From Candidatus Jettenia sp. AMX2 (GTDB lineage: Bacteria; Planctomycetota; Brocadiia; Brocadiales; Brocadiaceae), in assembly GCA_030583665.1 (NCBI GenBank), contig CP129469.1, positions 1,116,001-1,180,000 on the forward strand: a DNA stretch of 64,000 nt, read 5' to 3'. Each line of letters starts with the position of its first letter. The first letter of the stretch is position 1. This document shows, in pieces, positions 1 through 64,000 of this stretch. The notes under the pieces were generated by a model. That model was not told the origin of the DNA, searched no databases, and saw nothing but the letters and a program-made list of their open reading frames with translations. A program made the translations under genes and the position numbers.

Positions 1-194
1 ATGAACGAATCTTTTATTGAGTAGAGATGCTTCCCGGAAGTTGAAAATAATCTTATTTTGTGACGTCTAATAATAAAATTATTTGTATACTCAATGAGTT
101 CACAAAATGCGATTTTCGGAAACGTTCTAACAGTTTATTTGGACAAAGGTTAAGTGCAAATTCATGAATTCCTGTTTGTGAACCCTTACAGTTG

Positions 195-214
195 CCACGA
201 GCTTTAGCTCGTGG
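195..214. repeat. REP-like palindrome upstream of the transposase
   Basis: A perfect hairpin with 8-bp arms (CCACGAGC / GCTCGTGG) and a TTTA loop, followed at 234-243 by a short GGCTTTAGCC palindrome. Close relatives of both elements lie on the other side of the transposase gene (GGGCTAAAGCCC at 686-697 and the hairpin at 718-737). This symmetric flanking of a tyrosine transposase is the usual arrangement of REP sequences around a REP-associated tyrosine transposase. Confidence 0.7.
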
Positions 215-254
215 ATAAGAAAAAACAAAAACTGGCTTTAGCCGAAACAAGAAG

Positions 255-692
255 ATGCCCTATACCAAAGTAATGATACATTTTATCTGGTCAACCAAAA
301 ACAGGATACCGCTCATAACCCCTGAATTAAAACCTCTATTATTATCGCACATCAAGAAAAACAGTGGAATAAAAGAAATATTTATTGATACATTGAATTG
401 TGTGGAAGACCATATTCATTTACTCATATCATTAGGAACCGGGCAAACCATATCAAAAATAGCCATGCTTATCAAAGGCGAATCTTCATTTTGGGTAAAC
501 AAGCAAAAACTCACAAGGCAAAAATTTGAGTGGCAGGATGAATACATAGCCCTTTCAGTCAGCGAATCAGGTATTGAAAAAGTCCGGCATTACATAGCAA
601 ACCAGGATGAGCATCATAAAAAGAAAACTTTTGCGCAGGAATATGACGAGTTTTTAAAACTGCACGGATTGAGCAAGAATGGTTTGGGCTAA
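255..692 (+). CDS. REP-associated tyrosine transposase (IS200/IS605 TnpA-like, Y1 family)
   Basis: A 145-residue single-domain HUH transposase. The HUH motif is H53-I-H55 in the DHIHLL block, and the likely nucleophile is Y113 in RHYIANQ, the expected spacing for Y1 transposases. Such enzymes nick and rejoin single-stranded DNA at hairpin ends. No tnpB or other accessory gene accompanies it. Palindromic repeats flank it on both sides, which favours the REP-associated (RAYT) branch over a free-standing IS200 element. The start ATG at 255 lies only a few bases after the left GGCTTTAGCC palindrome, and the stop falls inside the right GGGCTAAAGCCC palindrome, so the gene fills the space between its repeats. 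It appears intact and may act on related palindromes elsewhere in the genome. Confidence 0.85.
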   Translation: MPYTKVMIHFIWSTKNRIPLITPELKPLLLSHIKKNSGIKEIFIDTLNCVEDHIHLLISLGTGQTISKIAMLIKGESSFWVNKQKLTRQKFEWQDEYIALSVSESGIEKVRHYIANQDEHHKKKTFAQEYDEFLKLHGLSKNGLG

Positions 693-717
693 AGCCCATA
701 TTCATGCATAATCATAT

Positions 718-830
718 CCACGACCTGAAGGTCGTGGCAACTACAATAAGGTCGTGGCAACTACAATAAGGTCGTGGCAACTACAATAAGGTCGTGGCAA
801 CTACAATAAAGTCGTGGCAACTACAATAAA
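718..830. repeat. REP-like hairpin followed by five 20-bp tandem repeats
   Basis: A perfect hairpin (CCACGACC, loop TGAA, GGTCGTGG) occupies 718-737. Its right arm continues into five head-to-tail copies of GTCGTGGCAACTACAATAAG at 731-830; the last two copies end in A instead of G. Each unit therefore repeats the right arm of the palindrome plus a constant tail. Nothing in the run is coding. It resembles an expanded REP half-site, perhaps produced by slippage or by the neighbouring transposase. Confidence 0.9.
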
Positions 831-888
831 GTGTTGAATTTGCACGACATTGCGCATAAATCACAAATTGTGAACCTCTTGAGTATAT

Positions 889-2732
889 CTGACATTCAAG
901 AGGTTTTTCAGAGAAAAGATAAAATTTAATTGATTTTTTAGGAAGATAGATTAATCTACCCGGTAAAAACCTTCAGAAAAGAAAGGAAAAGGTATGCAGG
1001 GGAGTGAATCTTTTGAAATTCTAACTGCCAAGAGACTTGATCACCTTCCTTTGGTATCAGCTTGTATGCGATACCTGGAAATTGGTCAGATTATCGACGA
1101 ACTGGTTGATTCTCACAAACTCAATTGTGTAAGTACCGGAGAATGTCTCCAGGCAATGGTCTTGTCAATCCTGACCGGTCAGCATGCTCTGTACAAAGTC
1201 TCAGAAGTATTGGGTGACTATGATACCGAGATTGTTTTCCAGAAACAGATTAAGGCCGAGTCATTCCATGATAACCGGTTAGGGGTGGCACTGGATCAGA
1301 TGTGGGAAGCCGGTTTGGGAATGTTGTATTCAAAGCTCATAGCAAAAGCTATCATGAAATACTCGCTAGGACTGGAGAAGCTGCATTTTGATACTACCAG
1401 TATTAGCCTGTACGGTGCTTATGAGCAAGAAGAAGATGGGGATGACATTCCGAGAATTACGTATGGACATAGTAAGGATAAGAGAACAGACCTCAAGCAA
1501 GTACTATTTGGAATGACGGTTAGTGGAGATGGGGGAGTTCCTCTTACAGGAAGGATTACCTCGGGGAACACCTCTGACAGCACGGAGAACCGGTTTAACC
1601 TGGAAACATTGCGAGAGATAGTGCCGGATATTTCCCGGAGCATCCTTGTTTCGGATAGTAAATTTTTTTCTGCCCCAACCGTAGAGATGGCCTTTGAGCA
1701 GGGGATTTCTTTTATCAGTTTGATGCCAAAAACGGTAGGGATGTATGAGGAGATACTCAAGGAGGATAAGCCATCAGAGATTCTTTTGACTACCCCAGGT
1801 AGGAGAAAAGGAGAATATGAAGAGTACCGGGGGTTTTCTCTGATAGCACCTTATGTCTATAAGACAGACAACGCAGAGCAAAGACACAGGCAGATGAGGT
1901 TTGTGGTAGTGGAATCAACCGCCCTTCAGAAACAGAAAGAAAGGGTATGGAAGGCAAAGAAAGAAAAGGAATATCAGGGGCTTACGAAACTTTCTCAGGG
2001 GATACAGAAAAGGGAATTTGCTTGTGAGGAGGATGCGCTGAGGGAAATTGATAAACTCAGAAAACAGATCAAGGTAGACTATCATAGGTTGGGCTTTGAG
2101 AGGGAGAAGAGAACGGTTATTGAAAAAAGACAGCACAGAGGCCGACCAAGAGCAGGAGAACAACTTCCCCAGAGGGAGAGTTGGACAGTAAATCTCTCTT
2201 TTCAGGAAGACGCTGAGCACCTCTCTCAGAGTAAGCAAAGACTGAACAAATTCATTCTGGTAACGAATATTTTGGATTCTTCCCGGATGACTGATGCAGA
2301 GATTCTGAAGGCATACAAGGGACAGTCTTCAGTGGAGACAAACTTTAAATGGGCTAAGAATCCTGCAGCAGTAGCTCCTATCTTCCTGAAGGATCCAAAG
2401 AGAATTGCGGTCTTAGGATTTGTTTATCTGGTAGCCCTTATGGTATATACGCTGATGCAACGGCAGATAAGACAGTCACTGAAAAGGGATCAGAAGAGCA
2501 TACCGGGTAATAAGGGACTAACTGATAATCCAACAGGGAGAGTACTGTTTCAAAATATGAGAGGAATAGCTGTGGTTGTTGTCTCTCTTGGTGAGTCTGT
2601 CTTTAAGCAGGTTACCAATTTTACGCAACTGCATGAGGATATTCTGAATTATTTCGCCTTTGATACTGCAATCTATCAATCATTAAAAACGATTTCTTCT
2701 GCTTAAGAAGAAAAAAACCTCTTGAATGTCAG
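889..2732 (+). mobile_element. Complete insertion sequence, IS1634-type
   Basis: An 1844-bp element bounded by perfect 20-bp terminal inverted repeats: left CTGACATTCAAGAGGTTTTT at 889-908, right its exact complement at 2713-2732. A 6-bp duplication GTATAT flanks it at 883-888 and 2733-2738. It carries one transposase gene. The exact ends and intact ORF point to a recent insertion. The right duplication overlaps the first base of the minus-strand stop triplet (TTA at 2738-2740) of the neighbouring kinase, and the kinase reading frame and stop are unchanged by the insertion. Length, repeats and 5-6-bp duplication fit the IS1634 family. Confidence 0.92.
994..2706 (+). CDS. IS1634-family DDE transposase
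   Basis: A 570-residue transposase filling the insertion sequence. The N-terminal part (LDHLPLVSACMRYL and onward) matches the DUF4277-like segment of IS1634-type enzymes. The catalytic triad can be read as D133 (LHFDTTS), D221 (LVSDSKFF) and E448 (SSVETNFKW), with the long insertion before the glutamate typical of IS4-superfamily enzymes. The middle (about residues 310-390) is very rich in Lys, Arg and Glu and may bind DNA. A Shine-Dalgarno-like GAAAGGAAAAGG precedes the ATG. No frameshift or internal stop is present, so the element looks capable of transposition. Confidence 0.93.
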   Translation: MQGSESFEILTAKRLDHLPLVSACMRYLEIGQIIDELVDSHKLNCVSTGECLQAMVLSILTGQHALYKVSEVLGDYDTEIVFQKQIKAESFHDNRLGVALDQMWEAGLGMLYSKLIAKAIMKYSLGLEKLHFDTTSISLYGAYEQEEDGDDIPRITYGHSKDKRTDLKQVLFGMTVSGDGGVPLTGRITSGNTSDSTENRFNLETLREIVPDISRSILVSDSKFFSAPTVEMAFEQGISFISLMPKTVGMYEEILKEDKPSEILLTTPGRRKGEYEEYRGFSLIAPYVYKTDNAEQRHRQMRFVVVESTALQKQKERVWKAKKEKEYQGLTKLSQGIQKREFACEEDALREIDKLRKQIKVDYHRLGFEREKRTVIEKRQHRGRPRAGEQLPQRESWTVNLSFQEDAEHLSQSKQRLNKFILVTNILDSSRMTDAEILKAYKGQSSVETNFKWAKNPAAVAPIFLKDPKRIAVLGFVYLVALMVYTLMQRQIRQSLKRDQKSIPGNKGLTDNPTGRVLFQNMRGIAVVVVSLGESVFKQVTNFTQLHEDILNYFAFDTAIYQSLKTISSA

Positions 2733-2737
2733 GTATA

Positions 2738-4798
2738 TTATGCTACTGGTAAGATAAATCTGAATGTTGAACCTTTCCCGGGACCTTCGCTTTCCACACT
2801 CAATTGCCCCTGATGGACCTCAATGATGTTTTTGCATATTGCTAGACCTACTCCTGCACCATCCATTCGCGGGCGTTCCTGGAAGAATCTTTCAAATAAT
2901 TTGGTAAATTTCTCTTTTGGCAGCCCAATCCCTACTCCGGTATCTTTAATAACAAATTCCAGATAATATCCCTTTTGTTCTACCGAGATATGGATTTCCC
3001 CTGCCTCTGTATATTTTATGGAGTTGTCAATAAGATTGGTGATTACCCGCTGAATTTCATCCTTATCGCCGATCACCGGTGGTACCATGTCAGGAATTTG
3101 ACATGTCAGAACCAGCCCTTTTTTTTCTGCAAGGAGCCGCATGCCACTGACTGTCTGGGCGGTCAGTTCGTTCAGATAGATGGGTTCTTTTTTAAATAGT
3201 AGACGGCCTGATTCCAAAACAGAGAGATCAAGGATGCTGTCGATAGTTTTGCGCAGCCTCCGCAGGCTGTCGTTGATAATCTTATTAAAAATCTCTTCTT
3301 TGGAAGGGTCCAGATTCCCCTTCTTTACTTCCTTTGACCACAGATCAATTGCCATTTGTACCTGGGCAACGGGAGATTTGAGTTCGTGAGATACATCACG
3401 TATCATTTTATCCTTCATCTGATCAAGCGTGAGTAATTCCCTGTACGCCCTTTCTAAATTACTGCTCTGGTTTTCAAGTTCCTGGTTAATACGGATAAGG
3501 TCTTTGGTCCTTTCCTCAACGGTTTTTTCCAAATTTGTAGTATATTCTTTTAGTATTTGGGTCTTCTCTTCCAGAAAACTTGCCATTTTATTGAAAGAGT
3601 TTGATAGTTCCCCGACTTCGTCATCGGAGATAATTTTTACCCGTTTGCTGTAGTCACCTTCCAAAATGCTTTTTGTTACTTCGGTGAGGTATAGTAGCGG
3701 TTCGGATATCTTTTTACCGAAAAAGAACGCAAAAGAAATAACAACGAAGGTAACAAGCACCATGATTGTAGAAACAATAGTATGGAGTTTTTTTACTGTA
3801 CCATAACCTTCATTTACATCGATTTCTGCGATAACACCCCAGTTGAGTTCAGGAATCCATTGCCAAAAACCCAATACCTGTACACCACGGTAGTCTTCAT
3901 ATCCTTCTCCGTCATGTCCGCTGCCTCCCTTAAGACATTCCTTAACGCTCCTGATAAATTTTCCTGTTTTTGGATTAATTACTTTGAGTTCCAGGGTCGT
4001 TCTCTGGCGAACAATACCAAAGTTCTTCAGATCTTTTACAAACCTGGATTCAGAAATCATAAAACCATCTTTATTGATAAGATAGGTTTCCCCTGTTTCT
4101 CCTAACCGGACGCTCCTCATGAGCTTGCCAATCACCATTACATCTACCCTCAAACATACCACCCCGATAATTTTGTTTTCGTAAATAACCGGTGTGGTGA
4201 TATAGAGTGTTGGCATGCCTGTTTCTAACACCCCGTATTCATTTTCCAATGGAATCACGGAGGGGGCAATCGGTGAAACGAACGTAATACCATTGAGAGC
4301 TTTCTTGAAAAATTCATATCCGGCGACATTGGTTATTGCCATTCCGGTTGCAGTCGTGATCTTTAAATCACCGTGACGGTCGCAGATAAAAATTTCTTTA
4401 TAACCATACGTATCGCGGAGGCTGTTTAAATGGTGCATTAGCCGGTAGAAATTTTCACTTCCTTCCGATTTGTAAATTACGCCTGGCACATTAGGGTTTT
4501 GGGCAATGATTTTTGCATCTGCCTTTCTTTCATTAATCCAGTTTACAATAATTTCTGCCTGTTTATGTCCGACCCCTTCCAGATTTTTTATCAATGCCTC
4601 CTGCAACGCTTTTTTCTCAGTAGGATAAATGAATACCCTCATAATAAAAATAGGAAATATTGAGAGAAGGATTGACGAAATGATAATTTTTGTCCTTATG
4701 GACTTGTAAGAAGGAATGTTGAACTTATTTAAAAACCGGAGGAAGATGTCTCTGTAACATAAAGACTTTTGCTGAATTCGCCTTATGAGTGCTTTCAT
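2738..4798 (-). CDS. Membrane-bound sensor histidine kinase (Cache-HAMP-HisKA-HATPase)
   Basis: A 686-residue kinase. TM1 lies near residues 36-58. A large extracytoplasmic sensor region of the double-Cache kind follows to about 335, then TM2 (VLVTFVVISFAFFFGK), a HAMP linker and a short coiled coil. The phospho-acceptor is H471 in VSHELKSP. The ATPase domain shows the N box (NLIDNSIKYT), G1 (DTGVGIG) and G2 (GAGVGLAI). It probably senses a small periplasmic or paryphoplasmic ligand, but no dedicated response regulator is adjacent. It follows the radical SAM gene at 4839-6743 by about 40 bp on the same strand, so the two may be co-transcribed. The insertion sequence sits immediately downstream of its stop and leaves the frame unchanged. 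Confidence 0.9.
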   Translation of the reverse strand: MKALIRRIQQKSLCYRDIFLRFLNKFNIPSYKSIRTKIIISSILLSIFPIFIMRVFIYPTEKKALQEALIKNLEGVGHKQAEIIVNWINERKADAKIIAQNPNVPGVIYKSEGSENFYRLMHHLNSLRDTYGYKEIFICDRHGDLKITTATGMAITNVAGYEFFKKALNGITFVSPIAPSVIPLENEYGVLETGMPTLYITTPVIYENKIIGVVCLRVDVMVIGKLMRSVRLGETGETYLINKDGFMISESRFVKDLKNFGIVRQRTTLELKVINPKTGKFIRSVKECLKGGSGHDGEGYEDYRGVQVLGFWQWIPELNWGVIAEIDVNEGYGTVKKLHTIVSTIMVLVTFVVISFAFFFGKKISEPLLYLTEVTKSILEGDYSKRVKIISDDEVGELSNSFNKMASFLEEKTQILKEYTTNLEKTVEERTKDLIRINQELENQSSNLERAYRELLTLDQMKDKMIRDVSHELKSPVAQVQMAIDLWSKEVKKGNLDPSKEEIFNKIINDSLRRLRKTIDSILDLSVLESGRLLFKKEPIYLNELTAQTVSGMRLLAEKKGLVLTCQIPDMVPPVIGDKDEIQRVITNLIDNSIKYTEAGEIHISVEQKGYYLEFVIKDTGVGIGLPKEKFTKLFERFFQERPRMDGAGVGLAICKNIIEVHQGQLSVESEGPGKGSTFRFILPVA

Positions 4799-4838
4799 AA
4801 TAAGAGAAAAATTTATTATTCAAAGGGACAAAGCTGCC

Positions 4839-6743
4839 TTATTCAGAATCAGGATTATCAGGGTTTGTTTGAAAATTCTTTTTAACAAAAGAAGGAATAT
4901 TTTTCATATATTGGTCCATCAGCTCAAGGGTAATTTCCGTAAAACCCTGCTGAACAGCGAAATCTTCGAGCGATTTCTTTGCCCTGTTTCTAACAAAAAC
5001 CGGTGCTCTTTCCAGACGTTTTTTTGCTTCACTTGTCCATACGGGTGATGCAGATACTTTTTCTTCTTTTGTTTTATCAGCAGCCTTCATATATGCCTGA
5101 AATTTGGCAATAATTCCATCGTTCCTGATTGTCCGTTCTTCAAGGAATTTCTTAATAGTATCAACAACCTCTTTCTTGCGTACACTTTTTAACTTCTCTT
5201 TTGCCTTGTCCCATGCGTCCATTCTCAGTTCATCAAATCCAATATTTCTGATGCGGTCTGACGCAAGCCGCATTGATTCATCCCTGATTTCCGAAAGAAA
5301 CTGAGAGGTGATTTCCTTGTATCCGTGCAGTCGTGCTTTCTTTTGCATAAGCTTTAAGATGCCTGGTCTTACAAAGTCAGGGGCACTTTCCACACGTTTC
5401 CTGGCCTCCTCCCTCCATGGGATTTCACCATTCTGGTCTTTATCTTCTTTTTCCGTAAGGCCTTCTGTTTTATTCTTTATAGGAAAAGCAGTTCTTTTGT
5501 TCGATATCATTTCTTCCCGCGCAGCTTTCATTATCCCGGTGGTGATTGTGTAAAGATTCTTTTTTGCTGCGTAGTTTTCTATGTTTTTAATAACCATACC
5601 CCGGCTGAAGGAAGGGATTTGCTTCAGGATGTTTTTTGCCCCTGCGTCCCAGTTCATGGTAAAATGTTCCTCAATTCCAAAGGTTTCGGATGACGATAGT
5701 TGAATAACCTTATTGCCATAATTCCCGGGGATATAGTTGCACCATGCATCTTCGTCCATTTGATTTCCTGTTGTGGCCAATGCCCTTGCCCTGCAGCCTT
5801 TACAGAGATGCTTAAACTCGCATATGCCACATCTGCCATGAAGGTTATCAAACCTCAGGGTTTGGAAATCAGCCGCGTTTTTCCAGATATCGGCGAAGCT
5901 TTTCTCTTTTACATTTCCTGAACTATCCGGCATGTAAGGGCACGGGGTAACATCCCCTTCGGGGGTTATCCTGCAATAATGAGTGGCAGCCGGACAACCA
6001 CCTGCATATGCCCTGATAAGGGGGGATGATGGGTCGTGTTCATATACTATCCTCCGGTAGTGGGGCGCACACTTTGCCCCAACCATCATCTTTTCACGAT
6101 AATTTTTTTGTAATTCATAAAGCTGATGCAATGCCTGATCATATTGCTGAGGTGTAATGTCCGTTAATTCCTGTCCTTTCCCGGTACACACTAAAAAAAA
6201 CAGGTTAAATACCTTGGCGCCTAGGTTGCAGGAGAACTCGAGAATTTCTGGAATCTCATTGAAATTTTCCCGGGTGACTGTCGTTTGTATCTGAAACTCA
6301 ATTCCTTGTCTGCGGCATGCCTCTATGCCGTTAAGGGTACTCTCCCATGCGCCGGGAATCCCCCGGAAGGTATCGTGTTTTTCCGGTGCAATAGAATCGA
6401 GGCTGATACCAATGCCTGCCACGCCGCTCTCTTTTAGTTTTTTTGCCCGGTCATCATCAATCATGTTCCCGTTTGTACCCAGTACGACCATCATTCCCTT
6501 TTGTGAGGCGTATGCGGCAAGATCGTAAATATCCTCCCTTAACAAGGGTTCGCCACCGGTAAGGATCAGTAATACATGAGGATTCAGTTCCGCTATTTGG
6601 TCTATGAGGGTAAATCCTTCCCGGGTGCTGAGTTCATTGGCTGATTGTTTGGTTAGTGCATTGGTATCCAGATAACAATGACTGCAGCGTAAGTTACACC
6701 GGTAGGTCGTATTCCACGAGATTGCATATGGTTTGTAATTCAT
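4839..6743 (-). CDS. Radical SAM/SPASM protein with three C-terminal PCP_red-like domains
   Basis: A 634-residue protein. The radical SAM CxxxCxxC motif is in YRCNLRCSHC near the N-terminus, followed by the glycine-rich TGGEPLLRED. A SPASM-type Cys cluster (GGCPAATHYC, TPCPYMP, CGICEFKHLCKGC) lies around residues 245-320, expected to bind auxiliary iron-sulfur clusters. The overall look recalls the NirJ/AhbC/AhbD haem-modifying group. The C-terminal half carries three related segments starting near WDAGAKNILKQIPSF, WREEARKRVESAPDF and WTSEAKKRLERAPVF, each matching the PCP_red pattern (W..EA...L...P.FVR). Known PCP_red domains occur in protochlorophyllide reductase subunits and near tetrapyrrole or iron-sulfur enzymes. 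A role in haem or haem-derivative synthesis is inference; peptide modification is the alternative. Confidence 0.8.
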   Translation of the reverse strand: MNYKPYAISWNTTYRCNLRCSHCYLDTNALTKQSANELSTREGFTLIDQIAELNPHVLLILTGGEPLLREDIYDLAAYASQKGMMVVLGTNGNMIDDDRAKKLKESGVAGIGISLDSIAPEKHDTFRGIPGAWESTLNGIEACRRQGIEFQIQTTVTRENFNEIPEILEFSCNLGAKVFNLFFLVCTGKGQELTDITPQQYDQALHQLYELQKNYREKMMVGAKCAPHYRRIVYEHDPSSPLIRAYAGGCPAATHYCRITPEGDVTPCPYMPDSSGNVKEKSFADIWKNAADFQTLRFDNLHGRCGICEFKHLCKGCRARALATTGNQMDEDAWCNYIPGNYGNKVIQLSSSETFGIEEHFTMNWDAGAKNILKQIPSFSRGMVIKNIENYAAKKNLYTITTGIMKAAREEMISNKRTAFPIKNKTEGLTEKEDKDQNGEIPWREEARKRVESAPDFVRPGILKLMQKKARLHGYKEITSQFLSEIRDESMRLASDRIRNIGFDELRMDAWDKAKEKLKSVRKKEVVDTIKKFLEERTIRNDGIIAKFQAYMKAADKTKEEKVSASPVWTSEAKKRLERAPVFVRNRAKKSLEDFAVQQGFTEITLELMDQYMKNIPSFVKKNFQTNPDNPDSE

Positions 6744-7110
6744 CTTTTAAAACCTTTTGAATACAGGGTCAAAACGGGTATTTTTCGGTTACAATTATTA
6801 AAATTCTTTTCATAAATTTATTGCAGAGAAATTTTCATTTTATTGAAACGTTTTTACGATAATCCCCGAAATTCTCTTTTTAAGGGGTACCTTGAGGAAC
6901 TAATTTATTGGAAAACCTGACAAACGGCACGTGTTGTTTGCAGGGACCGGTTTTGAACCTGCCCCAATAATTTTACTATCAGTTTACATATAAGTACAAT
7001 GTTTTTTCTTGCCCATAGTGTCAAATGGCCTATAATAACAAATAATGAACTGTTCATTGAAGAAACCGGGAATTGAAAAAAGAACCTGATTTTTATAATG
7101 AGGATTATTC
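6744..7110. other. Divergent intergenic region with one dispersed repeat copy
   Basis: 367 bp between the minus-strand radical SAM gene and the plus-strand beta-propeller gene. No RNA gene or convincing ORF is seen. At 6813-6850 lies a 38-bp AT-rich stretch that recurs with 34 of 38 matches at 60419-60456. A putative ribosome-binding sequence (ATGAGGA) precedes the ATG at 7111. Confidence 0.5.
6813..6850. repeat. 38-bp dispersed repeat, copy A
   Basis: Begins TAAATTTATTGCA and contains ATTTTCATTTTA. Matches 60419-60456 in the same orientation at 34 of 38 positions. Both copies lie in spacers between divergently oriented genes. Function unknown. Confidence 0.65.
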
Positions 7111-9408
7111 ATGACAAGGAGAACCAAGCCTTTCAGGGTACTTACAGCCGTTTTACTTACAACATTACCAATTAACATGTTTCTGATTTACCAGGAAGAT
7201 AGAAAGGGATTTGCAGACTGTGCCAGGCAGGGTGAAGTCAGGCAGCATGATTTTTCTGAACAATTACATTTTAACGATCCGGCATCCTGGTGCTTAAAAC
7301 CGGAGTTTGAAATCAAAATTTTTCAATCGGAAAAACAGGAGATAGTACAGAATATAGGGAAAATTCAGATACCTTTTATAGCCAACGAAGGTCAGACTGA
7401 TGAACAAGTAGCTTTTTACACAGGATATTCCGGCGGAAAAGTATTTGTGACGAAAGACGGAGAAATTGTTTACTTATTCAATCATGATCCGCAATTGGCG
7501 GGGATTGTTCTGAAAGAGAAACTTATAGGAAAAAAAATTTCATCTGTAAAAGGGGAACAAGAAGCAATCACGAAGGTTTGTTATTTGAAAGGACAGGATG
7601 TTTCCGGCTGGAGGTCAGGCATTTCCGTTTTTGACAGCGTAAATCTTGGTGAAGTTTATGAGGGGGTAGAACTAAAACTGATGGTGCGGGGTAATACTAT
7701 CGAAAAGTGTTTTTTCATAGGGCCAGGAGGAGATCCCGGTACGATACAGCAAAGTCTTGACGGGGTATATGCCTTAAAGGTAAATGAAAAAGGGCAGCTT
7801 GAGGCAAAGACAACACAAGGGTTTGTTTCTTTTACAAAACCTGTTGCATATCAGGAAATAGATGGTAAAAGGGTTGAAGTTGGATGTAAATATGTGGTTC
7901 GCGAACCTTCATTTCTTAAAGAGGTAACGCAAGAAGCGAATAAGCACGATGGAGACGGATATCATTTTACTTACGGCTTTTGTGTCTCATCCTACGATAA
8001 AACACGTGAACTTGTTATTGACCCTCTCCTGGCATCTACCTATTTGGGAGGTTCTGCTGCTGATTATATAAGCTCTATAGCAATAGATACCGAAGGCAAT
8101 ATTTATGCAGCAGGAGGAACTTTATCATCAGATTTTCCGGCAACGGCAGGTGCATATGATACCCACTTTAACAAGCGGTATGATGCATTTATTGTAAAAA
8201 CCAACAGCGACTTAACAGAGCTTCTTGGCGCTACCTATTTAGGCGGATCTTTTGACGATTATGGCTATCCGGTCGCCATAGACACTGATGGAAATATTTA
8301 CGTGGCAGGAACTACCAGATCAACTGATTTCCCGGTGACTGCCGGTGCTTATCAGACTTCTATCAATGGTTATGTTGATACATTTATAGCAAAGTTGAAT
8401 AGTGACCTGACAAAACTGCTTGCTTCTACCTTTTTGGGTGGAGCTTATTACGATTACGGCAATGCTCTGGCAATAGATGCGGATAAAAATATCTATGTGG
8501 GGGGGTATACCGATTCATCTGATTTCCCAACATCACCGGATGCCTATGATACGGCATTTAAAAATTCTTATGCAGTTTTTTTGTCAAAACTGGACAATAA
8601 TTTGACCGGTCTTCAGGCGTCTACCTACCTGGGCGGATCATCCGATGATCGTGCTTATTCGATAGCGTTAGACCGTTGGGGAAATGTCTATATAACAGGA
8701 AAGACTTCATCGTCCGATTTTCCAACAACTGCACGTGTTTATGATAATTCGTATAATGGTTTTGGCGGAGATGCCTTCGTCTCAAGGCTTAACGGTAACC
8801 TGACAAGGCTCCTCTCTTCCACCTATCTAGGTGGATCTTCCGGGGATGAAGGCACCTCGTTAGCTATTGATATAAGAGGAAATGTGTACGTTACCGGCAA
8901 AACTGCATCGTTTGATTTTCCGACAACGCCAAATGCCTATAGTACTTCTTTCCGCGGAGGTAGTTCTGATGCCTTTGTATCGTTACTTGAGGGGAGTTTA
9001 GCAAATCTCATTTCCTCAACCTTCCTGGGTGGATCCTCCGGAGAGAATGGCAGTTTTATTGCCCTGGATTCCGAAGGGAGTGTCTATGTAACTGGCAACA
9101 CTTCTTCATCGGACTTCCCGACGACTCCTGGTGCTTTTGATAATTCCTATAATAACGGGGGAGATGTATTTATTTCAAGATTCGATGTCGGGTTGTCCAG
9201 ACTTCTGTCGTCCACGTATCTGGGAGGCTCCGCTGGAGAAGAAGGCAGTTCCCTGGCCATAGATTTCTCTGGAAATATCTATGTGGCCGGCAAGACTACT
9301 TCTTCTGATTTTCCGGTAATTCAGGGTGCTTACGATACTTTATACGGAGGGTTTGGCGGAGATGCCTTTCTTTCAAGGTTCAATATGAAAGAATCCGTTA
9401 ACAAATAA
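7111..9408 (+). CDS. Secreted SBBP-type beta-propeller repeat protein
   Basis: A 765-residue protein with a basic start and a hydrophobic stretch (VLTAVLLTTLPINMFLI) that looks like a signal peptide. Residues about 85-305 form an N-terminal domain with the IPFIANEGQ motif found ahead of such propellers (DUF7948-like). From about 307 to the end there are seven consecutive repeats, each beginning with a variant of STYLGGS and containing IAID..GNIYV and SSDFP..; seven units would close a seven-bladed propeller. No LPXTG, PEP-CTERM or T9SS tail is visible at the C-terminus. The repeats are conserved enough at DNA level to suggest internal duplication. Function is unknown; surface or S-layer-associated binding is possible. 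Confidence 0.85.
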   Translation: MTRRTKPFRVLTAVLLTTLPINMFLIYQEDRKGFADCARQGEVRQHDFSEQLHFNDPASWCLKPEFEIKIFQSEKQEIVQNIGKIQIPFIANEGQTDEQVAFYTGYSGGKVFVTKDGEIVYLFNHDPQLAGIVLKEKLIGKKISSVKGEQEAITKVCYLKGQDVSGWRSGISVFDSVNLGEVYEGVELKLMVRGNTIEKCFFIGPGGDPGTIQQSLDGVYALKVNEKGQLEAKTTQGFVSFTKPVAYQEIDGKRVEVGCKYVVREPSFLKEVTQEANKHDGDGYHFTYGFCVSSYDKTRELVIDPLLASTYLGGSAADYISSIAIDTEGNIYAAGGTLSSDFPATAGAYDTHFNKRYDAFIVKTNSDLTELLGATYLGGSFDDYGYPVAIDTDGNIYVAGTTRSTDFPVTAGAYQTSINGYVDTFIAKLNSDLTKLLASTFLGGAYYDYGNALAIDADKNIYVGGYTDSSDFPTSPDAYDTAFKNSYAVFLSKLDNNLTGLQASTYLGGSSDDRAYSIALDRWGNVYITGKTSSSDFPTTARVYDNSYNGFGGDAFVSRLNGNLTRLLSSTYLGGSSGDEGTSLAIDIRGNVYVTGKTASFDFPTTPNAYSTSFRGGSSDAFVSLLEGSLANLISSTFLGGSSGENGSFIALDSEGSVYVTGNTSSSDFPTTPGAFDNSYNNGGDVFISRFDVGLSRLLSSTYLGGSAGEEGSSLAIDFSGNIYVAGKTTSSDFPVIQGAYDTLYGGFGGDAFLSRFNMKESVNK

Positions 9409-9509
9409 AAACGAAAGCCGTCATGCCGGTTTTAGAAAAAAGCGACTACGTTTTGACTACCGTTGGAGAAAACAGACAAACACCTATTACCTGGAACCCT
9501 TGATTTAAT

Positions 9510-9583
9510 TGGCTGGGGAACTAGGATTCGAACCTAGACTAAATGATCCAGAGTCATTTGTGCTACCGTTACACTATTCCCCA
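9510..9583 (-). tRNA. tRNA-Gln (anticodon CUG)
   Basis: The minus strand folds into a full cloverleaf of 74 nt with an encoded CCA end (9510-9512). The acceptor stem is TGGGGAA/TTCCCCA, the D stem GTG/CAC, the anticodon stem AATGA/TCATT with loop CTCTGGA giving anticodon CUG, and the T arm CTAGG-TTCGAAT-CCTAG. The weak U1-A72 acceptor pair is typical of glutamine tRNAs. Confidence 0.97.
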
Positions 9584-9758
9584 AAATAACAAGGATGAAA
9601 TTGCCCGAACAATTTACATTTTGAAGCATAACCAGTAATTCTATAAAAAAGCAAAAACTGGTCATTTCAAAACGTATCAACTGTATCAACCAGACAACAT
9701 ATGTTACAATTTCTTCTTTGATTAGTCAAGGTTTAAGATAGGTATGATGAGAAAATTC

Positions 9759-9787
9759 TTGACCCAGGAGTGATATTCTTTTAAAAT
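9759..9787 (+). promoter_or_regulatory. Sigma-70-type promoter for the zinc-ribbon gene
   Basis: TTGACC (-35), 17-bp spacer, TAAAAT (-10); five of six matches in each box. The predicted start is near 9794, about 58 nt before the ATG at 9852. The rest of 9584-9851 shows no gene. Confidence 0.6.
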
Positions 9788-9851
9788 TTTAGAAAAAGCA
9801 AGTATCATGAAGAAAAACATTTTTGTAACAGAAGTTTAAGGAGATTCTGCA

Positions 9852-10172
9852 ATGAGTAAGGCAAAATGCCCCGGTAGTATAAGAAACGCAACCCCTACGC
9901 CTATTGAACGTAAATGTCATAATTGTGGGGTTATTTTGGAAATGTGGAGCGATGAGGAAAAGACAGATTGCTATAAATGTGGCACGACTATTTTCAAAGA
10001 TAAGGTACCAACATGCGTTGAATGGTGTAAATCAGCAGAGGAGTGTATGGGAGATATTCTTGATGTAAAGAAAATCCAGGAGGAGGCCAAAAAGCGGGCG
10101 GCTGCTGATGGGGATCCCAAATTTGTTGAGAAAGTCTCAGACATGATAAAAAAGAAGAGAGAAGGCAACTAG
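9852..10172 (+). CDS. Small zinc-ribbon protein
   Basis: A 106-residue cytoplasmic protein. Two CxxC pairs (KCHNCG and CYKCG) about 19 residues apart form a probable zinc ribbon, followed by a CVEWCKSAEECMG signature and a charged helical tail. I recall the same architecture (KCPGS, zinc ribbon, C.EWC..A.EC.G) as the N-terminal or free-standing part of proteins often annotated as HD phosphohydrolases; no HD domain is present here. It appears to be transcribed alone from the promoter at 9759-9787; the next gene starts 153 bp further on. Function unknown. Confidence 0.75.
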   Translation: MSKAKCPGSIRNATPTPIERKCHNCGVILEMWSDEEKTDCYKCGTTIFKDKVPTCVEWCKSAEECMGDILDVKKIQEEAKKRAAADGDPKFVEKVSDMIKKKREGN

Positions 10173-10325
10173 TGCTTCCTTGCAATAAAAACGAAATTAT
10201 AGACCACCGTAGAATTATGAAAAAATACAAGCTTTCCGGTACAATGCATAGTATTGACACGGTATGCAATTCAACACTCGTTGGAAACCCGTTTTTTTAG
10301 TCCATGACCAGGCAAAAATTATTTT

Positions 10326-11396
10326 GTGCAAGAAAAAGATCCCCGCTACAACACAGCAGACATTCGCACGTCATCCCTTTCTCCGTTTTTTAACGCACCG
10401 CTACAAAAATATGTATTAATGATACGCCCTGGCGCACTTGGTGATGTTATTGTTACCTTACCAACCTTCAGCGCTATTCGCAGGTATTTTCAGGGATCAC
10501 ACATTGAGGTAATGGGTTCTACGTCCTTTCTGGAAATTGTAAAAGGGCGTTTTTATGCTGATACTATTAGCCGGTTTGATCAGGCGGATATGGCTGCCTT
10601 CTTTGTTAAAGATATTCAAATATCTGAAACGATAAAAAAGAGGTTCAGCGCTATGGATGTCATTATTTCATTTGCCATGGATAAAGAGCATATAATGATT
10701 ACACGTCTGGAAACTACAGGGGCAAGGCATGTTATTCAGTATAGCCCCTTTCCACCCGATGGTGAAAGGATTCATATAACAGACCATTTCCTTAAGTTTC
10801 TGGATTTGCTGGGGATACCGTATGACAGTAAGATTCCTGAACTATTTCTGCAAAAGGAAGATAGACTTTTCGCTGATAATTTTATAAAAGACAGGGTTGA
10901 TACTTCTAAAAGATTGTTGGTTGCAGTTCATCCCGGAAGTGGCGGTCAGAAAAAATGCTGGCCGGTGAAACGTTTTGCCGGACTGATCAGCAGGCTGGAG
11001 GAGGAAATGGATGCATGTGTTTTTGTCATTTCAGGTCCGGCAGACAATGAGATTATTGAGAGGCTCAGGGGGGAAATTAGAAAGGATCTTATTATGGTTG
11101 AAAGACTTTCTATACCCTGTTTAGCTGCGGTAATAAAACAGTGTAATCTTTTTATCGGTAATGATTCCGGCGTTACCCATTTAGCGGCTGCCACAGGAAC
11201 TGACACGATCGCAATCTTCGGGCCAACAGATCCCGTTATATGGGGGCCTCGCGGAGAACAGATAGAGATACTTTACCATCGTTTACCTTGCAGTCCTTGT
11301 TTGCCAGATAAAAGGAAGAATTGTACATTGCAAGCCTGCCTGGAAAACATCACCGTTGATGATGTTATTCAGAAAATAAGGTTGCATCATGGATGA
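10326..11396 (+). CDS. Glycosyltransferase family 9 (heptosyltransferase-like)
   Basis: Up to 356 residues with the GT9 two-Rossmann layout. The N-terminal signature MIRPGALGDVIVTLP begins at residue 32. The C-terminal nucleotide-sugar domain shows VAVHPGSGGQKKCWP, CNLFIGNDSGVTHLAAA and IAIFGPTDP. Family members transfer ADP-heptose or related sugars to lipid A core at the cytoplasmic face of the inner membrane. No other LPS genes are near. The GTG start at 10326 gives 31 extra N-terminal residues; an ATG at 10419 starts exactly at the conserved motif and is the alternative. The exact sugar donor cannot be read from the sequence. Confidence 0.88.
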   Translation: MQEKDPRYNTADIRTSSLSPFFNAPLQKYVLMIRPGALGDVIVTLPTFSAIRRYFQGSHIEVMGSTSFLEIVKGRFYADTISRFDQADMAAFFVKDIQISETIKKRFSAMDVIISFAMDKEHIMITRLETTGARHVIQYSPFPPDGERIHITDHFLKFLDLLGIPYDSKIPELFLQKEDRLFADNFIKDRVDTSKRLLVAVHPGSGGQKKCWPVKRFAGLISRLEEEMDACVFVISGPADNEIIERLRGEIRKDLIMVERLSIPCLAAVIKQCNLFIGNDSGVTHLAAATGTDTIAIFGPTDPVIWGPRGEQIEILYHRLPCSPCLPDKRKNCTLQACLENITVDDVIQKIRLHHG

Positions 11397-11449
11397 GTGT
11401 TTGAAAATGATATTTGTTTTTGTGATGTCGGGAGTAAAAAGTTTTTAGA

Positions 11450-11478
11450 TTGACTGGCTTATTATGGTTTCATATACT
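11450..11478 (+). promoter_or_regulatory. Sigma-70-type promoter for the deoxyhypusine-synthase-like gene
   Basis: TTGACT (-35), 17-bp spacer, TATACT (-10); five of six matches in each box. The predicted start is near 11485, about 48 nt upstream of the ATG at 11533. Confidence 0.65.
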
Positions 11479-11532
11479 TTCACCTTATTTTTGCTTTACT
11501 TTGAAAATCCATGGAATGAAAGATAAATATCT

Positions 11533-12618
11533 ATGCTAAAAAAATCAAAACAGTGTCAGTTACAACACAAATACCTGCGTAAGCCAAGGATATTACCCCA
11601 GATGCTGAGAAAGAGTATGAAGGTCAAAGATCTGGTTGACGAATACAGTCGGTCAGGGGCATTTAACGCGGGAAGGCTGGCGGAGGCGTGCAAGCTTTAC
11701 TGTCATATGATAGATAAGGAAGCTACAATTACCGTAACCCTTTCCGGTGCGATGTCACCAACCGGAATGGGAGGGGTACTCATAACGCTTATGGAAAAAG
11801 GTTTTATAGATTGTATTATTTCTACAGGCGCGAATCTTTATCATGATCTTCATTTTGCTTTAAACCTTCCGGTACATCAGGGAGATTTTAGGGTAGATGA
11901 TACAGAATTGTATAAGGCAGGTATTGAACGTATTTACGATATTTTTATTACGGATGAGATTCTCCTTAAGACTGATAAGTTTATTCAGGATGTTGCTCAT
12001 AAAATTCCCGCAGATAATCCTATTTCTACTGCGGACTTCCATTATAGCTTAGGTAACGCTGTTTTAACAGATACCCCTTCACCTCATCTGAGTTTTGTAG
12101 CGCAGGCTGCAAGGTACAATGTGCCTGTATTTGTTTCTTCTCCGGGCGATTCATCAATCGGGATGAATCTCTCTTATCTGAAACTTATGGGTAAAGGTAT
12201 TATTATCGATACAGACCTTGATGTTCTTCAATCAACAGCAATTATCTTCAAAAGTAAAAAGAACGGCGTGTTGAGTATTGGGGGAGGTTCTCCAAAGAAT
12301 TTTTATATGCAGACACAACCAACCCTGGCGCAAATACTTGACATCGGTAAAGGAGGGCATGATTATTTTATCCAGCTTACAACTGATGCACCACATTGGG
12401 GAGGGCTCTCAGGGGCAACGCCATCAGAGGCTATATCATGGGGAAAGATACGCAGTGAAGAAGTAAAAAATCATGTAGTTGTTTATAGCGATGCTACAAT
12501 AACAATGCCTCTTATTGCAAGTTACGCCATATCAGAAAGAAAACCATGTAAGAAAAAACATCTCTATCGTTACCTGCCGGATTATGTGAAAAGTTTAAAA
12601 AGAAATGTTAAGAAATAG
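11533..12618 (+). CDS. Deoxyhypusine synthase family protein
   Basis: A 361-residue protein of the deoxyhypusine synthase fold, with NAD-binding segments such as TLSGAMSPTGMGG and ISTGANLYHD and the catalytic block EAISWGKIR, where K305 aligns with the active-site lysine (K329) of the human enzyme. Eukaryotic and archaeal enzymes transfer the aminobutyl group of spermidine to eIF5A/aIF5A. Bacteria lack that substrate, and some bacterial homologues have been shown to make homospermidine, so a polyamine role is more likely. Transcribed alone, apparently from the promoter at 11450-11478. It lies directly before the dnaA region but has no obvious link to replication. Confidence 0.85.
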   Translation: MLKKSKQCQLQHKYLRKPRILPQMLRKSMKVKDLVDEYSRSGAFNAGRLAEACKLYCHMIDKEATITVTLSGAMSPTGMGGVLITLMEKGFIDCIISTGANLYHDLHFALNLPVHQGDFRVDDTELYKAGIERIYDIFITDEILLKTDKFIQDVAHKIPADNPISTADFHYSLGNAVLTDTPSPHLSFVAQAARYNVPVFVSSPGDSSIGMNLSYLKLMGKGIIIDTDLDVLQSTAIIFKSKKNGVLSIGGGSPKNFYMQTQPTLAQILDIGKGGHDYFIQLTTDAPHWGGLSGATPSEAISWGKIRSEEVKNHVVVYSDATITMPLIASYAISERKPCKKKHLYRYLPDYVKSLKRNVKK

Positions 12619-13039
12619 ATTTTTCTCCAGGAAAAAATCCAATAATTGCAGCGTTTACTTATCGTGTAGGGGCGAAGCATTTTGTCCAATTGGGCATGAG
12701 TATAACCACCAATTATTGCTACAAGACATAAAAAAATCCTTGCCTCAATCGAATGTAAGATGATATCACCTGCCCATACCTGAATTCGGATACATGATCT
12801 TCACATTACTCCATAAAACGGACATCTCGTATACCACTCATCTATTAGATTTTTGAAAAAATTGCATCACTAAGATAAGTTAACAATAGGGCAATCCCAT
12901 CAGGAAATTAAAATCTCAGAAACAGGTTATTAACATTATAAAATACATAATGTAAAACAAATGAACAATGATGTAAGTGACATTATAATAAATATATATA
13001 GCATGATAACGATATATTTATTAACGAATAATCAACAAG

Positions 13040-13048
13040 TTATCCACA
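13040..13048 (+). promoter_or_regulatory. DnaA box
   Basis: Exact match to the consensus TTATCCACA, 376 bp upstream of the dnaA start, inside an AT-rich stretch. Confidence 0.6.
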
Positions 13049-13334
13049 TATTTATAAGTCAACAGGTGATAGAAGTTTCATCAAAACAGGTAAATTACCA
13101 TCTTGAAAAAAAAATACCATAATGTTTTGTATATCTAAGTTTCAGATTAATAAAAGATTACAATGATTGTTTATGTTTTATACAAAGAATGTATGGGTAA
13201 ATAATTTTTTATGGAAATTTATTTATTATTCCCATAGTTGTTTTTGTTTTTTTTAATTACATTATTCAATGAAGTGTTACGTACGTATTTGTTACATGCC
13301 AAAAACATTTTAAAAAATTGAATTTCTTTTTTTT

Positions 13335-13363
13335 TTGACAGCTATAAAACCTTCTGCTAATAT
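13335..13363 (+). promoter_or_regulatory. Sigma-70-type promoter for dnaA
   Basis: A perfect TTGACA (-35), 17-bp spacer, then TAATAT as a weak -10. The predicted start is near 13370, about 55 nt upstream of the dnaA ATG. Confidence 0.5.
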
Positions 13364-13423
13364 CGCCTTCCTTCAAGTACAATTTTTAATCCATTTCAAA
13401 ACTAATTTAATCAAGGGGTAGTA

Positions 13424-14770
13424 ATGGAATCTTGCATAAAAATCTGGGATGATGTTTTACAAAATATCAGGGAAAAAGTGGGCCCATTGCGATTTAATTT
13501 GTGGTTTAAAAATACCAGACTTGAATCTTTGGATGATAATTATGCGAACATTCTGGTACCAAATGTATTTACCCAGGTTTGGCTCCAGGAGAATTTTTCT
13601 GGCATTCTGAGAGAGGGTATCGGGAGGTTAGTAAATAATAATGAACTCAATGTAAGGTTCTCAATTTTAAATAATGGTGGAGAAAATGCATTATCAGTTC
13701 CAATTGTCTCTTTGCCGGACAAGAAGGTTGAAGATAATAAAAAACATTTACCCTTTAACAGGATTTTGAAACTAGAAGATTTTATTGTCGGACCGAATAA
13801 CAGGCTCGCATATACCGCGGCACTTGAGATGATTAATGACAGGTGTCCTGCTTTTAACCCGCTTTTTATTCATGGTCCTGTTGGTGTCGGAAAAACTCAT
13901 ATTCTCCAGGGTGTTTGGAACCGGGTTAAGGAAGAGCAGGATACCAACGCTGTTTATATGCCGGCAGAAAAGTGGACAAATGAATTTATTTATTCATTGC
14001 AAAAAGGGAAGATGGAGACCTTCCGGCAGAAATACAGGAATGTGGAAATGTTTCTCATTGACGATGTTCATTTTCTTTCCAATAAACAGGGTGTGCAGGA
14101 AGAGTTTTTACACACCTTTAATGCGTTATATGAACTGAATAAGAAGATCATCTTCGCAAGTGACGCACATCCAAAAATGATTGCTCAGCTGAAGGAAAAT
14201 CTTGCCAGCCGTTTTATGTCTGGTATGGTTACCAGAATAGATAAGCCTGGTTATCCAATGAGGCTTTTGATCCTGAGATCAAAAGCTGCAAAATTTGATA
14301 TACATTTTCCTGAAGAAGTTCTGCAATTCATTGCGGAGAAGTTTAACGATAATGTGCGGGAAGTTGAAAGCGCATTGACAACGTTATCGGCGCATGCCCG
14401 GTTTAATGAAAGAAAAATCGACTTGCAACTTGCCAGTGAGGTTCTGGGTGAATTCTTTTGTAGTGAAGGAAAAATTATAAAGGCCGATGAGATAGAAGAA
14501 GAAGTAATAGCGTATTTCAATATTTCACGGAACGAACTTCATTCAAGTAAAAAAATGAAATCTGTTTCATTCCCCCGCCAGGTATGTATGTATTTGATGA
14601 AAACACTTCTTAATTGGTCGTATCAGCAAATTGGAAATTATTTTGGCAGCAAAAAACATTCTACGGTGATGTTTGCTATTAAAAAAATTAAAGAACAGAT
14701 TGAGAATGATAAACAATTTAAGGTGTTTCTTGAGATGCTTACAGAAAGGATTAAGAAACAGAAAAGATAA
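13424..14770 (+). CDS. dnaA: Chromosomal replication initiator DnaA
   Basis: A 448-residue DnaA with all domains. Domain I is at residues 1-80 (IWDDVLQNIREKVG start); a short linker follows; the AAA+ domain has Walker A GPVGVGKTH near residue 150 and Walker B FLIDDVHFL near 208. Domain IV has the DNA-binding signature IGNYFGSKKHSTVMFAIKKI near residues 406-425. DnaA binds boxes at oriC and opens the duplex. The usual partner dnaN is not adjacent; the M24 peptidase follows 40 bp downstream. The start ATG follows AAGGGG at a good distance. Confidence 0.97.
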   Translation: MESCIKIWDDVLQNIREKVGPLRFNLWFKNTRLESLDDNYANILVPNVFTQVWLQENFSGILREGIGRLVNNNELNVRFSILNNGGENALSVPIVSLPDKKVEDNKKHLPFNRILKLEDFIVGPNNRLAYTAALEMINDRCPAFNPLFIHGPVGVGKTHILQGVWNRVKEEQDTNAVYMPAEKWTNEFIYSLQKGKMETFRQKYRNVEMFLIDDVHFLSNKQGVQEEFLHTFNALYELNKKIIFASDAHPKMIAQLKENLASRFMSGMVTRIDKPGYPMRLLILRSKAAKFDIHFPEEVLQFIAEKFNDNVREVESALTTLSAHARFNERKIDLQLASEVLGEFFCSEGKIIKADEIEEEVIAYFNISRNELHSSKKMKSVSFPRQVCMYLMKTLLNWSYQQIGNYFGSKKHSTVMFAIKKIKEQIENDKQFKVFLEMLTERIKKQKR

Positions 14771-14810
14771 GGCCAGGTCTTCAGTATCTTTTTGATGATC
14801 TTGTTTTGTT

Positions 14811-15863
14811 ATGGATAAACTGAATACATTAAAGAAAAAATTAAAGGAAGAAAAGGTTGATGGTTTTTTAGTTACCAACGAAATAAATATTCGTTATATT
14901 ACGGGATTTACCGGTTCGGAAAGTATTCTCTTCATTACACCAGAGAATGATTATTTATTTACTGATTTCCGCTATATTGAACAGGCCAGGCTTGATGTTC
15001 CCTGGGTTAAGATCGTAGAAAGAAAAGTCTCATTAGTAAAAACAATATGCAGGATATTAAAATATCTGAATATCAAGAAGCTCTATGTTGAGCCATCTTA
15101 CCTAACCTTGACTCAGTACAACGAAATAAAAAAAGGAGTAAAGGGTATTCATATTCTATCCGGGCAAGGGAGTATTGAAAAATACCGGAAGCTGAAAACG
15201 CCCGAAGAAATCAAAAAAATACAGGAAGCGATTACTATTGCTGAAAGGGCATACCATGTGGTAAGAGAAAAAATAAAAGTGGGTATGTCAGAAAAAAACC
15301 TAGCAGATATTTTGGAATTTGAAATAAGAAAACAGGGCGGGGAGAGAAGTGCATTTGAAATTATTTGTGCTGCTGGTTCGCATGCCTCGCAACCGCATGC
15401 CCGCGCAACGAATAAAAAAATACAGGCAAAAGATATGGTCTTAATCGATTGGGGTGCCTGTTTTCAGTTTTATAATTCAGACTTGACAAGGATTATATTT
15501 ACAGATAAAATATCCCCGAAATTAAAGGAAATTTATGGTATCGTTGTTAATGCCCAGGCAATTGCTATCAATTGTGTAAAACCAGGGGTAATGGCAAAAG
15601 ATGTCGATTCTGCAGCCAGGAATTATATAGAAAAAGAAGGATATGGAAAGAGTTTCGGGCATGGCCTAGGGCATGGCATCGGCCTTGAAGTTCATGAAGG
15701 ACCGGTGATTAACAAAAGAAGCAGGGAAAAATTAAAAGAAGGAATGGTGTTTACCATCGAACCAGGAATTTACATACCGGGGTGGGGAGGTGTTCGTATA
15801 GAAGATATAATTTTAGTTACCGCAAACGGGTGTAAGGTCTTAAGTAACTTGTCAATGAAATAA
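14811..15863 (+). CDS. M24 family Xaa-Pro aminopeptidase
   Basis: A 350-residue enzyme with an N-terminal creatinase-like domain (DGFLVTNEINIRYITGFTG) and a C-terminal pita-bread catalytic domain. The dinuclear metal site can be read: two Asp in DWGACFQFYNSDLT, His in GHGLGHGIGLEVHE, and Glu in TIEPGIY and VRIEDI. It removes N-terminal residues preceding proline in the cytoplasm. Placement just before accB/accC is common in bacteria, but the elongation factor P gene often found between them is absent here. The stop lies within a 15-bp perfect hairpin. Confidence 0.9.
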   Translation: MDKLNTLKKKLKEEKVDGFLVTNEINIRYITGFTGSESILFITPENDYLFTDFRYIEQARLDVPWVKIVERKVSLVKTICRILKYLNIKKLYVEPSYLTLTQYNEIKKGVKGIHILSGQGSIEKYRKLKTPEEIKKIQEAITIAERAYHVVREKIKVGMSEKNLADILEFEIRKQGGERSAFEIICAAGSHASQPHARATNKKIQAKDMVLIDWGACFQFYNSDLTRIIFTDKISPKLKEIYGIVVNAQAIAINCVKPGVMAKDVDSAARNYIEKEGYGKSFGHGLGHGIGLEVHEGPVINKRSREKLKEGMVFTIEPGIYIPGWGGVRIEDIILVTANGCKVLSNLSMK

Positions 15864-15883
15864 ACTAAAGTTTATTTCATTGA
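15852..15883. terminator. Perfect AU-rich hairpin spanning a stop codon
   Basis: 15-bp perfect arms (TCAATGAAATAAACT / AGTTTATTTCATTGA) with a 2-nt loop. The peptidase stop codon (15861-15863) lies in the left arm. Possibly a bidirectional or 3'-end-stabilising structure; it lacks a G/C-rich stem and a clean U-run. The following 230 bp up to accB show no gene. Confidence 0.45.
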
Positions 15884-16112
15884 TATCAATAAAATCATCA
15901 TACTTGCGCGAATATCATAGCTTGTTTATAAAAACACAAAGCAGTTTTACCCATCATTTCACCCAGTCTTTTTTCTTTTCATAGTTAAACATACTATTAA
16001 GAGTATAAATATTGTAAAAGCTTGAATACTCTAAAGTAATAATGACAGATTTATTTGCTGGCTTTCCTGGTTTAATAATTAAAAACGAAACTCCACAAAG
16101 GAACAATTAATA

Positions 16113-16574
16113 ATGAATATTATAGACAAGGTAAAGCAATTAATATCGATAATGAATGAAAATGAATTATCTGAAATTGAAATTCAGGAAGATGTAACGA
16201 AAATCAGACTAAAGAAAAAGGGTGGGGGGACTGCTACTTCCCTTATACCTGTAACATCATCTGCACTCTATCAACAAAAACCGGAGCAAGAATTTCAGCC
16301 AGCTATGATTTCAAAAGAAACTGAAAATTTCATTGAAATAGTTTCTCCTATGGTAGGCACTTTTTATCGTTCAAGTTCTCCCGGAGCGGATCCTCTCGCC
16401 AATGTTGGTGATGTGGTAAATGACGAGACGGTTGTTTGCATAATTGAGGCAATGAAAATAATGAATGAGGTAAAAGCGGAGACTACAGGTGAAATAGTTG
16501 ATATTTATATAAATGATGGCGAAGCCGTAGAGTATGGTCAGCCTTTATTTCGCGTTAAACCTCAGCAAAAATGA
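16113..16574 (+). CDS. accB: Biotin carboxyl carrier protein of acetyl-CoA carboxylase
   Basis: A 153-residue carrier with an N-terminal helical region, a flexible linker and a C-terminal biotinyl domain. The biotinylated lysine is K115 in the canonical EAMKIMNE motif. It carries carboxybiotin between biotin carboxylase and carboxyltransferase in malonyl-CoA synthesis, the first step of fatty acid (and presumably ladderane lipid) synthesis. accC follows after 51 bp in the same direction, so the two form an operon. Confidence 0.96.
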   Translation: MNIIDKVKQLISIMNENELSEIEIQEDVTKIRLKKKGGGTATSLIPVTSSALYQQKPEQEFQPAMISKETENFIEIVSPMVGTFYRSSSPGADPLANVGDVVNDETVVCIIEAMKIMNEVKAETTGEIVDIYINDGEAVEYGQPLFRVKPQQK

Positions 16575-16625
16575 TAGGATGGTTTGAGTCAATAAAGGTT
16601 TGAATAACAAAGGGATAGTTATCTT

Positions 16626-17978
16626 ATGTTCTCCAGAATAATGATTGCAAATCGTGGTGAAATTGCTTTGCGAATTATCAGAGCGTGCCGCGAGATGGGT
16701 ATCGAGACTGTTGTAATTTGCTCTAAAGCGGATGAGAAAGCACTGTATTTAAAGCAGGCTGATATCACGGTATGTGTTGGCCCTTCCGAGCCGGAGTTAA
16801 GTTATCTCAATATTCCGAGCATTATTAGCGCTGCAGAGATAACTGATATTGAGGCTATACATCCGGGGTACGGTTTTTTGTCTGAGGTAGGCCATTTTGC
16901 TGAAGTATGCGAATCATCCAATATCGTGTTTATAGGCCCGAAGTCTGATGTCTTAAAACGACTTGGTAATAAAGCTGAGGCAAGAAAAATTGCCGTAGCC
17001 AATAAAATTCCCGTGGTTCCGGGAAGCGAATCAGTCATAAAAAGTCAGCAGCAAGCCCTGGATACTGCGCACAAGATTGGATACCCTGTGATTATCAAGG
17101 CTTCTTCCGGAGGCGGAGGAAGGGGAATGCGTGTTGCGCATAATGATATAAGTCTGGTTAATCTGTTAGGAATTGCACAACGCGAAGCTGGAGCAGCTTT
17201 CAAGGATTCTTCAATTTACATAGAGAAGTATATTGAAGACACCCGTCATGTAGAAGTTCAAATATTTGGTGATAATTATGGTAATATTATCCATCTCGGA
17301 GAGCGCGACTGCACGCTGCAACGCAGGCATCAGAAAATTATTGAAGAATCACCCTCTCCTGCAATTACCGATCGTTTGCGTGAGGAGATGTGTAAAGCAG
17401 CTATTAAACTAGCAAGGGCTGTGAATTATAAAAATGCAGGAACTGTTGAGTTTTTAGTAGATAATAAAGAAGGAAATTTCTATTTTATTGAAGTAAATAC
17501 CCGCCTGCAGGTAGAACATCCTGTTACAGAAATGGTTACGGGTATTGATCTTGTTAAACAACAAATAAGAGTTGCCTGCGGTGAACGATTTAATATAAAA
17601 CAAAGAAAGATCAAAAATCAGGGAGTTTCAATTGAATGCCGGGTGTATGCAGAAGATCCATATAATGGTTTTAGACCTCAGCCTGGCATAATTACAAATT
17701 ATATCCCTCCCGGTGGCCGCGGGGTGCGGGTTGATTCTCATATACACGCAGGATATGAAATACCATCTCACTATGATTCACTCATATCTAAGTTAATCGT
17801 ACATCAGAAAACAAGAGAAGAGGCAATCGCTTGTATGAAAAGGGCATTAAGTGAATACGTGATTGAGGGTATAAAAACAACCATTCCATTAAATCTGGAA
17901 CTGATTGCACATCCTCAATTTGCAACAGGAAATATTAATACCAATTTTGTTGAAAATCTTCTATCCTCAAAAAATTAA
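16626..17978 (+). CDS. accC: Biotin carboxylase, acetyl-CoA carboxylase subunit
   Basis: A 450-residue ATP-grasp enzyme that carboxylates the biotin on AccB. The N-terminal motif is FSRIMIANRGEIALRIIRA, the ATP-binding glycine-rich loop is KASSGGGGRGMR, and the metal/catalytic segment is EVNTRLQVEHPVTE. Length and order match the family, with no fusion to the carrier or transferase domains. The carboxyltransferase genes accA/accD are not in this window. Confidence 0.97.
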   Translation: MFSRIMIANRGEIALRIIRACREMGIETVVICSKADEKALYLKQADITVCVGPSEPELSYLNIPSIISAAEITDIEAIHPGYGFLSEVGHFAEVCESSNIVFIGPKSDVLKRLGNKAEARKIAVANKIPVVPGSESVIKSQQQALDTAHKIGYPVIIKASSGGGGRGMRVAHNDISLVNLLGIAQREAGAAFKDSSIYIEKYIEDTRHVEVQIFGDNYGNIIHLGERDCTLQRRHQKIIEESPSPAITDRLREEMCKAAIKLARAVNYKNAGTVEFLVDNKEGNFYFIEVNTRLQVEHPVTEMVTGIDLVKQQIRVACGERFNIKQRKIKNQGVSIECRVYAEDPYNGFRPQPGIITNYIPPGGRGVRVDSHIHAGYEIPSHYDSLISKLIVHQKTREEAIACMKRALSEYVIEGIKTTIPLNLELIAHPQFATGNINTNFVENLLSSKN

Positions 17979-18113
17979 TCGTAACACCTTGGTATTTTTG
18001 CAAATATACAGTTTCAACCGGTCCGGCATCTTGCCGGTAATCCATTCCTAAATATAGTTGTTCTGAAGATACCTTTCTTAAAACATATCTAAGATTTATA
18101 AAATAATTTTTTC

Positions 18114-18142
18114 TTGACACTATAAAAAAAGCATGCTAAGTT
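18114..18142 (+). promoter_or_regulatory. Possible promoters before the hydrazine synthase cluster
   Basis: A perfect TTGACA (18114-18119) has TAAGTT 17 bp downstream; a better -10, TATGAT at 18142, is too far (22 bp). A GG-N10-GC pattern with TTGC (18290-18303) resembles a weak sigma-54 site 70 bp before the first gene. The spacer 17979-18373 also holds a small hairpin at 18172-18191 (CTTCGG/CCGAAG) and no gene. Confidence 0.3.
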
Positions 18143-18373
18143 ATGATACTTAAAATTATACTACGTTACGTCTTCGGGGATTTCACCGAAGGCTTTATTG
18201 CTGTCCTTTTACAAAAATTTGCACCTTTTATTGGATGTATTGTGATTATTATTACAGGTTAGAATTCCTTGGGTTTATAGCTGTTCCTGGGTAAGGGAGT
18301 TGCGAAATTTGCTGTGATTATGATGCGTTACTTTGTATTATGTATTTTGTTTATTTTGGGAAAGGAGCGTTTA

Positions 18374-19087
18374 ATGTTGGGAAGTAAAATATCTGTAGCT
18401 TTGTTGGGTGGCGTTGTTGTTTCTGCTTGCTCATTAGCCTTTTTGCATTCAAGTTTGTTTGCACAGGCCATTTATGTTGGCAATAGCGGTTGTAAATGCC
18501 ATTTAAGTAAAGGTTGTTTTGAGGGTGATATCTATAAAGAAACATTACATTCAAACACTTGGGAAAAGAGGTTGCAGGGAACTCCTGATGAAGAAAATCC
18601 GGAATGTTTGAAATGCCACGCTACCGCTTATGGTGAAAAAATCGAAGAGGTTGGTAAGAAATTTTTGCCTAACGTGCAGTGCGAAGCCTGTCATGGACCG
18701 GGATCCGAGCAAAAAAAAGTGAAAGAGAATTATCAGGGGAAAGGTAAGGATGCTTTTAAAGAATTATTAAAAAGTGATCCTTTGATGGCCAGAAAGGTAC
18801 AATATGATGCTGGTTTGGTTGTTGCCGGCATTAACGGTCCTGCCACGGTAAAGGAGCAATGTCTGGTATGCCATTGGGAGAGCAACAACGATAAAAATAA
18901 GTGTCCAAAAACTGACAAAGTCTTTGATTTTAAAGAAGCTTTTAAGAAAGATGATCACCGCGATTTGGATGATGTTGATAAGGTGATAAAAAAGATGACT
19001 CCGGAAGAGAAAAAGAAATGGGCTGCGATATTACCAAAAGATCCTATCCTCGATTCGCCTTTGAAACCAAAGAAGAGGAAGGATTAA
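18374..19087 (+). CDS. Tetrahaem cytochrome c with a CKCH motif; hydrazine synthase electron-transfer module
   Basis: 237 residues from the ATG at 18374, which is preceded by AAAGGAG; earlier in-frame starts at 18314 lack a ribosome-binding site. A signal peptide (ISVALLGGVVVSACSLAFL) is followed by four haem sites: contracted CKCH, then CLKCH, CEACH and CLVCH. The arrangement matches what I recall of kuste2854, a Kuenenia protein from the hydrazine synthase cluster in which the CKCH motif was shown to bind haem, and which is proposed to deliver electrons for hydrazine synthesis. The C-terminal third is very Lys/Asp-rich and hydrophilic. Probably soluble in the anammoxosome. It heads the cluster and is followed by a second cytochrome and a cytochrome b. 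Confidence 0.93.
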   Translation: MLGSKISVALLGGVVVSACSLAFLHSSLFAQAIYVGNSGCKCHLSKGCFEGDIYKETLHSNTWEKRLQGTPDEENPECLKCHATAYGEKIEEVGKKFLPNVQCEACHGPGSEQKKVKENYQGKGKDAFKELLKSDPLMARKVQYDAGLVVAGINGPATVKEQCLVCHWESNNDKNKCPKTDKVFDFKEAFKKDDHRDLDDVDKVIKKMTPEEKKKWAAILPKDPILDSPLKPKKRKD

Positions 19088-19192
19088 CTTATACTATAAG
19101 ATATTGGCGAGGTACGTTTCATTTGAAAATGTCTCAAAAAAACCATTATTAAGCAGTTTAAACAGGTAATGACCTTGAGAGGAGTCCGCAAG

Positions 19193-20239
19193 ATGAGTTA
19201 TAAGCTGAAAAAAAGTCTGATTAAATGGGTTCTATCAGGCTTTAAAGGATTCAGATTGTCTATTTTTATGACAGTTACGACTGTTGCTGCCTTATCGCCT
19301 GCAATTATTTTTGCAGGCGATAATGGTCCATGTCTCGAATGTCATATGAGTCTTGAAAAGTTAGATGTAGCCGAAAAAACAAAAATCAATCCTGTTACCG
19401 GTGAAATAAAAGTCGTTTCGATGCTAATCGATGAAGTTGCCTTTAAGGCATCTGCTCATGGTGCAGATGATTTTTTTTGTACTGATTGCCATCAGGATTT
19501 AGATAGGGTTGATTTATCTGATGGGCATAAGCCAAATCTGAAACCAGTAGATTGTATTACTTTTTGTCATGATGATCCGGCCGATGATTTCCTCGATAGC
19601 ACCCATGTAAAGTTGATGAAAGAGAAGAATTTTGATGTGCCAACCTGTAAGGATTGCCATGCAGGTGTGAGTTACAAGCGGTCGGTGCTGGGAGAAAGAT
19701 CACCGAGAGATGTTCCAAAGTATAACGATCCAATACATAGAAAAGATACCATAGAAATGTGCGGGTCATGCCATCAGGACTATTATGACAGCTACAGAAA
19801 CAATGCTCATGGTCAGGTTACTGCTCTTGGTTATACCAGTACTGATTTGCCGGTGTGTTTTGATTGCCATGGCAAGCATTGGATCTTAAATTCATCTGAC
19901 CCGGAATCTAAAGTAGGGGAGGAAAGAATTATTGAAACGTGTGGCAAGTGCCATGCGGATGCACATGAGAGTTTCGTTAAGCATATCGAACATCCTCAGA
20001 TAAAAAATATTAACTATTACAAAAAGTTATTGCTTGCTGTCAGGAATGCCCGTACGGATCCGGAAAATTTCAAAACGGTGATAAAGAATCCACAGACAAT
20101 ATTATGTCTGGTATTTATGATGTATATAGGGATATTAGCGTTCACATTTTCTTCTTTTGGAATCCATTCTTTGCTGAGCTGGTTTGCTACAGTTAGAGAT
20201 GAACGCAGGAGAAAGGAGCATGATGAAGAGCACCACTAA
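19193..20239 (+). CDS. Membrane-anchored multihaem cytochrome c of the hzs cluster
   Basis: 348 residues from the ATG at 19193 (AGAGGAGT upstream). An N-terminal signal sequence is followed by seven haem-like sites: CLECH, CTDCH, the extended CITFCH (CX3CH), CKDCH, CGSCH, CFDCH and CGKCH. A single transmembrane helix (TILCLVFMMYIGILAFTF) and a charged cytoplasm-side tail end the protein. By position it corresponds to kuste2855. With the cytochrome b encoded by the overlapping next gene it would make a quinol-oxidising module passing electrons to the CKCH cytochrome. Distant extra His residues are available as sixth ligands. NapC/NrfH-type quinol dehydrogenases are a looser comparison. Confidence 0.9.
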   Translation: MSYKLKKSLIKWVLSGFKGFRLSIFMTVTTVAALSPAIIFAGDNGPCLECHMSLEKLDVAEKTKINPVTGEIKVVSMLIDEVAFKASAHGADDFFCTDCHQDLDRVDLSDGHKPNLKPVDCITFCHDDPADDFLDSTHVKLMKEKNFDVPTCKDCHAGVSYKRSVLGERSPRDVPKYNDPIHRKDTIEMCGSCHQDYYDSYRNNAHGQVTALGYTSTDLPVCFDCHGKHWILNSSDPESKVGEERIIETCGKCHADAHESFVKHIEHPQIKNINYYKKLLLAVRNARTDPENFKTVIKNPQTILCLVFMMYIGILAFTFSSFGIHSLLSWFATVRDERRRKEHDEEHH

Positions 20240-21068
20240 TTATTTAAGATTTAGCCTTTTTCACAGATTTAGTCATTTTCTGATAATTATCAGTTTTTTT
20301 GGTCTTGTTTTAACCGGAATACCACTGGCATTCAGGAGTTATGATTGGGCAAAGTGGCTTTACGATTTATTCGGCGGATATCCAACAGCCGGATATATTC
20401 ACCGCATTTGTGCATTGATTACGTTTTTTGCAGCATTTTTGCATTTTCTATTCCTGTTTTATAGTATTACGGTTAAGAAAAAGAAAGGGTATTTTTGGGG
20501 GCCAAACTCATTACTGATACAACCCCGGGATATTTTTGACATCATTGGTGATATAAAATGGTTTCTTGGGATTTCCAAGCGCCCGAATTTTGACAAATGG
20601 ATCTACTGGGAAAAATTTGAATATTTGTCATTAATGTGGGGGACACTGGTAATGGCTGTGACCGGTTTGATTCTCTGGTTCCCCGTCCAGTTCACGAAGG
20701 TTATACCGCCCTCTGTTGCTGCAATTATCGATTTGCCCGGCATTGCATTGATCGTCCATCGATATGAAGCTATTCTGGCTGCTGGTTTTATTTTCACGAT
20801 ACATTTTTTCCATACACATCTCCTCCCTGAAAAAATGCCGGCTGATGAGGCAATGTTTACGGGCAGAATAACAGAATCTGAGTTCAAACATGAACGTTTA
20901 GATGAATATAACAGGCTTCAGAAAGAGCAGAAACTGGAGAACTTACAAGTTCCTCCCCCTTCCATTTTTTTAAGTTTTCTTACGAGACTCGTTGCTATTC
21001 CGATGTTAATTACCGGACTTGTTATAACGGTCTTTATGCTTTCAGCACTCCTTGTTTGGGCACTTTGA
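20223..21068 (+). CDS. Dihaem cytochrome b membrane subunit of the hzs cluster
   Basis: About 281 residues. The ATGATG start pair at 20220/20223 follows GAAAGGAG and overlaps the end of the preceding cytochrome gene by 17-20 bp, indicating translational coupling. Five hydrophobic helices carry conserved-looking His residues for two b haems: LFHRFSHFL, YIHRICA and FLHFLFL in the first half, IVHRYEA and IHFFHTH in the second, as in cytochrome b561 or formate-dehydrogenase gamma type subunits. It corresponds by position to kuste2856. The likely role is membrane quinol oxidation feeding the two c-type cytochromes; the reaction has not been shown from sequence. Confidence 0.88.
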   Translation: MKSTTNYLRFSLFHRFSHFLIIISFFGLVLTGIPLAFRSYDWAKWLYDLFGGYPTAGYIHRICALITFFAAFLHFLFLFYSITVKKKKGYFWGPNSLLIQPRDIFDIIGDIKWFLGISKRPNFDKWIYWEKFEYLSLMWGTLVMAVTGLILWFPVQFTKVIPPSVAAIIDLPGIALIVHRYEAILAAGFIFTIHFFHTHLLPEKMPADEAMFTGRITESEFKHERLDEYNRLQKEQKLENLQVPPPSIFLSFLTRLVAIPMLITGLVITVFMLSALLVWAL

Positions 21069-21083
21069 TGAATAAAATCGCTT

Positions 21084-21105
21084 GAGGTAATAATATTATT
21101 ATCTC
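21084..21105. promoter_or_regulatory. 22-bp near-perfect palindrome before the sigma-54 activator gene
   Basis: GAGGTAATAATATTATTATCTC has one mismatched pair. It lies 70-90 bp before the activator start and 15 bp after the cytochrome b stop. It could be an operator or a weak 3' hairpin; no U-tract follows. Confidence 0.35.
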
Positions 21106-21175
21106 ACTTGCAAGCTATAAAGCTGTAAGTTAAAAATTCTTTTAAAGTACAAAATGTGCTTTTTACAGGTGTAAA

Positions 21176-22567
21176 ATGACTTACAGGGTTTTAATTACTG
21201 ATGACGAAGAACGCATGAGAAGAGTGCTTGCGATGGTTTTTGATGGGATGAAAGAGGTAAAAGTTGTTACTTCAAGCGATTGTGCTTCAACCCTAGATTA
21301 TCTTGATAAGGAACGGATACATCTGATAATTACAGATTTAAAAGTTCCTGAAATGGGAAGACTTGAGTTTTTACGGGCAATTAAAAATAAGGTGCCTGAC
21401 ATTCCAATCATTGTTCTTTCTGCTTACAGTTCTGTAATGTCCGTAATCGATGTTATGAAAGAAGGTGTTTTTGATTATCTTACTACACCTTTTGAAAATG
21501 AGATACTTCGATTAGCAGTGAAAAGAGCTTTAAAAGTAAGTAGCTTGGCGATTGAGAATAAAAATTTACGCCAGGCGTTGGGTGCAAAATACAACTTCTC
21601 GTCAATCATCGGCAATTCTCCACAAGTAGTTGAGGCACTTAGGCTCGTGGGCGAAGTTTCTGAAACTGACTCCACTGTTTTGATTACTGGTGAGAGTGGT
21701 ACAGGAAAAGAATTAATAGCACGTGCGATTCACTATAACAGCAAAAGGGTTGGAGGGCCTTTAATAGCCATAAATTGCGCTGCAATACCAGAAAACTTAT
21801 TGGAAAGTGAATTGTTTGGTTATGAAAAAGGTGCATTTACGAGTGCTGAAAAAACGAAAAAAGGACGTTTTGAATTAGCTGCCGGCGGAACATTTTTTCT
21901 TGACGAAATATCGGAAATGAGTGCGGCTATCCAGGCTAAAGTCCTGCGTCTTATCGAGTCAAAGGAGTTAGAACGGCTCGGAGGAACAGAAACAATTAAA
22001 ATTGATGTCCGGATTATTTGCGCTACGAACAGAAAACTCGAAGACATGGTAAAACTTGGAAAATTCAGGGAAGACCTTTATTACCGTATAAGTGTGTTCC
22101 CTATTAATCTTCCGCCATTAAGAGAGAGAACAGAAGATATTATTCCATTGAGTAAGGCTTTTTTAAAGCGCTTTTCAGTAAAAATGGGAAAACCGCCTAT
22201 TTCCTTAAGTAACGAGGTAGAGAGGCTACTTATTCAGCACAAGTGGGAAGGGAATATAAGGGAATTGCAAAATGTTATAGAGCGTGCTGTGATTCTTTGC
22301 AAAGGCGCAAGCATTACTCCAGAGCATTTACCTGCTTCACTCGTCAAAGGATCGTATCCTGCTACGAAAGACAGTGACAGTTCACGCCCCATTGGAGACA
22401 CCGTTCAATTTGAAATACCACCACAAGGATTATCTTTAGATGCGCTGGAGAAACAGTTAGTTACTCAAGCGCTTGAAAAAAGTAAGAATAACAAGACAAA
22501 AGCCGCTAAATTATTAGGTTTAACCAGAGGAACGTTCCGATATAGATTGCAAAAGTACGGATTATAG
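21176..22567 (+). CDS. Sigma-54-dependent response regulator (NtrC family)
   Basis: A 463-residue activator. The receiver domain (1-120) has the acidic pair D9/D10, the phospho-acceptor D54 in IITDLKVPE and S82, but the normally invariant lysine before PF is T104 (YLTTPF). The AAA+ domain (about 145-375) shows Walker A GESGTGKE and FFLDEIS; its sigma-54-contact loop reads GAFTSA rather than GAFTGA. A Fis-type HTH (NKTKAAKLLGLTRGTFRYRL) closes the protein. No cognate kinase is adjacent. It lies between the electron-transfer genes and the hzs structural genes (kuste2857 position). The 313-bp spacer after it carries inverted repeats and a sigma-54-like promoter, so hzs is the probable target. 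Confidence 0.93.
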   Translation: MTYRVLITDDEERMRRVLAMVFDGMKEVKVVTSSDCASTLDYLDKERIHLIITDLKVPEMGRLEFLRAIKNKVPDIPIIVLSAYSSVMSVIDVMKEGVFDYLTTPFENEILRLAVKRALKVSSLAIENKNLRQALGAKYNFSSIIGNSPQVVEALRLVGEVSETDSTVLITGESGTGKELIARAIHYNSKRVGGPLIAINCAAIPENLLESELFGYEKGAFTSAEKTKKGRFELAAGGTFFLDEISEMSAAIQAKVLRLIESKELERLGGTETIKIDVRIICATNRKLEDMVKLGKFREDLYYRISVFPINLPPLRERTEDIIPLSKAFLKRFSVKMGKPPISLSNEVERLLIQHKWEGNIRELQNVIERAVILCKGASITPEHLPASLVKGSYPATKDSDSSRPIGDTVQFEIPPQGLSLDALEKQLVTQALEKSKNNKTKAAKLLGLTRGTFRYRLQKYGL

Positions 22568-22575
22568 GAAATGTA

Positions 22576-22689
22576 TGGTTAAAACCAGCCATTGTGGCAT
22601 AGTTTTCCTTCTCTATGAAATTTTATTAAATTGGTTACCGTTGGTTAATTTTAAGAAGTTGATGTAAGAAGTTGGTTGTATACAACCAA
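22576..22689. promoter_or_regulatory. Candidate activator binding sites (UAS) upstream of hzs
   Basis: A perfect 18-bp palindrome TTGGTTGTATACAACCAA lies at 22672-22689. Further copies of the same half-site occur upstream: TTGGTT at 22631-22636 and 22641-22646 (direct repeat, 10-bp pitch) and the inverted pair TGGTT-AA-AACCA at 22576-22587. The main palindrome is about 100 bp upstream of the sigma-54-like -24 element, the usual distance for an enhancer. Confidence 0.55.
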
Positions 22690-22784
22690 AATGTAAACAT
22701 GACTATACGATCAATGATATAGATTAAAAATTGTAATACCCGTAAGAAAAACAACTTATGTAATTCTCCTGTGTAATTTCAATT

Positions 22785-22800
22785 TGGTATAGATTATGCT
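22785..22800 (+). promoter_or_regulatory. Sigma-54-type (-24/-12) promoter for the hzs genes
   Basis: TGGTATAGATTATGCT matches TGGCAYRNNNNYTGCW at nine of twelve defined positions, with the essential GG (22786-22787) and GC (22798-22799) exactly 10 bp apart. The predicted start is near 22811, giving a leader of about 70 nt before the ATG at 22881. Confidence 0.5.
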
Positions 22801-22880
22801 GTACTCTAACTGATGTGAATTTTGAATTTTTGTGACATTATTTTAAGGTTAGTAACATTGGAATGGGAGGAGGTGAAAAG

Positions 22881-23423
22881 ATGAGAAAGGGTATTTTTGT
22901 TGCAGCTGGTATTTTAGGAGCTTTTGTTTTTGCGACACAGTCAGTTTTTGCCGCATGGGACAAACCTTGTGATAAGAGGCAAATTCTGGAAGCACACTGG
23001 TGTGATACCTGTAATGAAGTACGGGAATTCAATGAATGTTCAGAAATTGGTTACCTGTGGGATTTTGCTGCTCATCGTACTGCAGGCGATAAGACACATA
23101 CTGAATTGCCAAATACATGGGCATGTCAAAAAATTGCATATAGTTGTATCAACACTAATTGTCCACAGTATGGCGTATGCATGCCTGCCCCTGGTGCTTG
23201 CTATGAATGCGGTGATGATATTACCAGCAAAAAGGTTTGGTCCAGGGTTTTGTTTAAATGTCAGAAATGCGGTCACGAAAGTCCAGAGCCTGGGGTTGGA
23301 TTTACCTTAATAAAGGGAAGATATGCTCCGCAGATTGAGACTGCAGGGGAATGTGAGAAATGCCGTGTGCCGATTGAGACCGTTTGTGTTAAATCTGGCA
23401 CATGCCCGCATGTTTCACGGTAG
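22881..23423 (+). CDS. Exported cysteine-rich protein of the hzs operon, function unknown
   Basis: 180 residues from the ATG at 22881; a strong GGAGGAGGTG ribosome site lies 6 bp upstream, so an earlier in-frame ATG at 22863 is unlikely. A clear signal peptide (GIFVAAGILGAFVFATQSVFA) leads into a mature part with about 16 cysteines, including CxxC pairs CDTC, CYEC, CQKC and CEKC and a CINTNC pair, but no CxxCH, so it is not a c-type cytochrome. Paired CxxC knuckles suggest zinc or rubredoxin-like iron binding. It is the first gene after the sigma-54-type promoter and 47 bp before the beta subunit gene (kuste2858 position). It may assist assembly or electron transfer of hydrazine synthase; that is inference. 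Confidence 0.85.
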   Translation: MRKGIFVAAGILGAFVFATQSVFAAWDKPCDKRQILEAHWCDTCNEVREFNECSEIGYLWDFAAHRTAGDKTHTELPNTWACQKIAYSCINTNCPQYGVCMPAPGACYECGDDITSKKVWSRVLFKCQKCGHESPEPGVGFTLIKGRYAPQIETAGECEKCRVPIETVCVKSGTCPHVSR

Positions 23424-23470
23424 ATGTATTTTATATTTAGGTAGTTTTGTGATTAATTAGGAGGATGCGG

Positions 23471-24604
23471 ATGAGAGGTAGAGGAATAATAGGTGCGTTG
23501 GTGATAGGAGGAGCGATGGTGACGGGGGGCGGGATAGCCAGTGCGGGATTTATCCAGGGTACCCATGTCAAGACAGAGCATCCGTCGCCGTTTTTTGTCA
23601 CGACGTCACCGGATGGGAGTATTTTGTTTGTGGTAAATCAGTCGGGTCACAGTGTAACATTTATTGATACACGGACACAGAAGATCATGGGTGAGGTTGC
23701 GGTACAGGTGCAGCCGGAGGCTGCGGCACCAACGCCTGATGGTTCTTTCTTGTATGTATGCAATGCGGAGAGCGACAGCGTATCGGTGGTAGACGTTGCG
23801 AGGAGGCAGGTAGTAAAGGACATCAGGGTAGGCGACTGGCCGAGTGGGATAAAGATATCGAAGGATGGTAAGACTGCGTATGTTGCATGTTCAGGGAATA
23901 TGTGGAACACGGTAGATGTGATCGATACGGGGAGGATGGAGAAGATCAGGTCGATATATACGAGTGCATATGGTCCGAGGACATTGGATATATCACCTGA
24001 TGGGAAGCAGTTGGCGGTTATCAATGATTCGGTTGGTTCCATTAACCGGAGCGTGGATTTTATAGATGTGGCTACGGGGAAGGTGACAGAGAACCGGATA
24101 ATCAAGGAGAGTTCAAACCTCAGGGACGTGGTGTATACGCCGGATGGCAAGTATGTTGTTGTCACGTATGAGACTCCGAAGAACTGGTTGCCGGTATGTG
24201 AGGCAGAGAACGGGCAGGTGTTTACGAACAACATAGCGGTGTTGGAGACAAAGCCGGGTGGAAAGGTAGCACGGTTGCCGCTGGATGAGTTGAACAATTA
24301 TGATGGGAATCCGTATGGTTTGGCGATGGATCCGCAGGGAAAGTATCTGTATGTTGGGGTACGCGGGATGCATCGGGTTACTATTCTGTGTATGAACAAG
24401 GTTTTGGAGATTGTTCGTTCCAACAGCCAGGCAGAGCTTGATTATCTGAGGGATGATCTTGGACTGGTAAGGGATTATCTGATAGCAAGGGTTCCGGTAG
24501 GGCTTGGGCCAAGTTCAGTATGTTTGTCACCGGATGGTAAGTTTTGTTATGCGGCGAATTATTTTTCCAACAATATTTCTGTGATAAAGACGCCGGTGGA
24601 TTAA
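23471..24604 (+). CDS. hzsB: Hydrazine synthase beta subunit (seven-bladed beta-propeller)
   Basis: 377 residues from the ATG at 23471 (TAGGAGG upstream; the ATG at 23465 is too close to it). An alanine/glycine-rich signal peptide precedes a YVTN-type propeller with recurring SPDG, TPDG and DPQGKYLYV turns. No haem motif is present. In Kuenenia the corresponding protein (kuste2859) is the beta subunit of hydrazine synthase, which makes hydrazine from NO and ammonium inside the anammoxosome. Nomenclature varies; the same gene is called hzsC in the phylomarker literature. Codon use is GC-rich (sampled lines 55-57% GC) compared with neighbours, as expected for a very highly expressed gene. Followed by the gamma and alpha genes in one unit. 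Confidence 0.95.
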   Translation: MRGRGIIGALVIGGAMVTGGGIASAGFIQGTHVKTEHPSPFFVTTSPDGSILFVVNQSGHSVTFIDTRTQKIMGEVAVQVQPEAAAPTPDGSFLYVCNAESDSVSVVDVARRQVVKDIRVGDWPSGIKISKDGKTAYVACSGNMWNTVDVIDTGRMEKIRSIYTSAYGPRTLDISPDGKQLAVINDSVGSINRSVDFIDVATGKVTENRIIKESSNLRDVVYTPDGKYVVVTYETPKNWLPVCEAENGQVFTNNIAVLETKPGGKVARLPLDELNNYDGNPYGLAMDPQGKYLYVGVRGMHRVTILCMNKVLEIVRSNSQAELDYLRDDLGLVRDYLIARVPVGLGPSSVCLSPDGKFCYAANYFSNNISVIKTPVD

Positions 24605-24662
24605 TATTGATTGTTGGATTGTAAGAGGCGTTAGGAAAGGATAATTTAGGAGGAATGAGAGA

Positions 24663-25688
24663 ATGAGCAGAGGAATAGTGAAGATCGGTTTGGTTGCAGC
24701 CCTTGGTATTGCAGGGGTAGCAACGACCGGTGAATTGATGGCGGGGATGCCACAGGTTATCGGGGTGATTCAGACGGGGCCGGAATGGGAGATGCTTCCA
24801 AGAGGTGAGCCATTAACGGTGCCTGAGGTACATTACCGGGTAAAGCATTCACCGTTTAAGAGTGAGCTGGTGAGATACGGTCAGTTTATATTCAATGATG
24901 CTTCCTGGGGTCTGCAGGGTGAGTATGCATGCGCCAGTTGTCATTATGAGAGAGGTCAGACAACGGGTTTGATCTGGGATTTAGGAGATGAAGGCTGGGG
25001 GAGCTGGAAGAACACGAAGTACATTCGTGGCGGAAGGTATCTGCCGCCGTTCAGGCATGAGGGTTTCACGGGTCATCCTGATGAGATCGTGGGAGCGACG
25101 AGTTCTCTGGACCGTGTATGCGGAAGGGATCCTGGTTTTGTGTTCAGGAGTGAGAACTTTTCACCTGAGAGGCTTGAGGCGATCATTTGCTATATCAGGG
25201 CATTGGAGTTTACGGGTAGTCCGTTCAGAAATCCGGATGGGAGTCTGACAGAGGCGCAGAAGCGTGGCGAGAAGATATTTAACGATCCGAAGGTAGGATG
25301 TGCAGAGTGTCATCCTGGTGATGCGCTGGATACGAGGTCACTGTTTAGCGATGCACAGACGCATGATGTAGGAACCGGAAGGGTAGGAGTAAAGGGGTTC
25401 CGTTCAACGCCGGGTAAGGTATTTAACCAGGCAGCGCTGGAGGCAGGGGAAGATCCTTATGGTGAAGAGAGTGATACGCCGATTATCGGGTTAGACCTGG
25501 TGAAGGAGTTTGACACGCCGACGCTGAGGGATATTTATGCATCAGGCACCTATTTTCATGATGGTGGGGCAAGGACGCTGATGGACACGATTAATAATAC
25601 GGTGAATGACAAGGACATGCACGGCAGGACATCCCATCTGACACAGCAGGAGATGGAAGACCTGGTAGAGTTTATGAAGGCGTTATAA
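24663..25688 (+). CDS. hzsC: Hydrazine synthase gamma subunit (dihaem, cytochrome c peroxidase-like)
   Basis: A 341-residue exported protein with a signal peptide and two c-haem sites, CASCH (about residue 94) and CAECH (about 217), in the layout of the MauG/cytochrome c peroxidase family; conserved blocks FDTPTLRDIY and YFHDGGARTL are peroxidase-like. It corresponds to kuste2860. In the crystal structure of the Kuenenia complex this subunit is proposed to reduce NO to hydroxylamine, which then moves to the alpha subunit. AGGAGG lies 8 bp before the ATG. The literature alternately labels it hzsB. It lies 58 bp after the beta subunit and shares its GC-rich codon use. Confidence 0.95.
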   Translation: MSRGIVKIGLVAALGIAGVATTGELMAGMPQVIGVIQTGPEWEMLPRGEPLTVPEVHYRVKHSPFKSELVRYGQFIFNDASWGLQGEYACASCHYERGQTTGLIWDLGDEGWGSWKNTKYIRGGRYLPPFRHEGFTGHPDEIVGATSSLDRVCGRDPGFVFRSENFSPERLEAIICYIRALEFTGSPFRNPDGSLTEAQKRGEKIFNDPKVGCAECHPGDALDTRSLFSDAQTHDVGTGRVGVKGFRSTPGKVFNQAALEAGEDPYGEESDTPIIGLDLVKEFDTPTLRDIYASGTYFHDGGARTLMDTINNTVNDKDMHGRTSHLTQQEMEDLVEFMKAL

Positions 25689-25732
25689 GGTTTTAGGGAA
25701 AAAAATCAGAAATGAAAGGAGAAGACCAACTG

Positions 25733-28165
25733 ATGAGTAATAAGAGAGTATCAGTAGCAATGGCATCAGCGCTGGTGGCTGGTGCGTTGGTCTGTGGGGA
25801 AATCTTTGCGGCTAACAACCAGGTAATGACTGGCGGTTCCAAGCCGGGGAAGGCCTTATGGACAGATTATAGTGGCATGTCGAAGGAAGTGCAGGGTCCT
25901 GTAGATACGATTCTGTTTACACAGTCACCGAGGACAGAGAAGGGTGATCCGTATCACAACTATCCGCATTATGTTTCTGAGGGTAGCAGGATTGTATCAC
26001 TGAACCTGAAGACGAAGGAACTGAAGGTATTAACAGGTGATTTTGCGTCAGCGTTTGACCCATGCACCTATTGGGACGGGAAGAAGTTTACGTTTGCCGG
26101 TATTCACAAGAAGGGCGGCGGATGTCAGATCTGGGAGATGAACATTGACGGAAGTGGATTGAGGCAGATGACAGATTATAAGGGAACCTGCCGCAGTCCC
26201 ATTTATTATGCAGCGGGGAGTATCGAGGAAGGAAAGGGACGTATTATATGGCGTGACAGGTATTTTGAGGGAGACTGGAAGGAAAGAGGGACGGTAGACA
26301 AGACCGGATTCATCATTTTTGCAGGAGCTCCCGAAGGGGTGATGGACGAGTATCATCAGCCCTATGCTTACAACCTGTACCGTTTGGATACTCAGGGTGG
26401 ACATGTAACGGAGAGAATAACCGGGCATGTATTGTCAGGAATTGAGTATTCACAGTTAAATACCACGATAGATCAGATTACGTATAATTTAAGTTCGAAT
26501 TATGATCCGTGGTTAACCCCGGATGGAAACATCCTGTTTTCGAGCGTGCAGGCGAACGGTAGCAGGGCAGGCGGAGAAGGCAGGGTAATGCTTTGTGTGG
26601 ACAACTGGGATGGTGCATATCCAAGGCATATATTTGGGAATTATGATGATAGTATTGGAGGGACATGCGGGAGATCGCAGGCCAAGATAACCTTTGGAGA
26701 CAGGAAGATTGTCTTTGTTGAGTCACCATACAGGAATTGGGGTGTAGGGCAGCTGGCAGCAGTGAGCTGGGATGCTCCGTTCAACAAGACCTATGAGAGG
26801 GTAAACAAGGATGAAGGCGGGTTGTACCGGAGTCCGTATCCGCTTCCGGATGACAGGATGCTGGTATCGTATGCATCCCGTGGTGATTTTGGGATATACT
26901 GGTTTGATTTTAAGAATTGCCGTGCCGGTGAGTTGGTGTATGATGATCCGGAGTGGAACGAGCACCAGCCAGCCCCTGTATATACGAAGTACAGGCCAAG
27001 GTGGATCAACACCTTTACGGCAGGTAAGGATTTTGGGGTGACGGTAGTTACCTATCAGCCGTTTGATCAGGTGAAGGTGGAAGGGTATCCGCATTCCTGG
27101 GGAACCTGGATTTGTTTTGACACGACGTTAACGCAGGCACCGGTAGGTCCCTATCCGCACCAGAGGGCGAAGGTAACAAAGCCTGGTGATATAAAGGCGG
27201 TAAGGATTATTCAGGGAGTACCGTGCGTTGAGCCGGATGCATCACGTTTCAAAGCAGGAGCGGGAAGTCATCTTCTGGGAGGAGCCAGGTCAAGCACGAA
27301 TTCCGGGACGGCGTTTCAGCAGAGGAAGATCATTGGATATCAGTATGTAGAGGATGATGGTTCAGTGGTAACATCCCAGGTATCCGATACTCCGTATTAC
27401 ATCCAGAATCTGGATGAGAGGGGGATGGCGGTACAGTCTGCACTGATGTGGGCATATTTAAGGCCATATCATGGGAGGATATGTAGTGGATGTCATGACG
27501 GTTCGTATTCAGGAAGGGCATTCCAGAATCAGCATACGAAGGCGTTGTACAACTGGTGGTATGATGACAGGAGTCACTATGATTCACCTTTTGCATTTGC
27601 ATACATAAAGTTTGACAAGCAGGGAATTTATCAAGGTGTAAAGCACGGGGATGATGTTGTGGTACCGTCAGACGTATATTATGGTGGTCCGTCAGGAACG
27701 ACGTCCCAGCCGGTGGAAGGGTTAACGGAGGAGAAGAGAAGGACGGTGGATTTCAGGAGGGACATTCAGCCGATTATAGATGCGAAGTGTGCGAAGTGTC
27801 ATGATGCAAACAATCCGCCGGAGTTGACAGGTGGTGCAGAGCCAGTTAACGTTGATGGGATAGCGGCATTCAGCAGGGCATACAACAGCCTGCTGGTCCC
27901 ACAGAGGGGCAAGGATCCGAACATTGGTGGCAAGTATGTAAATCCGTCAGCGGCCATCAACAGCTTGCTTGTCTGGAGGTTATATGAAGAGCCGTTAAGT
28001 CAGTTTACGCCGAAGGAAGACGTATTTCCGAAGGAAGGCCGGGTGTTGCATGATAAGTTCCTTACCCAGGAAGAAAGGTATATGATTGTAGAATGGATTG
28101 ACATTGGTGCACAATGGGATAACATTCAGGGGCCTGACTTCTATGCAGGGTATCGGGGAAGGTAA
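25733..28165 (+). CDS. hzsA: Hydrazine synthase alpha subunit
   Basis: 810 residues from the ATG at 25733, downstream of AAAGGAGA; a 7-residue longer start at 25712 has no ribosome site. A signal peptide is followed by a large propeller-like region. Two haem sites lie near the C-terminus: CSGCH (Cys584) and CAKCH. The tyrosine eight residues after Cys584 (CSGCHDGSY, Y592) corresponds to the unusual Tyr591 haem-iron ligand described for Kuenenia kuste2861, whose numbering differs by one. This is the catalytic subunit proposed to join hydroxylamine and ammonia to hydrazine. It is the last gene of the unit, with a strong terminator 56 bp after the stop. Confidence 0.97.
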   Translation: MSNKRVSVAMASALVAGALVCGEIFAANNQVMTGGSKPGKALWTDYSGMSKEVQGPVDTILFTQSPRTEKGDPYHNYPHYVSEGSRIVSLNLKTKELKVLTGDFASAFDPCTYWDGKKFTFAGIHKKGGGCQIWEMNIDGSGLRQMTDYKGTCRSPIYYAAGSIEEGKGRIIWRDRYFEGDWKERGTVDKTGFIIFAGAPEGVMDEYHQPYAYNLYRLDTQGGHVTERITGHVLSGIEYSQLNTTIDQITYNLSSNYDPWLTPDGNILFSSVQANGSRAGGEGRVMLCVDNWDGAYPRHIFGNYDDSIGGTCGRSQAKITFGDRKIVFVESPYRNWGVGQLAAVSWDAPFNKTYERVNKDEGGLYRSPYPLPDDRMLVSYASRGDFGIYWFDFKNCRAGELVYDDPEWNEHQPAPVYTKYRPRWINTFTAGKDFGVTVVTYQPFDQVKVEGYPHSWGTWICFDTTLTQAPVGPYPHQRAKVTKPGDIKAVRIIQGVPCVEPDASRFKAGAGSHLLGGARSSTNSGTAFQQRKIIGYQYVEDDGSVVTSQVSDTPYYIQNLDERGMAVQSALMWAYLRPYHGRICSGCHDGSYSGRAFQNQHTKALYNWWYDDRSHYDSPFAFAYIKFDKQGIYQGVKHGDDVVVPSDVYYGGPSGTTSQPVEGLTEEKRRTVDFRRDIQPIIDAKCAKCHDANNPPELTGGAEPVNVDGIAAFSRAYNSLLVPQRGKDPNIGGKYVNPSAAINSLLVWRLYEEPLSQFTPKEDVFPKEGRVLHDKFLTQEERYMIVEWIDIGAQWDNIQGPDFYAGYRGR

Positions 28166-28220
28166 TCATTGCCTTGTTCCTGCATTGCAGGTATGGAAGA
28201 ACGGTAAGAAGTAAATAAGG

Positions 28221-28267
28221 AAAGAGCCGGGTTTGCATGGTCTCGCCATACTGCCCGGCTCTTTTTG
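28221..28267 (+). terminator. Rho-independent terminator of the hydrazine synthase operon
   Basis: A 9-bp GC-rich stem (AGAGCCGGG / CCCGGCTCT) with a roughly 22-nt loop, itself able to fold (GCATGG/CCATAC partial pairing), followed by TTTTT-G-TTTT. Located 56 bp after the hzsA stop. Confidence 0.9.
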
Positions 28268-28383
28268 TTTTGAGAGTCGTTAATAATAGCTTTATTTAAA
28301 AATGATTTTGTTTATAATAGTATTGTTATAGGTAATGTAAATTATTCATACTATTACATCACGTTACCGGAGATGTCTGTATC

Positions 28384-29406
28384 ATGAAAAGAGTAATCGT
28401 CTTTTTATTCTTTGGTTTTTTTCTGTTATTTCTGGTAAGTGCAGAAACAGTCAGAAGCGATAGTAATACGAGTGACAGGAAAACTGGCGATGTTAATACT
28501 GACAAACCAAAAATAGTTTTTGAAAAACAAGTCCATGATTTTGGGAAACAGTATATCGGGGAGATATTAAATTATAAATTTAAATTCAAAAATAAAGGTT
28601 CTGGTGAATTGGTTATTTATAAGGTTAAATCTTCATGCGGGTGTACAGCAGCTTTGGTTTCTAAAAATAAGCTATTAAAAAATGAAGAAGGAGAGATAGA
28701 TATTACCTTTAATCCTGGTCAGCAAACAGGTAAAATATCAAAATCGATTATCGTTGATTCAAACGATCAGGATAATCCTGGGTATACCTTAACGGTTATT
28801 GCAGAAGTGTTTGAAGAAGTCAGTGTAACTCCCAAACGGGTTCATTTTGGCATTATTAAAAAAGGGGAACGTGCTGTTAAGATCCTTGATATTAAGACGA
28901 CGCCGGAGCTGGGAATCGAAGTGGTAAAAGTAGAGTCTCCCAATCCCTATATTGCTATCATTCTAATGACAAAAGAAGAGAACCATTATTCCTATCAGCT
29001 TGTTATCGATGATTATGACCATATTGGAAAATTTACCGGAATAATTTTCGTCTATACCACAAGCAAAAGACAGGAAAGGGTTGATGTTCCGTTTTTTGGT
29101 GAAATTGCCGGTGATCTGACGTTTTATCCGGAAACCCTTTCGTTTGGTACAGCCAGAAAGGGCCATTCCCCGAAAAGGACGGTGATCGTTAATTTCCTGA
29201 ATAAAGGTGTGAAAATAAAAAAAATAGAGATTGATCCCGAAATTATGAATTATACCGTTTCTGAATTAAATTCCAGCCAGAAAATTGATGTGAAACTTCA
29301 TGATGATATTGCTGCCGGTAAATTTAAGGGAGACATAAAGATATATACCGATAGTGTCATTCAGCCTCTCATTACTATTCATGTTACTGGAGAGATAAAA
29401 GAATAA
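28384..29406 (+). CDS. Secreted DUF1573 (ASH-like) domain protein
   Basis: A 340-residue protein with an N-terminal signal sequence (VIVFLFFGFFLLFLVSAE). Residues about 40-135 form a clear DUF1573 domain (FEKQVHDFGKQYIGE, KVKSSCGCTAA, ITFNPGQQTGKI), an immunoglobulin-like fold related to ASH domains. Two more degenerate repeats follow (RVHFGIIKKGE and SFGTARKGH). The CGC pair is typical of the domain. Such proteins are common in Bacteroidetes and Planctomycetes envelopes with no proven role. The stop is directly followed by the GTG of the next gene, indicating a joint transcript. Confidence 0.85.
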   Translation: MKRVIVFLFFGFFLLFLVSAETVRSDSNTSDRKTGDVNTDKPKIVFEKQVHDFGKQYIGEILNYKFKFKNKGSGELVIYKVKSSCGCTAALVSKNKLLKNEEGEIDITFNPGQQTGKISKSIIVDSNDQDNPGYTLTVIAEVFEEVSVTPKRVHFGIIKKGERAVKILDIKTTPELGIEVVKVESPNPYIAIILMTKEENHYSYQLVIDDYDHIGKFTGIIFVYTTSKRQERVDVPFFGEIAGDLTFYPETLSFGTARKGHSPKRTVIVNFLNKGVKIKKIEIDPEIMNYTVSELNSSQKIDVKLHDDIAAGKFKGDIKIYTDSVIQPLITIHVTGEIKE

Positions 29407-30786
29407 GTGGCATTTCTATTAAATATGATGACCTATTTCAAATATTTGATAATTTTCTTAGTCGTTTTTTTACCGGTAAAACTATCAGGTTCACCTCTGA
29501 AGATAGTGTTTGTATTTACCGGAGAAGAATTCGGGAATCTGGTTCCCTGTGGTTGTTTTCATGGACAGATTGGGGGCATACCGCGAAGACATACATGTAT
29601 AGATTCTATTGTAGAAGCGAATGAAAACAATATCGTTATCCCTGTAAGCCTTGGTGACCTTATCAATGGTTCCGGGAGACAGGAAGAGATTAAAATGGAG
29701 ATTTTATTCCGTGCGATGGAGGAAATGGGCTATATTCTCCATAATATAGGAGAAAAAGATATTGAAATCGGTCCACAAGTAATAAGCTATTTATCACAAA
29801 CAAAAAAAACGGCATTTCTTGCCAGTAATATAGGGTTCAATACTCCTTTTCCCATAGAAATCAATCAATATCTTCTGAAGGAATATATTGATTCAGGGTC
29901 GCGTTTCAGAATTGCTTTTTTAGGCATCCTTTCCCCTTCACTCCTTGATAAAGGTTCATCCGGTTACGTTACGATTGATAATCCCAGGCAGGTTCTTGAA
30001 CCATTAATCATGGAGTTGCAGGATAAGGCAAATTTCATCGTGTTGTTGTCACATGCACCACGTGAAGAATCTGAAGAAATTGCAAATTATTTTCCTGAGA
30101 TTGACCTGATAATAACGGGCCATAATCATGATGCTGATGAATCGGAAAATTTAATAACATATGTCAATGATACTCCCATTGTATCCGCCGGGAAAGATGG
30201 GAAATATGTTGGAATTGCAAGGTATTTAGTTAAGAACGGGATTGCAGAGAAGAAATCTATTGAGATTGTTCCGCTGGATGATACATTCAAAGACTCACAG
30301 AAAATGCTTTACCTATTAAAAGAATATCAGCAAATATTGAGAGATGAAGATTTGTTGAGGAAGACCCCCCAATTAACTATTCCAAATGAACTCTCGTATG
30401 TTGGCAGTGTGGCCTGTAAAACGTGTCATAAAGCAATATATGCTCATTGGAGTAAAACAAGGCATAATTCATCATATCATACCTTGCTCAGCAGCGGGTA
30501 TCAATATGATCCTGAGTGTATTAAGTGTCATACGACCGGCTATGGATATGTTACTGGTTTTTCCAACTATGAGGAAAACCGGAATTTAATACATGTCGGT
30601 TGTGAAAGTTGCCATGGTGCGGGTAGCGGCCATATAAAGAATATTACTGATAAGTCGTATGGTTTTGTTAAAAGAGGCACCTGTGAAATATGTCATGATA
30701 GCCAGCATAGTCCCGGGTTCCAATTCGATACATTCTGGAAAAAGATCAGACATCCAGAGGAAACACCAATAAATACAGGAGGATAA
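29407..30786 (+). CDS. Metallophosphoesterase fused to a tetrahaem cytochrome c554-like domain
   Basis: 459 residues. A signal sequence ([19 protein letters not shown]) leads into a 5'-nucleotidase/UshA-like phosphoesterase domain (about 25-285) with SLGDLING and ITGHNHDAD as metal-site motifs. The first motif is replaced by PCGC...GGIPRR, the hallmark of the cytochrome-fused branch. The C-terminal domain has four haem sites, CKTCH, CIKCH, CESCH and CEICH, arranged as in cytochrome c554. It starts at a GTG one base after the DUF1573 stop; an ATG at 29425 lacks a ribosome site. It overlaps the following galT unit by a TAATG junction. Substrate and electron partner are unknown. Confidence 0.85.
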
Positions 30787-30791
30787 TGAAT

Positions 30792-31793
30792 ATGCCCGAG
30801 CTTAGAAAAGATCCTGTTTCCGGCAGATGGGTAATTATTGCCAGCGAAAGAGCTATGCGGCCAACTGATTTTAAAACAGAACCGCAAATTATTAAGGGAG
30901 GTTTTTGTCCTTTTTGTGAGGGAAACGAAGATAAGACCCCTCCTGAAATTATCGCATATCGCGAAAGGGGAACTCTGCCGAATACAAAAGGCTGGAGGAT
31001 AAGGGTGGTGTCCAATAAATTCCCAACCTTGAGAATAGAGGGTAATTTAAATAAGCGAGGTGAAGGAATTTATGATAAAATGAATGGAATAGGCGCCCAT
31101 GAAGTGATTATCGAAAGTCCCAAACACATTGTCACTATAACGGAGCTTGAGAATAAACAAGTGGAGGAAATTTTATGGGCATGCAGGGACAGGCTGGTCG
31201 ATCTGAAGAAAGATAAACGGTTTATTTACGGATTGCTTTTCAAAAATGTTGGCATGTTAGCCGGAGCCACATTAGAGCATTCCCATTCTCAGTTAATTGC
31301 CACGCCGATTGTTCCTATTACCGTTATGCACGAAATGAATGGGTGTGAAGAGTTTTATAAATACAGAGGACGCTGCCTGTTTTGTGATATGATTCAGCAG
31401 GAGATAGCGAGTGCATCACGAATTGTGTTAGAGGAAAATGGATTTATTGCTTTTACGCCATATGCATCAAGATTTCCCTTTGAAATATGGATTTTGCCAA
31501 AAACACATTCTTCACATTTTGAAAATTTACAAAAACTTGAGAGTGAAGAGCTTGCTCAGGTACTTCGCACAGTGCTACTCAAGGTTGAAGCATTACTGGA
31601 ATTCCCGCCTTATAATTATATTATCCATACAACACCCTTTGTTTTGGGAGAGGTAGAGCATTATCATTGGCATATTGAGATCATTCCCCGGTTAACAAGG
31701 GTTGCAGGATTCGAATGGGGCAGTGGTTTTTATATAAATCCGGTAACGCCGGAAAGCGCAGCAGAATTTCTGAGAAATGTTACCATTGATTAA
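30792..31793 (+). CDS. galT: GalT-like hexose-1-phosphate uridylyltransferase (HIT superfamily)
   Basis: About 333 residues with the GalT fold: start [20 protein letters not shown], zinc-binding CPFC and CLFC pairs, the first HIT motif [11 protein letters not shown] and the second [11 protein letters not shown]. Family enzymes swap UMP or AMP between nucleotide sugars and hexose-1-phosphates. The next gene is glycogen synthase, so a role in supplying or recycling nucleotide-glucose (an ADP-glucose phosphorylase activity is known for some relatives) is plausible. AGGAGG lies 8 bp before the ATG at 30792; an ATG at 30786 overlaps the previous stop. Confidence 0.88.
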
Positions 31794-31796
31794 GTA

Positions 31797-33293
31797 TTGA
31801 AAAAGAAAGAGGTTATACCGATACCCGTGAAGGTTGTTTATGTATCATCAGAGGTTATGCCATTTGCAAAAACAGGGGGCCTTGCCGATATAGCCGGGAC
31901 GTTACCAAAAAGCTTACAAAAACAAGGGATTGATATTATGGTAATTATGCCTTTGTATGGCATAGTGAAAAACCATCCATATCCTTTATCGAAAATTGAT
32001 TTACAGGTGGTAGTAAGAATCGGGGATAAACTTAAATGTGGCTATGTATACAAAGGATTCTTGCCTGATTCTCAGGTTCCTGTTTATTTTTTAGACAATG
32101 AACAGTATTATGGCAGAAAAGGATTATATAATTATCCTGGTACAACAAGAGATTTTGAAGATAATAGTGAACGATTTATTTTTTTTGATCAAGCCGTACT
32201 GGAAATAATTGATCAGTTAAATATATGTCCGGATATAGTACACTGCAACGATTGGCAAACAGGTCTTGTTCCTGTTTATTTAAAGACAAAATATGTAACA
32301 AGAAATTGCTTTAAGAATACAAAGACAATCATGACTATCCATAATCTTGCGTATCAGGGGATATTCTGGCACTGGGATATGAATCTGACAGGATTGGACT
32401 GGAGTCTTTTTAACTGGAAACAATTGGAATTTTATGGAAAATTAAATTTTTTAAAAGCGGGTATTGTTTTTAGCGACAGTATTACCACGGTTAGTAAGAC
32501 ATATGGAAAAGAGATCCAAACACCTGAATATGGAGCAGGTTTGGATAAGGTACTCCAGGAAAGAGCAAACGATCTGTATGGAATTGTCAATGGTATTGAT
32601 TATACACAGTGGAATCCGGAAACTGATAAATTTATAGCTGCAAACTACGGACTCAAAGATATAACCGGGAAGCAAATCTGTAAAAAAGCTTTACAGCAAA
32701 AATTTAAACTGCCAGTTAAAGAGGTTCCCGTGATTGGAATGATAACACGTTTAATAGATCAAAAGGGATTGGATTTGGTTGCTGATAAGTTCAGTGATTT
32801 GATGAAAATAAATATTCAATTTGTTTTATTAGGCATTGGAGAACATCGATATCATAAGATATTTCAAAATTATGCAGAAATTTATTCCGGGAAAACATCG
32901 GTAAAGTTAACTTTTGATGAATGTTCCGCACATGAAATAGAAGCCGGGTCTGATATATTTTTAATGCCATCACGCTTTGAACCGTGCGGATTGAATCAAT
33001 TGTACAGTTTGCGATATGGAACTGTTCCTGTTGTGCGCAGTACAGGAGGGCTTGCTGATACCATTGTCGATGTTCGCTCTGAACCGGTTGCTCATGGAAG
33101 GGCCAATGGATTTTCATTCAGGGAATATCGTTCTGACCTGCTGGTTGCCACCCTGGTAAGGGCGCTGGATTTTTTTAAAAACAGGGTACAATGGTTCGGT
33201 ATTATGAAGAACGGAATGATGCAGGATTGGTCACTGGAACGAAGTGCAAGAGAGTATATTGCAATTTATGATAAAGTAGTAAAAAAACAATAG
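31797..33293 (+). CDS. glgA: Glycogen/starch synthase (GT5)
   Basis: A 498-residue GT5 enzyme that transfers glucose from ADP-glucose to alpha-1,4-glucan. The donor-binding KTGGL motif lies in PFAKTGGLADIAGTLP. The C-terminal domain has PVIGMITRLIDQKGLDL, MPSRFEPCGLNQLYSLRYG and VVRSTGGLADTI. It begins at a TTG three bases after the galT stop, so the two are coupled. Anammox bacteria are known to hold glycogen granules. The N-terminus is uncertain by a few residues because no strong ribosome site is visible. Confidence 0.94.
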   Translation: MKKKEVIPIPVKVVYVSSEVMPFAKTGGLADIAGTLPKSLQKQGIDIMVIMPLYGIVKNHPYPLSKIDLQVVVRIGDKLKCGYVYKGFLPDSQVPVYFLDNEQYYGRKGLYNYPGTTRDFEDNSERFIFFDQAVLEIIDQLNICPDIVHCNDWQTGLVPVYLKTKYVTRNCFKNTKTIMTIHNLAYQGIFWHWDMNLTGLDWSLFNWKQLEFYGKLNFLKAGIVFSDSITTVSKTYGKEIQTPEYGAGLDKVLQERANDLYGIVNGIDYTQWNPETDKFIAANYGLKDITGKQICKKALQQKFKLPVKEVPVIGMITRLIDQKGLDLVADKFSDLMKINIQFVLLGIGEHRYHKIFQNYAEIYSGKTSVKLTFDECSAHEIEAGSDIFLMPSRFEPCGLNQLYSLRYGTVPVVRSTGGLADTIVDVRSEPVAHGRANGFSFREYRSDLLVATLVRALDFFKNRVQWFGIMKNGMMQDWSLERSAREYIAIYDKVVKKQ

Positions 33294-33375
33294 TATTGTA
33301 ATTTTCCGGATACACTATCATGAGCGTAAAAATAGTATTTTCCTGATTGTATTGATATTTTGAAAAGTAGGTGGC

Positions 33376-35082
33376 ATGTTACCTGATATCTTTAAAAACA
33401 GAGTGGAAGATATTCTATGCAATGTTATAACTACACTTGAAGCCGGAGTTTCCATTGTTGATAAAAATTTGATTATCGTCTGGTCCAACGAATTACTTGC
33501 CCATATTTTACATTTAAAAGAAAACCCTTTAGGAAAAAGTTGCCGTGAGGTTTATGCCTGTGAATGTCCTGGTACGGAAAACTGTACTATCCTTCAGGCC
33601 CTTTCTCATGGTGAAAGGCGGATTAGCAGTACACAGCTCATTACAGAAAAAGGAGAAAGGAGGTATATTCAAAACTTTTCCATACCTGTCAAAAATGAGA
33701 AAGGTGATATTTCGAATCTCCTTAAACTCTCAATAGACATCACCGAGAAAGAGGAGAAAATACGTCAGATATCCCTTCTAAGGAAACTTTCCGAGTTAAT
33801 GCACGGAACATTGCAAATAGACCGGTTGCTTCATTTAATTTTAACATGTGTTACTGCCGGAGTTGCATTGGGGTTTAATCGTGCACGGCTTTTTCTTGTT
33901 GACAAAGAGAAAAATATTGTTTACGGCAAGATGGCTGTTGGCCCTTCCAATCAGGAAGAGGCATCTAAGATATGGAGTGAAATTGCTAATAAATACGAAG
34001 AGTTGGAAGATCTTATTAAAGCATCTGAAGATAATTACCGCGATGATACTCCGTTACATTTAATTACAAGATTAATGGCATATCCACTTGATGAAGAGGG
34101 GATTGTTATTTCATGCATAAAAAATAAAATGCCAGTTTTAATAAAAGATGCTGTGAATAGTCCCAATATTGATAAAAAATTTCTCAATATGATCGAAGCG
34201 AATGAGTTTGTTTGTGTACCCTTATTAGTAAAAGAAGAAGCTATTGGATTAATTTGCGCTGATAATTTTTATAGCCGGAATCCAATAACAGAGGAACATG
34301 TCCAGTTATTATGTACTTTTGCCAGTCAAGCAGCACTCGCAATTGAAAACGCAGAAGCATATAAAAAATTAGGGGAAAAAATTCAACAACTTAAAGAAAC
34401 GCAGGAAAGGTTAATCTGTTCAGAGAGGCTTGGCGTGATTGGAAATATGGCAGCTTATGTTGCTCATGAGATTCGTAATCCGCTGGTAACTATTGGGGGT
34501 TTTGCCAGGGCAATTTTAAGAACATCTCATCCTGACGATCAGATAAAGCAAGGCATTGAAATTATTGTTGAGGAGGTTAACCGGCTTGAGAAGATTCTTA
34601 AAAATATTATGGATTTTAGCAAGCCACATGAACTTGTCAAAACAGATTCCCAGATTAATGAAATAGTAGAGAATATATGTTCTCTTATGGAACCTTACTT
34701 CAAAAACAGTAACATTCAATTAATGAGGAAATTTAGTGCATCTATTCCGAAAATTATTATAGATACGACCCAAATCAAACAAGTATTTCTGAATATTATA
34801 AAAAATGCCGTAGAATCAATGCCGAAGGGCGGTACTTTAACAATAGAAACTGCAGTCGAGGACAATTATGTAAAGATTAATATTGCTGATACCGGTGAAG
34901 GTATGTCAGCCGAAATCATCAGGAACATCTTCGTTCCGTTTTTTACGACAAAAGCAGATGGTACAGGTGTAGGGTTGGCTGTGTCTCAAAAAATCTTAGA
35001 TGAGCATGGAGGATGCATCAGGGTTAAGAGTTTATTGAAGCAAGGGTCAACTTTTTCAATATATTTACCCATAATAAAATGA
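33376..35082 (+). CDS. Cytoplasmic PAS-GAF sensor histidine kinase
   Basis: 568 residues, no transmembrane segment. A PAS domain (about 12-125) carries a Cys pattern GKSC-CEC-NC that is shared with the free PAS protein at 56276-56653. A GAF domain (about 150-325), a coiled coil and a HisKA domain with H364 (VAHEIRNPL) follow, then HATPase_c with NIIKNAVESMP, DTGEGMS and GTGVGLAV. It resembles NtrB-type kinases. A single-domain receiver gene follows 28 bp downstream and is the probable partner. The ligand is unknown; the PAS Cys cluster could hold a redox cofactor. Confidence 0.9.
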   Translation: MLPDIFKNRVEDILCNVITTLEAGVSIVDKNLIIVWSNELLAHILHLKENPLGKSCREVYACECPGTENCTILQALSHGERRISSTQLITEKGERRYIQNFSIPVKNEKGDISNLLKLSIDITEKEEKIRQISLLRKLSELMHGTLQIDRLLHLILTCVTAGVALGFNRARLFLVDKEKNIVYGKMAVGPSNQEEASKIWSEIANKYEELEDLIKASEDNYRDDTPLHLITRLMAYPLDEEGIVISCIKNKMPVLIKDAVNSPNIDKKFLNMIEANEFVCVPLLVKEEAIGLICADNFYSRNPITEEHVQLLCTFASQAALAIENAEAYKKLGEKIQQLKETQERLICSERLGVIGNMAAYVAHEIRNPLVTIGGFARAILRTSHPDDQIKQGIEIIVEEVNRLEKILKNIMDFSKPHELVKTDSQINEIVENICSLMEPYFKNSNIQLMRKFSASIPKIIIDTTQIKQVFLNIIKNAVESMPKGGTLTIETAVEDNYVKINIADTGEGMSAEIIRNIFVPFFTTKADGTGVGLAVSQKILDEHGGCIRVKSLLKQGSTFSIYLPIIK

Positions 35083-35110
35083 TTCGTTTTTTTAACAGGG
35101 GTGGATACCT

Positions 35111-35458
35111 ATGAAGACAATTCTCATAGTTGAAGATGACAAAAATCAACTCTTACTCTACAAGCAAGAGTTGTCACTGGAGGGATACAATGTTATTACT
35201 GCAGTGGATGGCCTGGAAGCGATTGAAAAGGTAAAAGTGCATGCACCAGACCTTATTGTGATGGATATTAATATGCCAAAGATGAATGGAATTGAGGCGA
35301 TGCGTGCAATTTTGAGCAAACAGAAGAAGATACCTATTATTATTAATACCGCATATAGTAGCTATAAAGATGATTTTATGTCATGGTCTGCCGATGCCTA
35401 TGTTATCAAGTCTTCAGATCTGAGAGAGTTGAAAAATAAGATAAGAGAATTATTATGA
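35111..35458 (+). CDS. Single-domain response regulator
   Basis: A 115-residue CheY-like receiver without output domain: acidic pair in VEDDKNQ, phospho-acceptor D52 (VMDINMP), conserved Thr in INTAYSS and Lys in YVIKSS. It sits between the PAS-GAF kinase and the L,D-transpeptidase and overlaps the latter by 4 bp (ATGA). It probably relays phosphate in a multi-step pathway or acts by protein contact. Confidence 0.9.
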   Translation: MKTILIVEDDKNQLLLYKQELSLEGYNVITAVDGLEAIEKVKVHAPDLIVMDINMPKMNGIEAMRAILSKQKKIPIIINTAYSSYKDDFMSWSADAYVIKSSDLRELKNKIRELL

Positions 35459-36441
35459 AGAAAGTTCAGGATTTCTTATTATCTTTTTTCGTTTTTTGTA
35501 TTTCTTATGGCATATCAGGAAACACAGTTCTTGTTTATCCTGAAACATTGGACTACATAAAAAAAACAAGTCATAACCAAGATGAAATTTTGCTAATAGT
35601 TAAAAAGGATGACAATTTTGTTATTTATAAAAAAGATATTATTGTTTACCCCGATGAGCTCAGGGAAGAGCCAAAAAGCAGCAGCGAAGATTTCAAGCCA
35701 ATAGAAAAAAAAGGAAGAAAAAAACAGGAATCGGCAGGCTTGTTCGCAATTGTGGATAAATATTTAGAAGAAGGTAAAAAAGTGGAGGCCAGGAATGCCC
35801 TCTCAGATTTATTTATCAATAAAAAAATGCCGGAAAAACAGAATGAAATAAAAGAATTATTGGATAAATTAAATAAAGAACTTATCTTCTCTTCTATACC
35901 ATCTCCCGATGCGGTTATATATACCGTTCAGCCAGGTGATACCTTAGAAAGGATAGCAAAAAGATTTAAAACAACCTATGAATTAATTATGAGGTTGAAT
36001 GGTAAATCTACTACCCGGATAACGGTGGGAGAGAGGCTTAAAATACTAGAGGGAAATACAAAAATAATTATTAGCAAGAGTGATTTTACCTTAACATTGC
36101 TGTTGAACGGTTATTACATCAGGCAGTATAAGATTTGCATAGGGAAGGACGACAAAACACCCGAGGGTATATTTGAAGTAAAAAATAAATTAAAAGAACC
36201 TGCGTGGTATGCGCCACAGGGAGGGGTATTTCCTTTTGGGCATGAGGAAAACATACTTGGTACCCGCTGGATTGGATTTAAAGACAGGCCAGACGCTTCT
36301 GGTTTTGGAATTCATGGCACTACACAACCTGAAACAATAGGTACAGCGGCATCGCTTGGTTGCATCAGGATGTTAAACAGCGATGTGGAAGAATTGTTTG
36401 ATTTTGTGACATTAGATACAGAAATTATTATTTACCGATAA
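35455..36441 (+). CDS. Exported LysM / L,D-transpeptidase (YkuD) protein
   Basis: 328 residues. A hydrophobic N-terminus (FLLSFFVFCISYGIS) is a likely signal peptide. A charged linker follows, then a LysM domain (YTVQPGDTLERIAKRFKTTY, about residues 160-205) and a YkuD catalytic domain with the HGT...SLGCIRM signature, whose Cys is the nucleophile. L,D-transpeptidases form 3-3 peptidoglycan cross-links or attach proteins to peptidoglycan. This is relevant because planctomycetes were long thought to lack a wall, and peptidoglycan has since been reported in Kuenenia. Coupled by overlap to the receiver gene. Confidence 0.9.
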   Translation: MKKVQDFLLSFFVFCISYGISGNTVLVYPETLDYIKKTSHNQDEILLIVKKDDNFVIYKKDIIVYPDELREEPKSSSEDFKPIEKKGRKKQESAGLFAIVDKYLEEGKKVEARNALSDLFINKKMPEKQNEIKELLDKLNKELIFSSIPSPDAVIYTVQPGDTLERIAKRFKTTYELIMRLNGKSTTRITVGERLKILEGNTKIIISKSDFTLTLLLNGYYIRQYKICIGKDDKTPEGIFEVKNKLKEPAWYAPQGGVFPFGHEENILGTRWIGFKDRPDASGFGIHGTTQPETIGTAASLGCIRMLNSDVEELFDFVTLDTEIIIYR

Positions 36442-36466
36442 AGAATACAAAGAATTCTTTGTATAT

Positions 36467-36970
36467 GTGAAAAATAAATATATGGAATGGAAGATAAACA
36501 GAGGCTCCAGAGAATGCGTTCATTGTGTTAAAAAATTTTCTGAGGATGAGGAATATTATTCTGCCTTATTTGACGAAAACAATGTCTTTCTGCGGAAAGA
36601 TTTTTGTATTCCGTGCTGGAATCATGCCCAACGGGAACAACTCTTCTCTTTTTGGAGAACGCGGATACCTAAGGCGAATAAACCTGCTAAAAAGCTGATA
36701 AATACAGATGTCTTGCTGGATATGTTCTTAAGGTTGGAAGGGAAAAATGAAACTCACCAAAAGAATTTACGATATGTAATCGGATTGTATCTTATCCGTA
36801 AAAAAATATTGAAAATAAAATCGTTTTTGAGGCAGGGTGCGGATGAATTTATTATTCTTTCGTACGCAAAAGCAGAACGTGAATTTAGCGTTTTCAACCA
36901 AAACCTAAAAGAGGAAGAGATCGAAAGTATTACCTCTGAGATGAATCAGCTCCTTGATTATTCTTTCTGA
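36467..36970 (+). CDS. Hypothetical protein with a treble-clef-like Cys cluster
   Basis: 167 residues, no known family recognised. The N-terminal 50 residues hold CVHC and CIPC pairs about 33 residues apart, consistent with one zinc site. The remainder is helical and basic. The start is a GTG at 36467 or ATG at 36482 (MEWKINRG). It lies 25 bp after the transpeptidase and converges with rnc 17 bp away. I have seen similar short Cys-pair proteins annotated only as hypothetical in planctomycetes. Confidence 0.65.
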   Translation: MKNKYMEWKINRGSRECVHCVKKFSEDEEYYSALFDENNVFLRKDFCIPCWNHAQREQLFSFWRTRIPKANKPAKKLINTDVLLDMFLRLEGKNETHQKNLRYVIGLYLIRKKILKIKSFLRQGADEFIILSYAKAEREFSVFNQNLKEEEIESITSEMNQLLDYSF

Positions 36971-36987
36971 ATGTTTCAACACGTTAG

Positions 36988-37728
36988 CTAAATGCACGGT
37001 TCGTCAGTAGGAATTAAATCAATGTCAGGGATGACGGTCTTTAAGGTCTCTTTTGCTGCAAATTGCTCTGCTTCTTTTTTGCTTTTTCCCCATCCCCTGC
37101 CATATTCGGTACCTTTAATAAGTACAATAACCTCAAAAGTTTTTCCATGATCCGGTCCGATTTGCTGTAAAACCCGATAATCAGGGGTAACGCCATATTC
37201 TCTTTGGCTATATTGCTGGAGAATCGATTTATAATTTTTTTCGTGCTGGTTTGTGCAAACAATATCGATTTCTTTCTTCAAATATCTTATGGTGAAATCA
37301 TAAGCAGCCTCAAGACCTCCGTCAAGAAAAACAGCACCGATAATTGCTTCAAATACGTTAGCAAGTAAAGATCTTGGAAGAAAACTCCGGTCATTTAATC
37401 CTTTTCCAACCGAAAGAAATTCATTCAGATTTGCTCCCAAACTGACTTTTGCAAGCGTTGCCTGGCTAACGACTACTGATTTTACTTTTGTTAAATCTCC
37501 TTCGCTGTACTGAGGCAGACTCTTATAAAGATAATCTGAAATAATCATTCCCAATACCGCATCTCCCAGAAACTCTAATCTTTCGTTAGATAAATTATTT
37601 TCCACCCTGCATGAAGTATGGGTAAGCGCTTTCTCAAGTATTCCAATATTTTTAAAAGAATATCCGATTATTAACTGACACTCAATAAGTTTTTTTGCAT
37701 GTATATGATTATTCGTTTGGAATATCAT
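36988..37728 (-). CDS. rnc: Ribonuclease III
   Basis: 246 residues with the RNase III signature NERLEFLGDAVLG near residue 45 and the second metal-binding segment VFEAIIGAVFLDGG, then a C-terminal double-stranded RNA binding domain (GPDHGKTFEVIVLIKGTEYG). It cleaves structured rRNA precursors and other duplex RNA. Its start overlaps the stop of the upstream NYN nuclease-domain gene by 20 bp on the same strand, pairing two RNA-processing genes. Confidence 0.96.
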   Translation of the reverse strand: MIFQTNNHIHAKKLIECQLIIGYSFKNIGILEKALTHTSCRVENNLSNERLEFLGDAVLGMIISDYLYKSLPQYSEGDLTKVKSVVVSQATLAKVSLGANLNEFLSVGKGLNDRSFLPRSLLANVFEAIIGAVFLDGGLEAAYDFTIRYLKKEIDIVCTNQHEKNYKSILQQYSQREYGVTPDYRVLQQIGPDHGKTFEVIVLIKGTEYGRGWGKSKKEAEQFAAKETLKTVIPDIDLIPTDEPCI

Positions 37729-38245
37729 TTTTTTGAAACTTTTTTTCTTTAAATAACATAGACTCTTCTATCGCGGTATATTTTGTTGCGGCATTAATAA
37801 GTTCAACAGCTGTGCTTCTTCTGAATGATACAACTTCAACCCTGCAACCATGGGCTTTTAACATCTCTACCAGTGGTACAAAGTCTCCATCTCCTGTAAC
37901 CAATACTACGGTATCAAGCTTTGGAGCGATTGCTATGGAATCAATAGCAATGCCCATATCCCAATCTCCTTTCGCCGTACCGTCGGGTCTTAATCGAAGT
38001 TCTTTTGATTTAATTTCATATCCTAAACGGCCTAATGCATCGGTAAAACTTGACTGATCAACATCTGGTTTTTGAACGACATATGCGATGGCGCGGATAA
38101 GATTTCTATCACCAACAACCTCCAACAACAGTTTGCTGTAATCGATCTTCGACTGATGTAAAGCTTTTGCTGAATAAAACATATTCTGGACATCAACAAA
38201 AATCCCGACCCTCTGTTGAGATCCTCTGATACGTCCACCTACCAT
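37709..38245 (-). CDS. NYN domain protein (LabA/DUF88 family)
   Basis: About 178 residues from the ATG at 38245, which follows GAAAGGAAGGA; a TTG at 38263 would add six residues. It has the PIN-like NYN fold with acidic residues in GIFVDVQNM, GDWDMGIAID and LVTGDGDFVPL, the pattern expected of a metal-dependent RNA nuclease. LabA homologues act in regulation; others are putative RNases. Translational coupling to rnc suggests RNA turnover. Confidence 0.85.
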   Translation of the reverse strand: MVGGRIRGSQQRVGIFVDVQNMFYSAKALHQSKIDYSKLLLEVVGDRNLIRAIAYVVQKPDVDQSSFTDALGRLGYEIKSKELRLRPDGTAKGDWDMGIAIDSIAIAPKLDTVVLVTGDGDFVPLVEMLKAHGCRVEVVSFRRSTAVELINAATKYTAIEESMLFKEKKFQKNDIPNE

Positions 38246-38507
38246 GTTTATCCTTCCTTTCAAAAAAGCTTAATGCAGCAAAGATCACATAATGAATACC
38301 TAACTTAAAGATTTGAACACTATTAGGGAAATTAGGTAGGTTAAATAGTATAAATACACAAATCCAAAGAACATGTGGTACATTATAACAGATAATGTCA
38401 TAACACACCATGTTACAAACTATTAGAACACAACATTATATTATTGCAATTTATTTTAACAGCCTTTTGCTCACAGTCAATTAAAAAAATGAAATAACTT
38501 AATTTTA

Positions 38508-38536
38508 TTGACACGCCTCCTGAATTTTGATAAATT
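38508..38536 (+). promoter_or_regulatory. Sigma-70-type promoter for pheA
   Basis: Perfect TTGACA, 17-bp spacer, TAAATT. The predicted start is near 38543, so both candidate pheA starts (38570 and 38621) are downstream. The rest of the divergent spacer 38264-38507 shows no gene or structure beyond AT-rich DNA. Confidence 0.6.
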
Positions 38537-38569
38537 TATCTGAGAAATTGGGTAAATCTAAATGCTTTA

Positions 38570-39703
38570 TTGGCAATAACTAAACGTAAAAACAAGAAAG
38601 ACCGGCACATAAAATTCTCTATGGATATTGATTCTTTAAGAAGAGAAATTGATATATTAGACTCAAAAATTGTGGGGTTGCTTAATGAAAGGGCCAGAAT
38701 CGTACTAAAAATAGGTGAGATTAAAAAACAGAATCAGGCTCAGGTTTATGTACCCAACAGAGAGCAGGAAGTTTATTCCAGGATTATATTGCAGAACAAG
38801 GGGCCTTTATCAAATGAATGTCTCAAGGCAATTTACCGGGAATTAATGGCAGGGTCTCTGGTGTTGGAAAAGGCGATTAAGGTTTCCTATTTAGGTCCTG
38901 AAGGTACTTTTAGTTATTTTGCTGCCAGACAAAAGTTTGGTTCATCTGTTGAGTATATCCCGGCAAGAGGCATTGATGACGTTTTCAGGGACGTAGCAGG
39001 CAACAGATGTGATTATGGAATTGTGCCGGTTGAAAACTCGACAGAAGGTGGCATACGGGAAACATTGAACATGTTTGTCGAATTTGATATTAAGATATGT
39101 GCTGAGATCCTCTTGCCAATCCATCATAACTTACTGGCAAATTGTTCAAAAGAAGAGGTACAAAGGGTCTATTCAAAACCACAAATCCTTTCCCAGTGTA
39201 AAAACTGGCTGGCAAACAACATTCCTTATGCTGATCTGGTAGAGGTTAGCAGTAGTGCCGAGGCTGCCCGTATTGTTGAAAAGATTATAAAATCTGAAAG
39301 AGAGGGGCAATTTTATGCAGTGATTGCAAATGCAGAAATTGCTCAACATTACGGTTTAAAAATTCTCTGTAAAAATATCGAAGATAACCCAAACAATGTT
39401 ACAAGGTTTTTTGTTTTGGGTAAAGAGTATAGTGCCCCAAGCGGAAAGGACAAGACAGCCATAATGTGTTATGTAAAAAATAGTCCCGGGTCGTTATTGG
39501 AGATATTAGAGCCTTTCAAAACCTATGCAATCAATCTTACCAATATTGAAACATTGCCTACGCGGAAAAAGGTATGGGAATATTGTTTCTATTTGGATTT
39601 TGAAGGCCATGCATCTGACGAAAGAATTCAAACGGCACTGAACGAAGTAGCCGGAAAGTGTTTTGATATGAAGATATTGGGATCATTTCCGAAATGCGAT
39701 TGA
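38570..39703 (+). CDS. pheA: Bifunctional chorismate mutase / prephenate dehydratase
   Basis: Up to 377 residues. An AroQ-type chorismate mutase (DIDSLRREIDILDSKIVGLLNERARI) occupies the first 100 residues, then prephenate dehydratase (VSYLGPEGTFSYFAA, PVENSTEGGI, NNVTRFFVLG) and a C-terminal ACT domain (PGSLLEILEPF, NLTNIETLP) for phenylalanine feedback. It converts chorismate to phenylpyruvate. The longest start is a TTG at 38570; the ATG at 38621 begins right at the mutase domain and is the likelier protein start by homology, though neither has a good ribosome site. Confidence 0.94.
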   Translation: MAITKRKNKKDRHIKFSMDIDSLRREIDILDSKIVGLLNERARIVLKIGEIKKQNQAQVYVPNREQEVYSRIILQNKGPLSNECLKAIYRELMAGSLVLEKAIKVSYLGPEGTFSYFAARQKFGSSVEYIPARGIDDVFRDVAGNRCDYGIVPVENSTEGGIRETLNMFVEFDIKICAEILLPIHHNLLANCSKEEVQRVYSKPQILSQCKNWLANNIPYADLVEVSSSAEAARIVEKIIKSEREGQFYAVIANAEIAQHYGLKILCKNIEDNPNNVTRFFVLGKEYSAPSGKDKTAIMCYVKNSPGSLLEILEPFKTYAINLTNIETLPTRKKVWEYCFYLDFEGHASDERIQTALNEVAGKCFDMKILGSFPKCD

Positions 39704-39725
39704 GAGGGTGTAAACTATAAAGATC

Positions 39726-40505
39726 ATGAGGAAAAAGCCTTTTATTATGGGGAATTGGAAAATGAATCTCACCCTTAAAGAAGGGGTGGAATTCGCTGAA
39801 TCCCTCAGAAATAATCTAAAAAACAAATATGAAATGGTATGTGGCATCTGCCCGTCATTTATTTTTCTCAAAGATATATGTGCGGCAGTAAAGGGCAGTG
39901 GTATACAAGTGGCTGCACAAAATATTCATAGTAGTGAAAATGGCCCCTACACCGGCGAAGTTTCTGTTTTGATGGTAAAAGAGGTTGGTTGTTCCCATGT
40001 ACTTATTGGCCATTCTGAACGCAGACATCTTTTTGGAGAGACAGATGCCTTCATAAATGCGAAAATAAAAATAGCATTATCCCATAATGTGAAGCCCATT
40101 TTATGTGTTGGAGAAAAATTACAGGAAAGAGAAGATGGAAGGACAAAATATGTTGTAAAAAACCAAATAAAGGATGGTTTACATGGCATAAGGGCAGATC
40201 AGTTAAAAGATGTTACTATTGCGTATGAGCCTGTATGGGCAATCGGTACCGGCAAAACTGCATTGCCTGAACAGGCTAATGAAGTTCATACATTTATAAG
40301 AACGCTTTTGACAGATGAATATGGTAAATATGTTGCAGACGACTTACCCATTTTGTACGGAGGAAGTGTGAAACACGAAAACACACAGGAATTGCTTGCT
40401 AAACCTGATATCGACGGTCTTCTTGTTGGCGGCGCAAGTATTAAACTTGAATCTTTTTTAAAAATCATTGAAGCGGTGGCGTCTCTTGACAAAACATTTG
40501 TCTGA
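39726..40505 (+). CDS. tpiA: Triosephosphate isomerase
   Basis: 259 residues with all catalytic motifs: N-terminal GNWKMN (Lys), the catalytic His in LIGHSERR, the catalytic Glu and loop in AYEPVWAIGTGKTA, and phosphate-binding LYGGSVK and LVGGASI. It interconverts dihydroxyacetone phosphate and glyceraldehyde-3-phosphate. It follows pheA by 22 bp and precedes secG, the common tpiA-secG arrangement. Confidence 0.98.
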   Translation: MRKKPFIMGNWKMNLTLKEGVEFAESLRNNLKNKYEMVCGICPSFIFLKDICAAVKGSGIQVAAQNIHSSENGPYTGEVSVLMVKEVGCSHVLIGHSERRHLFGETDAFINAKIKIALSHNVKPILCVGEKLQEREDGRTKYVVKNQIKDGLHGIRADQLKDVTIAYEPVWAIGTGKTALPEQANEVHTFIRTLLTDEYGKYVADDLPILYGGSVKHENTQELLAKPDIDGLLVGGASIKLESFLKIIEAVASLDKTFV

Positions 40506-40631
40506 GACAGTTACCTTTGGACAGTATAAACATTTACCTCAGATTCAGATTAAGGTAAAAAGTGTAATAAAAAGGAATTATTGAGAAAGTATTTCACGTT
40601 TCCGGAGTTTTTAATTTTTTGGGAGAGTTAG

Positions 40632-41108
40632 ATGGCAAGTGCTGAAAAAGCATTTAAGTGGGGAATTGCAATTTTTGCAATTTTTGGGATATTACACGCA
40701 CTTTATATGTTAAATGCAATTATCGCATTAAAAATTGTACTACCGATATTATGTGTATTTTTAATTGGAGTAATCTTGCTGCAATCAGGGAAGGGTGGCG
40801 GCCTGGCTGCTATTGGCGGGTTAGGGGATCAGACTGCCTTTGGCACAAGAACCAGCACCTTTTTAACAAAAGTTACCTATCTTATAGGTGCTGCTTTTAT
40901 TGTTGCCACCATACTTTTGTTTAAATTATCCATGGATACAAACATAATGAATACAAAAAGTATTCGTGAAACCCCGGTAACGCAGCATGATCATGATCAT
41001 CCGGTACATACCGGTGAAGAACACAAACATGCTGTCCCTCCTTCTCCGGCAAGTGAAACGGATAACACATCCAAATTCGGCATGCAGGAGGTTGAGAAAA
41101 CAAAATAA
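40632..41108 (+). CDS. secG: Protein translocase subunit SecG with a His-rich tail
   Basis: 158 residues, longer than the usual 75-120. Two membrane helices flank the conserved loop LLQSGKGGGLAAIGGLGDQTAFGT. It belongs to the SecYEG channel that exports unfolded proteins. The C-terminal 60 residues form a hydrophilic extension with a His/Asp cluster (TQHDHDHPVHTGEEHKH) not needed for SecG function, which may bind metal. It sits directly after tpiA, as in many bacteria. Confidence 0.93.
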   Translation: MASAEKAFKWGIAIFAIFGILHALYMLNAIIALKIVLPILCVFLIGVILLQSGKGGGLAAIGGLGDQTAFGTRTSTFLTKVTYLIGAAFIVATILLFKLSMDTNIMNTKSIRETPVTQHDHDHPVHTGEEHKHAVPPSPASETDNTSKFGMQEVEKTK

Positions 41109-41176
41109 TGAATAAGTATGGTATTATCGTGTACCGTTCCTGTTTTTCTTAACAAACGCAGTATCTTGCAGGTGAG

Positions 41177-42064
41177 ATGATGATAAAGAGCATGACAGGG
41201 TTTGGTAGTGCAGAGTACAAGGATGATGAACGTACGATCCATATAGAACTTCGTTCTGTCAATAACAGGTTCTTGAAGATCGATTCACGGTTACCCGAGT
41301 TATTGCAAATCTTTGAGAATGAGATCGAACGTCTGATTCGGGAAAAGATTGTCCGGGGTACCGTTCTTCTCAATGTAAATTATCATTCAATCAGGCAGGA
41401 ATCAGAATATATTCTCAATAATAATAAAGTAAAAGAATATTATCGGCTCTTGACTGATATTCAGAAAGAAATCGGTTCCGGGGAGGGAATATCTGTGCAA
41501 TCGCTGATGATGCTTCCAGGTGTTTTCCAAAAAGGGAAAAAGGACCAGGAAGACAGGGAGAGCTTATTATCTTTGTGCAGTAATCTTATAAAAGAAGCAC
41601 TAGGGAAAATGGTGGAAATGAGAACAATTGAGGGGAACTATCTTGCGAAAGATATTGAACAGAGAAAGAATAGTATCCTGGCGATGCTTCACAAAATCGA
41701 AACGAGAGCACCCGTAGTAATAGTGGAGTATAGTAAACGCCTGAAGGATAAGGTTTCATCGCTCCTGGCAGGAACTGATATAGAATTAACCGATAGCAGT
41801 CTCTACCGCGAAATTGCAGTATTTGCAGAACGATGTGACATTTCTGAAGAAATTAATCGCCTGAAGAGTCATTTAAATCAATTACAGGAAACAATATCTT
41901 CAGATGAACCCATAGGGAGAAAACTTGAATTTATAGTCCAGGAGATGTTTCGGGAAACAAATACAATGTGTTCAAAAGCGAATGACAGTATTCTCCTGAA
42001 GGATTTAGTAGATATAAAAACAGAGATTGAAAAAATTCGTGAGCAGGCGTTTAACATCGAATAG
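41177..42064 (+). CDS. yicC: YicC/YloC family endoribonuclease
   Basis: 295 residues with the family start MIKSMTGFGSAEY, the SVNNRFLKIDSRLPE segment and the C-terminal FIVQEMFRETNTMCSKAND block. Recent work assigns endoribonuclease activity to the family. It precedes gmk by 14 bp, the usual neighbour in many bacteria. An ATGATG start (41177/41180) follows GCAGGTGAG. Confidence 0.93.
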   Translation: MMIKSMTGFGSAEYKDDERTIHIELRSVNNRFLKIDSRLPELLQIFENEIERLIREKIVRGTVLLNVNYHSIRQESEYILNNNKVKEYYRLLTDIQKEIGSGEGISVQSLMMLPGVFQKGKKDQEDRESLLSLCSNLIKEALGKMVEMRTIEGNYLAKDIEQRKNSILAMLHKIETRAPVVIVEYSKRLKDKVSSLLAGTDIELTDSSLYREIAVFAERCDISEEINRLKSHLNQLQETISSDEPIGRKLEFIVQEMFRETNTMCSKANDSILLKDLVDIKTEIEKIREQAFNIE

Positions 42065-42078
42065 AAATTAATGAACAA

Positions 42079-42627
42079 ATGGGTAAAATTGTAATTATCT
42101 CAGGGCCGTCTGGAGCAGGCAAGACCACTATATGCAAACACCTTGAAAAAGATTCTCAGCAGGTAGTAAGATCAATATCCGTTACTACTCGTCCACCCCG
42201 GCAGAATGAAAAAAACGGGGAAGCTTATGAATTTGTATCGCCATCTGAATTTGAAAAAATGATTAAAAATGGTGAACTGGCGGAATACGCACGGTATTGC
42301 GGACACTATTATGGAACCCTCCTTCGCACGGTAGAAGAAGCTCTTAAGAAAGATTGCATTTGTTTACTGGAAATTGATGTGCAGGGCGCATTACAAATAA
42401 AACAAAGATTCCCGCAAGCCATATCAATATTTTTATTACCTCCGGAAAAAGAAACGTTGAAACGGCGGCTAATGCAGAGAAATGCAAACGGAGGGCAGGA
42501 TATGCTCCTACGCCTGGAGGCAGCCGAAAAAGAATTATCCTATAAAGATCAATATGATTACCGTGTTGTAAATGATAAACTGGAAGTAACAATAAATACT
42601 ATCCGTAACATATTAAAAGTAAATTGA
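42079..42627 (+). CDS. gmk: Guanylate kinase
   Basis: 182 residues with the P-loop ISGPSGAGKTT, the GMP-binding segment TTRPPRQNEKNGEAYEFV and the LLEIDVQGALQIK block. It phosphorylates GMP to GDP with ATP. It is part of a tight run yicC-gmk-coaC-dut. The rpoZ gene often found after gmk is absent. Confidence 0.96.
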   Translation: MGKIVIISGPSGAGKTTICKHLEKDSQQVVRSISVTTRPPRQNEKNGEAYEFVSPSEFEKMIKNGELAEYARYCGHYYGTLLRTVEEALKKDCICLLEIDVQGALQIKQRFPQAISIFLLPPEKETLKRRLMQRNANGGQDMLLRLEAAEKELSYKDQYDYRVVNDKLEVTINTIRNILKVN

Positions 42628-42629
42628 AT

Positions 42630-43187
42630 ATGTCTTACCATATTGTTTTTGGGGTTACCGGAAGTATTGCGGTTTACAAGGCCGTCGAAGTTGTATCTAA
42701 TCTGGTTAAATTTAGCAACCGGGTTACCGTTATTATGACATCTTGTGCTCAACGTTTTGTGAATCCCGTCACCTTTCGTTCGATTTCCCGAAATAATGTT
42801 ATAACAGATCTTTTTGTTGATAATGAGACCTACAGTCCTCAACATGTATCACTTGTGGAAAATACAGATCTGATTGTGGTTGCACCTGCTACGGCAAATT
42901 TTATTGGCAAAGTAGCATCTGGTATAGCTGATGATGCCTTAACCTGTACGGTAATGGCGGCGCAATCTCCTGTAATTATTGCGCCTGCAATGAATGATGG
43001 TATGTATTTGAATCCTATTGTGCAGGAAAATATAAGGAAGTTATCAAATTATGGTTATATATTTGTTGAGCCAGAAGAAGGCCGTTTGTGCACCGGGCGT
43101 ATTGGGATAGGAAGACTCGCTTCGGTAGAGAATATTCTGGATGTCATAAAAAGGGAGCTTGATAAAAGAGAACGAAAGAATCTATGA
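42630..43187 (+). CDS. coaC: Phosphopantothenoylcysteine decarboxylase-type flavoprotein (CoaC)
   Basis: 185 residues from the ATG at 42630, two bases after the gmk stop. An HFCD-family flavoprotein: VTGSIAVYKAVEVVSNL (FMN), the active-site His in PQHVSLVE, the PASANT-like APATANFIGKVASGIADD and substrate-clamp APAMNDGMYLNP. It decarboxylates phosphopantothenoylcysteine in coenzyme A synthesis. The CoaB synthetase domain normally fused in bacterial CoaBC is missing and must be encoded elsewhere. It overlaps dut by ATGA. Confidence 0.9.
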   Translation: MSYHIVFGVTGSIAVYKAVEVVSNLVKFSNRVTVIMTSCAQRFVNPVTFRSISRNNVITDLFVDNETYSPQHVSLVENTDLIVVAPATANFIGKVASGIADDALTCTVMAAQSPVIIAPAMNDGMYLNPIVQENIRKLSNYGYIFVEPEEGRLCTGRIGIGRLASVENILDVIKRELDKRERKNL

Positions 43188-43633
43188 ACACAATAAAAAT
43201 CAAGGTAATGCGAAAACCGGGATGTGAGGATTTATCTTTGCCGCAATACATGAGCAAGACTGCCAGCGGTATGGATTTATACGCAGCGGTAAACGAAACC
43301 ATATACCTGGAACACCACGAAATAAAACTTATACCCACAGGCATTCATATTGAGTTACCTTTCGGATACGAGGCCCAGGTTAGACCAAGAAGTGGATTGG
43401 CACTGAAGCATGGGCTGACACTTTTAAATACTCCTGGTACAATCGATAGTGATTATCGCGGGGAGATCGGGGTTATCTTGTGCAATTTGGGTAAGAAAAA
43501 ATTTGCGGTAGAAAGAGGCATGAGAATTGCGCAATTGGTGGTCCAACCGGTGGTCAAAGCAGAATTAGTAGAGGTTGAACACCTGGAAGAATCCTGGCGG
43601 GGTGCCGGTGGCTTTGGCCATACGGGACAGTAG
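43184..43633 (+). CDS. dut: dUTP diphosphatase
   Basis: 149 residues with the five trimeric dUTPase motifs: ASGMDLYAA, RPRSGLALKHG, GTIDSDYRGEIGVIL, RGMRIAQLVV and the C-terminal arm GGFGHTG. It hydrolyses dUTP to dUMP, limiting uracil in DNA. Its start overlaps coaC by four bases. A 171-bp spacer without visible features separates it from ftsK. Confidence 0.97.
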   Translation: MNTIKIKVMRKPGCEDLSLPQYMSKTASGMDLYAAVNETIYLEHHEIKLIPTGIHIELPFGYEAQVRPRSGLALKHGLTLLNTPGTIDSDYRGEIGVILCNLGKKKFAVERGMRIAQLVVQPVVKAELVEVEHLEESWRGAGGFGHTGQ

Positions 43634-43804
43634 AGAATTTTCAAATTTATTGAACAGTTTTTATAGTCGTATGGACAAACTTGTTTATCTGTGATCAACT
43701 TGAAGGTTTTAGTTTTTTCACTATTGAGAGATGATTCACAAAATTGTTTACCGAACACGGTAAGCAAAGACATTAAGCTATAGAATATAGTATGAAGGTA
43801 TACC

Positions 43805-46117
43805 ATGGGAATTAAATATTTTATACATTGTGTCACTTCGGTTATCCTTATAGCCGTTACCTTATTTATCCTAATAAGCTTTCTTAGTTATTCTTCCAAT
43901 GATCCTCCTTTTGCCGATTATCCTGTCAATGAACCTGTAAGGAATTTTTGTGGCAAAGCAGGTGCGCAGGTTGCGGGGTATGCAATGGAAGGATTGGGTA
44001 AAACCTCTTATCTGATCGTGGTATTGATGGGTTTGCTTGGGGGGGTATATCTGTATAAGAAAAAGATTGAGTATGTCTGGGTAAAGGCAATCGGAACAAC
44101 TTTATTACTATTTTCAGTAGCATCCCTCTTGACTTTATTGTGTTACGTATATTGGAAATCTTTTTTATCTTATAATCCCGGAGGGATTTTTGGAATTGTA
44201 ATTGTTTCGAGGCTGTATGAATATTTTAATCTTACCGGTACCCTTATTATTCTGGGATCAGGGTTTGCGATATCTGTCATGCTTATATTGAATGCGACGC
44301 CCCTTTCTCCCTTTTTGCGTATATCACTGGCAAAAAAAAACAAACCTGCTTCACCGAATGCCGATAAAAATTCCGGTTCAGAAAAACCTGAAACGAAGGT
44401 ACGCAGCAGGACAAAAGATGCTGACATAAAAAAGGAGAAACGTGACGGGTATTCAATACCTGCTGCTACAGCAGATAAAGACGAACCAGGCCGTTTCTTT
44501 GGCGATAATCACATACCTCTGGAGCCGAAAGAGAACAAAGGAATTCAAAAGATTCAGCAACCTTCAGATAGAAAAGGGGATTTGGAAGAAGATACAGAGG
44601 TTTTTGATGTTGTTACTGAAGGTGAACCTTCCTATAAGCTGCCACCATTGAATCTCTTAGAAAAGCCCGATTTGAAGCAATCAGAGGATGACTGGGATCA
44701 GGTCACCCAGCGTGCGGTGGTTTTGAAAAATGCCCTCGAGCAGTTTAATATAAAATCAGAAGTGGTGGCAATCGAAAGGGGACCGGTCATCACCATGTAC
44801 GAGCTGGAACTGGCTCCTGGGACAAAGGTCGGCAAGCTTGTGAGCCTCTCTGATGATCTGGCGATTGCCTTAAAATCACCAAGTGTAAGGATTGTTGCTC
44901 CATTGCTTGGAAAGTCATCGATTGGTGTTGAAGTTCCCAATGTACAGAGAAAAACTGTTATGTTAAGGGAGATATTGGAAGCCTCCGATGAAATGCGGAA
45001 AAAAATGGCTATTCCGCTTTCAATTGGTAAAGATGTGGCAGGAAATCCTGTTATATCGGATTTGGCCGCTATGCCTCATTTACTCATTGCAGGGACTACA
45101 GGATCAGGGAAATCAGTTTGTCTGAATTCGATTATATTGAGTATCTTGTTTTTACGACACCCGAGCGATATACAACTTCTTTTAGTGGATCCTAAAATGG
45201 TTGAGTTTTCCATGTTTCGGGAAATCCCTCATTTAATAAGTCCTGTGGTGACGGATATGAAAAGAGCCGCAGCGGTGCTTGAATGGGCAGTGAATAAGAT
45301 GGAAGAAAGATATGCCCTACTGGCCAGTGCTGGTGTAAAACACATTAACGGTTATAACAGGCTGGGAATGGCTGAAATCAGGAAGCGTTTAAATCCGGAA
45401 GGTGATGCCAGCCTTGATGATGTTCCTTTTCACCTGCCACATATCGTGATCATTGTGGATGAATTGGCAGATTTAATGATGGTGGCGTCAAAAGAGGTTG
45501 AGGGTTCGGTAATCCGTCTTTCACAAAAATCACGTGCGGTTGGCATCCATCTTATTCTGGCAACACAACGGCCGTCAGTGGATGTAATTACGGGACTGAT
45601 TAAATCAAATCTTCCCTCAAGGATATCTTTTTATGTTGCCTCAAAGGTGGACTCCAGGACTATTTTGGATCAGAACGGGGCAGAAAAATTGCTTGGCGGA
45701 GGAGATATGTTGTTTCTGCCACCAGGAACATCAAAATTAGTAAGGGTTCAGGGAACTTATGTAAGTGATGAAGAAGTAAAGAGCGTGGTGGATTATCTGA
45801 AAAAATGCGCTACACCAAGATTTAATCCGGAATTGAAGGTTTGGAAGGGTACATCAGATAACGATAACAGATCAAAAGATAATCTTTATAATGACGCGGT
45901 ACGGATTGTGCTGGAAACACAAAGGGGCTCTGTTTCGCTCCTTCAGAGAAGGCTGGAGATTGGCTATTCCCGTGCTGCAAAATTAATCGACATGATGGCT
46001 GAAGACGGGATTGTCGGAGAATACAAAGGGAGTCAGGCAAGGGAGGTATTTCTAACTCTGGAAGATTGGGACGTTCAAATGGCCCATGCAGATATGGAAG
46101 AAATGGATAACACATAA
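43805..46117 (+). CDS. ftsK: DNA translocase FtsK/SpoIIIE
   Basis: 770 residues. Four N-terminal transmembrane helices (to about residue 175), a charged linker, then the alpha-beta motor domain with Walker A AGTTGSGKSVCLN near residue 435 and Walker B HIVIIVDELADLMM, and a C-terminal gamma winged helix (SVSLLQRRLEIGYSRAAKLID) that would read KOPS-type polarity sequences. It pumps chromosome termini through the septum. Notable because anammox planctomycetes lack FtsZ. It is followed by rimO and pgsA in the common order. Confidence 0.97.
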   Translation: MGIKYFIHCVTSVILIAVTLFILISFLSYSSNDPPFADYPVNEPVRNFCGKAGAQVAGYAMEGLGKTSYLIVVLMGLLGGVYLYKKKIEYVWVKAIGTTLLLFSVASLLTLLCYVYWKSFLSYNPGGIFGIVIVSRLYEYFNLTGTLIILGSGFAISVMLILNATPLSPFLRISLAKKNKPASPNADKNSGSEKPETKVRSRTKDADIKKEKRDGYSIPAATADKDEPGRFFGDNHIPLEPKENKGIQKIQQPSDRKGDLEEDTEVFDVVTEGEPSYKLPPLNLLEKPDLKQSEDDWDQVTQRAVVLKNALEQFNIKSEVVAIERGPVITMYELELAPGTKVGKLVSLSDDLAIALKSPSVRIVAPLLGKSSIGVEVPNVQRKTVMLREILEASDEMRKKMAIPLSIGKDVAGNPVISDLAAMPHLLIAGTTGSGKSVCLNSIILSILFLRHPSDIQLLLVDPKMVEFSMFREIPHLISPVVTDMKRAAAVLEWAVNKMEERYALLASAGVKHINGYNRLGMAEIRKRLNPEGDASLDDVPFHLPHIVIIVDELADLMMVASKEVEGSVIRLSQKSRAVGIHLILATQRPSVDVITGLIKSNLPSRISFYVASKVDSRTILDQNGAEKLLGGGDMLFLPPGTSKLVRVQGTYVSDEEVKSVVDYLKKCATPRFNPELKVWKGTSDNDNRSKDNLYNDAVRIVLETQRGSVSLLQRRLEIGYSRAAKLIDMMAEDGIVGEYKGSQAREVFLTLEDWDVQMAHADMEEMDNT

Positions 46118-46120
46118 CGT

Positions 46121-47437
46121 ATGAAATCAAAAAAGATCGCCTTAATTAATTTGGGATGTCCCAAAAATCTTGTAGACGGAGAAGAAATTCTTGGCAGGGT
46201 TGCCGGAAAAGGTAGCATTATTTGTCAGTATCCCGAAGATGCGGAAATACTGATTATCAATACCTGTGGCTTTATCGATGATTCAAAAAAGGAGTCAATT
46301 GATACGATCTTAAAAATGGCAAAACTTAAGGAAGTTGCAAGATGTAAAAAAATTATTGTCACTGGTTGTCTGGCACAAAGATATCCTGAAGAATTAAAGA
46401 AAGAAATGCCGGAAATCGATCATATTGTAGGGTTGAAGGATTTTAATCAGCTCGCTGACATATCGGGGACTGTTCAGAATAATGATAGAACATCTGCCAT
46501 GCAGTGTAATGATGACTGGCGAAACCGTATCAGATTAACCCCGAAGCACTATGCATACCTGAGAATTTCTGATGGATGTGATAACCATTGCAGCTATTGT
46601 GCTATCCCTGGCATACGGGGCAAGTTTTCCAGCCGCACAATTGAAAATATCCTTGAAGAAGCATATCAAATGGCCTCAGAGGATGTTAAGGAAATTAATA
46701 TTATTGCACAGGATACGACCTCCTATGGTATAGATTTGTATGGGAAACCAACCTTGCATATTTTATTGGAAAAACTTTCTGCAATAAAGGGAGTTGAGTG
46801 GATCAGGATATTATACACCCACCCCGGCCATTTTTATCCGCAGCTTATTGAGATGATAGCAAATCATGATAATATTTGCAGATATATAGATCTTCCGCTT
46901 CAACACAGTAACGACAGTATTCTGAAAAACATGGGACGTCGTGTAACCAATGCCTATATTATAGATTTAATTAATACGTTGAGAAATCAAATTCCAGGCC
47001 TCTATTTAAGGACTTCAGTTATTGTTGGGTTCCCCGGTGAAACGGAATCACAATTTCAGGAGCTTCTGGCATTTATCAATGACGTTCGGTTTGAAAGATT
47101 AGGTGTGTTTACCTATTCGAAGGAAGACGGTACACCTGCTGCATCTTTTAAGAACCAGATTCCTGATAGAGTAAAACAACGTAGATATAAAGAATTAATG
47201 CTGGCTCAACAAAAGATTGTATTGAATAAACATAAGAATTTGGTAGGAACCACTATCCCGGTAATTGTTGATGGAGTAGATGAAAATACCGGTGATTGGT
47301 ACGGAAGGACATATGGCGATGCTCCGGATGTTGATAGCAAGGTGATTATACGGGAAAACCAGTTGAAAACCGGTGACATTAAACATATGATAATTACAGA
47401 TACCACTGGATATGATTTAATAGGAACTTGTGCGTAA
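46121..47437 (+). CDS. rimO: Ribosomal protein S12 methylthiotransferase
   Basis: 438 residues. The UPF0004 domain (LINLGCPKNLVDGEEILG, NTCGFIDDSKKES, VTGCLAQRYPEEL) is followed by the radical SAM CxxxCxxC in DGCDNHCSYCAIPGIRG and a C-terminal TRAM domain. It adds a methylthio group to an aspartate of ribosomal protein S12. Its motifs separate it from MiaB (the SDGCDNHCSYCAIP form is RimO-like). It starts four bases after the ftsK stop and overlaps the longest pgsA frame. Confidence 0.96.
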   Translation: MKSKKIALINLGCPKNLVDGEEILGRVAGKGSIICQYPEDAEILIINTCGFIDDSKKESIDTILKMAKLKEVARCKKIIVTGCLAQRYPEELKKEMPEIDHIVGLKDFNQLADISGTVQNNDRTSAMQCNDDWRNRIRLTPKHYAYLRISDGCDNHCSYCAIPGIRGKFSSRTIENILEEAYQMASEDVKEINIIAQDTTSYGIDLYGKPTLHILLEKLSAIKGVEWIRILYTHPGHFYPQLIEMIANHDNICRYIDLPLQHSNDSILKNMGRRVTNAYIIDLINTLRNQIPGLYLRTSVIVGFPGETESQFQELLAFINDVRFERLGVFTYSKEDGTPAASFKNQIPDRVKQRRYKELMLAQQKIVLNKHKNLVGTTIPVIVDGVDENTGDWYGRTYGDAPDVDSKVIIRENQLKTGDIKHMIITDTTGYDLIGTCA

Positions 47438-47453
47438 ACGAAAAGGGGATGTT

Positions 47454-48029
47454 ATGAACTCTTTTGAACTTTCAAGGTGTGCTGCATTCAACCTGCCTAA
47501 CCGGCTAACCCTTATGAGATTCCTGCTGGCAATCGTATTTTTTATCTTTTTATCATACGGTTTTTATACCGTTGCCCTTATTTCATATCTTTTTGCATGG
47601 TTTACTGACTGGTTAGACGGGTATCTGGCACGTAAAAAAGGTCTTTTAACAGATTTCGGACGTATCGCTGATCCTTTTGTGGATAAGATTATTGTATGCG
47701 GTGGTTTTATTCTGCTAATCCGGCATGACGGGAGTATGATACCTGCATGGATGGTTGTTGCCATTGTAGCGAGGGAGTTTCTCGTTAACAGTATCAGAAG
47801 TTATTCAGAATCAAAGGGGATCGAATTTGGAGCAACAATATGGGGAAAAGCAAAGATGTTTATACAGTCATTTACTATTAGCCTCATCCTGCTATATTTT
47901 GCTTACTTACCGCATTCGGTTGTCATGAAACAAGGTATTGCCGTTATGTTGTGGATTACTGTGGCAATTACATTAATTTCGGGAATTAGCTATATGGTTA
48001 AAGCCGGGCCGTCCATTTTAATGAAATAA
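47454..48029 (+). CDS. pgsA: CDP-diacylglycerol-glycerol-3-phosphate 3-phosphatidyltransferase
   Basis: 191 residues from the ATG at 47454 (AAAGGGG upstream); a GTG at 47430 is possible but overlaps rimO. The CDP-alcohol phosphotransferase motif reads TDWLDGYLARKKGLLTDFGR...D, with several membrane helices. It makes phosphatidylglycerolphosphate in the inner membrane. Converges on the minus-strand gene 10 bp away. Confidence 0.94.
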   Translation: MNSFELSRCAAFNLPNRLTLMRFLLAIVFFIFLSYGFYTVALISYLFAWFTDWLDGYLARKKGLLTDFGRIADPFVDKIIVCGGFILLIRHDGSMIPAWMVVAIVAREFLVNSIRSYSESKGIEFGATIWGKAKMFIQSFTISLILLYFAYLPHSVVMKQGIAVMLWITVAITLISGISYMVKAGPSILMK

Positions 48030-48039
48030 CATACTTTCT

Positions 48040-49821
48040 TTATGTAGCATGAACGTATGTCTTTATTTCCCTGTTCAGGGCTTCCAGCAGGTCATCTAGA
48101 TTTACAGGATTAATCTGTACTGCTTGTCCAAGACTAATCGTTCTTGCCAAGGTATTTCTCAACAAAGGATTTTTTAATTGTTTAAATCCAAACCTTACCA
48201 GAATATCGAGTGTTTGCGGATATTGTTTTATTAATTGATAAACATTTGTGTTTGCCGTTGCAGTTCTGATCTGTTCAGAAGACTCTTCTTCGATGGCACA
48301 CCGCATGGTTTTCCACGCATTCATACTAAAGCAAAACATAGCAGCATATTCAATAAATCCGCTTGTCCCCAGTAGGACATAAAATTGTGGATAGAGGTGT
48401 GCGGACAGGGGTTGTGAAATTACTCTCGCAATACATCCGGCGTTTATTAAAAGAAACGTAACATTGAGGAGTTTTACACTGCATAATCTTACACCTTTAC
48501 TGAGAGGAATCATCTTTGATGCGCATCCAAGGATCATCATACTGATAAATCCAACAAAAATTGCGTGCCTGTATGATCCGAACAATGCGTGGGAAACCCG
48601 TTCCCCTGACAAAGCTTCGTAAATGGTGAAGGTAAACAGCGCACTTTCTGAAACAAACAACCAGATGAGCGCCGCTTTAATATATTTTCTGAAACCTGTT
48701 GGTAAGTTCAGGTTATTCTTAACTACCCTTTTCGTATTAAACAGATCCAGATTGTAAATAAACAACAATATTCCAAATGCCTCAAGAAATCCCGCTAACA
48801 AAAAAACAACCCTAAAGAAAACATGGGGGTCGTTCGCATATCCTTTACAAAATTCCGAGAGTACTCTTAACCCGATTGAGAGATTCAGAATATGCAGGGC
48901 ATAAGTGCTTGTTTTCTGGTCAGGTTCCTGGATGCCCAGGAAAATCGGGAGGGTCTTTGTGAATATTCCGATAATAACCATACAAGAAAACCCTACAATC
49001 TGTATGTGGCGGATAGGGCTCATGAACAGTTCCGGGATGTCGGTATTATTCACTACATCGAACACAAAATAAAGGATTAAGAAAGCAACAGCCTGAAAAA
49101 GGAACCAGAGATAACTGGAGATAAGAAATCCCTGATAGACCTCAAATTTCTTCTTTTCGGATGTAAGATAGGTTTTATAAAGGACGTAGATAAAAATGAT
49201 TATGGATGCAATTTGTAATGAGCAGCCAATCAGTACCGGTATTTTAAGAAAAATGGAACCCGTGTAATAAGAAACCGTTTTGAAAACAAAGGAAAGGAAA
49301 ATGCCGATGATCATTAAAAAAAAAGATTTGTAAGCCAACGGGGTACTGTAAAGTATCGAGTTCCAAAACTTAGGTAATGCAAAATAAGAGATTCCCATAA
49401 TAAATAAACCAACCCAGCCATAAACCTGAGTATCGCCGTGGACTTCTATCAGAATCCACGGAACCGAAGCAAGGGAATTTCTGAAAGCCATGTAAGCAAG
49501 CATCGATGCACCAAAAAGACATCCGGTCGTGAGAACGATAATAATGGACGTTTTAACGAATATCTCGTAGATATGTTCTGTCTGAGGTTTTGTAATGAGC
49601 GTTTCATCGGTGTTTGTGGTGCCGGTCCCATCAGCGAGTTTCTGAAGGTCCTCAACTAATTTAGTTGGGTCTATGTTATGCATCCTGGCAAAAAAAGAGA
49701 TGGGTTTATCAGGAAGTATGTTACCACCACACATGATCCCATACGTATCAAAGATACGTTTTGTTACAGGAAATTTTTCAATAACTTGTTTTACAGTGCA
49801 GTCCTGCCGTATCCTTTCCAT
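48040..49821 (-). CDS. NnrS-like polytopic membrane protein flanked by two DUF1858 domains
   Basis: 593 residues. An N-terminal DUF1858 domain (CTVKQVIEKFPVTKRIFDTYGIMCGG) and a C-terminal DUF1858 domain (NVYQLIKQYPQTLDILVRFGF...LARTISLGQA) enclose about twelve membrane helices. The core motif EVHGDTQVYGWVGLFIMGIS and later histidines (HIQIVGF, SHALFGSYRHAIFVGF) resemble NnrS and haem-copper-oxidase subunit I-like proteins. NnrS proteins are linked to nitric oxide stress, and NO is an anammox intermediate, so a role in NO sensing or tolerance is plausible but inferred. The N-terminal Cys in MCGG could bind a cluster. A dyad at 49858-49880 lies just upstream. Confidence 0.75.
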   Translation of the reverse strand: MERIRQDCTVKQVIEKFPVTKRIFDTYGIMCGGNILPDKPISFFARMHNIDPTKLVEDLQKLADGTGTTNTDETLITKPQTEHIYEIFVKTSIIIVLTTGCLFGASMLAYMAFRNSLASVPWILIEVHGDTQVYGWVGLFIMGISYFALPKFWNSILYSTPLAYKSFFLMIIGIFLSFVFKTVSYYTGSIFLKIPVLIGCSLQIASIIIFIYVLYKTYLTSEKKKFEVYQGFLISSYLWFLFQAVAFLILYFVFDVVNNTDIPELFMSPIRHIQIVGFSCMVIIGIFTKTLPIFLGIQEPDQKTSTYALHILNLSIGLRVLSEFCKGYANDPHVFFRVVFLLAGFLEAFGILLFIYNLDLFNTKRVVKNNLNLPTGFRKYIKAALIWLFVSESALFTFTIYEALSGERVSHALFGSYRHAIFVGFISMMILGCASKMIPLSKGVRLCSVKLLNVTFLLINAGCIARVISQPLSAHLYPQFYVLLGTSGFIEYAAMFCFSMNAWKTMRCAIEEESSEQIRTATANTNVYQLIKQYPQTLDILVRFGFKQLKNPLLRNTLARTISLGQAVQINPVNLDDLLEALNREIKTYVHAT

Positions 49822-49857
49822 AGATGAATTCCTTAAATACTTTCTATATTAACCGTT

Positions 49858-49880
49858 TTGTTATTCTGGTATAATAACAA
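49858..49880. promoter_or_regulatory. Candidate operator dyad upstream of the NnrS-like gene
   Basis: Perfect 8-bp arms TTGTTATT and AATAACAA separated by 7 bp, 37 bp upstream of the minus-strand start. The size suits a dimeric regulator, for example of the Crp/Fnr superfamily. The rest of the spacer 49881-50223 before the ParA gene is AT-rich with no gene seen. Confidence 0.4.
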
Positions 49881-50223
49881 AAACTTTTGTCGTTTATTGT
49901 CGTATCACTATTGTATATGGCTATTTAGAATATTACTATAACAGACCTTACAAGCGATGTCAATTATTTTTTCTTTTCATGAGTCTTTACCGGATGCACA
50001 CTGCTTGAAATTTTCAGTGTTTTGATTCTGGTATTTAAGTTGCGTCAAAAATGTGAATAGGGTTTTGTGCTTATTATCAGCATTGCTTTTTGTTTTGCTT
50101 ATTTCCGGCTATTTTGCTATGGTTAATGGAACGGTATGGGTGGATAAGCCAAGTTTCAAAAATATCGTAAGATTGCTTGAACCATAATATCTGAATAATC
50201 AAAGGGAAAAATAGCTTTTATCC

Positions 50224-50994
50224 ATGAGAAGTATAGCACTAACAAATCAAAAGGGTGGTGTAGCAAAAACAACAACAACCGTAAATCTTGGTGCCAGCCT
50301 TGCGCAGATGGGGAAAAAAGTACTTCTGGTTGATCTTGACCCCCAGGGAAATCTCAGTTCCTGGTTAGGGCTTGACATCCATAATCTGGCACTGTCTATG
50401 TACAATGTGTTCCTGGAAGAGGTGTATTTTGAAGAGATTCTTGTAAAAACCTGTATTGAGAATATGATTCTTGCACCATCAAACGTAGCATTGGCTGGAG
50501 TTGAAAGGGTTCTGGCGCATGAAAAAGGCAGGGAACTTATTTTGCGTAAACGTTTACTGCCAGTTGCTGAGAGATACGATTATATTTTACTGGATTGTCC
50601 TCCTTCGCTAGGGCTAATTACTATTAATGCACTTACCTTTGTTAAAGAAATCTTTATTCCCGTAGAAACGAAAATTCTGGCTTTAAACGGTCTTGTCACC
50701 TTGACGAATACGGTACAAGTGGTGAAAGAGAGATTAAATCAACAATTAGAGGTCTCCGGAATTATTGCCTGCCGTTTTGATGGTCGCACAAATCTTAGTA
50801 ACGAAGTATATAGCCAGATGAAAGAGCGATTTAAAGAAAAAGTCTTTAATTCTATTATCAGAGAAAATATCCGACTTGCAGAATGCCCTATATCCGGTAA
50901 GCCCATTACTCTTTATGCACCGGAGAGTTCAGGCGCTATTGATTATATAAATCTGGCCAAAGAAGTATTAGAGAGGGAAAATAAAGACATCTGA
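50224..50994 (+). CDS. ParA/Soj-family ATPase
   Basis: 256 residues with the deviant Walker A KGGVAKTTTTVNLG near the start, LLVDLDPQGNLSSWLG (A') and YDYILLDCPPSLGLITINAL (Walker B). The C-terminal half is typical of chromosomal Soj. ParA ATPases position chromosomes, plasmids or protein cargos. No parB or parS-like gene is adjacent, and it lies about 36 kb from dnaA, so it may be an orphan ParA serving a different cargo. Transcribed alone. Confidence 0.9.
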   Translation: MRSIALTNQKGGVAKTTTTVNLGASLAQMGKKVLLVDLDPQGNLSSWLGLDIHNLALSMYNVFLEEVYFEEILVKTCIENMILAPSNVALAGVERVLAHEKGRELILRKRLLPVAERYDYILLDCPPSLGLITINALTFVKEIFIPVETKILALNGLVTLTNTVQVVKERLNQQLEVSGIIACRFDGRTNLSNEVYSQMKERFKEKVFNSIIRENIRLAECPISGKPITLYAPESSGAIDYINLAKEVLERENKDI

Positions 50995-51057
50995 GAATAG
51001 TGAAATACCACATCCGGTCGTTTTCAGGTTTTTAACAAATTCCGTTAATTAATTTCA

Positions 51058-52131
51058 TCAGGCGGCATTATAATTGCCGTTTTCTCTGTAGTTTCTTAAC
51101 ATTTCGATAAAGGCCTCGAGCCTGGTCTTCATTGCTCCATCCAGCCTTCCAGGACGATCGCAATCGAACGTGAGAATGGGGATTGAGATATGTTTTCTTA
51201 TGAGAATGTCGTGGATATGGCGATGACAGAAGCTTTGAACATAATGAATAATTCCTTTAATATTTCGCTGTTTTATTTCTTGTAGAATATCATCCAGCCG
51301 TGAATATACATCATACGGGTAAGTATAGTTGCTATATTGTTCGACTAAGGTATTTGTGGGATACGGCATGCTGAACTGTCTTTGTATTTCATTAAATACG
51401 ACATGTGCACCGAGAGAAGAGAGAAATATGTAAAGGTCATCACAGATAGGTGGTATGCCGATAACACCAATCCGAAGGTCAGACTTGATAGGTTTACGAA
51501 TCTTTGCCTGTTTAAGAAACCTTTCCGCGCGATCTTCATAGAGGGAATAATCTCCCATAAGATCGCTTGCAGATACTGTCCAGATGTGGTTTTCCTCACC
51601 GGTTACCTTGTTTTCCTTCCATGTGAGTCTGTCAATTTCATGGACTTTTCCACGGGTTCTGTCAAGCCGTTTTTTCATCTCTTCCGCCTTGGTATAGTCA
51701 ACACCCAGAATATCAGCAAGTTTTAACAATTGATCGTGTAAAAATTCCGTGTCTTTTTTGGAGTGTGGATAGGCAAAGGGGATCGTTTGGATACCCTCTG
51801 AGTGGAGTACCTCCATTAATGCCTGATTATTACTGCAATCCCCCTGAACTACGCTGATGACCTTTTTGATATGGTATTTTATGGCTGCCGAGTAGATTCC
51901 CTTTATCCAGGCGCAAACATTCCTGGGTAACCCGGCCGATTCAGCATCTTCAACCATCTTATACGGAGATGCATCGCAGATAAATATATTGTTGAGATCT
52001 ATAGGGATATATCCGGCGGAGAAAACAATTTCTATTGGTATTGTTGATGTTATTCCAACAAACTTTTCCATAGGAATATTTTTCATATCAGGGATCGTTG
52101 GAAGTAAATGATCATCAAATTTCAGGTTCAT
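51058..52131 (-). CDS. 2-hydroxyacyl-CoA dehydratase family protein (HgdB/double-cubane type)
   Basis: About 357 residues from the ATG at 52131 (TTAGGAAA upstream); a GTG at 52191 adds 20 residues. Cysteines fall at the places used for cluster binding in this family: ICDASPYK, LPRNVCAWIKG, VVQGDCSN, YVQSFCHRH and LTFDCDRPG. Family members are dehydratase subunits or the double-cubane protein known to reduce small molecules including acetylene, azide and hydrazine. Neither a second dehydratase subunit nor the BadF/HgdC-type ATPase activator is adjacent, so substrate and function stay open. Expected to be cytoplasmic and oxygen-sensitive. Confidence 0.8.
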   Translation of the reverse strand: MNLKFDDHLLPTIPDMKNIPMEKFVGITSTIPIEIVFSAGYIPIDLNNIFICDASPYKMVEDAESAGLPRNVCAWIKGIYSAAIKYHIKKVISVVQGDCSNNQALMEVLHSEGIQTIPFAYPHSKKDTEFLHDQLLKLADILGVDYTKAEEMKKRLDRTRGKVHEIDRLTWKENKVTGEENHIWTVSASDLMGDYSLYEDRAERFLKQAKIRKPIKSDLRIGVIGIPPICDDLYIFLSSLGAHVVFNEIQRQFSMPYPTNTLVEQYSNYTYPYDVYSRLDDILQEIKQRNIKGIIHYVQSFCHRHIHDILIRKHISIPILTFDCDRPGRLDGAMKTRLEAFIEMLRNYRENGNYNAA

Positions 52132-52264
52132 AGGTTTTCCTAATTTGCTAAATTTGTTAAAATTGTTCAGGCAATAAAGAGTCTTCTCCACGAATTATAT
52201 CCGCTGCGCCCGGAAAAATAAACGAAATGATTACGTTCAATTTTCTGGCAGAAAGTCTTTCTGA

Positions 52265-52293
52265 TTGACTTAAAAAGGTAAGTTATATAAGAT
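52265..52293 (+). promoter_or_regulatory. Sigma-70-type promoter for the acetyl-CoA synthetase gene
   Basis: TTGACT, 17-bp spacer, TAAGAT. The predicted start is near 52300, leaving about 90 nt of leader before the synthetase start. Confidence 0.5.
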
Positions 52294-52391
52294 GTAGTCT
52301 TATGCCTCAGGCCTGAATCTTGCAGAGGCGCATATTTGCCGTAGACAATGTATTATTTTTGGTGTAAACGTATCAACGAGTGGGTTACTAT

Positions 52392-54125
52392 ATGAAAAAC
52401 GGGGAAATAATCAGGAAAGAACCTGGAGTGGGTAATCTTTTAGATTATGTGAAGATTTATAACGAATTTTCCTGGGAATATTTCAGGAAAGAGATTGGTA
52501 TTGACGATAACAGGGTAAATATTGCCTATGAGGCAATTGACAAACATGCCCAGAGCTGGAGAAAGAACAAAGTAGCATTGTATTGGGAAGGTGCTGACGG
52601 TACCCGCAAAAAATATACATTTATGGAAATGGAAAAACTTACCAACAAGTGTGCAAACATGCTTCGGAAGACCGGAGTGAAAAAAGGTGACCGTGTCTTT
52701 ATCTTTCTTCCCCGCTTGCCTGAACTCTATATTAGTATGATAGCGATTGCAAAGCTGGGAGCTATTGCCGGACCAATGTTTTCAGCCTTTGGACCGGATG
52801 CGGTGCGTGACCGTTTACAGAATAGCGAGGCCAGGGTATTAATTACCACGTCCGAATTGAAGGAACGTGTTGATGCAGTGTTGTGGGAATTGCCAAAGTT
52901 AGAACATATTGTCCTGGTGAATGGCGAAAAGGGGGATGAAGAGAATGGAGAAGGGACGCTCAGTTTTGAAACACTTATGGAAAACGCCTCTGATAGATTT
53001 GAAACAGAATGGATGAAGGCGGAAGACCCGCTTTACATTTTATATACCTCTGGCACTACAGGAAAACCTAAGGGCATAACGCATGTACATAATGATATGA
53101 TCTCCCATTATATTACAACAAAATGGGTGCTGGATCTGAGAGATGACGATATCTATTGGTGTACGGCGGATCCTGGTTGGGTGACAGGGACGGTATACGG
53201 GGCGTGGGGGCCATGGCTCAATGGCATTTCTTTATATGTTTTTGACGGCAGGTTTGAAGCTGCGAAATGGTATGAAATTATTCAAAATTACAGGATTAGC
53301 GTATGGTATACTGCTCCTACGGCTTTACGAATGCTCATGAAAGCAGGTGACAGTCTTGTAAAAGAATATGATTTAAGCAGCCTGAGATTTATTTTTAGTG
53401 TAGGTGAACCACTAAACCCTGAGGTTATTAGATGGGGTTTGAATGTTTACCGTTTACCTATTCACGATAACTGGTGGCAAACTGAAACGGGATCCATTAT
53501 GATTGCAAATTATCCGTGTTTACCAATAAAACCCGGTTCAATGGGCAAACCCTTTCCGGGTATTCATGCTGCTATTATTGACGGGAAGGGGAGTGAATTA
53601 CCTGCCGGACAGCATGGATTTCTGGCTTTGAAGCCCGGCTGGCCTTCCATGCTGCGAACTGTATGGGGTGACGAGAAACGGTTTAGAGAATATTTTGCTA
53701 TCAACGGATGGTATGCTACGGGTGACACAGCCTATAAGGACGAGGATGGTTATTTCTGGTTTGTAGGCAGGGCAGATGATGTAATTAATACATCGGGCCA
53801 TAGGGTAGGTCCATTTGAGGTAGAGAGCGCATTGCTGGAACACAGGGCTGTTGCGGAATCAGGTGTGATTGGAAAACCAGATACAGAACGAGGGGAAATT
53901 ATTAAGGCCTTTGTAGTACTTCGGGAAGGGTATAAACCTTCGAAAGAGATGGAAGAAGAATTGAAGATATTTATAAAGCATCGTTTGGCAGCTCATGCGT
54001 ATCCAAGAGAGATAGAGTTTTGTACTGACCTTCCCAGGACCCGGAGCGGCAAAATTATGCGCCGGCTGTTAAAAGCAAGGGATCTGGGGTTGCCAACAGG
54101 AGATATATCTACACTTGAAGATTAA
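52392..54125 (+). CDS. acsA: Acetyl-CoA synthetase (AMP-forming), AcsA-type
   Basis: 577 residues from the ATG at 52392, or 581 from a GTG at 52380. ANL-superfamily motifs are complete: LYTSGTTGKPKG (P-loop), DNWWQTETG, the hinge GWYATGDTAYKDEDGYF and the catalytic/acetylatable Lys in RTRSGKIMRRLL. The WWQTETG motif fits small acyl substrates such as acetate, possibly propionate. Anammox bacteria use short fatty acids as electron donors, consistent with this gene. The upstream neighbour is on the opposite strand and an FmdE-like gene follows after 115 bp. Confidence 0.93.
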   Translation: MKNGEIIRKEPGVGNLLDYVKIYNEFSWEYFRKEIGIDDNRVNIAYEAIDKHAQSWRKNKVALYWEGADGTRKKYTFMEMEKLTNKCANMLRKTGVKKGDRVFIFLPRLPELYISMIAIAKLGAIAGPMFSAFGPDAVRDRLQNSEARVLITTSELKERVDAVLWELPKLEHIVLVNGEKGDEENGEGTLSFETLMENASDRFETEWMKAEDPLYILYTSGTTGKPKGITHVHNDMISHYITTKWVLDLRDDDIYWCTADPGWVTGTVYGAWGPWLNGISLYVFDGRFEAAKWYEIIQNYRISVWYTAPTALRMLMKAGDSLVKEYDLSSLRFIFSVGEPLNPEVIRWGLNVYRLPIHDNWWQTETGSIMIANYPCLPIKPGSMGKPFPGIHAAIIDGKGSELPAGQHGFLALKPGWPSMLRTVWGDEKRFREYFAINGWYATGDTAYKDEDGYFWFVGRADDVINTSGHRVGPFEVESALLEHRAVAESGVIGKPDTERGEIIKAFVVLREGYKPSKEMEEELKIFIKHRLAAHAYPREIEFCTDLPRTRSGKIMRRLLKARDLGLPTGDISTLED

Positions 54126-54240
54126 TAAAAAAATAGTTTACTCTAAAGATATAAAGAATGCGAAGGGAAGCTTTAAAATGACAGAAAGAAGATATACTTC
54201 CAAATTATAAAATTTTTCATGTGAGGAGAAATGAAGGAAA

Positions 54241-54882
54241 ATGGAACAGACAAGGTTTAACAAGCCCTTTTTTAACGAGGTAGAGCCGATTAAAATTAAA
54301 GATCCTCTTGCGATAGCTCTGGGAGCAATGGACAAAAACGAACCTTTTGTTTTTACGTATACAGATGCCATAAAACTTGCAGGGCACTCATGCCCCGCAA
54401 TTTCCGGGGCATATAAATTAACACAAATAGCATTGAAAGCTCTCTATGGTAATGAAATACCGGTACGTGGCCAAATCAGGGTAACATGTAAGGGAGGGGT
54501 TGATTATAGGGTAAACGGTCCTATTTCGCAAATTCTTACATTAATTACCGGTGCATCAGGGGAAAGCGGTTTTAAAGGACTTGGTGGGGGACGATATAAC
54601 AGGCAAAAATTACTGTCTTTTGATGAGAAACAGGAGGCAGACGAAGATGCTGTATGTACCGTAATATTTGAAAGGATGGATACCAAAAAGAAGATAGAAA
54701 TTAGTTACAGCAATTACATGCTTCCCGCCGACCCTAAAATGGGGGAATTGATGCCATTGGCAGTAACAGGGAAGGGATCCGATGAAGAAGCGAAAAAGTT
54801 TGGTGAATTGTGGCATGATAGAATCAAGACTATACTGTTGAATCCTCCTGATGAAATGTTTGTAATAAGAGAGCTGAGCTAA
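54241..54882 (+). CDS. FmdE-like protein
   Basis: 213 residues. The segment KLAGHSCPAISGAYKLTQIA matches the GHxCPGxxxG start of the FmdE family (formylmethanofuran dehydrogenase subunit E-like), where His and Cys can bind zinc. A later glycine-rich stretch (ITGASGESGFKGLGGGRYNR) is unusual. It lacks the C-terminal zinc ribbon of longer FmdE proteins. Other formylmethanofuran genes are absent, so a metal-binding accessory role, perhaps with molybdenum or tungsten enzymes, is only a guess. A ribosome site GAGGAGAAATG lies upstream. Confidence 0.65.
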   Translation: MEQTRFNKPFFNEVEPIKIKDPLAIALGAMDKNEPFVFTYTDAIKLAGHSCPAISGAYKLTQIALKALYGNEIPVRGQIRVTCKGGVDYRVNGPISQILTLITGASGESGFKGLGGGRYNRQKLLSFDEKQEADEDAVCTVIFERMDTKKKIEISYSNYMLPADPKMGELMPLAVTGKGSDEEAKKFGELWHDRIKTILLNPPDEMFVIRELS

Positions 54883-54945
54883 TGAAGATAATTGTACAAA
54901 ACCCGTTCTGCAAGTACTAACCCGAAAGAGAAATAATTATCTGAC

Positions 54946-54973
54946 TTGACGAAAGAATTTTAAAATGTATAAT
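54946..54973 (+). promoter_or_regulatory. Strong sigma-70-type promoter for the small secreted protein
   Basis: TTGACG (five of six), 16-bp spacer, perfect TATAAT. The predicted start is near 54980, giving a leader of about 155 nt that includes a small ORF. Confidence 0.7.
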
Positions 54974-55023
54974 TGCAGATATTTATTTTTAAAGAATATA
55001 AAAATTATGGCGAAAGGGGGAGG

Positions 55024-55098
55024 ATGAAAGGAAAACAAAGAGAATACCTTCAGGCTACGTATAATAAAAAATTTTACTGTTATGACCACAAGGAATAA
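55024..55098 (+). CDS. Candidate 24-residue leader peptide
   Basis: An ORF of 24 codons (starts MKGKQREYLQ, ends FYCYDHKE, stop TAA) located inside the leader of the small secreted protein mRNA. It is preceded by a strong AAAGGGGGAGG at 55013-55023, which directly abuts its ATG and is therefore better spaced for a slightly later start than ideal; AAAGG also occurs just inside the frame. Tyr- and Lys-rich. The stop is 36 bp before the main ATG. It could act as a translation-coupled leader or be fortuitous. Confidence 0.35.
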   Translation: MKGKQREYLQATYNKKFYCYDHKE

Positions 55099-55134
55099 AT
55101 GAACTAAAAAGATAGGAAAGGAGGATGTACAAGT

Positions 55135-55479
55135 ATGTTTAAGAAGATATTTGCAGGGATGATGGGTGTAGCATTGGTAACAGGAATGGGTGTTGCGGCA
55201 GTTCAGGCTTATACAATTAAACCTGCAAAATTATGGATCACGGCAATTGCCCTCGGCTCACCAATTGAAGAGGCAGAGATTAAAGTTGGAGATGAAACCT
55301 GCTTAACTGGCAGAAATGGTACCTGTGTGTTCGATTTAAGACCGGGAACGTATGAAATTTCAGTTCACGAACACGGTGGTGCAAGCGCTCATACGAAAGT
55401 CACTCTCCAGGAAAGAGATATTCGATTTATATCATTAGACCTGGGAGCCAGTGCGCTTCATCCTGCTGGCCATCATTAA
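55135..55479 (+). CDS. Small secreted Ig-like/carboxypeptidase-regulatory-like protein
   Basis: 114 residues with a signal peptide (GMMGVALVTGMGVAAVQA). The mature part of about 88 residues looks like a single beta-sandwich of the carboxypeptidase-regulatory/PEGA kind (SPIEEAEIKVGDETCLTGRN, RPGTYEISVHEHGG). Two Cys (TCLTGRNGTC) could form a disulfide, and several His cluster at the C-terminus (LHPAGHH). AAAGGAGG precedes the ATG. It has its own strong promoter and terminator, so it is probably an abundant monocistronic product. Function unknown; possibly a metal- or partner-binding envelope protein. Confidence 0.8.
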   Translation: MFKKIFAGMMGVALVTGMGVAAVQAYTIKPAKLWITAIALGSPIEEAEIKVGDETCLTGRNGTCVFDLRPGTYEISVHEHGGASAHTKVTLQERDIRFISLDLGASALHPAGHH

Positions 55480-55518
55480 TCTTGCAGGGTATTAATAATT
55501 TTAAACAATATAATTGCT

Positions 55519-55556
55519 TAAAGGCAGTTGTTATGGTGTAAAACAACTGCCTTTTT
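55519..55556 (+). terminator. Rho-independent terminator
   Basis: A 12-bp perfect stem (AAGGCAGTTGTT / AACAACTGCCTT) with a 9-nt loop and a T-run, 40 bp after the small secreted protein gene. Its presence shows that an in-frame TTG at 55514 is not the start of the following UspA gene. Confidence 0.92.
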
Positions 55557-55564
55557 CATTAATT

Positions 55565-56008
55565 ATGATAACGATAAAAAAAATACTATGCCCGGTGGAT
55601 TTCTCGGTTTGTTCTGCTTATGCGTTAAACTACGCAATTGACTTTTCAATGAAAGAACAAGCATTATTGTATTTACTCTATGTGGTAGAAATGCATGCAG
55701 ATGATACGGGTTTTATCATTAAACAAACAGATATATCAGAGAACAGCAATAAAACAGCTACTATTAAAGCACGACTTATGAATTTAGTGCCCGGTAAAAT
55801 ACGGTCAGCTATTAATTTAGAAACAATGGTAGTTCAGGGTATTCCCTTTATCGAAATAATAAAAGTTGCCAGAAATCATCAGGTGGACCTTATCGTATTG
55901 GGAACTCATGGAAGGACAGGGTTAAGACACATATTAATTGGTAGTGTTGCGGAAAGAGTAATACAAAAAGCCCCTTGTCCTGTACTAAGTATAAAACTTC
56001 CGGAGTAA
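55565..56008 (+). CDS. Universal stress protein (UspA family)
   Basis: 147 residues from the ATG at 55565, just past the terminator. Single USP domain with KKILCPVDFSVCSAYAL at the start and the ATP-binding signature GTHGRTGLRHILIGSVAERVI near the end (G-2x-G-9x-G-S form), so it probably binds ATP. A cytoplasmic stress-response protein of unspecified target. A 267-bp AT-rich spacer without visible gene follows. Confidence 0.92.
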   Translation: MITIKKILCPVDFSVCSAYALNYAIDFSMKEQALLYLLYVVEMHADDTGFIIKQTDISENSNKTATIKARLMNLVPGKIRSAINLETMVVQGIPFIEIIKVARNHQVDLIVLGTHGRTGLRHILIGSVAERVIQKAPCPVLSIKLPE

Positions 56009-56275
56009 ACAGTTTCGATACGATACATATCTCAATTCTTCACATACCGCCTCAATACTGGTTGATTATGACCAGAACTATTACCTTTCAAGATACCTTC
56101 TTTTCCAAATAAATAAATTATATTTTTTACAGCATTTTCCTATATACAAATTATTTATATACTTGTGTAAATAGTAATTGTCAAATCCATTGAAAGAGTT
56201 CTTGCGGTATGCTAATTGCTAATTTTTAAACAGGTATGTATGGATCAGAATTATCAATATAATTGGTAAAAAGAT

Positions 56276-56653
56276 ATGTCTATAATGAGAAAAATATGTA
56301 AAGTGGAGGGTGCGTCTGATCAGATTATTGATATGGTAACAGACCCAGTGGTAGTATTTGATACGGAATTTAAAGTAATAAGGATAAATAAAGCGGCAAG
56401 GAAATTTTTTACAGGCCGTCCGATTGGGAAAAAGTGTTTTTTATTGAAGCACGAGTTTGTGATGGCATGTAAAGATTGCCCTATATGGCAGACATTAAAA
56501 ACAGGTGCAACGATGACCAGCGAGATTTTAAATTCGAAGACAAATAATCCCATTCTCTTAAAGACATATCCGATATATTCCCGGAAAAAGATACAGGGTG
56601 TTATATTAATTGGAAGAGAGAGCCAGGATGTACCTGCAAAATGGAGAAGATAA
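56276..56653 (+). CDS. Single PAS-domain protein with a Cys cluster
   Basis: 125 residues forming one PAS domain (ITDPVVVFDTEFKVIRINKAA-like start). The segment GKKC...ACKDCPIWQTL carries three cysteines in the same pattern as the PAS domain of the kinase at 33376 (GKSC...CPGTENCTILQAL). No output domain. It may sense a ligand or redox state and act through a partner. Its end overlaps the start of the lipoprotein gene (56628) by 26 bp. Confidence 0.75.
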   Translation: MSIMRKICKVEGASDQIIDMVTDPVVVFDTEFKVIRINKAARKFFTGRPIGKKCFLLKHEFVMACKDCPIWQTLKTGATMTSEILNSKTNNPILLKTYPIYSRKKIQGVILIGRESQDVPAKWRR

Positions 56654-57377
56654 AACAGGAAAGCTTTTATTCCAGACCGTTTATGTGTTTTTCGGGAAAT
56701 ATATACTTATTTCTTTTTTTGTCTTCATTTTAGCAGGATGTTTGAGCGGGCAAAGGCCTCCGGTAAGAATTTCTCCGGAACTTGATAAAAGGATATATCA
56801 GATACCACCTTTGCCTGTTACGGTTGGCTTGTATATTGAGCCTGAATTACATGATTTTGTCCAGAAAGTACCTTTGAAACGGTACGACCCTGCTACGCCA
56901 TATTACGTTTTCCCTGATTTTGTCTTTCCGGTTGGAGAATCCCTCGCTTCCAGGATTAAAGATATGTCGAAAATACTATTTCATAAGGTAATCCAGATAG
57001 ACAATCCGCAGGATAAGGAATATTTGAAAAGAGAAGCTTTAGATGGGATTTTATCCATCGGTTTAAAGAACTCAGATATTGATATTTATATTGATATATC
57101 AGTGTGGAGGGCTATCGGGAGACATAACCTCTCAATTATAGCTTCATTTTCTGACCCTCATTTGAATGAAATATGGAAATCGGAAATCGCAGTGGAGGGG
57201 AAAGGGTTTGATTTTGCAACGAGTAAGGTTGAGCGAGAATGGTGGGCTACTACAGGACCCAACTTTGCACCGGCTGTAGATGACGCCATCCAGAAACTTG
57301 TGTATGAACTTGCCCAAAGTATTGTTGCATCGATAGAGATTTCTGATTATGTTTATAAAAGAAATGTCTTTGATTAG
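56628..57377 (+). CDS. Putative outer-membrane lipoprotein, function unknown
   Basis: 249 residues from the ATG at 56628 (GAGCCAGG upstream). The hydrophobic segment ends in the lipobox FILAGC, with Cys near residue 39. The mature part resembles proteins annotated as DUF-type lipoproteins of the envelope (YIEPELHDFVQKVPLKRYDP), with an alternating beta/alpha look and a C-terminal helix. It overlaps the PAS gene and converges on the parvulin gene with a 4-bp stop overlap. No assignment beyond lipoprotein. Confidence 0.75.
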   Translation: MYLQNGEDKTGKLLFQTVYVFFGKYILISFFVFILAGCLSGQRPPVRISPELDKRIYQIPPLPVTVGLYIEPELHDFVQKVPLKRYDPATPYYVFPDFVFPVGESLASRIKDMSKILFHKVIQIDNPQDKEYLKREALDGILSIGLKNSDIDIYIDISVWRAIGRHNLSIIASFSDPHLNEIWKSEIAVEGKGFDFATSKVEREWWATTGPNFAPAVDDAIQKLVYELAQSIVASIEISDYVYKRNVFD

Positions 57378-58276
57378 TATATGATAATGTGAGCTTCTTT
57401 CCGGAGACGGTCAATAAGATTCATAATTTCTGTATCCAACACTTCAGAACGCACCCTCTCCTTGACATCTCTAAACCGGATATTCGTACCATCCTTTCTT
57501 TCTGTAACTTTGATAAAATGGTATCCATATTCCGTTCGAATTGGACCACCTACCTGGTTTATCCGCAAAGAAAATGCCATATCTAAAAATGATTTGGCCA
57601 GCGTGCCTTTTCTCTGAATGAATCCCAAATCCCCATTTATAAGTGCTGAAGGGCAATTAGAGTATTTTTTTGCAATTTCCTCAAATGCATTTCCCTCATG
57701 TATCTCCTTTTTAATATCCCCGAGCAGATCCAATGCCCGGGAAAATTCCTCATCTGTTTTCATGTTTCTTGTGTCAATAAGTATATGACTGACCCTTACC
57801 GATTCACCATTAAAGAGATTTTTGTTTTTCACAAAAAAAACTTCTAACATTTTGTCGTCGAGTTTATCAGCAAAATACATTTTGAGGGCAATAGAATGCT
57901 TTATGCTCTTTTTAAATTCACTGAGATTAGAACCTATAGAATCGAGAACTTGTTCCAGCGACAAAATACCTTTTATATTTTTCTTAATCTGAGCGATTTC
58001 TTGTTCAACTGCCGTTTGTGAAACGACTATGCCTTGTTTGTCTATGAATTCTTCAAGCAGTATATCGGTAATTAAATGATCGATAATTTCCTGTTTGATT
58101 TCATAAAGTGTTTCGGGGTCGGCATCATGAAAACTTTTAAGCCTGCTTACTACATCGTCTTGTTTTATCGGTTTACCATTCACAGATGCTATAACATCAT
58201 AGTGACGGGCCTCCTCGGAAAATGCGATATTTTGAAATAAAACCAGGCATACTACAAATATACTCAGTATTTTCAT
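57374..58276 (-). CDS. Exported parvulin-type peptidyl-prolyl isomerase (SurA/PrsA-like)
   Basis: 300 residues. Signal peptide (ILSIFVVCLVLFQNIAFSEE), an N-terminal chaperone-like helical region (VIASVNGKPIKQDDVVSRL) and a parvulin domain at about 160-265 (RVSHILIDTRN, NGDLGFIQRKGTLAKSFLDMAFSL, YGYHFIKVTERK). It helps fold exported proteins. It lies 52 bp downstream of the TPR lipoprotein gene on the same strand, so they probably form an operon of envelope proteins. Confidence 0.92.
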   Translation of the reverse strand: MKILSIFVVCLVLFQNIAFSEEARHYDVIASVNGKPIKQDDVVSRLKSFHDADPETLYEIKQEIIDHLITDILLEEFIDKQGIVVSQTAVEQEIAQIKKNIKGILSLEQVLDSIGSNLSEFKKSIKHSIALKMYFADKLDDKMLEVFFVKNKNLFNGESVRVSHILIDTRNMKTDEEFSRALDLLGDIKKEIHEGNAFEEIAKKYSNCPSALINGDLGFIQRKGTLAKSFLDMAFSLRINQVGGPIRTEYGYHFIKVTERKDGTNIRFRDVKERVRSEVLDTEIMNLIDRLRKEAHIIIY

Positions 58277-58328
58277 GGCATTCCTAATGAATCTCCATAG
58301 AGTAATGCAAAATATTGCTACTAAATTA

Positions 58329-60074
58329 TTATTTTACCAAGAGAGATGCTTGTTCGTTTTCATTCTCCAGGACTGTGGGATGTTGAGAGGACTCCAACAT
58401 TTTAATGATGGCGAATTCTGACTCAGCTTCAATATCCATACCTTTTTCTTTATAGATGAATCCTAGATTCCTACGCGCATCAACATCCTCTGTATTGATC
58501 TCCAATACTTTTTTGTAAGCCTCGATTGCTTCTTCCTGCATGCCAGTGAGCTGATAAACAAGTCCAAGATTGTAATAGGTATTTGCATAATACGGATCCG
58601 CTTCTAATGCCTTTTCCCATTGAAGAATGGCAGCTTTATACATATGTTTCTTTATATAGGCATACCCTAACCGGTTGTATATCTCTGTAAGGCCAGGATA
58701 AATTTCAGTAATTTTTTCCCATATGGAAATGGCTTTATCTGATAGCCCCTTTTTTTCGTAAGTGTTAGCAAGGTTTGTTAGTGCATCATAATCTGCCGGA
58801 TTGATCCCGATAACCTTATTCCATAACGCAATAGCCTCATCCAGATTTCCTTTATTATAGTATGCTATTCCCAGATTAAAATAGGCATCGGTATTTTGAC
58901 TGTCCAGCTCTATTGTCCTCTTCCATGCAGCAATAGATTTTATATGGTTTTCCTTCATGGCATTGAGTTCAGCATAATGATAATATGCCTCTCCATAATT
59001 TGGATTGATAGTAATGGCTTTCTCATATTCCGATAGTGCTTGTTCCAGCATATTGTTTTTTGTATAAATCCCACCTAAAACAAAATGCGCTTTAGCGATT
59101 TTTGGGTTAAGGCTAAGTGCTTGTTCGAGTGCAGTCACAGCATCTTTCAGGAGGTTTTGCTTGCTATAGACGACTCCAAGATTAAAATATGCTTCTGCAA
59201 AGTAGGGATCCAGTTCCAGCGCTTTTTTCAATGCGTCTGCAGCACCTTGGAAATCATGTATTTCATAGAAGGCAATCCCCAGATTATTATAAGCCTCTAA
59301 ATAGCCATTGTTTAAACGAATAGCTGTTTTATATTCTCTGATGGATTCCTCAATAGCGCCTTTTTTCTGGTAGATAAGGCCAAGATAGTTATGGGCTTCC
59401 TCATCCATGGGATTTAATTGAAGTGCCTTTTTAAATTCATTGGCAGAGGTCTCATAAATTCCTTTGGTGTAATAAATTAATCCCAGCGTAAAATGTGTAT
59501 TCGCTTTGTCCGGTTTGATCTCATTTGATTTTTCCAGATGATTAAGGGCTTTATCAAGCATATTTTTTTTATAATAAAGCACACCTGCAGTATAATGTAT
59601 ATCAGCAGAAGCCGGATTTAGTTCAAGGCTTGTTTTCAATGCAGAAAGAGCATCCGGAAGCATATTTTTGAGTTTGTATGCCATGCCGAGGTCGTGGTAG
59701 GCATCTGCTTTTTCTTTCGTTTGTACTGGTTGATAGTAAGAAATGGCCGCAAGTATCTCTGCAATTGCTTCATCTGGTTTGTTGTTTTCAAGAAACACCT
59801 TACCAAAGTAGTGATGCAATTCTGCATCTTTTGGTAACCCCTGAGAGGCCAGTTTCAGTTCCTCGAATGCTTCTTCTGTCATACCTTTTTCAGCATATGA
59901 AATCCCAAGTTTCTTGTGTTCTTCCGGTGTGTATCTGTTTGTAATCCTGTTGGTAAATGAATTCAGAGATCCTCTTTTTGTTTTATCTTCGCCTGGTGAA
60001 TAATACGGTGTTCTGCAAGCGATCGGGGCAGCAATGAATAACAGAAATATCCAGAACAGTTTTGTTCTATTCAT
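58329..60074 (-). CDS. TPR-repeat lipoprotein (15 TPRs)
   Basis: 581 residues. The N-terminus FIAAPIAC is a plausible lipobox. From about residue 52 there are 15 consecutive 34-residue TPR units (for example AEAYFNLGVVYSKQNLLKDA), with only the second unit longer, ending shortly before the C-terminus. The repeats form a superhelical scaffold for protein binding. Co-oriented with the parvulin, suggesting a role in envelope protein assembly or secretion. No enzymatic domain is present. Confidence 0.9.
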   Translation of the reverse strand: MNRTKLFWIFLLFIAAPIACRTPYYSPGEDKTKRGSLNSFTNRITNRYTPEEHKKLGISYAEKGMTEEAFEELKLASQGLPKDAELHHYFGKVFLENNKPDEAIAEILAAISYYQPVQTKEKADAYHDLGMAYKLKNMLPDALSALKTSLELNPASADIHYTAGVLYYKKNMLDKALNHLEKSNEIKPDKANTHFTLGLIYYTKGIYETSANEFKKALQLNPMDEEAHNYLGLIYQKKGAIEESIREYKTAIRLNNGYLEAYNNLGIAFYEIHDFQGAADALKKALELDPYFAEAYFNLGVVYSKQNLLKDAVTALEQALSLNPKIAKAHFVLGGIYTKNNMLEQALSEYEKAITINPNYGEAYYHYAELNAMKENHIKSIAAWKRTIELDSQNTDAYFNLGIAYYNKGNLDEAIALWNKVIGINPADYDALTNLANTYEKKGLSDKAISIWEKITEIYPGLTEIYNRLGYAYIKKHMYKAAILQWEKALEADPYYANTYYNLGLVYQLTGMQEEAIEAYKKVLEINTEDVDARRNLGFIYKEKGMDIEAESEFAIIKMLESSQHPTVLENENEQASLLVK

Positions 60075-60161
60075 ACAAAATAACTATTGTGAATGAAAAA
60101 TTTCCCTATGGTAATGGATAAAATAAATGAGATTTCCTGTTCCGCACAGAATGACTTTGCG

Positions 60162-60188
60162 GTCATGCTGAACGGAGTGAAGCATCTC
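60162..60188. repeat. Short dispersed-type repeat (ATGCTGAAC...AGCAT)
   Basis: A 27-bp imperfect palindrome beginning GTCATGCTGAACGGAGTGAA and ending GCATCTC. I recognise this type of sequence as a widespread intergenic repeat in several bacterial phyla. Single copy in this window. Confidence 0.45.
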
Positions 60189-60418
60189 AACTTTGAAGAA
60201 TTTGTAATTCCTGAACATTAAATCTAACAAAGTACCAGCTTCATGTCAATATGGTTATTATTCCAAAATACTCTGTAGTTTTTTGAAAAATCAGGGGAAA
60301 GAGAAAAAATAATCGCTGTCAGGGGCGATCTGTTCGTCGTACAATAAAATTCAGGAGAGGTAAATAGCTATTGAATGTGTTTATGGCATGTTGTAAAATT
60401 ACAAATTATAGCATTATT

Positions 60419-60456
60419 TAAATTTATTGCATAGGAATTTTCATTTTAATGAAGCG
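60419..60456. repeat. 38-bp dispersed repeat, copy B
   Basis: Partner of 6813-6850 in the same orientation, 34 of 38 matches. Confidence 0.65.
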
Positions 60457-60532
60457 GGTTTGCGGGGAGGTGTTGTTATAAGGTTGGTGATGGTAATATG
60501 ATACGATAGTGTTTGTCCCAGTTCATGATCAG

Positions 60533-60565
60533 AACACTGTCAGGGTTGAGAACCCTGACAGTGTT
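60533..60565. repeat. Perfect 15-bp inverted repeat
   Basis: AACACTGTCAGGGTT and its exact complement separated by GAG. It could form a very stable hairpin in RNA or a cruciform. No T-run, so not a classic terminator; it resembles a REP-type palindrome. Confidence 0.8.
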
Positions 60566-60639
60566 AATTTCCATTCGACCCTACGTGTAGCTACAAACAA
60601 AGTCGCCGAAGGTCTAATTTATGGGTAAATATGAGGTAA

Positions 60640-60769
60640 CCCCGATGGGGTGGTATAAAACAACGATAATTCCGAAGGGATAGTATGAAGAATCTGTATT
60701 CTCTGTTACCCCTTCGGGGTTTAACCTATGTTTTGTATCTTTTACTATAATCATAACATCCCTTCGGGA
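60640..60769. repeat. Cluster of four small palindromes
   Basis: CCCCGATGGGG (60640-60650), TCCGAAGGGA (60671-60680), CCCCTTCGGGG (60709-60719) and TCCCTTCGGGA (60759-60769). The first and third, and the second and fourth, are inverted relatives including flanking bases, giving a BIME-like arrangement. Confidence 0.75.
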
Positions 60770-60826
60770 TTAAAAAAGTGGCAACTTATCAAATCCCACC
60801 CTAACTTGAGGATAAAGAAATCATTT

Positions 60827-62371
60827 ATGGATAATAACATTATAATTTTTGATACGACCCTTCGCGATGGAGAGCAATCACCTGGAGTTAGCCTTGGTAT
60901 TAATGAGAAAGTTAAGATTGCGAGGCAGCTGGCACTGTTGAATGTAGATATTATTGAGGCAGGATTTCCTGTTTCATCACCAGGTGATTTTGAATCGGTA
61001 AAAAGGATTGCCCAGGATGTAAAGGGGGTTACTGTGGCAGGCCTTGCCCGGGCTGTTGAAAAGGATATTGATAGTGCTGTCAGGGCACTTGAGAAGGCAG
61101 AAAAACCACGGGTTCACATCTTTTTAGCCACTTCTGAAATACACAGGAAATACAAGTTACTGAAAGCCAAAGAAGAAATTATTCATTTGGCGGTGAAAGG
61201 GGTAACGTATGCCCGAAAGTATGTGGATGATATAGAATTTTCACCGGAGGATGCATCAAGAACTGAATTGGACTTTCTTGTCCAGGTAGTAGAGGCTGTT
61301 ATTGATGCCGGTGCGAGGACGGTTAATATTCCCGATACCGTAGGCTATGCTGTTCCGGATCAGTATGCTTTTCTTATCAGGGGATTGAAAGAGCATGTGA
61401 AAAATATTGACAGGGCAATACTGAGCGTACACTGCCATAATGATCTCGGACTCGCCGTTGCCAATTCTCTGGCTGCGGTAAAAGCTGGCGCAAAGCAAGT
61501 TGAGTGTACGATAAATGGAATTGGTGAAAGGGCAGGGAATGCCGCCATGGAAGAGGTTGTTATGGCTCTGAAAACCCGGCATGATTTTTACCATTGTTCT
61601 ACGCGGATTTTCACAAAAGAATTAATTGCAACAAGTAAACTAGTAAGTAGCTTGTCAGGACTGCGAGTGCAGAGAAATAAGGCTATTGTTGGTGAAAATG
61701 CATTTGCGCATCAATCCGGGGTTCATCAGGACGGGGTGCTCAAGGAGCGTACGACTTACGAGATTATGAAGCCGGAGGATGTTGGACACCTGAAAACAAA
61801 GATTGTACTTGGAAAATTATCAGGGCGGCATGCCCTCAAAAAGCGGATTAAAGAATTGGGATATGAGCTGACTGAAGAAGAATTCGAAAGGGCTTTTGAG
61901 GAATTTAAACGTATTGCCGACAAAAAGAAGGAGGTATTTGATGAAGATATTGAAGCCATTGTTGGTATTGAAAAAATGGATGTTCCTGATATTTTTCATT
62001 TAAAAAGTCTGAGTATTAGTTGCGGGCCAAATACAGTACCGACTGCCAGTGTACGGCTTAAGCTGCAGGATGGTCGCTTCGTGGACAATGCTACCATAGG
62101 TGATGGTCCCATTGATGCACTTTTTAAGGCTATAGATCTGTCAACAGGGATTCCCGGCAAACTGCAGGATTACAATATTCACGCCGTCACAAGCGGGAAG
62201 GATGCTATGGGAGAAGTTCATGTAAGTATTGATGTTGATGGGAAGATCATAGGGGGACGTGCGGTAAGTACCGATATTATTGAAGCAAGCGCAATGGCCT
62301 ATTTAAATGCAATAAACAGAGTTGCTGCAACTAATCCAAAGTACGCAGTCCATAAGCAGGGCATAGCATAG
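60827..62371 (+). CDS. leuA: 2-isopropylmalate synthase
   Basis: 514 residues from the ATG at 60827 (GAGGATAAAG upstream). DRE-TIM metallolyase with IFDTTLRDGEQSPGVSL, the metal-binding HCHNDLGLAVANSLAA and HQSGVHQDG, and the C-terminal LeuA allosteric domain (from about residue 375, TVPTASVRLKLQDG). It condenses 2-oxoisovalerate with acetyl-CoA in leucine synthesis. Full length for LeuA. Homocitrate and citramalate synthases are relatives, but the overall sequence is LeuA-like. Confidence 0.94.
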   Translation: MDNNIIIFDTTLRDGEQSPGVSLGINEKVKIARQLALLNVDIIEAGFPVSSPGDFESVKRIAQDVKGVTVAGLARAVEKDIDSAVRALEKAEKPRVHIFLATSEIHRKYKLLKAKEEIIHLAVKGVTYARKYVDDIEFSPEDASRTELDFLVQVVEAVIDAGARTVNIPDTVGYAVPDQYAFLIRGLKEHVKNIDRAILSVHCHNDLGLAVANSLAAVKAGAKQVECTINGIGERAGNAAMEEVVMALKTRHDFYHCSTRIFTKELIATSKLVSSLSGLRVQRNKAIVGENAFAHQSGVHQDGVLKERTTYEIMKPEDVGHLKTKIVLGKLSGRHALKKRIKELGYELTEEEFERAFEEFKRIADKKKEVFDEDIEAIVGIEKMDVPDIFHLKSLSISCGPNTVPTASVRLKLQDGRFVDNATIGDGPIDALFKAIDLSTGIPGKLQDYNIHAVTSGKDAMGEVHVSIDVDGKIIGGRAVSTDIIEASAMAYLNAINRVAATNPKYAVHKQGIA

Positions 62372-62545
62372 TATGACAAGTAGTTCCTTTGCATTTTGAA
62401 AAAATAAAAAAGATATATTATCGGCAAAGCACCCGATAATTTCATTATATACTCAAATGGCAGTATAATAAGTCACCAGTAAACATATGTATTAGTATCT
62501 ACTAATAGTTGTAAAATAAGATGGTTATCTTAGTACTCCTAATTT

Positions 62546-63483
62546 GTGTCAGGGTTGGAAAGGCTCAAAGCATGGGAAAAACCAGTCTTAGTATTTATCA
62601 GTCATTCTTCAGAGGACAAAGAGTTATACATTAAACCAATCGTTTCCGAGTTGAATAGCTGTGGTATCGAGGTATGGATAGATAACCAAAGAATATTGCC
62701 AGGGTATGACTTGTGGGAATCAATTCGTGAAGGCCTGGATAGGGCAGATATGTATTGCTATTTTTTACAGAACATTCATTGCAGTCTAAATGGGTAGATC
62801 AGGAAATTAAGCATATATTAAGGAGGGAAAACTTAAAGAAGGGAAATGGCTTTGGCCTAAATAAAGTAATATCAATATACGATTCTCAAGATACATACAA
62901 TGCAATTAACGAACAATACCCTAAGCTTACAGATAAACTGTTTCATTTTATGCCGAGAGACTATGATAAGATCCAGTTGGGACGATTAATCTCTGCAATT
63001 TGGTCAAAGTACTTTTCACTAAATGAATTATTTGTCAAGAATAAGAAACCATTAGGAGTTGATACCTCAACATTTGGACTAACACCAACCGTTAATCCAA
63101 CTTCAGAAACCGATCCCTCCCATCTCAGGGAGAGTCTGTCAAAGTACCTTGAGGGCTATAATGCATTGTCGGAGTTATGGTGGGAACAGGAGAAATACGT
63201 CCAAAACTCCTCTGGTAAGCTATTGGACTGGCAAGCATTTGTGCAGGAAATTGGAGAGAGGTGTTTACTTATTGCGCCAAGTACTTCTGTAGCAGCACCA
63301 TCCGGTCAAGGGGAAAGTAATGCCATGTACGCATGTTTTCCTGACTCGATAATAAAAGATATTGATAATTTTAACAGAGAGATATTGTTCAAATTCAAGG
63401 TACTATTGCATTTAATGGTGAGTATCTACCAGGATATGTTATCATTAGAAGAATCAAGAAAATTAAAGCTGATGAATGACTAA
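62546..63483 (+). pseudogene. TIR-domain protein gene interrupted by a -1 frameshift
   Basis: Two overlapping frames together encode one protein of about 310 residues. Frame one (from GTG 62546) holds the start of a TIR domain (VLVFISHSSEDKELYIKPIV, GIEVWIDNQRILPGYDLWES, EGLDRADMY) and ends at a stop at 62795-62797. The -1 frame continues the domain with TEHSLQSKWVDQEIKHIL and an unrecognised C-terminal part of about 200 residues (to 63483). The switch point coincides with a T-TTT-TTA heptamer in the correct phase (62761-62767), so the interruption may be programmed frameshifting, a lost T, or a sequencing error. TIR proteins of bacteria commonly act in anti-phage defence through NAD or cyclic-nucleotide chemistry; no partner gene is visible. 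Confidence 0.75.
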
Positions 63484-63615
63484 ACAAACTTCAGCAATAC
63501 CTTAGAAGAATGATGTTTTTTCTCAGCCTCCACCTCCAAACAAAGAGCCGCAAATAGGCAAACTTACACCCTTAAACTGTTTCATTTATTAATTGGAAAA
63601 TAGTCCACTATTGTT

Positions 63616-64000
63616 ATGATCTGCATACCTATTATTGCAAGTACTATGGAAGATGCTCTTAAGGACACTGAAGAGGCTTCAAGTGTTGCTGACTGTGTTG
63701 AACTGCGTCTTGATTGTATAAAAAAACCTGACTTAAGGCTGTTGCTGGAAAGGTGTACCAAACCCGTGATTGTAACGAACAGGCCTGTCCGGGAAGGGGG
63801 GATGTTTGACGGAAGTGAGGAGGACAGGGTAGCGTTACTGAAGCTCGCTCTTGAATTGCAGGTGGATTATGTAGATATTGAGCATGATAGCAGGGATAGG
63901 GTGCAATGTTCCCCTGAAAGCAAAACAAAATTGATTGTTTCTTACCATAATTTCAGGGAGACCCCTGATAATCTGATGGATATTTACCGGAAACTCCGGC
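63616..64000 (+). CDS. aroD: Type I 3-dehydroquinate dehydratase, N-terminal part (cut by the window edge)
   Basis: 128 complete codons from the ATG at 63616 to the window end, without a stop. The start MICIPIIASTMEDALKD, the ELRLD motif (CVELRLDCI, with the catalytic Glu), KPVIVTNRPVREGG, VDYVDIEHD and the catalytic His in IVSYHNFRETP identify a type I enzyme; the Schiff-base lysine would lie beyond the window. It dehydrates 3-dehydroquinate in the shikimate pathway. In several planctomycetes this domain is fused to shikimate dehydrogenase, which cannot be judged here. Confidence 0.92.
   Translation, partial: MICIPIIASTMEDALKDTEEASSVADCVELRLDCIKKPDLRLLLERCTKPVIVTNRPVREGGMFDGSEEDRVALLKLALELQVDYVDIEHDSRDRVQCSPESKTKLIVSYHNFRETPDNLMDIYRKLR

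Follow-up and report, generated by a model that had tools for sequence, protein, structure and literature searches.

What does a radical SAM enzyme with a tail of PCP_red domains do in an anammox bacterium, and with which other proteins does it work? The gene that raises this question lies within a 64,000-nucleotide stretch of the Candidatus Jettenia sp. AMX2 genome (the window, analysed over its whole length), a genome that consists of a single contig of 3.46 Mb. The host is an anammox bacterium, since hydrazine synthase (HzsA) is encoded in the same window at 25712–28165. HzsA is encoded twice in this genome with 100% identity (second copy at C1:381686–384136), and several relatives likewise carry two identical-scoring copies. 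The window also shares a nearly identical 570-aa transposase-like frame (994–2706; named by eye) with another locus of the genome (L008, 1213–2925); one of the pair lies near the gene under study and the other near an AhbA/AhbB locus.

The reading frame is open throughout, and its product is a radical SAM/SPASM enzyme with three PCP_red domains (Table 1), as the earlier note on this DNA had proposed. A search with PF08369 matched three stretches of the whole protein (125.3 bits, cut-off 32.5, E 9e-37); scanned singly, domains 1 and 3 scored above the cut-off and domain 2 just below it. Domain 2 is nevertheless present in every Brocadiaceae ortholog and every two-copy ortholog examined. Full-length Brocadiaceae matches were 71–80% identical to the protein. 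The three radical SAM cysteines (C16, C20, and C23) were invariant in 60/60 aligned orthologs, as were all eight SPASM cysteines (C225 to C335), and Pfam placed the SPASM domain at residues 250–308.

Table 1 The radical SAM/SPASM–PCP_red gene, its domains, and its downstream neighbor (positions in the window).
Feature	Positions	Strand	Basis
Radical SAM/SPASM-(PCP_red)3 protein, 634 aa	4839..6743	-	Pfam domains, family profiles, orthologs
Radical_SAM core domain, residues 11–170; CX3CX2C at C16, C20, C23	6234..6713	-	Pfam
SPASM region; C225, C250, C268, C305, C308, C314, C317, C335, AhbD-type spacing	5739..6071	-	Ortholog alignment
PCP_red domain 1, residues 363–412	5508..5657	-	Pfam, 48.8 bits alone
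PCP_red domain 2, residues 441–490	5274..5423	-	Pfam, 30.5 bits alone
Helical spacer, residues about 503–562, not PCP_red by profile	5058..5237	-	Predicted model, hhalign
PCP_red domain 3, residues 567–615	4899..5045	-	Pfam, 65.7 bits alone
dCache/HAMP/HisKA/HATPase sensor kinase, directly downstream, same strand	2738..4798	-	

Predicted structures agree with the domain assignment. An AlphaFold2 model of the full protein, built from 60 aligned sequences, reached a mean pLDDT of 86.1 (pTM 0.67), and a separate model of the C-terminal part reached 78.4 (pTM 0.40). The C-terminal model best matched the NMR structures of PCP_red domains (2kru, Z 8.0, 59 residues aligned at 4.9 Å; 2l09, Z 7.4, 62 aligned at 3.0 Å), and a Foldseek test of the PCP_red fold gave 0.7 Å over 49 columns (E 0.07). 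AAA+ lid domains also resembled this part, at Z about 4–6, values that are frequent among helical domains. In the model, the helices at residues 503–562 are arranged much like those of PCP_red, and this stretch was considered as a fourth, cryptic copy, but profile comparison rejects this: hhalign probabilities against each PCP_red copy were ≤1.9%, compared with 98–99% among the true copies, and Pfam returned no match. This helical spacer is common to two- and three-copy orthologs.

Across 295 distinct PCP_red domains, one Trp and one Pro were essentially invariant and an Arg, a Phe, and two Ala were conserved at ≥90%, while no column was led by His or Cys. Met led columns 21 (50%), 43 (30%), and the sparsely occupied last column, 50 (62% of 90 sequences). 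We considered PCP_red as a haem-ligating domain and rejected this: because no His or Cys is conserved, the domain is probably not a haem ligand, and its conservation pattern speaks for a docking or edge-on binding role rather than axial ligation.

The earlier note had regarded three tandem copies as unusual, a view that does not hold across the family. Orthologs carry three copies in Brocadiaceae, two in families f4 and f5 (putatively Scalindua-type and Anammoxibacter-type), and one in the f3 genome G034 and in each of five Planctomycetota outside the Brocadiales. Among the anammox families examined, domain 3 is limited to Brocadiaceae; three-copy orthologs recur in Chromatiales/Sedimenticola-type Gammaproteobacteria and in one Nitrospirae and one Chloroflexi record, and the three-copy state needs at least 4 changes on the core tree. 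Three copies are thus one point on a one-two-three ladder and not peculiar to the window's protein. PCP_red also occurs on two further proteins of this genome, one that joins it to universal stress protein (Usp) domains (USP-PCP_red) and a PCP_red-NIR_SIR/4Fe-4S ferredoxin protein, the latter (L008, 5897–6766) adjoining two AhbA/AhbB siroheme-decarboxylase-type (NirDL-like) genes. Poribacteria (L101, L107, L095, L098, and L100) encode additional small PCP_red proteins of 137–174 aa near the enzyme; the 170-aa protein of L101 has a CxxC-type N-terminus with, by eye, a zinc-ribbon look.

The radical SAM core belongs with the NirJ/Ahb tetrapyrrole group, as had been proposed. Its highest-scoring profiles were NirJ2 (TIGR04055, 342.2 bits) and AhbD (TIGR04545, 341.5 bits), both below the curated cut-off of 500, and NirJ (TIGR04051; cut-off 515.45) gave 201.7 bits; three clostridial/actinobacterial NirJ2 sequences scored 527–633 bits against the NirJ2 profile. 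Peptide-maturase profiles scored far lower (mycofactocin maturase, 152.0 bits; PqqE, 132.5 bits; other maturases, below 152 bits), and by profile score the core therefore does not group with peptide-modifying SPASM enzymes, which the tree did not include. In this tree (108 cores, after 166 were thinned to 107 beforehand; a quick tree without bootstraps), a single clade of 48 rows unites the PCP_red enzymes, two of these rows having cut or split frames (SH-aLRT 92–93, or 98 for 47 rows). AhbC and NirJ are separated from this clade by a branch with support of 97, and NirJ2-type groups lie nearest, at a weak 84. The eight-cysteine spacing, described in the accessible part of PMC10452713 as the full SPASM motif of AhbD, occurred in 94/97 PCP_red cores, 17/24 AhbD-type cores, 11/15 other near cores, and 0/30 AhbC-type cores, and a strict pattern recovered it in 57/60 aligned orthologs. 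The core is ~40% identical to the AhbD of its own genome. Solved structures closest to it are mostly peptide-modifying SPASM enzymes (SuiB, PqqE, and SkfB), a resemblance we attribute to a fold shared across the superfamily. Judged by sequence, then, the core appears to be neither NirJ, AhbC, nor AhbD proper, and its expected position on the tetrapyrrole side stands, in a clade of its own toward NirJ2 and AhbD within that group and inside none of the three families.

The earlier note had also looked to a haem pathway lacking an assigned decarboxylase. No such gap was found: the genome encodes a separate AhbD at C1:1414184 (497.3 bits, just under the 500 cut-off) and an AhbC-like gene, so the window's protein is a third, different enzyme. 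Ferrochelatase was absent from the 7 anammox genomes tested and present in 4/4 Nitrospira/Nitrospina genomes, in all of which the rSAM-PCP_red enzyme was the sole match to the AhbD profile (at E 1e-30) and to the NirJ profile (at 1e-35). Since the enzyme is present with either route to haem b, it follows neither, and it is unlikely to serve in making haem b. AhbD was present in both genomes tested from anammox family f2 (G040 and G042; L192 and L193), with a Gly/His-rich insert between the SPASM cysteines; the initial search of near relatives had matched f2 AhbD only partially. In family f4, three AhbC/NirJ1-like radical SAM genes stand in a row (L083, 173–3700; L084, 4556–8092).

We counted neighbors at the best 80 relative loci, with flanks no longer than about 8 kb and often on short contigs. 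The enzyme carried PCP_red at 55 of these loci; the adjacent gene encoded a Usp protein at 31 of them, a cytochrome bd-like gene lay within the flanks at 13, and AhbA/B/C genes were found at none. At the 25 loci counted as lacking PCP_red (which include two members of the clade, L138, cut by a contig end, and L142, with a split frame), an AhbA/B/C gene was present in 20. In both f5 genomes the order runs from a gene for a bd-like membrane protein (PF01654; at one of the two loci it extends beyond the stretch covered) through c-type cytochromes, including an EB_dh (NxrC-type) cytochrome, to USP-PCP_red and rSAM-PCP_red, and a similar order recurs in Alphaproteobacteria (L123 and L131), a gammaproteobacterium (L150), and partly in G118. 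Linkage of the enzyme with the bd-like and USP-PCP_red genes was seen in f5, in several further Planctomycetota, and at proteobacterial loci. Loci from Nitrospina, Nitrospira, and Poribacteria showed no bd-like gene within flanks of ≤8 kb, but bd-like homologs were found elsewhere in the five such genomes searched.

In the window's genome the enzyme gene is unlinked from this module, but its putative partner is not. This partner, in which a C-terminal PCP_red follows two Usp domains (C1:238913–240208; L007, 4914–6209), is encoded between a bd-like gene (C1:231066–233153) and genes interpreted as nxrC, nxrB, chaperone, and nxrA (the last read by eye), and so sits inside the nitrite oxidoreductase (NXR) cluster. 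The Kuenenia NXR cluster kustd1699–1713 has uspA and cydA in a comparable setting according to the accessible part of PMC6423088, a likeness of setting rather than of compared sequences; the table in that source calls the gene only "similar to UspA" and lists no PCP_red, whereas the protein here bears one. Usp partners across relatives have up to five PCP_red copies, and that of Nitrospira (L106, 7032–9143) has three, plus a weak rubredoxin-like match just below cut-off. In Brocadiaceae, the enzyme gene lies away from the bd-like/NXR module and adjoins the dCache sensor kinase, which was downstream in 12/13 loci (not all from independent genomes); this pairing was absent from the 7 non-Brocadiaceae anammox loci examined.

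The association with the bd-like protein holds across whole genomes. Among 392 Planctomycetota genomes, the enzyme was encoded in 35 and the bd-like protein in 38: 34 had both, 1 only the enzyme, 4 only the bd-like protein, and 353 neither (Fisher p 2e-43, with genomes treated without correction for kinship). Both occurred in families f1 (putatively Brocadia-type), f4, f5, f11, f27, f42, and f55, the enzyme only in f82, and the bd-like protein only in f63. Within a selected group of 58 genomes, the bd-like protein was found in 33/35 carriers of the enzyme compared with 2/23 non-carriers. The carriers G343 (64% complete, and the enzyme-only genome among the 392) and G422 gave no bd-like match. 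Of the bd-like-only genomes, G009 (86% complete) and G044 (88% complete) do have PCP_red proteins, and the other two, G137 and G296, make up the f63 cases: in the stretches read (L232 and L231, respectively) the bd-like gene is present with no PCP_red protein, and no such enzyme was found. We considered G296 as a diverged member and rejected it, its match being an AhbD beside an AhbC-type gene; f63 is therefore a true exception to the co-occurrence. G137 also carries c-cytochrome and EB_dh genes. Nine of the 392 genomes with matches at E 1e-70 or better were tallied as non-carriers, since even the strongest values they gave (1e-71 to 1e-83) fell short of those of all PCP_red members (1e-106 or better); six were read at the locus (G087, G129, G168, G182, G327, and G296), none with PCP_red, and G009, G110, and G146 were assigned by score alone.

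Named relatives among the best 80 loci belong to Brocadia, Scalindua, Anammoxibacter, Nitrospina, Nitrospira, Poribacteria, Gammaproteobacteria, Alphaproteobacteria, SAR324, and Chloroflexi. Within 59 near-relative genomes, the window's own included, the enzyme occurred in Brocadiaceae and families f3–f5; four f1/f4 genomes that are incomplete or fragmented (G009, G044, G054, and G056) showed no copy. In family f2, the enzyme, PCP_red, and the bd-like protein were absent from 9/9 genomes, and HzsA was present in 6/9. We therefore rejected an anammox-specific function tied to hydrazine synthase, since the clade occurs in Nitrospira, Nitrospina, Poribacteria, and Proteobacteria and is missing from HzsA-bearing f2. 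The likely partner of the enzyme is instead a cytochrome bd-like/NXR-type respiratory module with its USP-PCP_red protein. The dedicated tetrapyrrole function suggested earlier remains plausible but was incomplete, and neither an anammox-only nor a haem b role fits an enzyme present in ferrochelatase-bearing Nitrospira and Nitrospina.

Several other roles could account for parts of this picture. The enzyme could be a second haem b synthase, an AhbD paralog that would increase the haem supply of an anammox cell rich in haem, as its AhbD score and SPASM cysteine spacing would allow. This is improbable given the true AhbD already in the genome, the sub-cut-off score and different clade, the retention of the enzyme as sole AhbD-like protein by nitrite oxidizers with ferrochelatase, and the lack of AhbA/B/C genes at the PCP_red loci. 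A NirJ2-like step in a haem d1-type or other isobacteriochlorin pathway, for which the highest profile score and the nearest (if weakly supported) clade speak, has about as little in its favor: the score is well short of the NirJ2 cut-off, and NirJ2 genes adjoin AhbA/B/C-type genes, which the PCP_red clade does not.

Two further roles lie outside tetrapyrrole chemistry. As a SPASM protein maturase, the enzyme would alter a side chain in one of the subunits that make up the bd-like/cytochrome complex, with PCP_red and USP recognizing the partner. Its nearest solved folds, the lack of a conserved metal ligand in PCP_red, and the presence of PCP_red on three otherwise unlike proteins in one genome, in the style of a docking tag, are all consistent with such a role, which we nonetheless find unlikely because peptide-maturase profiles score far under NirJ2 and AhbD and the cysteine spacing is of the AhbD type. 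Alternatively, the PCP_red, USP, and kinase genes might form a redox or adenylate signaling set in which radical chemistry is minor or lost. The two Usp domains of the partner and the kinase downstream in Brocadiaceae fit this idea, but invariance of every radical SAM and SPASM cysteine and the lack of such a kinase at the other anammox loci leave it a very small chance.

The reading we tentatively prefer is that the protein is a radical SAM maturase of the tetrapyrrole type, dedicated to a cytochrome bd-like/NXR-linked respiratory module. We infer both its substrate and its product. By analogy with the chemistry of AhbD, as described in the accessible parts of PMC10452713 and PMC11306076, the enzyme would bind a porphyrin and abstract a hydrogen from a side chain, and an electron would leave via the auxiliary clusters. 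Its target would be a haem of the bd-like protein or of partner cytochromes, a suggestion that rests on co-occurrence and gene linkage. The PCP_red domains would most likely be docking or tetrapyrrole hand-over modules linking the enzyme to the USP-PCP_red partner, and the role of the Usp protein itself is a guess. We also put forward, as a doubtful but conceivable extension, that bd-like oxidases of nitrite oxidizers and anammox bacteria carry an undescribed haem made by this rSAM clade and passed on by a carrier system built on PCP_red (enzyme plus USP partner), with the tandem PCP_red copies as carrier sites.

Relatives of each part are known, in other combinations. AhbD has a similar radical SAM/SPASM core and the same SPASM spacing, but the rSAM-PCP_red enzymes differ in their clade, sub-cut-off score, C-terminal PCP_red repeats, lack of Ahb neighbors, and occurrence in ferrochelatase-bearing organisms. 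NirJ2, alike in top profile score and nearest clade, differs in that its sequences lack PCP_red, lie mostly beside AhbA/B/C-type genes, and reach scores that this core does not. The C-terminal PCP_red of BchB/ChlB (2kru, 2ynm, and 8vqi) is the same domain by Pfam, profile (E 5e-8), and fold; here, however, it is found in one to three copies on a radical SAM enzyme without the nitrogenase-like part. The NXR clusters with a bd-like oxidase reported for Kuenenia, Nitrospira, and Nitrospina share the bd-like protein, c-type cytochromes, NxrC type, TorD-like chaperone, and uspA, and name no radical SAM gene in the accessible parts of PMC3578206 and PMC6423088. A literature search that covered few subscription papers found no publication that connects PCP_red to radical SAM, AhbD to anammox, radical SAM plus NirJ to anammox, or nitrite oxidoreductase plus cytochrome bd to radical SAM; PF08369 itself turned up in one paper, on trait space. 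What is new, our data suggest, is the tie between rSAM-PCP_red and a bd-like/NXR respiratory module across phyla.

A haem-synthesis-type radical SAM enzyme with a partner inside the NXR cluster implies that bd-like complexes may need dedicated cofactor maturation, a possibility raised by co-occurrence in distant phyla and by the extra domain that the enzyme shares with its NXR-cluster partner. PCP_red, which takes its name and its solved relatives from chlorophyll synthesis, thereby gains a setting in non-photosynthetic respiration.

What the first reader, a model, noticed from the sequence alone, without database searches (positions are those of the whole stretch)
62546..63483. TIR gene split exactly at a T-TTT-TTA slippery heptamer
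The zero frame reads tat-ttt-tta across 62761-62767, the X-XXY-YYZ phase needed for -1 slippage and the same heptamer used by HIV-1. A -1 shift there restores the TIR fold (CYFL then TEHSLQSKWV). The alternative is a T7-to-T6 homopolymer error or loss of function by a one-base deletion. If programmed, the system would make a truncated and a full-length TIR protein.
Basis: partly seen in the sequence, partly recalled or inferred. Interest (0 to 1): 0.6.

Follow-up and report, generated by a model that had tools for sequence, protein, structure and literature searches.

The report
Broken TIR gene behind integron site
In an anammox bacterium, a TIR-type (probably anti-phage) gene is interrupted by what looks like an ordinary one-base frameshift at a short run of T rather than a programmed signal, and it appears to have been captured next to a leftover integron insertion site whose integrase gene is gone.

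Summary
The sequence observation is right. A TIR gene is split between two frames (62546-62797 and 62743-63483). An in-phase T-TTT-TTA lies at 62761-62767, and a -1 shift there joins a 312-aa protein whose TIR half aligns without gaps to solved bacterial TIR proteins.

The programmed-frameshift reading is not supported. Downstream RNA folds no better than shuffled sequence. All 24 TIR relatives aligned are open across the junction and none has an in-phase heptamer there. UUA-ending heptamers are poor shifters in E. coli. The short product would end inside the WxxxE catalytic motif. No orthologue with the same C-terminus was found. A one-base indel (or base-calling error) at the T-run is simplest.

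Context gave the more useful result. leuA and aroDE adjoin in all 16 family members where both were seen; only this genome has a 1244-bp insert between them. The insert starts with a ~140-bp block present six times in this genome and in many relatives. In 11 of 20 fetched copies an integron-integrase fragment lies within about 330 bp upstream. Conservation stops at a G|TTRRRY-type crossover and unrelated genes follow. The block is most likely an orphan integron attI, with the TIR gene as its decayed first cassette.

The parts
60827..62371 (+). leuA (2-isopropylmalate synthase), left flank of the insert
   Evidence: 79-90% identical in family members; adjoins aroDE in all 16 where both were seen; function named from sequence, own knowledge
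62372..63615 (+). 1244-bp insert between leuA and aroDE, absent from relatives
   Evidence: synteny comparison; the TIR gene has no other copy in 59 relatives
62378..62554 (+). orphan integron attI-like block with intI leader; blast match 62410-62553
   Evidence: 79% identical to the block consensus over its length, E 1.4e-27; aligned back to about the intI start codon in L105/L110; IntI fragments beside 11 of 20 other copies
62548..62554 (+). degenerate crossover core GTCAGGG (consensus GTTRRRY), recombination point after 62548
   Evidence: conservation among 16 copies falls from 0.88 to 0.46 to 0.28 at this point
62546..62797 (+). TIR gene, first half, zero frame (83 aa, GTG start)
   Evidence: TIR_2 E 5e-12; ORF
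62761..62767 (+). T-TTT-TTA heptamer at the frame change (T-run 62761-62766)
62743..63483 (+). TIR gene, second part, -1 frame: end of the TIR domain and an orphan C-terminal region
   Evidence: open frame; no family match for the C-terminal part
62791..62805 (+). WVDQE, the WxxxE motif with the NADase glutamate, downstream of the break; the zero-frame stop lies inside it
   Evidence: alignment with AbTIR and 24 relatives; motif from PMC11374754
63616..64000 (+). aroDE (3-dehydroquinate dehydratase / shikimate dehydrogenase), right flank, continues beyond the window
   Evidence: 63-71% identical in family members; function named from sequence, own knowledge

Best explanation
A horizontally acquired single TIR gene that has lost its frame. 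SHOWN: a one-frame break at a T-run splits the TIR domain; the insert lies between two genes that adjoin in every relative where both were seen; it begins with a repeat that lies next to integron integrases elsewhere and ends at a GTTRRRY-type crossover. INFERRED: an integron entered between leuA and aroDE and held the TIR gene as its first cassette behind attI, then decayed: the integrase gene was lost, the crossover core mutated, and the TIR frame broke by a one-base indel in the T-run (a base-calling error cannot be excluded). When intact the protein was most likely an NAD-cleaving, probably anti-phage TIR effector. As the sequence stands, translation should give an 83-aa fragment without the catalytic motif and at most traces of full-length protein.
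For: Gap-free TIR alignment across the junction. Relatives open at the junction without heptamer, 24 of 24. No downstream structure. leuA-aroDE adjacency in 16 relatives. Block repeated six times in this genome and present in 24 of 59 genomes searched. IntI fragments upstream of 11 of 20 copies, nine of them divergent and within 51-121 bp, matching TIGR02249. Similarity ends at G|TT. Unrelated genes behind the copies. attC-like hairpins near two other copies in this genome and near an intact IntI in a relative, none in 400 kb elsewhere.
Against: No attC recognised behind the TIR gene, so cassette status is inferred from its place only. Window core departs from GTTRRRY. The two strongest IntI genes of this genome lie on stretches without the block. 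The second frame has kept about 240 codons without a stop, so decay is recent or the break is a sequencing error.
Confidence: 0.8

Rival explanations
1. Programmed -1 ribosomal frameshifting at T-TTT-TTA makes a truncated and a full-length TIR protein.
For: Heptamer is in phase and is the only one in the 55-nt overlap (TTTTTTA expected in 0.5% of such stretches). The second frame is long and open.
Against: No stimulatory structure; relatives open, no heptamer; UUA-ending motifs are poor in E. coli (PMC4066793); the short product lacks WxxxE and half the fold.
Confidence: 0.05
2. The break is a base-calling or assembly error at the T-run and the gene is intact and working in the cell.
For: Break falls on a homopolymer, and the rest of both frames is open. 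Singletons of this sort are often errors (PMC3711429).
Against: Homopolymer counts are like those of relatives; at most one other frameshift candidate in 43 kb of comparable coding DNA; the neighbouring attI is itself decayed.
Confidence: 0.3
3. The ~140-bp block is not attI but some other dispersed repeat (mobile leader or promoter element) that happens to lie beside integrase remnants.
For: About half of the fetched copies have no integrase fragment. It holds an inverted repeat TACTAATAGCCGT...ACGGCTATTAGTA. The two strongest IntI genes of this genome do not have it beside them.
Against: IntI N-termini 51-121 bp upstream and divergent in nine of 20 copies, abrupt end of similarity at G|TT and unrelated genes beyond are what attI predicts.
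Confidence: 0.1

Closest known systems
Chromosomal integrons (intI - attI - gene cassettes)
   Same: Block lies divergently next to intI in many copies, ends at a GTTRRRY-type core, unrelated genes follow
   Different: In the window intI is gone, the core is degenerate and no attC was found; several attI copies lie scattered in one genome
Integron-borne anti-phage cassettes of Vibrio and of mobile integrons (reviewed in PMC12409362)
   Same: A defence-type gene in first-cassette position
   Different: Anammox planctomycete, single gene, frame broken; defence activity not tested
Bacterial TIR NADases such as AbTIR (8g83, 7uwg)
   Same: TIR domain with WxxxE; gap-free alignment across the junction
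   Different: Own C-terminal region of about 170 aa with no relative found; coding frame broken
Programmed -1 frameshift genes (HIV-1 gag-pol motif; dnaX and IS elements in bacteria)
   Same: In-phase slippery heptamer at the frame change
   Different: No stimulator, no conservation in relatives, short product lacks the active site, motif poor in bacteria

Membership tests
Programmed -1 frameshift gene | Slippery heptamer in phase at the frame change | tested here: met
   T-TTT-TTA 62761-62767
Programmed -1 frameshift gene | Stimulatory RNA structure downstream | tested here: not met
   z +0.6 to +1.9 in four windows; pseudoknots were not modelled
Programmed -1 frameshift gene | Site conserved in homologues | tested here: not met
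   0 of 24 relatives have it and all are open; no orthologue was available
Programmed -1 frameshift gene | Both products made | not testable with these tools
   needs proteomics or a reporter
Bacterial TIR NADase | TIR fold by sequence | tested here: met
   TIR_2; joined protein against PDB TIRs
Bacterial TIR NADase | WxxxE motif in a translated frame continuous with the rest of the domain | tested here: not met
   WVDQE is present but beyond the frame break
Bacterial TIR NADase | NAD cleavage | not testable with these tools
   needs an enzyme assay
Integron | Integron integrase gene next to the site | tested here: not met
   absent in the window; present or as a remnant at 11 of 20 other copies of the block (TIGR02249)
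Integron | attI with GTTRRRY crossover core | tested here: inconclusive
   the block fits but the window core is GTCAGGG; recombination not tested
Integron | attC at the 3' end of the cassette | tested here: inconclusive
   none recognised behind the TIR gene with a simple scan; attC-like sites exist elsewhere in the genome

The most novel reading that the evidence does not exclude
Anammox bacteria carry many dispersed, often integrase-less attI sites, each with a single captured gene behind it, some of them defence genes such as this TIR: a scattered form of integron in which attI copies, rather than one attC array, are spread through the chromosome.
Probability: 0.35. Interest if true: 0.5.

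Novelty: new member of a known kind. Interest (0 to 1): 0.3.

Why it matters
The frameshift itself is ordinary. The context suggests how a lone TIR gene can arrive between two housekeeping genes of an anammox bacterium: through an integron platform that later lost its integrase. If confirmed, this would extend integron-borne defence, so far shown in Vibrio and mobile integrons, to planctomycetes known mainly from enrichments, and gives a ~140-bp marker (the attI block) with which captured genes could be found across anammox genomes.

Tried and rejected
Orthologues with the same C-terminus: none in 59 relatives, two scans of the species-genome collection, viral contigs, plasmids with the C-terminal part (one ABC-transporter match at E 0.7), phages, 392 genomes of the phylum or 75 of the class; only distant TIR domains came up. 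Family libraries gave nothing convincing for the C-terminus. A stimulatory structure was rejected on energy. Rfam: nothing at the insert. A homopolymer break at 1060175 in this genome was not counted as a frameshift: the region differs from its relative by more than the run and looks non-coding on that strand. A restart at ATG62846 behind AAGGAGG (62820-62826) was rejected because that ATG is not in the second frame (sequence). attC behind the gene: none found.

Full report
What was claimed and what is there. The window is base 1,116,001-1,180,000 of a single 3.46-Mb contig. The genome carries hydrazine synthase, so the organism is an anammox bacterium; the species was not determined. The claim about the sequence holds: codons tat-ttt-tta at 62761-62767, a zero-frame stop at 62795-62797, and an open -1 frame from 62743 to 63483. 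The first half alone matches Pfam TIR_2 over profile positions 1-58 of 122. The joined 312-aa reading aligns without a gap through the junction with solved bacterial TIR proteins including AbTIR.

Is the heptamer more than chance? In 88,628 codons of long ORFs from 400 kb of this genome, 0.8% of positions are in-phase XXXYYYZ. A 55-nt overlap holds one with probability 11.6%, and TTTTTTA with probability 0.5%. The second number looks small but is not the right test: one-base losses favour homopolymer runs, and a loss in a T-run followed by A leaves TTTTTTA in the correct phase by construction (inference).

Programmed frameshifting. Three tests failed. First, RNA downstream of the site folds no better than shuffled sequence (z +0.6, +1.2, +1.6, +1.9). 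Second, 24 TIR reading frames, all but one from genomes of the phylum and one from a Bradyrhizobium plasmid, read openly through the junction when aligned to the joined protein, and none has an in-phase heptamer there. They are distant (roughly 26-40% identity), so this tests the family and not orthologues. Third, measured motif rules for E. coli put heptamers ending in a mixed codon such as UUA below those ending in uniform codons, and without a stimulator heptamers stay within about tenfold of a 0.055% background (PMC4066793). In addition, the stop of the short product lies inside the codons for WVDQE, the WxxxE motif whose glutamate is needed for NADase activity in most bacterial TIRs (PMC11374754), so the short product would be half a fold without its active site.

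Error or mutation? Homopolymer length counts of this genome resemble those of three relatives. In 43 kb of coding DNA with homologues in hand, at most one other frameshift candidate appeared. An error-ridden assembly is therefore unlikely, but a single error cannot be excluded. The second frame has kept about 240 codons free of stops, so if it is a mutation it is recent.

The surroundings. leuA and aroDE lie next to each other, within about 190 bp, in all 16 family members where both could be seen, including the other genome of the genus. Only here are they 1244 bp apart. The TIR gene is therefore an insertion in this lineage; the insert has 36% G+C against 44% in both flanking genes.

What brought it. 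A DNA search with the insert found no other copy of the gene, but its first ~140 bp occur six times in this genome and in 24 of the 59 genomes searched, this one included. I fetched 20 copies. In nine, an N-terminal fragment of an integron integrase lies 51-121 bp upstream and divergent; two more have IntI fragments within about 330 bp. The integrase matches TIGR02249. Mean pairwise identity among 16 copies is 0.75-0.88 per 10-bp step up to ...TTCATG, then drops to 0.46 and 0.28 right after the G of the GTTRRRY-type core. The genes behind the copies are unrelated to each other: exonuclease, DNA methylase, TspO, GNAT acetyltransferase, DUF2442, protein kinase, HNH endonuclease. That is the anatomy of attI with a first cassette. 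The window copy aligns with the others back to about the intI start codon, but intI itself is gone and the leuA stop stands in its place. Its core is degenerate, GTCAGGG, and the TIR reading frame begins at it. No attC was recognised behind the TIR gene, although attC-like hairpins occur near other block copies in this genome and near an intact integrase in a relative.

How it most likely works. Inferred: an integron inserted between leuA and aroDE, held the TIR gene as first cassette, and then decayed (integrase lost, core mutated, frame broken). The intact ancestor would have been an NAD-cleaving TIR effector, plausibly anti-phage. Integrons in Vibrio and mobile integrons are known to carry such defences (review PMC12409362). 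Decay of integrons is common: nearly a third of intI genes were pseudogenes in one survey (PMC2426708), and intI genes in Planctomycetes and in Kuenenia have been reported (PMC2426708, PMC3607928). What is new here is modest: the TIR example, and the dispersed, often integrase-less attI copies in anammox genomes.

Noticed in passing
window 62410-62552; G000:C1 882617, 1788598, 1860788, 1825925, 1830698; L105-L124: A ~140-bp integron attI-like block with a conserved inverted repeat is dispersed in six copies in this genome and in many relatives, often with only a short integrase remnant or none.
   Followed up: yes
L151 (G000:C1 1828631-1828690 and 1838329-1838426): Two attC-like hairpins lie near two truncated attI-like blocks: probably a small cassette region without an integrase.
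   Followed up: partly
L001 (G000:C1 3331327-3332682): The only other TIR_2 gene of this genome (298 aa, unrelated outside the domain) lies next to a broken integron integrase, on the same strand.
   Followed up: partly
window 27185-27499 and G000:C1 383159-383473: The hydrazine synthase alpha domain (PF18582) occurs twice in the genome with the same score, once in this window: a duplicated hzs gene.
   Followed up: no
G000:C1 about 1193189 (L064 about 13190): A possible second frameshifted gene relative to two family members (140-aa homologue split between two frames).
   Followed up: no
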